From a virus, in IMG/VR virus record IMGVR_UViG_3300024518_004795, positions 1 through 21,134 of that record: 21,134 nt of DNA, one strand, 5' to 3'. The translations under genes were made by a program, and so were the position numbers. Below, piece after piece: positions 1-21,134 of the stretch (positions within the stretch are counted from its first letter, which is position 1; every line of letters starts with the position of its first letter). The notes below the pieces were generated by a model. The model did no database searches, was not told where the DNA came from, and saw nothing but the letters and a program-made list of their open reading frames with translations.

Positions 1-344
1 CTCCGAGGCTTGGTGGCGGCTTTCCCTTTCTGAGGGTCCATGCCCCCGCCCGTGAGCTGCTTGTTGATCTCCCCTCGCACGTAGTCCTCGGCCGCCATGA
101 GAACGCGGATATCGTGCCCTTCCCAGGCCCTGACCGGGATACCACAGTAGATCTCAAGACGCCTGGCGAAGACGTTCGAGGGGTCTTTGCCATCGAAGTC
201 CTTCTGCTTGAGGATATCGAACTGCGCGTCCGCCTTCTCGATCATCTGGCGCGTAAGCGGTTCCGGCACCGCATACGTCTTGCCGTCGAGGAGGACCTCG
301 ATCGGCTCGAAACTCTTTGCCGCCGTGTCTGCGTTGAAAACCAT
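1..344 (-). CDS. Probable tail assembly chaperone, C-terminus cut by window edge
   Basis: About 114 codons are visible and the frame is still open at base 1, so the gene is truncated by the window. The ATG at 344 is preceded by AAGGAGAGAG at a good distance. The visible part begins MVFNADTAAKSFEPIEVLLD, followed by a short hydrophilic alpha/beta region and a basic C-terminal stretch (KGKAATKPR). I see no catalytic motif. The call rests mainly on position: it is the first gene after the tail tube, where siphoviruses keep the tail assembly chaperone pair, which often uses a programmed frameshift near the end of the first gene. The frameshift region, if present, would lie outside the window. The opening, a short beta-rich segment naming a target ('DGKTYAVPEPLT'), is compatible with that family. 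The gene is convincing; the function is inferred. Confidence 0.7.
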   Translation of the reverse strand, partial: MVFNADTAAKSFEPIEVLLDGKTYAVPEPLTRQMIEKADAQFDILKQKDFDGKDPSNVFARRLEIYCGIPVRAWEGHDIRVLMAAEDYVRGEINKQLTGGGMDPQKGKAATKPR

Positions 345-370
345 GATGCTCTCTCCTTCACAAAGATTCA

Positions 371-390
371 GGGGGCGTCCTGGCGCCCCC
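371..390 (-). terminator. Intercistronic hairpin after tail tube gene
   Basis: GGGGGCG (371-377) pairs perfectly with CGCCCCC (384-390) around a 6-base loop. It lies between the tail tube stop (403) and the next start (344). No uninterrupted T run follows on the minus strand (it reads TGAATCTTTG), so it may be a weak terminator or an mRNA-stabilising 3' structure rather than a full stop. Confidence 0.6.
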
Positions 391-402
391 ATCGGTCCCG
401 GC

Positions 403-933
403 TTAGACGCTGCCGAGCTTCCACATCGCGTTGCGCGGAACTCCGGACACCTCCCCGGACGTTACCGGGTAGGCGACGAAGATCACTTCTGCGACCCGCT
501 GGCTGTCCACATCGAACGTCCAGCTGTAGTTCGGACGCGGGCTCGCCTTGAACATCGTGAGCCACTTCGTCGTGTCCGCCGTCGCGACTCCGGCGTCCAG
601 GGGTTTGACGAGGATCTGCTGAGCGTTGTCGCGCAACGAAGTGCCGACGTCGCTCTTGACCATCATCTGATTCCCTGAAGTGCCGGAGGTCCCGGACGCT
701 CCCGGCGTGATCGTCGTCAGCTCGGCCAGCGAAAAGCGCGTAAGCTGCAAGCGCAGTTCCGCTCGACCTCCAATGACAATCTCGTCGACGGGGGCGGTTC
801 CGTTCCGCGAGGTATTGACTTCGGCCGTCGAGATCTCGAAAGAGAACTCCGCCTCGATGTTCTCCTGGAGCACGGTTGCTCCAAACGTGACCTCACACGG
901 GCCGAGGTCCTTGAACGGGGACATCACACCCAT
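403..933 (-). CDS. Major tail tube protein
   Basis: A 176-residue protein that probably polymerises into the rings of the tail tube. The ATG at 933 follows GGGAGGAGG at good spacing. The composition is beta-rich with alternating polar and hydrophobic residues. The opening 'SPFKDLGPCEVTFGATVLQENIEAEFSFEISTAEVNTSRNGTAPVDEI' names a target offset value and is typical of tube proteins of the siphovirus/Mu type. The C-terminal half holds a short beta region ending in WKLGSV. The gene sits directly after the tail terminator and before a probable chaperone, the canonical place. No sheath gene precedes it, so the tail is probably non-contractile. A hairpin follows the stop codon, which fits a highly expressed structural gene. 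Identification is by context and fold-like composition, with no diagnostic catalytic motif. Confidence 0.75.
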   Translation of the reverse strand: MGVMSPFKDLGPCEVTFGATVLQENIEAEFSFEISTAEVNTSRNGTAPVDEIVIGGRAELRLQLTRFSLAELTTITPGASGTSGTSGNQMMVKSDVGTSLRDNAQQILVKPLDAGVATADTTKWLTMFKASPRPNYSWTFDVDSQRVAEVIFVAYPVTSGEVSGVPRNAMWKLGSV

Positions 934-949
934 TTCGGAATCCTCCTCC

Positions 950-1369
950 CTACAGAATCTGGGCGTGCAGAATGAAGTTCGTCGAGAAGTTGTGTCTCAG
1001 CTTCTCGTCCTGCCCCAGGTCTTGCGGCGTGGTGACGGCTTCGGCACTGTCGATGTGCCACTGCACGCCCGATGTCACCACAGGCAGGTCCTCCCCGGCG
1101 ATGCCGTGAACCGCGTCGTGAATCTGACTGGCCAGATCCCGAGCGGCGTGGTAGTCGCCGGCCCTCACGAAGATTTGAAAGTGCTTCTCGAAGGCGTCGA
1201 TCTCCGGGGCGGTGCGCCGACTCGGCATCCGCGCCGGACCCCCAGTGTCCTTGATGGTCGCGATCGCCGTGCGCTCGGGGGCGCTCTGCGGCGTGAAGCC
1301 CGCAAAGAGGTCGGTCCCGACCGTGAGCGAAGTCTCGTCTTCGAGAAACTCTGCGAATTCTTTCAGCAT
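950..1369 (-). CDS. Tail terminator / minor capsid-like protein
   Basis: A 139-residue protein whose start overlaps the stop of the upstream gene by one base (TGATG at 1371-1367), implying coupled translation. It begins with an acidic helix (MLKEFAEFLEDETSLTVGTD), then shows 'TIKDTGG', a central 'FQIFVRAGDYHAARDLASQIHDAVHG' and a C-terminal strand 'FSTNFILHAQIL'. This order (helix, strand, 'F.I..R..dy..A...a..i...l', late strands) matches the tail terminator / bacteriophage minor capsid family that caps the tail tube and joins it to the head. Its position between the gp10-like protein and the tube protein supports this. The family call comes from pattern and context. Confidence 0.75.
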   Translation of the reverse strand: MLKEFAEFLEDETSLTVGTDLFAGFTPQSAPERTAIATIKDTGGPARMPSRRTAPEIDAFEKHFQIFVRAGDYHAARDLASQIHDAVHGIAGEDLPVVTSGVQWHIDSAEAVTTPQDLGQDEKLRHNFSTNFILHAQIL

Positions 1370-1941
1370 CAGTCCATCCGGGTCGCGGCGGCGTGGATCG
1401 CTCTCGTCTTACCCTTGAGAGCTTTGCGCGCTGCCCGGACTCCTCTCTCCTTCTTGAGCTGCTTGCGAATGTGCTCGACCACGATCTGCATGTAGGTCCT
1501 GGCGTTGTTCGCCAACTTGTACTCCAGGTACTTCGCCCCCGAGCCGGGCTCCGAGAACGTGATATCGAGCCCCTCATGTAGCCAGGAAGCGTAGTGCGTG
1601 TTGAAGCCGACGACTCCCCTGACCATAGTCTTGGACTTCGGCATCCGGAACGTCTTGTTCGGCTTCGGGTTCAGGTTCGGGGGTCGATCCGGCTGCAGGT
1701 ACTGGGCCGCGATCCCCTCGGAGGTCGTGACCAACTTCGAGTTCACAAAGACCGAGCCCGAGTTGCGGGTGATGCCCCACTTGAGCGGCACCGTGGGCGT
1801 TTGCATGATCGAGTCCGTGAGCAGTTGCAGGCTGGCGGCGCCCACGCCCTCGACAACGCCCCGGCGAACGGCGGCGATGTAGAGGTCCAGCCCCTCGAGC
1901 AGAGGAGTGAGGTCCAGGCGCATGTCGCTCGTCCGAGTCAT
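1369..1941 (-). CDS. HK97 gp10-like neck protein
   Basis: 190 residues. The ATG at 1941 overlaps the upstream stop in an ATGA junction. The N-terminus is a long amphipathic helix ('LTPLLEGLDLYIAAVRRGVVEGVGAASLQLLTDSI'). The middle carries 'VGFNTHYASWLHEG', the hallmark of gp10-like neck proteins (family pattern 'v.Y+..YA.yvE.G'), and then 'GAKYLEYKL', the 'gp.FL..+l' motif. The C-terminal tail is basic (KKERGVRAARKALKGKTR). This family is found with head-tail joining genes and is variously named minor capsid or neck protein. Its place between the head-closure and tail-terminator genes is standard. Confidence 0.82.
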   Translation of the reverse strand: MTRTSDMRLDLTPLLEGLDLYIAAVRRGVVEGVGAASLQLLTDSIMQTPTVPLKWGITRNSGSVFVNSKLVTTSEGIAAQYLQPDRPPNLNPKPNKTFRMPKSKTMVRGVVGFNTHYASWLHEGLDITFSEPGSGAKYLEYKLANNARTYMQIVVEHIRKQLKKERGVRAARKALKGKTRAIHAAATRMD

Positions 1942-2237
1942 CTGACCATCACCCTTTTCGCGAGTCCGGCGAAGTCGCGGTCCTCCTCGATCGCCAGGAC
2001 CGTGTGGTCCCTCCCGTCGAAGGTAAGCAGGTCCGTGTGCTCGATCGCAGTCGAGTACTTGACCAGGACCTCGGCCGAGGAGAGCACGTCCTCCCCCTGA
2101 AAGTCAACCACGGTCCGGGTGCGGCGCTTGATGCGGCAGCGGACATTGCGCTTGGTCGTGGTCGCGGTCGTGGTCTCCCACTTGTCCTTGGTGGGACTCT
2201 TCACGCTCATGCTGTCGATCAGGTAGGCGTCGATCAT
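1938..2237 (-). CDS. Head-closure (stopper) protein
   Basis: 99 residues, with ATGA overlaps at both ends, to the MuF-like gene upstream and the gp10-like gene downstream. The protein is beta-rich and basic in its middle ('RNVRCRIKRRTRTVVDFQGEDVLSSAEVLVKYS'), then has a charged loop and a final strand pair ('HTVLAIEEDRDFAGLAKRVMVR'). The length, the lack of catalytic motifs and the slot between adaptor/minor head genes and the neck protein match the head-closure family (SPP1 gp16-like), which seals the portal channel after packaging. The call is mainly contextual. Confidence 0.65.
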   Translation of the reverse strand: MIDAYLIDSMSVKSPTKDKWETTTATTTKRNVRCRIKRRTRTVVDFQGEDVLSSAEVLVKYSTAIEHTDLLTFDGRDHTVLAIEEDRDFAGLAKRVMVR

Positions 2238-3190
2238 GAGAACAGCTCCTGATAGGCTGCAATCCCACCAGAGAAGCCCTCTGAGCGCTTCGAGAAGCGG
2301 GAGAGGGTTTCATACTCCCCCCGGACCTTGAGAGCCGTCAGCGTCTGCGTAAGCAGTCTATGGCGGCAATTCGGGTGGTAGGGCGGGGTCCGCTCGGCGG
2401 TGAGGACTGGGAAGTCCGGGTTCCGGCCCGAGATCGAGTAGACGCGGCCGGCGAACATCGGGCAGCGGTCGCCCTTCTTGTCGTCGTGAACGTGTACCGA
2501 GACCTGGACCAGGTCCTCGCCGAACGCGGCCGTGGCGTTGATCGCCGCCTGGGAGGCTGCCTCGGAGATCCGGACCCGGGCAACGATAGCGGCGTAGTCT
2601 TCGGGTTTGTAGTGCTTCGACCCGACTCTTATGAGTTGTCCGTTGCCGATACGGGTCCGGATCTCGTTGGCTACCCTCTGAACAGTAGTCCTGATGGGAG
2701 CCCCCTCGACCATGCCCTGGGCGATGAGGCGGTTGAGCGTGACCTCCTCGACGGCGGACTGTCGAGTAAGCCTAAGAAAGGTACGAGACTCCCGGCGCAC
2801 ACTCCCCGCGGCGACCAGTAGGTCATCAGCCATCTGGTCCGCGATAACGGCAACGGCGCCGACGTTGATCTGTGAGAAGGCTCCCTGCAGACCGACTCGG
2901 GGCTGAGCTCCGAAGTCTGAGAGGCGTCTTCCGGCCACGTCGAGCTGGTGGGCGAAGACATCGTCAATCGCCTCCTTGGCATTGTTGCGGATCGCCGTCG
3001 AGAGCCGTTCGAGCTCGCGGTCGATCTGGGCGATGATCTGCCGGTCCGAGGTCCCGCCGTCGTCGGCGAGGGCCAGGGAAGCCATCAGCCTCTTCCGACT
3101 CGCCAGGAAGATGGACGAGAGCGCGGCGACCTTCTTCTCGAAGAACAGTTCGAGCTCCGGATCCGGGAGTGCGTTGTGCTCGGGACTCAC
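2234..3190 (-). CDS. MuF-like minor head protein
   Basis: 318 residues from a GTG start at 3190, preceded by GGAG at about 9 bases. No ATG in frame lies nearby. The N-terminal two thirds are mostly helical with coiled-coil character ('KKVAALSSIFLASRKRLMASL', 'ELERLSTAIRNNAKEAID'). The C-terminal third carries the MuF/minor capsid signature: 'VHVHDDKKGDRCPMFAGRVYSISG', then 'PPYHPNCRHRL', with the Cys and His-Pro-Asn-Cys-Arg residues usual for this domain. Such proteins bind the portal and are packaged in the head, sometimes carrying C-terminal effector domains; none is present here. In many phages this gene follows the portal directly. Here it is about 10 kb downstream, within the connector module. 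Confidence 0.8.
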   Translation of the reverse strand: MSPEHNALPDPELELFFEKKVAALSSIFLASRKRLMASLALADDGGTSDRQIIAQIDRELERLSTAIRNNAKEAIDDVFAHQLDVAGRRLSDFGAQPRVGLQGAFSQINVGAVAVIADQMADDLLVAAGSVRRESRTFLRLTRQSAVEEVTLNRLIAQGMVEGAPIRTTVQRVANEIRTRIGNGQLIRVGSKHYKPEDYAAIVARVRISEAASQAAINATAAFGEDLVQVSVHVHDDKKGDRCPMFAGRVYSISGRNPDFPVLTAERTPPYHPNCRHRLLTQTLTALKVRGEYETLSRFSKRSEGFSGGIAAYQELFS

Positions 3191-3194
3191 TCTC

Positions 3195-3449
3195 TCATAC
3201 TCCGTTATTGATCTTGGTGAAGATGCGGTTCAGGGACTCTTTCGTGTCCGCGAACCCCGAATCGACCTTCCGCTCCAGCCCATCGATCTTCTGGTCGGTC
3301 GTCACCCGTCTCTCCTTGCAGAGGTCGTCGGTGACGTTCTTGTCCCCGTTCCTGCGACTGGGGAGCGCCTTACTCCACGGCATCTTGATGATAGCCGCAG
3401 TGATGACGCCGCAGACCCCGATGAACGCTATCGCGAGTTCCGTACTCAT
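3195..3449 (-). CDS. Single-pass membrane protein with coiled-coil tail
   Basis: 84 residues. The start at 3449 overlaps the adaptor gene stop by one base (TGATG). Residues about 5-22 form one hydrophobic segment ('LAIAFIGVCGVITAAIIKM') right at the N-terminus. A basic, polar linker and a heptad-like helix follow ('TTDQKIDGLERKVDSGFADTKESLNRIF'). The layout resembles small phage holin-like or XhlA-like proteins turned around, with the anchor at the N-terminus and the coil on the other side. I do not recognise a named family. The gene is embedded in the connector module and coupled on both sides, so it should be made at the same time as head and neck proteins. A lysis role, a membrane-tethered assembly factor and a DNA-ejection role are all possible. 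Confidence 0.7.
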   Translation of the reverse strand: MSTELAIAFIGVCGVITAAIIKMPWSKALPSRRNGDKNVTDDLCKERRVTTDQKIDGLERKVDSGFADTKESLNRIFTKINNGV

Positions 3450-4177
3450 CAGTCGTCCTCCTCGTCGCTGACATCGATGACGTAGGCTCCCTTGGAAGCC
3501 TTGGCCAGGCCCCGCAGCGCGCCCGCCGCCAAGGGAGCGATTGGGATCTCCCCCCCAGCGGCCCCGCGGTAGGTCTCCCCGACGAGGTCGGCTTTGATCA
3601 CACCCTGCGCCAAGAGAGCGGCGCGGCGCCCGGACCCCTCGTCGATCAGGAGAAACAGAGCCTGCTCGTACGCGGCCTTCTTCATGTTCGCCGTCTGGGT
3701 CGCCGTCGGCGAGTCCGGGATCGAGAACTTGTTCGAGAACTCGATCTGGTTCTGCGCCGTCGTGAGCGCGGCCTCCTTCTCGACGTCGGTGGTCCAGTAG
3801 TCCGCAGCCCCGAGGCGGGTGGCGAAGTAGGCGTTCGCTTCCTCGACCGTGGCCCAGTTGCCGGTCACGGCGGTGGCGATCGCGTCCTTGACGAGGATCA
3901 GGATCGAGTCCTGGAACTTCTCCCCGCCAGCGGTCTCGGTCCGGAGGCGACAGGTGTAGTAGTTCGGCTCGGTCCCGCCGACGATCTTCTGCGTCACCGT
4001 AGTGCCCGAGATCGAGGCCGAACCCGAGACCATTGCCGCCTGGTCCGCGTCGTCGGCGTCGAGCACGGTGACGGCCGCAGCGGAGATCGTGTCGCCGGAA
4101 GCGAGGGCCTCCGAGAGATCGAAAGCGACGTTCAGCTCGTCGTACGAAGTCTTGGTGAGCATCTTGGGGTCAGCCAT
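3449..4177 (-). CDS. Head-tail adaptor, DnaT-like family with N-terminal beta domain
   Basis: 242 residues in two parts. Residues 1 to about 98 look like an all-beta Ig-type domain ('DTISAAAVTVLDADDADQ', 'SGTTVTQKIVGGTEPNYYTCRLRTETAGGEKFQDSILILVKD'). From about 107 the sequence reads 'WATVEEANAYFATRLGAADYW', then 'KEAALTTAQNQIE' and 'AAYEQALFLL', the signature of the phage family annotated as DnaT-like ssDNA-binding, which in practice is a head-tail adaptor that docks under the portal. The ATG at 4177 has GAGGAG upstream and overlaps the previous gene by 8 bases. The C-terminus is acidic (DVSDEEDD). The DnaT-like recognition is strong; the adaptor role follows from family and location. Confidence 0.8.
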   Translation of the reverse strand: MADPKMLTKTSYDELNVAFDLSEALASGDTISAAAVTVLDADDADQAAMVSGSASISGTTVTQKIVGGTEPNYYTCRLRTETAGGEKFQDSILILVKDAIATAVTGNWATVEEANAYFATRLGAADYWTTDVEKEAALTTAQNQIEFSNKFSIPDSPTATQTANMKKAAYEQALFLLIDEGSGRRAALLAQGVIKADLVGETYRGAAGGEIPIAPLAAGALRGLAKASKGAYVIDVSDEEDD

Positions 4178-4442
4178 TGTCCGGGCTCCTCTCGACCGTA
4201 AAGTCTCGCGCTCTCTCCGCCGCGAAGGTACGAGAACGCTCTACCACAATGTCGCGGTCCCGTTCAACAGTGAAGGTTGCGAGACCAACGAGGGCGGCGG
4301 GGGCCGCAGCCGGAATGCCCCGGTAGATCCAGACTACGGCCTGACGCTCCGCCTGACTCACGCCGACGCCGCCGGGGAACACCCCCGGTAGTGGAAAGCG
4401 CGTCATGGCCGAGTGTCGTTTTGCCGCAGTGTCGATCGCCAT
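4170..4442 (-). CDS. Small conserved phage protein with octapeptide repeats
   Basis: 90 residues. The start at 4442 is one base after the TAA of the upstream gene, so re-initiation is likely. The opening MAIDTAAKRHSAM, followed by a Pro/Gly-rich stretch and 'QAERQAVVWIYRGI', is a pattern I recognise from many phage and prophage head regions, where the protein has no assigned function. Residues 56-87 consist of four tandem 8-residue units (see the repeat entry). The arrangement suggests a short structural or linker protein. No enzyme motif is present. Confidence 0.75.
   Translation of the reverse strand: MAIDTAAKRHSAMTRFPLPGVFPGGVGVSQAERQAVVWIYRGIPAAAPAALVGLATFTVERDRDIVVERSRTFAAERARDFTVERSPDNG
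4182..4277 (-). repeat. Four tandem octapeptide repeats (24-bp units)
   Basis: The encoded units are TFTVERDR, DIVVERSR, TFAAERAR and DFTVERSP. The consensus is [T/D]-[F/I]-x-[V/A]-E-R-x-R, with alternating hydrophobic and charged residues compatible with beta strands. Confidence 0.85.
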
Positions 4443-4443
4443 C

Positions 4444-5748
4444 TTACGGCCCCGTTTCCAGTTCGGTCTGCGTGAAGGTGGTGCCGTCGTCGGACAGGGT
4501 GGCCTTCTGGTCCACGGTGCTCGCGTCGTCGTTGAACAGGTTCAGCGCCGTCGCAGTCGTCGTCTTCTTGTTGCGCAGCATCTTGTACAGGTACCCGAGC
4601 TTGGCGGCAAGGGAAGCGGTTGCGGCAGGCGTTCCCTGACCGGGCTCGGCGTAGGTGTCGGTCGCGAGGGCGTCCACGACCTCGGCGTTCACGTCGGCGG
4701 CACTGAGATCGTTAAGGGCGGCGATCAGGGCGTCCGTTGTCACGTGTACGGCATCCATCTCCGCCTTCGTGGGCGGGTCGTAGGTCGCGAAGGCTGCGTC
4801 ACACGCGGCCTCTGCCTGGGCGTTGGAGAGGTCGTTCAGCGCTGCAATCAGGCCCGGAACGTCGTCGGTCTGGAGTTCGTTCGTGTCGGCGAGGATCGCA
4901 TCGATGTCCGCCGGCAGGTTCGCGGCGTCGAGTTCGGCGAGACGCGCTTCGGTGCAGACGCTTGCGAGAGCGAAACCGGTCGCGGTTGCCCAGGCACCTT
5001 GATTGGTCTGGAGTTCGCCTGTATCCGCCAAAACGTCGTCCACGTCGGACGGCAGGTTCCCGGCATCTAGCTCGGCCAGACGCCCCTCCGTACACACGCT
5101 CGCGAGCGCAAACCCCGCAGCGGTTGCCCAAGCGCCCTGATTCGTCTGCAGCTCGCCTGTGTCGGCGAGGACATCGTCGACATCAGAGGGGAGGTTAGCG
5201 GCATCGAGCTCGGCGAGGCGTCCCTCAGTGCAGACGGAGGCGAGGGCGGCGCTGTCGGTTCCCACCATATCCGTGTTCGTCGTGCAGGTGTCGGCGAGCA
5301 CCACACCCTGCACCTTGTTGGTTGCGGGATCGTAGCCCTCGTCCGCGAAGTCTTTGAGGTCTGTGGCGCTCTGCACGACCCCTCCCATCTCGACGAGATT
5401 GGATTCCACTGGGGTGAGCTCGACCCGCAAGTGTTCGGTGAAGGAGCTCGCCAGCTTAACCGAGAGAGTCACTTCACGTACTCCGGCGGCGAAGGCGGCG
5501 TCGGGCCAGTCCACACGGTACAGTCCCGGCTGATCGGTAGCGTCGATCTCGATGGCTTGGTTGTCCCCGTGTGCGGAGTCCGTCGCTGCGAGCGCTGTAG
5601 CGTCCACCTTTGCAGCGGGCTCGGCGCCGCTTCGACAGTACTGGAGATCGATGTCGGTGATCGTAGCTCCTGTGGTAGCGGTGCCGTCCGCGGCGGTGCG
5701 GAGGACGAAGTATGTGGAAACGTCCGTGGAACCCGGTGTGACTCTCAT
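4444..5748 (-). CDS. Phage structural protein with 46-residue repeats
   Basis: 434 residues. The ATG at 5748 overlaps the upstream stop (ATGA). Residues 1 to about 115 form a beta-rich domain seen in many phage structural proteins, including 'STYFVLRTAADGTATTGATI' and 'PGLYRVDWPDAAFAAGVREVTLSVKL', reminiscent of BppU-like or fibre N-terminal domains. Residues 168-213 and 214-259 are near-identical 46-residue repeats beginning ALASVCTEGRLAELDA, and a third, partial copy starts at 260. The repeats are helix-forming ('LPSDVDDVLADTGELQ') and may stack or trimerise. The C-terminus has 'KLGYLYKMLRNKKTTTATALNLF' and a beta hairpin 'QKATLSDDGTTFTQTELETGP', a recurrent terminal domain of phage fibres and structural proteins. 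It lies between head genes, not tail genes, so a head fibre or decoration is plausible. No enzyme motif. Confidence 0.8.
   Translation of the reverse strand: MRVTPGSTDVSTYFVLRTAADGTATTGATITDIDLQYCRSGAEPAAKVDATALAATDSAHGDNQAIEIDATDQPGLYRVDWPDAAFAAGVREVTLSVKLASSFTEHLRVELTPVESNLVEMGGVVQSATDLKDFADEGYDPATNKVQGVVLADTCTTNTDMVGTDSAALASVCTEGRLAELDAANLPSDVDDVLADTGELQTNQGAWATAAGFALASVCTEGRLAELDAGNLPSDVDDVLADTGELQTNQGAWATATGFALASVCTEARLAELDAANLPADIDAILADTNELQTDDVPGLIAALNDLSNAQAEAACDAAFATYDPPTKAEMDAVHVTTDALIAALNDLSAADVNAEVVDALATDTYAEPGQGTPAATASLAAKLGYLYKMLRNKKTTTATALNLFNDDASTVDQKATLSDDGTTFTQTELETGP
4834..5247 (-). repeat. 138-bp coding repeat, two full copies and one partial
   Basis: Copy 1 covers 5110-5247 and copy 2 covers 4972-5109; copy 3 starts at 4971 and decays after about 36 codons. 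Copies 1 and 2 differ at only two of 46 amino acids, yet at 29 further codons by synonymous changes. Confidence 0.9.
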
Positions 5749-7745
5749 TCTCGTATACCTCCTGCTAGTTCATGGAGCGGGTAGGGGTACGGGACGAACC
5801 CGCCTGCCGAAACGTACTCGTCCGCCCCCACGTCCCATGTCCCCGATCGCGTGTCCGCGTCGATGTCGTCGGAGAAACCGATGTCGCCCGCCGAGAGGTC
5901 CGTCCCTTGATCGAGCGCACCCGTGTCCCCGGAAGCCAAGTGATAGTCGTCAGACCCCGAGTCCTCGTAAGTGAAGGAGACGTTGTACCCGCCGTTGCTG
6001 CCAATCGCGACCTCGCCCACGTTGTCTTCGCTGATGAAGTTGTAGTCGTTGACTGCGTCGTTGTCGACCCAGGTGCCGTAGAAGGCGTCCGTACAGTCGA
6101 GCAGGCAGTTGAACGCGCTGATCGAGTTCGAGTTCGCGTTCCGCAGACCTCGCCCCGCCCCCGTCGTGGTCACAACGGTGACGTTCTGGATGTAAGCGTC
6201 GATGTCGGCGTCGTCGATCGTCACAGCTTCTTCCATATCGTAGAAGAGGCTGTTCCAGATCTTCACAGACGACCCGGCAGCCCCTGTGTAAGCGTAGATG
6301 GCGGCAGTGCTTACGCCATTGCCGTCGAAGATGCAGGAATCCACCTCGTAGTCGGCAACGTCAGCGATCGCGCGCAGGTACAGCGCATAGCTCGTCGCGG
6401 ACATCAGGAACTGCACGCCCTCTACGTGGACGGCGCCCTCAAGAGCGTAGATGTTGTAGTTGCCGACGACCTCCATCCGATAGGCGCTCGCATCCCACTT
6501 GCCGTCGTGTCTCACGTCCTGGTCGACTACGATATGGATGTAGTCCCCCGCGTCCGTGGTCCAGCCCGAGATCAAGGTGTAGCCTGTGTCGGCCGCCGAG
6601 CCCTCGCAGTGAACGGTGTGGACCATGCTGGCGGCTACGAGGTCGGACTGCTCGGCCGCCTCCCACTCTGCGAGACTTGCGTAGGCGCGGTCGTCGCCCG
6701 CCGTAGCGTTCGTGCTGCCGTTGCCGCCCGCCGAGCTCGCCGTGTTGACGTAGCGCTCCGGTCCGATTTGCCCGACAGAATCCTGATCCGCGCCGATGTC
6801 CCAGAGCCCGCTCCGCGTTTCGCCGTCGATGTCGGTCGTGAACGTCCCACTAAGATCGGTGCCCCAGAGACGAGCCCCTAAGTCTGCGACCGTGAGATGG
6901 TAATCGCCCGAGGCGCTGTCCACGAACAAGAAGGTCTGACTGATGCGATTGCCCGCGCCCCCGTTGTCGTCGGCGGTCGCGTCTTCGCTGGCGCAGTACG
7001 TGGCCGTCATCGTGCCCGAGAAGTCGGTGGAACCCGAACCGGTCGCCAAACAGTTCGTTGCCGTAACGGTCCCCGAGGTGCGCCGGATACCCCGGTAGAA
7101 ACCGTCCGTGGTGCAGTTGTAGACGTTGGCCACCGAGACCTCCATCACGATGCCGGAGTTGTTGTTGTGGGTCACGGTCCCGTCGCCGCCGTAGGCAACA
7201 CAGTTGTACACGGTTACGGTGAGGTCCGCATCCCGCAGCCGGAACCCGGGCTCCCGATAGCTCGCGTTCCCCGCCTGCTTGGCGATGCAGTTCGTGATCG
7301 TCACTTGGCTGGGGGACCCGATACTTGTAATGTAGAAGCACCCCTGGTCATTCGCGCTCGAACCTGTCTTCTCGCTCTGCAGTCCGTCAAGAGCGACATA
7401 GTCTTCGTTGACGGTCAGGATGTGGGAGTTCGCCGCACTCAGGCGGTAAGCCGTTGTGTCCCACGCCCCGTTGTGGCGCACGTCCTGATCGACTTGGATC
7501 GTGATGTCGTTCGACGCGCCGGTTGTCCAGCCCGTCACGGTTACTGTGGTCGTGTCCGCTGCCGTGCCGCTGCCCGTCGAACAGTGTACAACGTGGACGT
7601 CCCCATCGCTCACGAGATCTGTCTGCTCAGCGGCCTCCCACTCCGACTGCGAGGCGTAGGCGCGGTTCGCCCCCGCCTCGGCGTTCGTCGTACCGTCCCC
7701 GCCGGGGGTGCTCGCTGTGTTGACGTATCTTTCGACGGTCGCCAT
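5745..7745 (-). CDS. Duplicated parallel beta-helix structural protein
   Basis: 666 residues with GAGGTAGG upstream of the ATG at 7745. The protein is made of two related halves, about residues 5-321 and 330-642. Each starts ERYVNTAS..GG.G.TNA, continues with 'RAYAS..EWEAAEQ.DLV' and 'V.VHC....AADT', 'QDVRH.G.WD..AYR', then many short strands ending in N/C/A ladders ('VTITNCIAKQAG', 'VTATNCLATGSG'), and closes with 'DID..TRSG.WD[IV]GAD'. That ladder and the closing motif are typical of pectate-lyase-like right-handed beta-helices. No obvious Asp/Glu catalytic cluster stands out, so binding is more likely than cleavage, though I cannot exclude glycan hydrolysis. Position in the head module suggests a capsid-attached fibre or decoration rather than a tailspike. 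The C-terminus has a short aromatic tail (FVPYPYPLHEL). Confidence 0.8.
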   Translation of the reverse strand: MATVERYVNTASTPGGDGTTNAEAGANRAYASQSEWEAAEQTDLVSDGDVHVVHCSTGSGTAADTTTVTVTGWTTGASNDITIQVDQDVRHNGAWDTTAYRLSAANSHILTVNEDYVALDGLQSEKTGSSANDQGCFYITSIGSPSQVTITNCIAKQAGNASYREPGFRLRDADLTVTVYNCVAYGGDGTVTHNNNSGIVMEVSVANVYNCTTDGFYRGIRRTSGTVTATNCLATGSGSTDFSGTMTATYCASEDATADDNGGAGNRISQTFLFVDSASGDYHLTVADLGARLWGTDLSGTFTTDIDGETRSGLWDIGADQDSVGQIGPERYVNTASSAGGNGSTNATAGDDRAYASLAEWEAAEQSDLVAASMVHTVHCEGSAADTGYTLISGWTTDAGDYIHIVVDQDVRHDGKWDASAYRMEVVGNYNIYALEGAVHVEGVQFLMSATSYALYLRAIADVADYEVDSCIFDGNGVSTAAIYAYTGAAGSSVKIWNSLFYDMEEAVTIDDADIDAYIQNVTVVTTTGAGRGLRNANSNSISAFNCLLDCTDAFYGTWVDNDAVNDYNFISEDNVGEVAIGSNGGYNVSFTYEDSGSDDYHLASGDTGALDQGTDLSAGDIGFSDDIDADTRSGTWDVGADEYVSAGGFVPYPYPLHELAGGIRE

Positions 7746-7748
7746 AGC

Positions 7749-8156
7749 CTACCTCGGAGCCACTGCCGCCACAGTCTTCGTTGTCTTCCTTGCGCCGAAC
7801 TCCGCTTCAGTGAGCGCAATCTTCCCATCGACCTCGGAAGTTCCCGCCAAGTCTATCCGGTGCTTGCGCTTCGCTTTGAGGACGTCCCCATCCAGAAGAG
7901 ACTCCTCGAGAACCTTCGCGTCCTTCAGCGCCAGGTGCGGGAGGTGAACGATCTTGAAGGGGCGACCGGGCGCGACGGGCTCCCCCGCCGCCTCTTCCTC
8001 TCTGTAGACGCAGACGACGTCGCCCTCCTGGCTGCGGGCATCGTACTTCTCCTGGAAGTGCGCGTGCGCAGCCGCCCGATCCTTGACCTGTTGCGGCGTC
8101 AGCGCATCCATCCAATGCGGCCCGGTGTAGACCAGCGCTTTCACAATCTCGCTCAT
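7749..8156 (-). CDS. Small conserved protein of unknown function
   Basis: 135 residues from the ATG at 8156, chosen over an upstream in-frame extension because GGGAGAGG lies at the right distance and the start overlaps the microprotein stop (ATGA). It begins MSEIVKALVYTGPHWMDALTPQ, has an acidic/charged centre ('YREEEAAGEPVAPGRPFKIVHLPHL') and a basic C-terminus (ARKTTKTVAAVAPR). No signal peptide, membrane segment or known catalytic motif is visible. It sits directly before the beta-helix protein, separated by three bases, so it may act with it. I do not recognise a family. Confidence 0.75.
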   Translation of the reverse strand: MSEIVKALVYTGPHWMDALTPQQVKDRAAAHAHFQEKYDARSQEGDVVCVYREEEAAGEPVAPGRPFKIVHLPHLALKDAKVLEESLLDGDVLKAKRKHRIDLAGTSEVDGKIALTEAEFGARKTTKTVAAVAPR

Positions 8157-8242
8157 CGTCCTCTCCCTCTCAGAAACTGGGCCAGGAGCAGCAGCGCAAT
8201 CACTGCAACGAGTCCTGCCCAGTCGTATGCATGGGGGCCCAT
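8153..8242 (-). CDS. 29-residue membrane microprotein
   Basis: Translation from the ATG at 8242 gives 29 codons and a TGA at 8155-8153. The start shares one base with the stop of the large upstream gene (TGATG) and its stop overlaps the next start (ATGA), so it fits exactly between two genes as a coupled cistron. The sequence begins MGPHAYDW, has a hydrophobic run (AGLVAVIALLLLAQFL) and ends in a basic RGRGR tail, the layout of a single-pass membrane peptide with the positive end in the cytoplasm. Function is unknown; a holin-like, lysis-regulating or membrane-assembly role would fit the size. Confidence 0.7.
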   Translation of the reverse strand: MGPHAYDWAGLVAVIALLLLAQFLRGRGR

Positions 8243-10251
8243 CACGCGCGCCAGCAAGCGAACGGCGGAACCTTTTCCACACTCCCCTCCTGGATTGCGT
8301 CCACGAAGCGCACGGTCCGGTGGTCGTGATTCGACCCCGGCCGGTAGTCGTGGAAGATGATCGTCTTCGCCCCCGTGTCGTGGGCGGTCTTGAAGTTCGC
8401 GCTCACGGACTCGTAGGAATGGTTCCCGTCGACGAAGACGAGATCGGGACGGAGACCGAGGTGCTTGATCGCCCCGTCAAGGGCGTCGTCGCTGTCGATG
8501 ATGAAGGCCGCGATCCGGTCGCGCACCTTGAACACCTCCCAGACTGAATTACGGGCGGGCTGCAGGAGGATATCGAACGTGACCACCATCTCTGCGTGCT
8601 GGGCCATGATTGACGACGACACGCCCTGGAAGGTGCCAATCTCAAGGGCGATGGTGGGCTTGGCGTCCGCGAGCAGTTTGCGGAAGATCTCCTCTCCGTT
8701 GTACCCGAGCATCGACCAGCGCACAGCCTCCTCGCCAAGGGTGTCGATAAGCTCGCGCGTGACGCCGATGCTGAAGTCGTACTCCGCGGTCGAGACGCGC
8801 TGTTGCTTGCAGCAGGCGAGGGAGGCCTGGGTCTGCTCCCGGATCGGCGTCCCCTGACCGCGCACGGGGGCGATCAGACTCTTGAACCGGCGCGAGACCT
8901 GGGTCTGTTCGATGACGGGCTCGCCAGCCTCGACCATGAGGTCGAAGATCTGGCAGTAGGTAGCGGGGATGTTGTGGACGTCGACACCATCTGGATGCAC
9001 GAGGACCTCCTGTAGGTTCTTCTGCTCCCACTGAGGCTTAGGCTTCGCGCCCTCTTCCCGGTTACGACGCACCCAGCGATCAAGAAGGCTGCGCACCGAG
9101 GCGGTGTTCTTGAGGTACATCACCGCGCTGTCGAGCTCCTGCTCGGTGCAGCCCGCGCGCCTCTTGTACTGAGACCAATCGATCGAATGCACCCCCAGAT
9201 CGTGCGGATAGTCCTGGAACAGAGCCGGGTAACGGCAGACACGGGAGTCCACGTCCACCCAAACGACGTCGCGTCCCCCGTGCTCGTCCAGAGACGTGCG
9301 CAGGAACTCCGCCTTCTTGTATGTATTGAGGTCCCAGCTGCCCTCGTTCGGGATTCCTTTGATCGAGTGCTCCAGCGAGAACTTGCGCAGTGTACCCTGC
9401 AGTTTCGGTACTTCATCCTCATACGGCGTCCCTTCCGTGTAGAATGAAACGAAGACCGGCCTACGCACTTGGGGGACATCGGCGAGCTTTCCTTTCTCGA
9501 AGCACTCGAGGGCGCTCTCCTCACTCAGGTTGATCACCCGGGTCCGTTCCTTGATCCAGGGAGCAGCCTTGTCGAAGAAGCCGCGGAAGTTCTCGTACAC
9601 CCTCGACCCCTGCACCGAGGGGTAGCCGTCGTGGAACCAGACCTGGCTGTCGCCCTCGCCGTGCATGTCGTAGCCGAGCAGGTAGATCGGATTGGCGCCG
9701 AGGCAGATCGCCAGGTTGAGGGCGGCGAACCCGGAGTTCTGTCCGTGTCCGAGCCCCTCGACGATCGAGGGCGACATGCCGTTCGGGTTCGGGTGGCACT
9801 TCAGGTAGTAGATCTCGGGTGCGAGGTCGTAGTCCGAGGTCCGGAGCCACGTCTTCATCGCCGTCGAGCGCAGGAACGCTTCACGGGAACGATCCCCCAG
9901 CTTGTTGGACTCGATCCAGCCCCAGAGACGGTAGTCCATCGAGAAGAGGATCGTGGGGTCGTAGTACTCGAACGCCCGGTTGATCCCGATCGAGAGCTCG
10001 TACTTGAGGAAGTCCCAGTCGAAGTTCTTGAGGCTGGGACCGCCGCCGACGAGGAAGGCGCGACCGCCTTTCCAGGCTCCCTGCGGCAGATGGCGCCAGA
10101 GCAGTTGGCGCTCCCCGTGAGGGGATTGGATGTCTTCCACGCCCTCAACGTCGAGAGCGTGCCGCCATTCCGGTTTATTGATGATTCGTTTTTCGGGAAG
10201 TCCGCGCCGCCGTCTGCGGAGACGCTCCGCCCTTACCTTGTCGAGAGGCAT
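8242..10251 (-). CDS. Three-domain fusion: MptE-like, glycosyltransferase, SAM methyltransferase
   Basis: 669 residues with AAAGGAG upstream of the ATG at 10251. Residues about 60-250 match the MptE-like/DUF115 domain: 'AFLVGGGPSLKNFDWDFLK', 'GINRAFEYYDPTILFSMDYRLW', 'GQNSGFAALNLAICLGANPIYLLGYDM'. Residues about 264-440 look like a nucleotide-sugar transferase: 'VFVSFYTEGTPYEDEVPKL', 'GSWDLNTYKKAEFL', and 'VVWVDVDSRV' with the DxD metal-binding pair at 333/335. Residues about 490-669 form a class I methyltransferase: SAM motif 'ALEIGTFQG' (535-543), 'DLVFVDGNHSYESV' (603-616) and 'IIFHDY'. All three motif sets look intact. The substrate is unknown. Its place straight after the major capsid gene suggests modification of the virion surface or of a host glycan. 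All three domains are known in phages; the single-chain combination is noteworthy. Confidence 0.8.
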   Translation of the reverse strand: MPLDKVRAERLRRRRRGLPEKRIINKPEWRHALDVEGVEDIQSPHGERQLLWRHLPQGAWKGGRAFLVGGGPSLKNFDWDFLKYELSIGINRAFEYYDPTILFSMDYRLWGWIESNKLGDRSREAFLRSTAMKTWLRTSDYDLAPEIYYLKCHPNPNGMSPSIVEGLGHGQNSGFAALNLAICLGANPIYLLGYDMHGEGDSQVWFHDGYPSVQGSRVYENFRGFFDKAAPWIKERTRVINLSEESALECFEKGKLADVPQVRRPVFVSFYTEGTPYEDEVPKLQGTLRKFSLEHSIKGIPNEGSWDLNTYKKAEFLRTSLDEHGGRDVVWVDVDSRVCRYPALFQDYPHDLGVHSIDWSQYKRRAGCTEQELDSAVMYLKNTASVRSLLDRWVRRNREEGAKPKPQWEQKNLQEVLVHPDGVDVHNIPATYCQIFDLMVEAGEPVIEQTQVSRRFKSLIAPVRGQGTPIREQTQASLACCKQQRVSTAEYDFSIGVTRELIDTLGEEAVRWSMLGYNGEEIFRKLLADAKPTIALEIGTFQGVSSSIMAQHAEMVVTFDILLQPARNSVWEVFKVRDRIAAFIIDSDDALDGAIKHLGLRPDLVFVDGNHSYESVSANFKTAHDTGAKTIIFHDYRPGSNHDHRTVRFVDAIQEGSVEKVPPFACWRA

Positions 10252-10273
10252 GGGGAATCTCCTTTAGGAAGTT

Positions 10274-10305
10274 GGGGGAGGGGCGCGGCGGCAAACCCCT
10301 CCCCC
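10274..10305 (-). terminator. Strong hairpin after major capsid gene
   Basis: GGGGGAGGGG (10274-10283) and CCCCTCCCCC (10296-10305) form a perfect 10-bp stem with a 12-base loop. It lies between the capsid stop (10338) and the next ribosome binding site. No T run follows on the minus strand, so it may reduce readthrough or protect the capsid mRNA 3' end. Confidence 0.7.
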
Positions 10306-10337
10306 TTACCGCTGCCAAACCCAGCGCCCAGGAACGC

Positions 10338-11372
10338 TTAGGAAACCGCACAGCGGCGTAGCTGTCTCGGTTCCGCGAGCGCTCCGCCGAATCGCATCCA
10401 GCCGACTGCGATATCGGTGTAGGACTCGGGGTCGAAGCTGCCGAATACCGACAGCTCCTGGCGGATCCCGCCCTTGAGCTTCGCCTTCGGGGCGATGACG
10501 TAATACGAAGTCGTCGTTGCGAGCATGTTCGTTACGACGATATCGATATTCCAGTTCAGGCCCTGAAAGCTCGTGCCCGCGATGCCGGCGTTCAGAACCC
10601 CGACCGCTCTGCGCATCCGAGCATAGAGCTGGAGCGGGCAGAGCAGGACGAAGTTCGTCTGCATCGAGATGCCGAGACCGAGCGCCTCGCAGGCGTTGAT
10701 GATCTGCCTGCAGGACTCGTTGATCGTGTTCATGTCCCGGATCGCGTCGTAGTTCGCGTCGGTGTTCGGCAGGTTGGTCGGTGTGACCGCCTGCCACGTC
10801 ACGTTGTACGTCGCCGACAACGCCTCGATGAGAGCGTAGAACACGCTCGCTCTCTTGAAGTAGGCGTTGTTCCGAAATGCCACGACCTGATCCTCGACGG
10901 CGAGCCACTCGCGGTCGTCGAGCATCGTGCGGTCGATTCCGAGGCCCCCGCCATACCGGACGAAGTTGATCTGCGTCCGGGTGCCGGTGAACTTGTAGAT
11001 GTCCACCTTCTGGCCGATGGGGATCTCGTCGAACGTCAGGCCTTCGGTCACATCGCTGATCAGAAAGCCGGAACGGTCCGAGTTTGTGTAGTCCCGGATG
11101 TCGAACACTCGCTCGTAGCCAGTGTCGTAGGCCGGGACTTGGTTGTACTTCGCCAGCATCCGGAGAACCGGATCCGGGAAGTCGCCCGCGGTCGTGAAGT
11201 GCTGGATGACCTTCGGGTCTTGAAGAACCTGCCCGAGCGCCGCCGTCATGTCATTGTCCTTGGTAGGACCCTGCATGTAGTGGGTGAGCGCTCCGATGAA
11301 GGCTCTCCGGCCAAGGGGCGTGTTGAGATCCACCTTGGACCAGTCGCTGATCACGCTTCCTTTGCCGTACAT
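10338..11372 (-). CDS. Major capsid protein (HK97 fold)
   Basis: 344 residues with CAAGGAGAC upstream of the ATG at 11372. The protein forms the icosahedral shell. Visible features fit the HK97 fold: an N-terminal helical arm ('GRRAFIGALTHYMQ', 'DPKVIQHFTTAGDFPDPVLRMLAKYN'), a beta-rich extended region ('KVDIYKFTGTRTQINFVRYGGGLGIDRTMLDDREWLAVEDQVVAFRNNAYFKRASVFYALIEAL', the long spine helix), and a C-terminal domain ('TNFVLLCPLQLYARMRRAVG', 'LNWNIDIVVTNML', 'YYVIAPKAKLKGGIRQELSVFGSFDPE'). The order decoration-capsid after a protease-scaffold gene is standard and the length is typical. No propeptide cleavage site is obvious. I place it with Mu-like/siphovirus major heads without naming a closer subfamily. 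Confidence 0.88.
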   Translation of the reverse strand: MYGKGSVISDWSKVDLNTPLGRRAFIGALTHYMQGPTKDNDMTAALGQVLQDPKVIQHFTTAGDFPDPVLRMLAKYNQVPAYDTGYERVFDIRDYTNSDRSGFLISDVTEGLTFDEIPIGQKVDIYKFTGTRTQINFVRYGGGLGIDRTMLDDREWLAVEDQVVAFRNNAYFKRASVFYALIEALSATYNVTWQAVTPTNLPNTDANYDAIRDMNTINESCRQIINACEALGLGISMQTNFVLLCPLQLYARMRRAVGVLNAGIAGTSFQGLNWNIDIVVTNMLATTTSYYVIAPKAKLKGGIRQELSVFGSFDPESYTDIAVGWMRFGGALAEPRQLRRCAVS

Positions 11373-11432
11373 GATTGTGTCTCCTTGCTGCAGTGTGCTC
11401 GACGCCTCATGCGCCGAGGAAGAGGGGATCGC

Positions 11433-11792
11433 TTACGAGGTGATCCCCAGGCGACCGTCGAAGTTGATGTTCACTTCGGTGGCGCCTACAACAGAGGCCA
11501 CATTCACGGTACCGCAAAGGGTGGCGCCGCTTGCCGTTTCGGTGATCTGCGTGCCGTCGTAGTAGACCTTCTCCCCGACGGCGTAGCCCGCCGTAGCGGC
11601 GGCTGCGCAGGCCAAAACGATCTTCGGCGCCTTGATGAAGACTGCGGCGAGTGCGGCGGCGGCGGTGGCCGTTGCCACAACGCCAATGCAGTCGTTCAGC
11701 GTAACCATCTCGCCGGCGACGTACCCTCCCGAGGGAGCGGTCACCGTCACGGCCTCTGTGGATGCAACAGGGCATCTCAGCTTCAGTGCCAT
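11433..11792 (-). CDS. Capsid decoration/stabilisation protein, DUF2190-like
   Basis: 119 residues with AAAGGAGAGAGG upstream of the ATG at 11792. The sequence is Gly/Ala/Val-rich with the DUF2190 pattern: 'VTVTAPSGGYVAGEMVTLNDCIGVV', a central hydrophobic 'FIKAPKIVLACAAAATAGYAVGEKVYYDG', then 'GATLCGTVNVASVVGATEVNINFDGRLG'. Family members are small beta-barrel proteins next to the major capsid gene and probably cement the shell. The hydrophobic Ala-rich centre could be mistaken for a membrane segment, but the family repeats explain it. Confidence 0.82.
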   Translation of the reverse strand: MALKLRCPVASTEAVTVTAPSGGYVAGEMVTLNDCIGVVATATAAAALAAVFIKAPKIVLACAAAATAGYAVGEKVYYDGTQITETASGATLCGTVNVASVVGATEVNINFDGRLGITS

Positions 11793-11833
11793 CGTTCCTC
11801 TCTCCTTTCATGGGGTGCCCGCGGCGGCAAACG

Positions 11834-12388
11834 CTACGCGGGGATCAGATCGTTGTTCTTCGGATCTGTAAGGTCCGACCCGTCCACGGCGCCAGTACCG
11901 TCGCCAGCCGGACTCGCTGATGTGTCGTCTTCCTTGCCATCTCCCGTCTTCGCCCCGAAGAGGTCGGCCATCTTGCCGAACTCGACCAGCTCCTTCGTGA
12001 CGTGCTCCTTGACGGCCACCTGGAGCTCGTCCGCGTTCTTGGCGTCGGACGAGAAGGTCTCGAGCCGCCCCTTCATGAATTTGAGTTGGGGATCGGTGAC
12101 CTCTTCCTCCCCAGCCACCTTCTCGAGGACCTCGGTGGTCTTCGAGAGCACGACCCGGGTCTGGAGACCCTCGAGCTCGTCGTCCTTCGCCTTCATCTTC
12201 TTCTGGAAGTCCTCGCGCGTCGTGTCGAGCTTCTCCTGCAGTCCCTCCGCCGCCGCGAAGCCCGCCTGCTTCTGCTCGGACACGTACACCTTCACCGTGC
12301 CGTCCGCAAACAGGTCGTCCTCGCCGAACAGATCCGATGGGGAGAGTTTCAGTTCCTTGACCGCCGCCTTCACCTCGTTCTTGTCCAT
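11834..12388 (-). CDS. Nested scaffold protein from internal start
   Basis: An in-frame ATG at 12388 inside the protease-scaffold gene is preceded by AAGGAGG (12396-12402) with a 7-base spacer, one of the best ribosome binding sites in the window. The product would be 184 residues (MDKNEVKAAVKELKLS to the shared C-terminus) and contains the coiled-coil scaffold region without the protease. The nucleotides forming the Shine-Dalgarno and spacer encode Gln-Gly-Gly-Gly-Gly, a natural linker between the domains. Lambda C/Nu3 and Mu I/Z are well-known precedents of protease and scaffold sharing a reading frame this way. Confidence 0.7.
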   Translation of the reverse strand: MDKNEVKAAVKELKLSPSDLFGEDDLFADGTVKVYVSEQKQAGFAAAEGLQEKLDTTREDFQKKMKAKDDELEGLQTRVVLSKTTEVLEKVAGEEEVTDPQLKFMKGRLETFSSDAKNADELQVAVKEHVTKELVEFGKMADLFGAKTGDGKEDDTSASPAGDGTGAVDGSDLTDPKNNDLIPA

Positions 12389-12958
12389 GCCGCCGCCTCC
12401 TTGGTGCTGCGCTTTGTCGATGAACGCCTGTACTGTGCCAAGCAGGGTAGCCCCAGCAAAGCCAGGCTGTTCGATGTCGCCGTCTCCCAGGGCGAGACCC
12501 GTGACCCGGTGAACGTCGAACACCCGGTCCTCCTCGCCCGTCACCTCCGCCTCGATCGAGGCCACGTCCAGCTTATGGTCCCGGAACTCGGGGTAGATGT
12601 ACACGGCCGCGAGGGCGCTCACCTTACCCTTGAGCTCCCGGACCGCCGTCGCGACCACCTCCCCGACCCGGAGCCGGCCACCGTGCTCGTTGGTACCCGT
12701 CGCGTGGCCGGCGAAGGCGGGGGTCCCGGAGAAGAGGTGCTCGGCGATAGCCCGGACGGCGCCTTGCATGTACTGCAGGACGCGCTTCCCGGCGCCGAGC
12801 AGCATACCCTCGGCCTTGCCCTCCTGCCCCACCGCGAACACCTTGAAGACGGGATTGGGATCCTTCTCCTTCAGCCAAGCGATCTCGCTGTCGGGAATAA
12901 GAGCTCTCAGTTCAGATTTCGCCAAATGTTGGATCTGGAGCGCAATTCGGGTTCGCAT
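11834..12958 (-). CDS. Head maturation protease fused to scaffold
   Basis: 374 residues from the ATG at 12958, chosen because GGAGGG lies eight bases upstream; the frame opens further to a TTG at 13009. Residues about 30-165 resemble a serine prohead protease of the assemblin/Mu I type: 'TPAFAGHATG' with His85, 'GGRLRVGEVVATAVRELKGKVSALAAVYI', and 'DVASIEAEV' with Ser134. The His-Ser spacing of 49 equals that recalled for the HK97 protease, so these are the likely catalytic residues, though I cannot align the family. After a Gly4 linker the C-terminal half is a highly charged coiled coil ('FQKKMKAKDDELEGLQTRVVLSKTTEVLEKVAGEEE'), a scaffold that the protease would later degrade. The tail is acidic and disordered. 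Confidence 0.78.
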   Translation of the reverse strand: MRTRIALQIQHLAKSELRALIPDSEIAWLKEKDPNPVFKVFAVGQEGKAEGMLLGAGKRVLQYMQGAVRAIAEHLFSGTPAFAGHATGTNEHGGRLRVGEVVATAVRELKGKVSALAAVYIYPEFRDHKLDVASIEAEVTGEEDRVFDVHRVTGLALGDGDIEQPGFAGATLLGTVQAFIDKAQHQGGGGMDKNEVKAAVKELKLSPSDLFGEDDLFADGTVKVYVSEQKQAGFAAAEGLQEKLDTTREDFQKKMKAKDDELEGLQTRVVLSKTTEVLEKVAGEEEVTDPQLKFMKGRLETFSSDAKNADELQVAVKEHVTKELVEFGKMADLFGAKTGDGKEDDTSASPAGDGTGAVDGSDLTDPKNNDLIPA

Positions 12959-12964
12959 TCGCCA

Positions 12965-12979
12965 ACCCTCCGTGAGGGT
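12965..12979 (-). promoter_or_regulatory. Hairpin overlapping the protease ribosome binding site
   Basis: On the minus strand ACCCTC-ACG-GAGGGT is a perfect 6-bp inverted repeat whose right arm contains the GGAGGG Shine-Dalgarno of the protease-scaffold gene. The loop is short (3 bases), but folding would hide the site until ribosomes open it. Confidence 0.5.
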
Positions 12980-13023
12980 AGCAATGCAGACCCAACCTTG
13001 CGCTGTCAAGCCAAAAAGTGACG

Positions 13024-14427
13024 CTATTCGCCAGCCGGGGTCGAAGGCTCGAGCGGAGGCAGGGCCTCGATCAGCGCTTTCTCGTCCGTAACGTCAACGT
13101 CTGGAATCTTCGACAAGAAGGTGTCCAGGCTGATCCCGTTGGCCATATAGATCGGCAGCCAGACCGTTGACAACTCCGCCAACTTGACAGAAGTCACCTC
13201 CGGGATCTCGGCTTTGACCTTCTCGGGGTTGAGGCTGCCCCCACCGAACTCGTTCAGCTTCCGGATCGCGTTGCGGAAGATCTCGGTGTAGCCCCCCTGC
13301 CAGAGGAGACGTTCCTGGCGGGTAGCTGCGGCGACGAGCTCCATCGTGTTCTCTGCCACGGCACGGTTCGAGAGGATGTCGGGCCACCCCAGGAACTGGG
13401 GCGGGATCCCGGTGTGCATCGAGATCGTCTTGAGGACCTGCTGCCCCTCCTTCTCTAGAGAGGCGCAGTCGCCCTCCATGCCCACGAGCCGGTAGCGACC
13501 GGTGACGACGAGCAGGTTCCCGATCTTCCAGCGGATCGTTCTCAGGCCCTGGTAGACCTCCTCGGCCTGCTCCCTATCGTCGCACTGCACCGTCGGGGTC
13601 GGGGAGGCGAAGAGGTTGTTGATCTTCCGCCAGTTGTCCATGAGCTTGTGCAGGGACTCGAACTCCAGGAGCACGGTGGCGCACTTGGGCGGGGTCTCGT
13701 TGATCTTGTGGACGCGCCCGGACAGCTTCACGTAGACGAAGTCCTCGGGCTTGAGGGTGACGGTGCTCTTGTCGATCTGGTAGGTCGCGCTCTTGATCAC
13801 GCCGTAGTCGTCGTCGGCGGTGTTGACGGTGTACCCCACTCCGCCCTCGCCCCACGGCAGCAAGCGCGCGACCACCTGCTCAAGCTTCTTGTCCCAGAAC
13901 ATCTTGACCAGAGCCTTGCCCTCGAGCTCGCCCTCCCGGGCCCACTCCTGAGGCATGTCCTGGTCGAGCCTGTTCTGCTCCATGAACTCGCGAATGTAGG
14001 CGACCTCGGGAGCGTCTCCCACGACCTTGATGCCCGACCCGATCGTGAAGGCGGCGCGCAGGTCGACGCAGGGCTTGGCAGCCTGGACGCCCCAAGTCGC
14101 GATCCCCTCGTACTTCCGGGAGAGTTCGAGAACCTGGCCGTCGTAGGAACGGTACGGGTTGCCGGCATCCGTGTCGGTGACGGTCAGCTCCAGGTCGCCG
14201 AGGGAGATGTCGCGGATCGTGTAGTGCTGGTAGACCTGCCGCGCGATCTGTTTCCGTGCCGCCTCGGGCAGGCCCTCGTACACCTCCCGGCTGGCGATGT
14301 CCCCGGCAAGGGCCACCCGCTCGGGTTCCGGCAGCGAGCGCACGCCCCCGTTGCGGGTCAGGTGCTGCACCGCGAGCCGCTCCACGCGGGAGCGTACGGC
14401 GCCGGGAATGATAGAGAGCATGTTCAT
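13024..14427 (-). CDS. Portal protein
   Basis: 467 residues with AAGGAG upstream of the ATG at 14427. The portal is the dodecameric ring at one capsid vertex through which DNA is packaged and released. Typical features are the early 'YEGIATWGVQAAKPCVDLRAAFTIGSGIKV' wing region (about 106-135), alternating strands ('GVIKSATYQIDKSTVTLKPEDFVYVKLSG'), a crown/stem helix after 'VLLEFESLHKLMDNWRKINNLFASPTPTV', and the late 'TISMHTGIPPQFLGWPDILSNRAVAENTMEL' (334-364), which is diagnostic of phage portals. It lies directly after the large terminase with a 10-base gap, the standard order. Confidence 0.88.
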   Translation of the reverse strand: MNMLSIIPGAVRSRVERLAVQHLTRNGGVRSLPEPERVALAGDIASREVYEGLPEAARKQIARQVYQHYTIRDISLGDLELTVTDTDAGNPYRSYDGQVLELSRKYEGIATWGVQAAKPCVDLRAAFTIGSGIKVVGDAPEVAYIREFMEQNRLDQDMPQEWAREGELEGKALVKMFWDKKLEQVVARLLPWGEGGVGYTVNTADDDYGVIKSATYQIDKSTVTLKPEDFVYVKLSGRVHKINETPPKCATVLLEFESLHKLMDNWRKINNLFASPTPTVQCDDREQAEEVYQGLRTIRWKIGNLLVVTGRYRLVGMEGDCASLEKEGQQVLKTISMHTGIPPQFLGWPDILSNRAVAENTMELVAAATRQERLLWQGGYTEIFRNAIRKLNEFGGGSLNPEKVKAEIPEVTSVKLAELSTVWLPIYMANGISLDTFLSKIPDVDVTDEKALIEALPPLEPSTPAGE

Positions 14428-14437
14428 GGTCTTCTCC

Positions 14438-15991
14438 TTACGGTATCACGTTGAAGGGGCGGCCGACGAAGGCGCCCGCAGTGAGCTTGGGAAAGAATGT
14501 CGAGACGAAGGAATCGGAGAAGTCGGGCGATCGCCCCAACACGTCCTTGACCTCGTCCTTTTCACGGATCAGGATCCTGCCGTCCGCTTTCCGCGTCTTC
14601 CAGCGGTGGGCGCAGAGATCCTGTTTCAGTTCCTGACACGGGGGCAGCATCGCCTTCGAGTTGTAGGTCGGGTCCAGCCAGTCGCGGGCCGCCCAGTAAC
14701 AGTAAGCGCGCATGTTCCAGAAGGAGCGCTCGCCGGTACGGTCGGTCAGGAGCTCCTTGCGGTTGTTGCGCGCGGCGTACGAGAACTTGGCCGAGATCAC
14801 GTCCTGCTTCAGCTCCTTGAGCCTCGAGAAGACGCCGGCGCCCTCGCCGATCGTGTCGATGAACCCCGTACCCCGCTCCTCGGACAGGACCATGAGCACG
14901 GAAGCGGCGACCTGCATCGGGTCCTTGCGGCCGTAGACGACGAGGTCCTTGACCACGTCCCCGTAGCGGCGGCAGAGGACGGTAGAGTCCACGCCCATGC
15001 CGGCGACGTCGACCCCGAGCTTGAGGGGCTCCTTCTCGCACATCTTCGGGAGCGTGCCGTTCTTCATCGCCTCCACCCAGCGCAGCTCGGCGGCCTCTAC
15101 CCACGCGCGCGGTATAAGGGAGTCGTCGCCCTCGATCGCGAATTCGCCCAGCACCTTGATGAGAAAGAGGTCGGTCGGGCGGTACCACTTACCGTTCCAT
15201 TTGAAGTCCCGCTTCTCGGGATCCACCATCTCGGGCGAGATCGCGATCGTCCAGCCGGGAGCGCCCACCTTGTCGTCTACCCACTCGTAGTTGACCTGGC
15301 CCGGGATCAGGATCTTCTTGGCGACGACGTTGGGCGCGTCCAGGCAGGAGAGAGCGAACTGCGAGTACCGCTTATCGTAGAAAGACTCGTAGAAGGTGCC
15401 GTCGGTCTGGTTCGGGTTCCCGACCATGAGGAGACGGGTGCGGACCCCGGTCAGGTTGCCCTCGATGTCATTGTAGATCTTGTCGGCGAGCCCCGAGGCC
15501 TCGGTGACGACAAAGAGGACGTGAGGGGCGTGGAGACCGGTCCAGGACTCCTGAGAGTTCTCGCCCGCCTTGAAGACCTCAAGGAACCAGTTGGGGTCGG
15601 CATCGAACTTGATCCCCTCGGACAGGAGGCGCCCCCCGAGGCCGGGCAGACCTGCGTTGCGCAGGCCAGCGTTCGCGTTGCGCCAGAGGGTCGCGACCTC
15701 CGACATCATGATCGAGGTGCATTGGCGGAACGTGGGGGCGGTGCCGAAGACCTTGGAAGGGTAACACAGGTAGAGGAAGCAGAGCATCGCGACCGCAGCG
15801 ACGAAGTCCTTGCCGCGGGCGTGGCCGGAGCGCACGATCGTCCGGGGGTTCTTCTGGACCGAGCGCAGGATCTTCTCCTGCTCGGGATCCAGGGACACCA
15901 TCAATACCTCGCGCGCGAAGGCGCACCAGTCGCGCTGGTAGCGTCCGAGAACGCTCAGGTCGGCATCTACGGGCTTTGCGGCAAGGGCCAA
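14438..15991 (-). CDS. terL: Terminase large subunit (ATPase-nuclease)
   Basis: 517 residues. The only usable start after the upstream in-frame stop is TTG at 15991, with GGGAGGGG upstream; the nearby ATG at 15996 is out of frame. The protein cuts and pumps DNA into the procapsid. The Walker A is 'RSGHARGKD' (54-62), the Walker B region 'VLFVVTEASG' (158-167), where Thr163 stands in the usual Asp position before Glu164, and the coupling motif is 'MVGNPN' (189-194). The RNase H-like nuclease carries 'LGVDVAG' (Asp328), 'FIDTIGEGAGV' (Asp379) and 'SPDFSDSF' (Asp490/493). Length and motif order are normal. No clear small terminase gene is seen upstream. Confidence 0.9.
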   Translation of the reverse strand: MALAAKPVDADLSVLGRYQRDWCAFAREVLMVSLDPEQEKILRSVQKNPRTIVRSGHARGKDFVAAVAMLCFLYLCYPSKVFGTAPTFRQCTSIMMSEVATLWRNANAGLRNAGLPGLGGRLLSEGIKFDADPNWFLEVFKAGENSQESWTGLHAPHVLFVVTEASGLADKIYNDIEGNLTGVRTRLLMVGNPNQTDGTFYESFYDKRYSQFALSCLDAPNVVAKKILIPGQVNYEWVDDKVGAPGWTIAISPEMVDPEKRDFKWNGKWYRPTDLFLIKVLGEFAIEGDDSLIPRAWVEAAELRWVEAMKNGTLPKMCEKEPLKLGVDVAGMGVDSTVLCRRYGDVVKDLVVYGRKDPMQVAASVLMVLSEERGTGFIDTIGEGAGVFSRLKELKQDVISAKFSYAARNNRKELLTDRTGERSFWNMRAYCYWAARDWLDPTYNSKAMLPPCQELKQDLCAHRWKTRKADGRILIREKDEVKDVLGRSPDFSDSFVSTFFPKLTAGAFVGRPFNVIP

Positions 15992-16039
15992 GACATTTCC
16001 CCTCCCGCGTCCAGAGAAAGCACGAGAGAGGGTTCTCTG

Positions 16040-16333
16040 TCAACGGGAAAGGGCTTCGCTGGCCTCGTACCGCTTCCGAGAGGCGATCAGCGCCAACTCG
16101 CGCGTTGTCACCGCAGCCGCGCCCTGTACAACAGCCCGACACCGCTTTGAGGGAGTCAGGTCGAAGTGTTCAGTCGGGGTCCCTTCTCTCTGAATCCACT
16201 CCCCCTTGAGGCCGATCGTATCCGCCGCCGTGAGCAGTTCCTCGGTCGAGTCCGCCATCATGTGGCAGGCGTAACCGTACGCCCACGCGCTGCCCTCGAC
16301 CACCGGTTCGGGCCAGTCTACGTAAACAGTCAT
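16040..16333 (-). CDS. DUF4031 protein
   Basis: 97 residues with AAAGGCGG upstream of the ATG at 16333. It matches the DUF4031 pattern: 'MTVYVDWPEP' at the start, 'CHMMADSTEELLTAADTIGL' in the centre, and 'EHFDLTPSKRCRAVVQGAAAVTTRELALI' near the end. The family has no established activity and is common in phages and prophages. Its conserved Asp and His positions suggest a small metal- or nucleotide-related domain, but this is unproven. It lies between the DNA methyltransferase and the terminase. Confidence 0.82.
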   Translation of the reverse strand: MTVYVDWPEPVVEGSAWAYGYACHMMADSTEELLTAADTIGLKGEWIQREGTPTEHFDLTPSKRCRAVVQGAAAVTTRELALIASRKRYEASEALSR

Positions 16334-16348
16334 CGCTGCCGCCTTTCG

Positions 16349-17368
16349 TTAGCCTATTCGTGCCCGGAGCCGCCGCCAAGCCTCAGCAGCTGCAAGAGGC
16401 ACTTGACCGTTTCCGAGGGCCCGGAGGCGGTCCACCCGATCGGGAACCCCATGAGCCATTCGACCCACGAAGGGTTGAGAGGGCCCTGCACCTGGTCCCC
16501 CAACCCCACCGAGTGCCCCCCCGCCTTCCGTTTCTCCGGAGACTGCCAGCCCCTCGGTGTCCCGTCCCTCGCCTGCGGCGTCGACCACCTTCGTTTCGCC
16601 TCCGCATACGTCGGCCGGGTCGGAGTCCCACCACGTACCCAGTACCTCACCGCCGTCCCGAGATGCGTCACCTTCTCGATCGATCGCCCCGTCGTCCGCG
16701 GGCAGCCCATGATCCCGTCCGAGGCCTTGGGGGTAGGCCAGTGGAACACCGCCGCTGGCAGCGCCAAGTCCCCCTTGCTCCCCCTCTGGTTCGGGCCCCC
16801 CTTCGCGCCGTCCGTTGACCGAGGCGTAGGCCAGTACCCAGACCCGTTTGCGGAGGTGGGGGGCGCCGACGTCGGCCGCAGAGAGCACACACCACTCCGC
16901 ATCGTACCCGAGGTCGGCCAAGTCGCCAAGTACTCGCCCGAGGTAACCGGCTTGCGTCGGCGTGGGGTTACCCTTTTCCCGTCGAGGGCATCGAAGCCCG
17001 GGAGTGTTCTCCAGGAAGACGAAACGGGGTCCCACTTCACGAACGACGTCTCGGAAGGCCGGCCACATGTTTCTGGGATCGTCTTCGCCGAGCTGTCCGC
17101 CCGCGAGGGAGAAGGGCTGGCAGGGGAATCCACCCGACACGACCTCAACCATTCCCCGATACTCTCGGGCGTATCCCTCCCCCACGAAGGATCGAATGTC
17201 CCCGAAGATGGGGGCGGGAGCCAGAAGACCGTCGGCGATCCGCTGTCTGAGGACTCGCTGGCAGTAGGGGTCCCATTCGACGTAACCGAGGGTCCTGAAG
17301 CCGAGCATGTACTGGGAGGCGATGAGGCCGCCCCCTGCGCCTGAGAAGAGGGAGAGTTCATTGAGCAT
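16349..17368 (-). CDS. C5-cytosine DNA methyltransferase
   Basis: 339 residues from the ATG at 17368, preceded by GGAGGCGGAG; an upstream in-frame extension lacks a good site. The enzyme methylates cytosine C5 in DNA, probably to protect phage DNA from host restriction. Motif I is 'LSLFSGAGGG' (5-14), motif IV 'SGGFPCQPFS' with catalytic Cys83, motif VI 'FLENTPGL', motif VIII 'HLRKRVW' (171-177), and the motif IX/X region 'VGRMAHGVPDRVDRLRALGNGQVP' (301-324). All key residues are intact. The stretch between VIII and IX, about 120 residues, is Gly/Glu-rich and should hold target recognition. No cognate restriction nuclease is present. A second long frame lies on the same strand within this gene (see the next entry). 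Confidence 0.9.
   Translation of the reverse strand: MLNELSLFSGAGGGLIASQYMLGFRTLGYVEWDPYCQRVLRQRIADGLLAPAPIFGDIRSFVGEGYAREYRGMVEVVSGGFPCQPFSLAGGQLGEDDPRNMWPAFRDVVREVGPRFVFLENTPGLRCPRREKGNPTPTQAGYLGRVLGDLADLGYDAEWCVLSAADVGAPHLRKRVWVLAYASVNGRREGGPEPEGEQGGLGAASGGVPLAYPQGLGRDHGLPADDGAIDREGDASRDGGEVLGTWWDSDPADVCGGETKVVDAAGEGRDTEGLAVSGETEGGGALGGVGGPGAGPSQPFVGRMAHGVPDRVDRLRALGNGQVPLAAAEAWRRLRARIG
16354..17361 (-). CDS. Overprinted frame with WPTP repeats, inside the methyltransferase gene
   Basis: An open frame of 335 codons from the ATG at 17361, only 7 bases after the methyltransferase start and served by the same Shine-Dalgarno. It covers nearly the whole gene in another frame of the same strand. 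Its translation is patterned: 'ETSFVKWDPVSSSWRTLPGF', 'EYLATWPTSGTMRSGVCSLRPTSAPPTSANGSGYW', three units like WPTPRSTDG / WPTPKASDG / WSTPQARDG, and 'LNPSWVEWLMGFPIGWT' (DNA 16429-16479). I recall these motifs from phage and prophage proteins near C5 methyltransferases, some annotated as methyltransferases themselves. Either a genuine second protein is made or the family is an echo of the methyltransferase frame. Long open shadows are common in GC-rich DNA, so expression is unproven. Confidence 0.35.
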   Translation of the reverse strand: MNSPSSQAQGAASSPPSTCSASGPSVTSNGTPTASESSDSGSPTVFWLPPPSSGTFDPSWGRDTPESIGEWLRSCRVDSPASPSPSRADSSAKTIPETCGRPSETSFVKWDPVSSSWRTLPGFDALDGKRVTPRRRKPVTSGEYLATWPTSGTMRSGVCSLRPTSAPPTSANGSGYWPTPRSTDGAKGGPNQRGSKGDLALPAAVFHWPTPKASDGIMGCPRTTGRSIEKVTHLGTAVRYWVRGGTPTRPTYAEAKRRWSTPQARDGTPRGWQSPEKRKAGGHSVGLGDQVQGPLNPSWVEWLMGFPIGWTASGPSETVKCLLQLLRLGGGSGHE

Positions 17369-17582
17369 TCTCCGCCTCCGGTTCGTTCCAGGGGCCCCAC
17401 TTCCGTTTCGCGATCTTGTTCGCCGCTGCCGTTCTGAGGAGTCCGGTCTTGGTCGTGAGACCATACCTCCGCGCCTTCGACCGGATGAAGTCCTGTACCT
17501 CTCGATCGGGGGCGAAGTCGACCAGGAGCTCGTTGAACAGCTTCCGCAGCTCAGCCTTCGTCTCTTTCGACGTCTTGATCAT
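17358..17582 (-). CDS. Small basic helical protein, unknown
   Basis: 74 residues from the ATG at 17582, chosen because AAAGGAGG sits upstream; the longer frame is arginine-rich shadow sequence. The protein is helical and basic ('SKETKAELRKLFNELLVDFAPDREVQDFIRSKARRYGLTTKTGLLRTAAANKIAKRKWGPWN'). The centre could form a small DNA-binding fold, but no clear helix-turn-helix can be claimed. It overlaps the methyltransferase start by 11 bases, so the two are probably co-translated. Confidence 0.7.
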   Translation of the reverse strand: MIKTSKETKAELRKLFNELLVDFAPDREVQDFIRSKARRYGLTTKTGLLRTAAANKIAKRKWGPWNEPEAENAQ

Positions 17583-17760
17583 TTGCCGCCTCCTTTCTCG
17601 CGATTTCCGCCTCGATCTTCTCCAGCCCCTCGAGCAAAGCCGCAATCTTGTCCGCCGCCCCTTGCAGTGCGAAGCCCAGCTCCGACATACCGCGCCAAGC
17701 ACTCTCAGCCGCCGCAGCGACGTTCTTCTGGATCCGTGAGATGTCCACTTTCTCGCTCAT
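17551..17760 (-). CDS. Small coiled-coil protein, unknown
   Basis: 69 residues from the ATG at 17760, with GGAAGG upstream; an earlier in-frame ATG lacks a site. The sequence is almost entirely helical with heptad spacing ('ISRIQKNVAAAAESAWRGMSELGFALQGAADKIAALLEGLEKIEAEIARKEAAN') and an acidic end. It overlaps the next gene by 32 bases. A small oligomerising partner protein is likely; no family is recognised. Confidence 0.68.
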   Translation of the reverse strand: MSEKVDISRIQKNVAAAAESAWRGMSELGFALQGAADKIAALLEGLEKIEAEIARKEAANDQDVERDEG

Positions 17761-18043
17761 CTGCCACCACCTTCCCGGCTTCCGCCGCACCACCCATTAC
17801 CGCCGCATACGCACAGAGCCGCTTCCTGAGCGCTTCAGTCTCATCCAGAGCCTTCCGCGCCATTTCCGCATGAACCTCCGCAGAGAACTTCCAGCGCCGC
17901 GCGAAGAACAACGCCCTGTCCACTCCCGGCTCCCGGAGGCGGTCCGCCACAGCCTCCGCTGCTTCGGACTCGAACTTCTCCGTCACCTCAGTCAGAGCCC
18001 TCTCGGCACCCTTCACCAACACCAGCCAGTACGAGATATCCAT
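17705..18043 (-). CDS. First gene of the leftward operon, helical unknown protein
   Basis: 112 residues with AAAGAGAGGCGG upstream of the ATG at 18043. It begins MDISYWLVLVKGAERALTEVTEKF and is predicted to be mostly alpha-helical and acidic/basic mixed, with 'ADRLREPGVDRALFFARRWKFSAEVHAEMARKALDETEALRKRLCAYAAVMGGAAEAGK'. It is the first gene after the putative leftward promoter. The position before the methyltransferase and terminase would allow a small terminase role, but no DNA-binding motif supports that. Confidence 0.7.
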   Translation of the reverse strand: MDISYWLVLVKGAERALTEVTEKFESEAAEAVADRLREPGVDRALFFARRWKFSAEVHAEMARKALDETEALRKRLCAYAAVMGGAAEAGKVVADERESGHLTDPEERRCGG

Positions 18044-18118
18044 CTTGCCGCCTCTCTTTCCTTACCGGTATCGTTACCGCTAACGGACTCGGTATCTATT
18101 CCCACCCAAGCCTCCCTT

Positions 18119-18148
18119 AGAGTAGCGGGGGAGGGGGGTCGGTGTCAA
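18119..18148 (-). promoter_or_regulatory. Candidate leftward sigma70 promoter
   Basis: On the minus strand a perfect TTGACA (18148-18143) is followed after 18 bases by TACTCT (18124-18119), a weak -10. Transcription would begin about 65-70 bases before the first leftward gene (18043). The leader contains the repeated element GGTATC and a CGTTA-CCGC-TAACG inverted repeat (18072-18085). Confidence 0.45.
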
Positions 18149-18211
18149 GGACTATTTTGCGGAAATCGTGCGACGAACCCGAGGAGGGCCGGAGGCCCGA
18201 CGAGGGTGAGG

Positions 18212-18235
18212 AGTATACAGTATACAACATATACT
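18212..18235. repeat. AT-rich island with tandem AGTATAC
   Basis: AGTATAC occurs twice in tandem (18212-18218, 18219-18225), and AGTATA-CAACA-TATACT forms an inverted repeat (18219-18235). It stands out in a very GC-rich region and could be an operator, a melting site or hold -10 elements. Confidence 0.6.
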
Positions 18236-18238
18236 AGA

Positions 18239-18259
18239 GGGAGGGGGTGTGGGGGAGGG
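18239..18259 (+). other. G-quadruplex motif
   Basis: Four G runs of 3, 5, 5 and 3 are separated by loops of A, TGT and A. This is a canonical short-loop quadruplex pattern at the start of a purine-rich tract of roughly 110 bases. Confidence 0.65.
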
Positions 18260-18410
18260 AGAGATCGGGAGGTCGCGCTGCTGAGGGAGCGAAACCGCCA
18301 ACGAGGGAACGAGAGAGCGAGAAGCCGCGACAGAGAGAAGGGGAGAACGAACCAAGGACCTGAGATCGCCCGGAAGTTACGGACGAAGGGTGGGTCCTCC
18401 GAGGAAAGGG

Positions 18411-18425
18411 GGCCCCAAAGGGGCC
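18411..18425 (+). terminator. GC-rich hairpin, terminator-like
   Basis: GGCCCC-AAA-GGGGCC is a perfect 6-bp stem, flanked by CCTCATTTCT on the right and by CCCTTTCC on the minus-strand side. The T tracts are short, so termination in either direction would be weak to moderate. Confidence 0.45.
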
Positions 18426-18514
18426 TCATTTCTGGGCACCGCCCTGTTTCTGTGCACTTGGCGGGTAGGCCGTTACCCGAGGCACAGAAGCGAGGCACTG
18501 CCCGGGAGGGGGCG

Positions 18515-18543
18515 CTAGCGCTAGCGCTAGTGGTACTAGTACC
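18515..18543. promoter_or_regulatory. Two adjacent perfect palindromes
   Basis: CTAGCGCTAGCGCTAG (18515-18530, 16 bp) and GGTACTAGTACC (18532-18543, 12 bp) are each perfect palindromes and are separated by one base. Together they hold four CTAG tetramers in 29 bases. They look like protein-binding or cruciform sites. Confidence 0.65.
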
Positions 18544-18636
18544 CTTTATCAGTGCATTTGGGAAGGGGACTACCCGACGGACCGGAGTGGGCCGAAGTGT
18601 GCAAAGAATTGTACAGTTGGACCGACTACGCCCCCC

Positions 18637-18674
18637 GACTGTCTCGTGTCTCACCGGGACTGTCTTATGTCTCA
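18637..18674. repeat. 17-bp tandem direct repeat, 21-bp period
   Basis: GACTGTCTCGTGTCTCA (18637-18653) and GACTGTCTTATGTCTCA (18658-18674) differ at two positions. The period equals two helical turns, so proteins bound to them would face the same side, as with iterons or tandem operators. Confidence 0.75.
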
Positions 18675-18689
18675 TCCACCGCCCCAACG

Positions 18690-18707
18690 AACCGTGAAAA
18701 CACGGTT
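18690..18707. promoter_or_regulatory. Operator-like palindrome, copy 1
   Basis: AACCGTG-AAAA-CACGGTT is a perfect 7-bp inverted repeat with a 4-base centre, the size of a typical phage repressor operator. Confidence 0.6.
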
Positions 18708-18750
18708 GCTCAATCGCTCCCAGTACCGCCGACTTGGCACGGCCCTTGCC

Positions 18751-18768
18751 AACCGTGATATCACAATT
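18751..18768. promoter_or_regulatory. Operator-like palindrome, copy 2 (imperfect)
   Basis: AACCGTG-ATAT-CACAATT has the same left half-site and spacing as copy 1, with two changes in the right half. It begins 61 bp after copy 1, overlaps another inverted repeat (TTGGCA-N7-TGCCAA, 18734-18752), and its last two bases are the start of a TTGACA. Confidence 0.55.
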
Positions 18769-18796
18769 GACAGAATGTCGCACTCGGCACTAGTGA
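18767..18796 (+). promoter_or_regulatory. Weak rightward promoter candidate
   Basis: A perfect TTGACA (18767-18772) overlaps operator copy 2. The -10 position holds only TAGTGA, inside the palindrome CACTAGTG (18788-18795). The -35 is good and the -10 poor, so activation or a different use is likely if it is functional. Confidence 0.25.
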
Positions 18797-18896
18797 CCGG
18801 CCGTGTCTCCCCGAGTCCGGGCGAGTCCACCGGGCGCTCTGTCACACCGCGTCACACTGTCCCGCAAGCCTGGCCTCTATTGTCCATCGCTGTCCT

Positions 18897-18949
18897 GTAT
18901 AGGGTTAGCGCGACAATGGCACGCTCTCTGCTACGTATAGGGTAGGCGC
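18897..18949 (+). promoter_or_regulatory. Repeated GTATAGGGT element upstream of rightward genes
   Basis: GTATAGGGTTAGCGC (18897-18911) and GTATAGGGTAGGCGC (18935-18949) are 38 bp apart just before the first rightward gene. The TATAGGG core resembles initiation sites of T7-type phage RNA polymerases, or degenerate -10 elements. No matching sigma70 -35 is visible. Confidence 0.35.
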
Positions 18950-18990
18950 CGAGATAGGGGCCGAATCCAAAGGGGAAGGGGAATGGGGTA

Positions 18991-19383
18991 ATGGGCGACA
19001 GAATCACAGTTGTTGCATGGGACAGCAAAACGGGAGAGATCGGGCCTGCCGGGGTCTATGCACACTTTCGGGGCGGAGAGGCGCCCGAGATTCTAAAGGG
19101 GGCGGAGTCGACGTTCAGGCATGGCGATCCCGGATACGTCACGGCGCGCGTTGTCATTGCGTTTGCGGGTCGCTTGCCAGTCTCGCCTCAGTATCCGGCC
19201 GCGGCCGCGCTGTCATTGGGGATCATTCCCCCGCCGGCCGACCTTGAGTCGGAGACGTTGGCGGAATACTCGCCGGGCGATGCCGGTGTGGCCTTGCTCG
19301 ACGTCGCGACTGGCCGCGTCACGTATCATGCGGGATACTTCCGCAAGAACAAAGTCACGCGCTTGGCGCTGGCGAAAGTCTGA
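18991..19383 (+). CDS. First rightward gene, unknown protein
   Basis: 130 residues. AAGGGGAAGGGG lies upstream, and the ATG at 18991 is chosen over ATGGGGTAA just before it. It ends with tandem stops TGA TAA. The N-terminal part reads like a small alpha/beta domain ('ITVVAWDSKTGEIGPAGVYAHF'), the middle 'ARVVIAFAGRLPVSPQYPAAAALSLGIIPPP', and the end 'GDAGVALLDVATGRVTYHAGYF' then a basic tail. There is no membrane segment or enzyme motif. It probably belongs to an early/accessory phage operon; I do not recognise a family. Confidence 0.75.
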   Translation: MGDRITVVAWDSKTGEIGPAGVYAHFRGGEAPEILKGAESTFRHGDPGYVTARVVIAFAGRLPVSPQYPAAAALSLGIIPPPADLESETLAEYSPGDAGVALLDVATGRVTYHAGYFRKNKVTRLALAKV

Positions 19384-19401
19384 TAAGGAAGGGGAGAGGA
19401 A

Positions 19402-19578
19402 ATGGGAATCCTACCAACACCGTCAGAATCCGCCGCAATGCGGACCGCACTGCAAGAGAAGATCAAGAGGGCTATCGTCGAGCAGGCGGTCGTCTGCCGC
19501 GGAATCCGCGGAAAGGTCTTTCGCCGATACCGTCAAGAAATCTCCGATTGCGCGAGTGCTCTCCGGCTGCTCAGGTAG
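19402..19578 (+). CDS. 58-residue basic small protein
   Basis: Translation from the ATG at 19402 gives 58 codons ending in TAG at 19576-19578. GAAGGGGAGAGG lies directly upstream, the same type of site as its neighbours. The protein begins MGILPTPSESAAMRTALQEK and has a basic helical body ('IKRAIVEQAVVCRGIRGKVFRRYRQEI') ending in ALRLLR. It sits 18 bases after one gene and 30 before the next, filling the gap. It may bind nucleic acid or regulate, but nothing in it is diagnostic. Confidence 0.65.
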   Translation: MGILPTPSESAAMRTALQEKIKRAIVEQAVVCRGIRGKVFRRYRQEISDCASALRLLR

Positions 19579-19608
19579 TACACTCGTACGGGAAAGGGGA
19601 GAGAGACA

Positions 19609-19992
19609 ATGGGAAAGCGCTTCATCGTATCGGCAGTCAGTGCGGAAACGGGCATCGGGGGGCATAGGCCGCAAGCGCAGGCGTCTTGCGTGTTCTACTC
19701 CCGAGACGGGAAGACCCACAAACACAAAAACATGGGGTGGATTCGGCGGGTCGTTGGGCGCGAGCTAGTCGGGGAGGTTTCGATTCATCGTCTGGCCGGC
19801 GGCCGCGGTCAGTTGCGGGTCTTCTTCGCGAACGGTGGGCACTACTTCGTAGCGTTTGCGTCCTACCGCGTCTTGTGTGGCGCCTTGCTCCGCTGGCGGA
19901 ATCTGTACTCCGTCCGCCTGCGCATTGGCGGGAAAACGGCGGGCTTCGTCGACCCGCGTCACAGTATCCTTGTGGAGTCTGCTTATCCGTAG
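19609..19992 (+). CDS. Unknown basic protein
   Basis: 127 residues with AAAGGGGAGAGAG upstream of the ATG at 19609. The sequence is basic and rich in aromatics and Gly ('HRPQAQASCVFYSRDGKTHKHKNMGWIRRVVGRELVGEVSIHRLAGGRGQLRVFFANGGHYFVAFASYRVLCGALLRWRNLYSVRL'), with alternating strands suggesting a small beta domain. No family is recognised. The pattern of strong ribosome site and short spacing matches the other rightward genes. Confidence 0.72.
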   Translation: MGKRFIVSAVSAETGIGGHRPQAQASCVFYSRDGKTHKHKNMGWIRRVVGRELVGEVSIHRLAGGRGQLRVFFANGGHYFVAFASYRVLCGALLRWRNLYSVRLRIGGKTAGFVDPRHSILVESAYP

Positions 19993-20009
19993 GTCTCGCT
20001 TCTCGCATA

Positions 20010-20033
20010 GGGAGCGGGCGCCGGTCCGCTCCC
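20010..20033 (+). terminator. Hairpin between rightward genes
   Basis: GGGAGCGG (20010-20017) and CCGCTCCC (20026-20033) form a perfect 8-bp stem with an 8-base loop, followed by CTTGCAAG, itself a palindrome. No T run follows; attenuation or mRNA processing is as likely as full termination. Confidence 0.5.
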
Positions 20034-20078
20034 CTTGCAAGCAGCAAGACCAGACCAGAAACGGGAGGAAAGAGCACT

Positions 20079-20747
20079 ATGGCGAAAGAGAAGAAACGTT
20101 ATCGTTCGTACGTCCGCTATTGGACAGACGAGAAGGGACAGACTTTCCGACTCTCGATTTCGTTCGGAAATAGCAAGATCGGCGAGACGCCGAACGTGTC
20201 CCTGTCCCCCTTCTTTACCTGTCGGGAGATGCCTTGTTTCCTTGACGGTTCCTGCTACGCTCGCAAGGCGTTCGCGCAGTATTCCGGGACTCGGAACGCA
20301 TGGACACAAAACGCCATTTTCGCGGCACAGTATCCGCGCGAATTCTTCGCTCTTCTCGGCGAGTTTCTCGAACGGCGCCGCAAGCCGATTCCCTTTTTCC
20401 GTTTCCATCCGGCTGGCGAAGTCCCTTCGCAAGAGTACATGAACGAGATCGGCGCCCTGGCGCGCCGGTTCCCCCAGACCCGTTTCCTCGTTTTCACGAA
20501 GACAGACTTTCGGCCGCGTGGGCGCCGTCCGCGAAACCTTGCGATAATCCGTTCTTCGTGGCCGAACGTGCGACTCCCGAAGACTTCGCCCGGGGAGCGA
20601 AGAGCGTTTCTCGCCGAAGACCGGCGCCTTTGTACGCAGGGCAGACCCAAACCGGCGCCGTTCGTCTGCCCCGGCGCGTGCGAGACCTGCCGTGCCTGCT
20701 GGCATGTGACAGGTACGCCATCGCCGATCGTTTTCCACCGACATTAG
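20079..20747 (+). CDS. Gp88-like cysteine-rich phage protein
   Basis: 222 residues from the ATG at 20079, with GGGAGGAAAG upstream; the frame continues upstream without a comparable site. It resembles the mycobacteriophage Gp88 family: 'NVSLSPFFTCREMPCFLDGSCYARKAF' (Cys48, 53, 59), then 'RNAWTQNAIFAAQYPREFFALLGEFL', 'FFRFHPAGEVPSQEYMNEIGALARRFPQTRFLVFTKTDF', and a C-terminal Cys group 'CPGACETCRACW' (Cys197, 201, 204, 207). The barrel-like spacing of 'RFHPAGEV' and 'FTKTD' recalls the family pattern R.H..GD....Y...T+. The cysteines could hold zinc or an iron-sulphur cluster. Biochemical function is not established. It is the best recognised gene of the rightward block. Confidence 0.75.
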   Translation: MAKEKKRYRSYVRYWTDEKGQTFRLSISFGNSKIGETPNVSLSPFFTCREMPCFLDGSCYARKAFAQYSGTRNAWTQNAIFAAQYPREFFALLGEFLERRRKPIPFFRFHPAGEVPSQEYMNEIGALARRFPQTRFLVFTKTDFRPRGRRPRNLAIIRSSWPNVRLPKTSPGERRAFLAEDRRLCTQGRPKPAPFVCPGACETCRACWHVTGTPSPIVFHRH

Positions 20748-20762
20748 GACAGGACAGGACAG
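20747..20762 (+). repeat. Short GGACA tandem repeat
   Basis: Three GGACA units plus a G begin at the last base of the preceding stop codon. The remaining gap up to 20885 has no other gene I can support. Confidence 0.6.
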
Positions 20763-20885
20763 CAGGGGACACAGAGCGACGGCACTTTTTCGGCTGCGAC
20801 GGAGCGGCGCGCGCAGAACGGCGGCAGTCTGCGCGGGTCAGTTCGCCGGAGTGACGGCGGCAAATCGACGGCAGGGAGGCGAGAT

Positions 20886-21134
20886 ATGGAACGGCAGAGT
20901 AGAGCGCAAATGACGGCGGCAGTGAAGCGCGCCTTGCGGCGGCAGGGCTTGCGATGCCGCGCGGGTTGGGGCACAGGTACGGCATGGAGCTGGTTCAAGG
21001 TGAACGTTGGGGACGCACGGCAGATCCCGGAAGCGGTCCGGGCCCTGAACGTCAAGGAAATGGAGCGAGTAGCGGGCGAGGTCGCACGGCAGGTTCTCGG
21101 GGACGCTATGGGTTCGTGGTACTCGGACGGGCCC
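20886..21134 (+). CDS. Unknown protein, C-terminus cut by window edge
   Basis: 83 codons from the ATG at 20886 run in frame to the end of the window. CAGGGAGGCGAG lies upstream. It begins MERQSRAQMTAAVKRALRRQ, a basic helix, followed by 'RAGWGTGTAWSWFKVNVGDAR', 'IPEAVRALNVKEMERVAGEVARQVLGDAMG' and 'SWYSDGP'. The helix-strand pattern suggests a small nucleic-acid-associated or accessory phage protein of the type often found several times in early regions. Not identified. Confidence 0.65.
   Translation, partial: MERQSRAQMTAAVKRALRRQGLRCRAGWGTGTAWSWFKVNVGDARQIPEAVRALNVKEMERVAGEVARQVLGDAMGSWYSDGP

Follow-up and report, generated by a model that had tools for sequence, protein, structure and literature searches.

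The methyltransferase gene studied here raises the question of whether its second reading frame is translated into a protein of its own and, if so, what that protein does for the enzyme encoded in the first. The gene pair lies on the minus strand of a 21,134-base viral record, the whole of which is called the window here. One frame encodes a C5 cytosine methyltransferase (alpha); the other is the +1 frame of alpha on the same strand and is open over a stretch that begins upstream of alpha and closes with the stop at 16354, with ATG 17361 or GTG 17400 as candidate outer starts. The protein overprinted in this frame is called beta. A first-pass annotation, made from the sequence alone, had described both frames with their coordinates and motifs, and had pointed to bases that read as PFVGRMAHGVPDRVDR in one frame and as NPSWVEWLMGFPIGWT in the other; we find all of this as described, and the double reading is exact. 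The three W[PS]TPxxxDG units are likewise present, as two WPTPxxxDG and one WSTPQARDG, and LAY-type segments of alpha do give WPTP units (LAYASVNG and WPTPRSTDG; LAYPQGLG and WPTPKASDG). Directly downstream of the methyltransferase gene is a gene for a DUF4031 protein (16043–16333, minus strand; Pfam 6.5e-16, phrog_4887). Elsewhere in the window, between structural genes, a 669-aa protein (8245–10251, minus strand) resembles phrog_4603, which is labelled alpha-2,3-sialyltransferase (2e-25).

Table 1. Coordinates of the alpha and beta features in the window, with loci of a second overprinted family
Feature	Position	Strand	Remarks
Alpha, C5 cytosine methyltransferase, 339 aa	17368 (ATG) to 16349 (stop)	−	Motifs I–VIII and X, without IX
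Alpha motif I, LSLFSGAGGG	17327–17356	−	
Alpha motif IV, GGFPCQPFS	17108–17134	−	Catalytic Cys; beta constraint starts about here
Alpha motif VIII, GAPHLRKRVWVLA	16829–16867	−	
Alpha motif X, RALGNGQVP	16397–16423	−	G319, N320, V323 and P324 kept in 54 alphas
Beta, overprinted +1-frame protein	16354–17148	−	Constrained from about 17133; proposed start TTG 17148 (uncertain)
5′ part of second frame from ATG 17361	17149–17361	−	Open here, no constraint signal
Beta WPTSGTMRSG element	16891–16920	−	Overlaps alpha between motifs VI and VIII
Beta repeat WPTPRSTDG	about 16807–16834	−	Alpha reads the same bases as LAYASVNG
Beta repeat WPTPKASDG	about 16714–16741	−	Alpha reads the same bases as LAYPQGLG
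Beta repeat WSTPQARDG	16561–16587	−	
Beta motif IX segment, NPSWVEWLMGFPIGWT	about 16429–16476	−	Same bases give alpha PFVGRMAHGVPDRVDR
Beta2 loci (second overprinted family)	L210:816–1253, L205:1739–2089, L211:1733–2092		30 more loci

Alpha has the motifs by which a C5 methyltransferase is recognized: I, IV (PCQ), VI (ENx), VIII and X. It matches phrog_363 (E 4e-61) and, over residues 7–184 only, the Pfam family DNA_methylase (E 6e-30). Foldseek aligns ~182 residues of its AlphaFold model with M.HhaI (E 1.5e-13), and its similarity to M.HhaI and M.HaeIII extends to motif VIII. At the C terminus is a conserved EPxVGRVAxGVxxRVDRLKALGNGQVP segment that includes motif X. Between these parts, residues ~200–308, the expected site of target recognition and of motif IX, are modelled with a pLDDT below 50, and motif IX is absent from the alpha frame, both by pattern search and by the end of the Pfam match at residue 184.

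The second frame matches phrog_1008 (E 4e-23, residues 72–315) and no Pfam family. Across relatives, beta contains [W]PTPxAxD units together with an LNPxWVEWLMGFPxGWT segment that hardly varies, and the P, G, R and G of the WPTSGTMRSG element are invariant in an alignment of 18 sequences. AlphaFold gave a poor model for beta on its own (pLDDT 61.7, pTM 0.27), a structure search with it found no fold match, and the beta profile gave only chance-level matches to PDB sequences; what kind of domain beta is therefore has to be judged from its sequence.

In the window alone, the openness of the second frame is weak evidence of coding, because the gene is 68% GC and the +1 frame is stop-free in five of 100 synonymous shuffles of alpha as well (P about 0.05). 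We therefore turned to homologues, and fetched viral loci by the alpha protein only, so that their selection is independent of beta. In 23 such loci without an in-frame motif IX, the +1 frame contains a single stop where synonymous shuffling predicts 68.1, whereas the +2 frame of the same loci contains 178 against 182.4 expected. Free second-frame stops in homologues were what the first-pass annotation had proposed as the mark of a meaningless frame, and they are nearly missing. A second alpha-selected set, obtained with a methyltransferase that has motif IX in frame as the query, behaves in the same way: no +1 stops are present in the 20 genes that contain the beta motif (50.4 expected), and the seven with an in-frame motif IX have 115 (123.5 expected), a contrast that extends from motif IV almost to the C terminus of alpha.

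Conservation of the beta sequence itself was measured with a profile trained on 100 loci, with the window left out. The second frame of the window scores 230.1 bits, and 200 shuffles with alpha's protein sequence and codon usage preserved score 64.7 on average and 106.8 at most; all 21 of the 21 alpha-selected test genes score above every one of their own shuffles. Third bases tell the same story when two alphas have an identical residue with a four-fold degenerate codon. In the GNAx group, third-base identity at these sites is 0.322 where only alpha is encoded, 0.705 over the motif IX segment of beta and 0.318 beyond the beta stop; over the motif IX segment it reaches 70–74%, versus 32% in unoverlapped regions, figures that compare regions and are not independent events, because the alpha pairs share ancestry. 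GC content by codon position also shifts within the overlap. E-values and shuffles are uncorrected for shared ancestry, and the counts cover loci that fit the motif patterns, the picking of genes by pattern having missed some loci. These results confirm that the second frame is conserved and that this one gene is dual coding, and the stop depletion, the profile scores and the four-fold sites support the proposal of the first-pass annotation that it may make two proteins. Stop depletion, profile scores and four-fold sites also lead us to reject for the family, and to give almost no credence to, the idea of beta as a shadow, an untranslated by-product of the high GC content and conservation of the methyltransferase gene: stops are depleted in the +1 frame only and only where alpha is without motif IX, profile scores far exceed those of shuffles, the raised four-fold identity of alpha ends at the beta stop and beta is an ORF of its own behind truncated alphas, even though the GC content, the 5% of stop-free shuffles and the share of the profile score that alpha conservation alone provides (the shuffle mean) all speak for such a by-product, and in its 5′ part the frame behaves exactly like one.

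What beta contributes is indicated by relatives in which the same segments are arranged differently. Six single-chain methyltransferases (L365, L369–L372 and L393) carry PCQ, [W/L/F]PTP units, a motif IX segment (NxxWVExLMGxPxGW or SARFAEWMMGWP) and motif X in one frame; their +1 frames are full of stops, and single-chain C-terminal parts match phrog_1008. In L393, the motif IX segment is followed by PRV...NRIKRLKGLGNAVVP, as held by alpha, and there is no overlap. In a further group (Catdawg, Charm, L163, L166, L332 and L116), alpha is cut short and the ORF after it contains the motif IX segment together with motif X; in all of these but Charm, the early end was placed after motif VIII or before motif X. 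The L116 beta also matches positions 244–316 of Pfam DNA_methylase (E 6e-5), that is, its C-terminal part. Because the single chains have the segment in frame and the split relatives have motif IX in the second ORF, we conclude that motif IX of the enzyme resides in beta. With motif IX missing from alpha and present in beta, and with single chains that hold everything, alpha and beta are likely two parts of a single methyltransferase; the most likely reading is that one gene makes both subunits.

We propose that alpha and beta are overlapping-frame subunits of one DNA cytosine-5 methyltransferase that come from a single message and join in an active enzyme, and we put the probability of this at about 0.82. 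One message would yield both chains, with beta read one base further and starting inside alpha. Alpha would bind SAM and carry out catalysis through motifs I–VIII, along with its C-terminal motif X. Beta would supply the missing motif IX. It would probably also account for much of target recognition, through the WPTP units, which sit where single-chain relatives have their recognition region. The two chains would then associate into the active enzyme, with which the phage would methylate its own DNA.

Two other functions of the conserved frame have to be considered. Beta could be a separate overprinted regulator or anti-restriction protein and not an enzyme subunit, a role that would suit the lack of a recognizable fold in lone beta and the existence of a second overprinted family, beta2 (see below), conserved on methyltransferases with a motif IX of their own. 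We consider this very improbable, because the in-frame single-chain counterparts tie beta to the enzyme, the beta of L116 resembles the C-terminal part of DNA_methylase, and alpha would otherwise be left without motif IX. The other possibility is a programmed frameshift near motif VIII, by which a single chain with motifs I–VIII, the WPTP units and motif IX would replace free beta or be made beside it. Almost every nested locus has motif X in the alpha frame, so the shifted chain would be without it, and the MSWLFSQAL subgroup keeps a start codon in the beta frame, with Asn encoded by AAT in 22 of 24 genes versus 38% elsewhere. The fused single chains do show that this order of segments is workable in one polypeptide, and many loci of the GNAV group have no obvious conserved beta start; on balance, we hold a frameshift to be unlikely and retain two subunits from one gene as the preferred reading.

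If beta is a separate chain, it needs a start. The first-pass annotation had both proteins begin at a shared ribosome site with starts 7 bases apart. The ATGs of alpha (17368) and of the second frame (17361) are indeed separated by 7 bases, but the shared site is not supported here: over the first ~75 residues after ATG 17361, the window scores 47.9 and its shuffles average 49.3, which indicates no constraint, and its nearest relatives (L088, L090, L093 and L096–L099) have stops within this N-terminal part. Upstream of motif IV, beta-selected viral loci have 88 +1 stops versus 102 expected, a weak depletion. Certain groups do retain an early start. Among alphas ending in GNGQ, a +1 ATG or GTG eight bases before the motif I codon, just after the alpha start, is found in 23 of 25 scanned (L093 and L096 are GNGQ-type loci without it), and GNGQ-type loci have four upstream +1 stops versus 22.6 expected. 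A sister group conserves a +1 start codon 4 nt past the alpha start, and in the MSWLFSQAL subgroup the N-terminal part of beta scores above its shuffles. For the window, we think that beta probably starts internally. TTG 17148, behind the purine-rich GGGGAATGG, is the likeliest start, a choice made with low confidence; a TTG preceded by a purine-rich stretch is in the same place in L088, L091, L093, L096, L098 and L099, and this position is also favoured by conserved alpha residues. In two Acinetobacter loci (L395:2270–2320 and the start region of L179), a good ribosome site and an ATG suit beta, and alpha has no ordinary ATG nearby and is annotated from a TTG.

The arrangement is not peculiar to this virus. 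A scan of prokaryotic species genomes with one conserved peptide yielded 374 relatives, of which 80 were kept for analysis; in 73 of these 80, beta lies nested in the +1 frame, and the alpha around it is full-length and continues past motif IX. The nested loci come from many bacterial phyla and one archaeal bin. A wider set of loci has 298 nested in +1, none in +2 and six fused, proportions that are not unbiased because many of these loci were fetched with beta as the query. Of the seven prokaryotic loci that are not fully nested, L163 and L166 have an alpha that ends after motif VIII and a second ORF with motifs IX and X; the remaining five (L144, L182, L186, L198 and L203) have an alpha frame that is broken or was not recognized, and these may be pseudogenes, sequencing errors or real splits. 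In L166, L163 and L332, the second ORF runs from the motif IX segment into an alpha-type PRV...LGNGQVP, with no overlap.

As its other option, the first-pass annotation had suggested that an annotated family grew out of the alternate frame and afterwards went its own way. This is not what the distribution shows: outside the nested loci, family members are found behind a truncated alpha or fused in frame with the methyltransferase, beta is rarely alone, and no clearly independent stand-alone beta was found among the 80 prokaryotic loci. The overlap may have come about by overprinting or by the splitting of a single chain. We find that a nested arrangement known from one well-studied enzyme is widespread in viruses and bacteria, and we found no description of the overlap in phages in the open-access papers searched. 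Both frames are annotated in Likha (51/52), Catdawg (5/6) and Charm (79/80), and alpha alone is annotated in E. coli PT62 and in A. baumannii plasmid records. Because gene callers usually retain only one of two overlapping frames, a required subunit of a large group of methyltransferases is probably missing from many annotations, and phrog_1008 and phrog_16143 offer a cheap fix for those of phages. Codon recoding when such a gene is cloned would destroy beta. With one enzyme in nested, split and fused form, the family also provides material on how overlapping genes arise and are undone.

Examination of methyltransferases that keep motif IX in frame revealed the second overprinted +1-frame family, beta2 (LSDILE...KYFLS). 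In 33 alpha-selected loci with an in-frame motif IX, the +1 frame stays open for 110 codons starting at motif IV. Twenty-two of them contain an LSDILExxVPEKYFLS-type segment and have no +1 stops where 54.7 are expected, against 198 +2 stops (186 expected) and 204 (202 expected) in the downstream region; the other alphas from this search have stops at expectation. All 16 of 16 held-out genes beat all of their shuffles, and four-fold identity is 0.50 in the overlap versus 0.34 and 0.29 on its flanks. The beta2 pattern was picked post hoc from inspection of the frames, although the loci for stop counts and held-out tests were selected by alpha. The frame matches phrog_16143, and a beta2-type segment (LKDILETEVDEKYFLS) is in frame in 15 single-chain methyltransferases. 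Because beta2 lies on alphas that keep motif IX, a +1 frame can be conserved for reasons other than the supply of this motif. We tentatively raise the possibility, which we would not yet favour, that +1 overprinting of C5 methyltransferases is a general device, with at least two families carrying segments that are elsewhere in frame, and that the WPTP units are exchangeable recognition modules shadowed by LADS- or LAY-type repeats in alpha.

Comparison with known systems places the window among enzymes with divided motifs. M.HhaI and M.HaeIII are single chains with which alpha shares motifs I–VIII, but alpha is without an in-frame motif IX. The second-frame family is already present in PHROGs v4 as phrog_1008 under the label ‘DNA methyltransferase’, which is silent on its origin inside another methyltransferase gene. 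The closest parallel is M.EcoHK31I, whose two genes are said to overlap in different frames, an observation attributed to Lee et al. in 1995. The window has the same layout: its large chain carries motifs I–VIII and X, motif IX is in the small chain, and the small chain is encoded in an overlapping frame of the gene for the large one. This likeness is one of described motif layout. In M.EcoHK31I, which recognizes YGGCCR, the larger chain has motifs I–VIII and X and the smaller chain has IX only (PMC3404938); according to the title of reference 18 in that paper, both proteins are required in vitro. Its predicted target-recognition domain is in the larger chain (PMC3404938), whereas the variable part of the window alpha looks disordered and the WPTP units are in beta. 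A second-frame protein within a phage methylase gene is also described in an actinophage, where an out-of-frame HNH endonuclease with a ShiLan domain is encoded (PMC11855218); that protein is an inserted homing endonuclease and not part of the methyltransferase. In M.AquI (CYCGRG), the catalytic motifs are in one chain and motifs IX and X are in a smaller one (PMC3404938). M.AquI and the window both separate motif IX from the catalytic chain, but the window keeps motif X in alpha and so has no M.AquI-type small chain; such a chain, with IX and X, is found in L163, L166, L332 and L116, and the arrangement in Catdawg, L163 and L166 resembles that of M.AquI.
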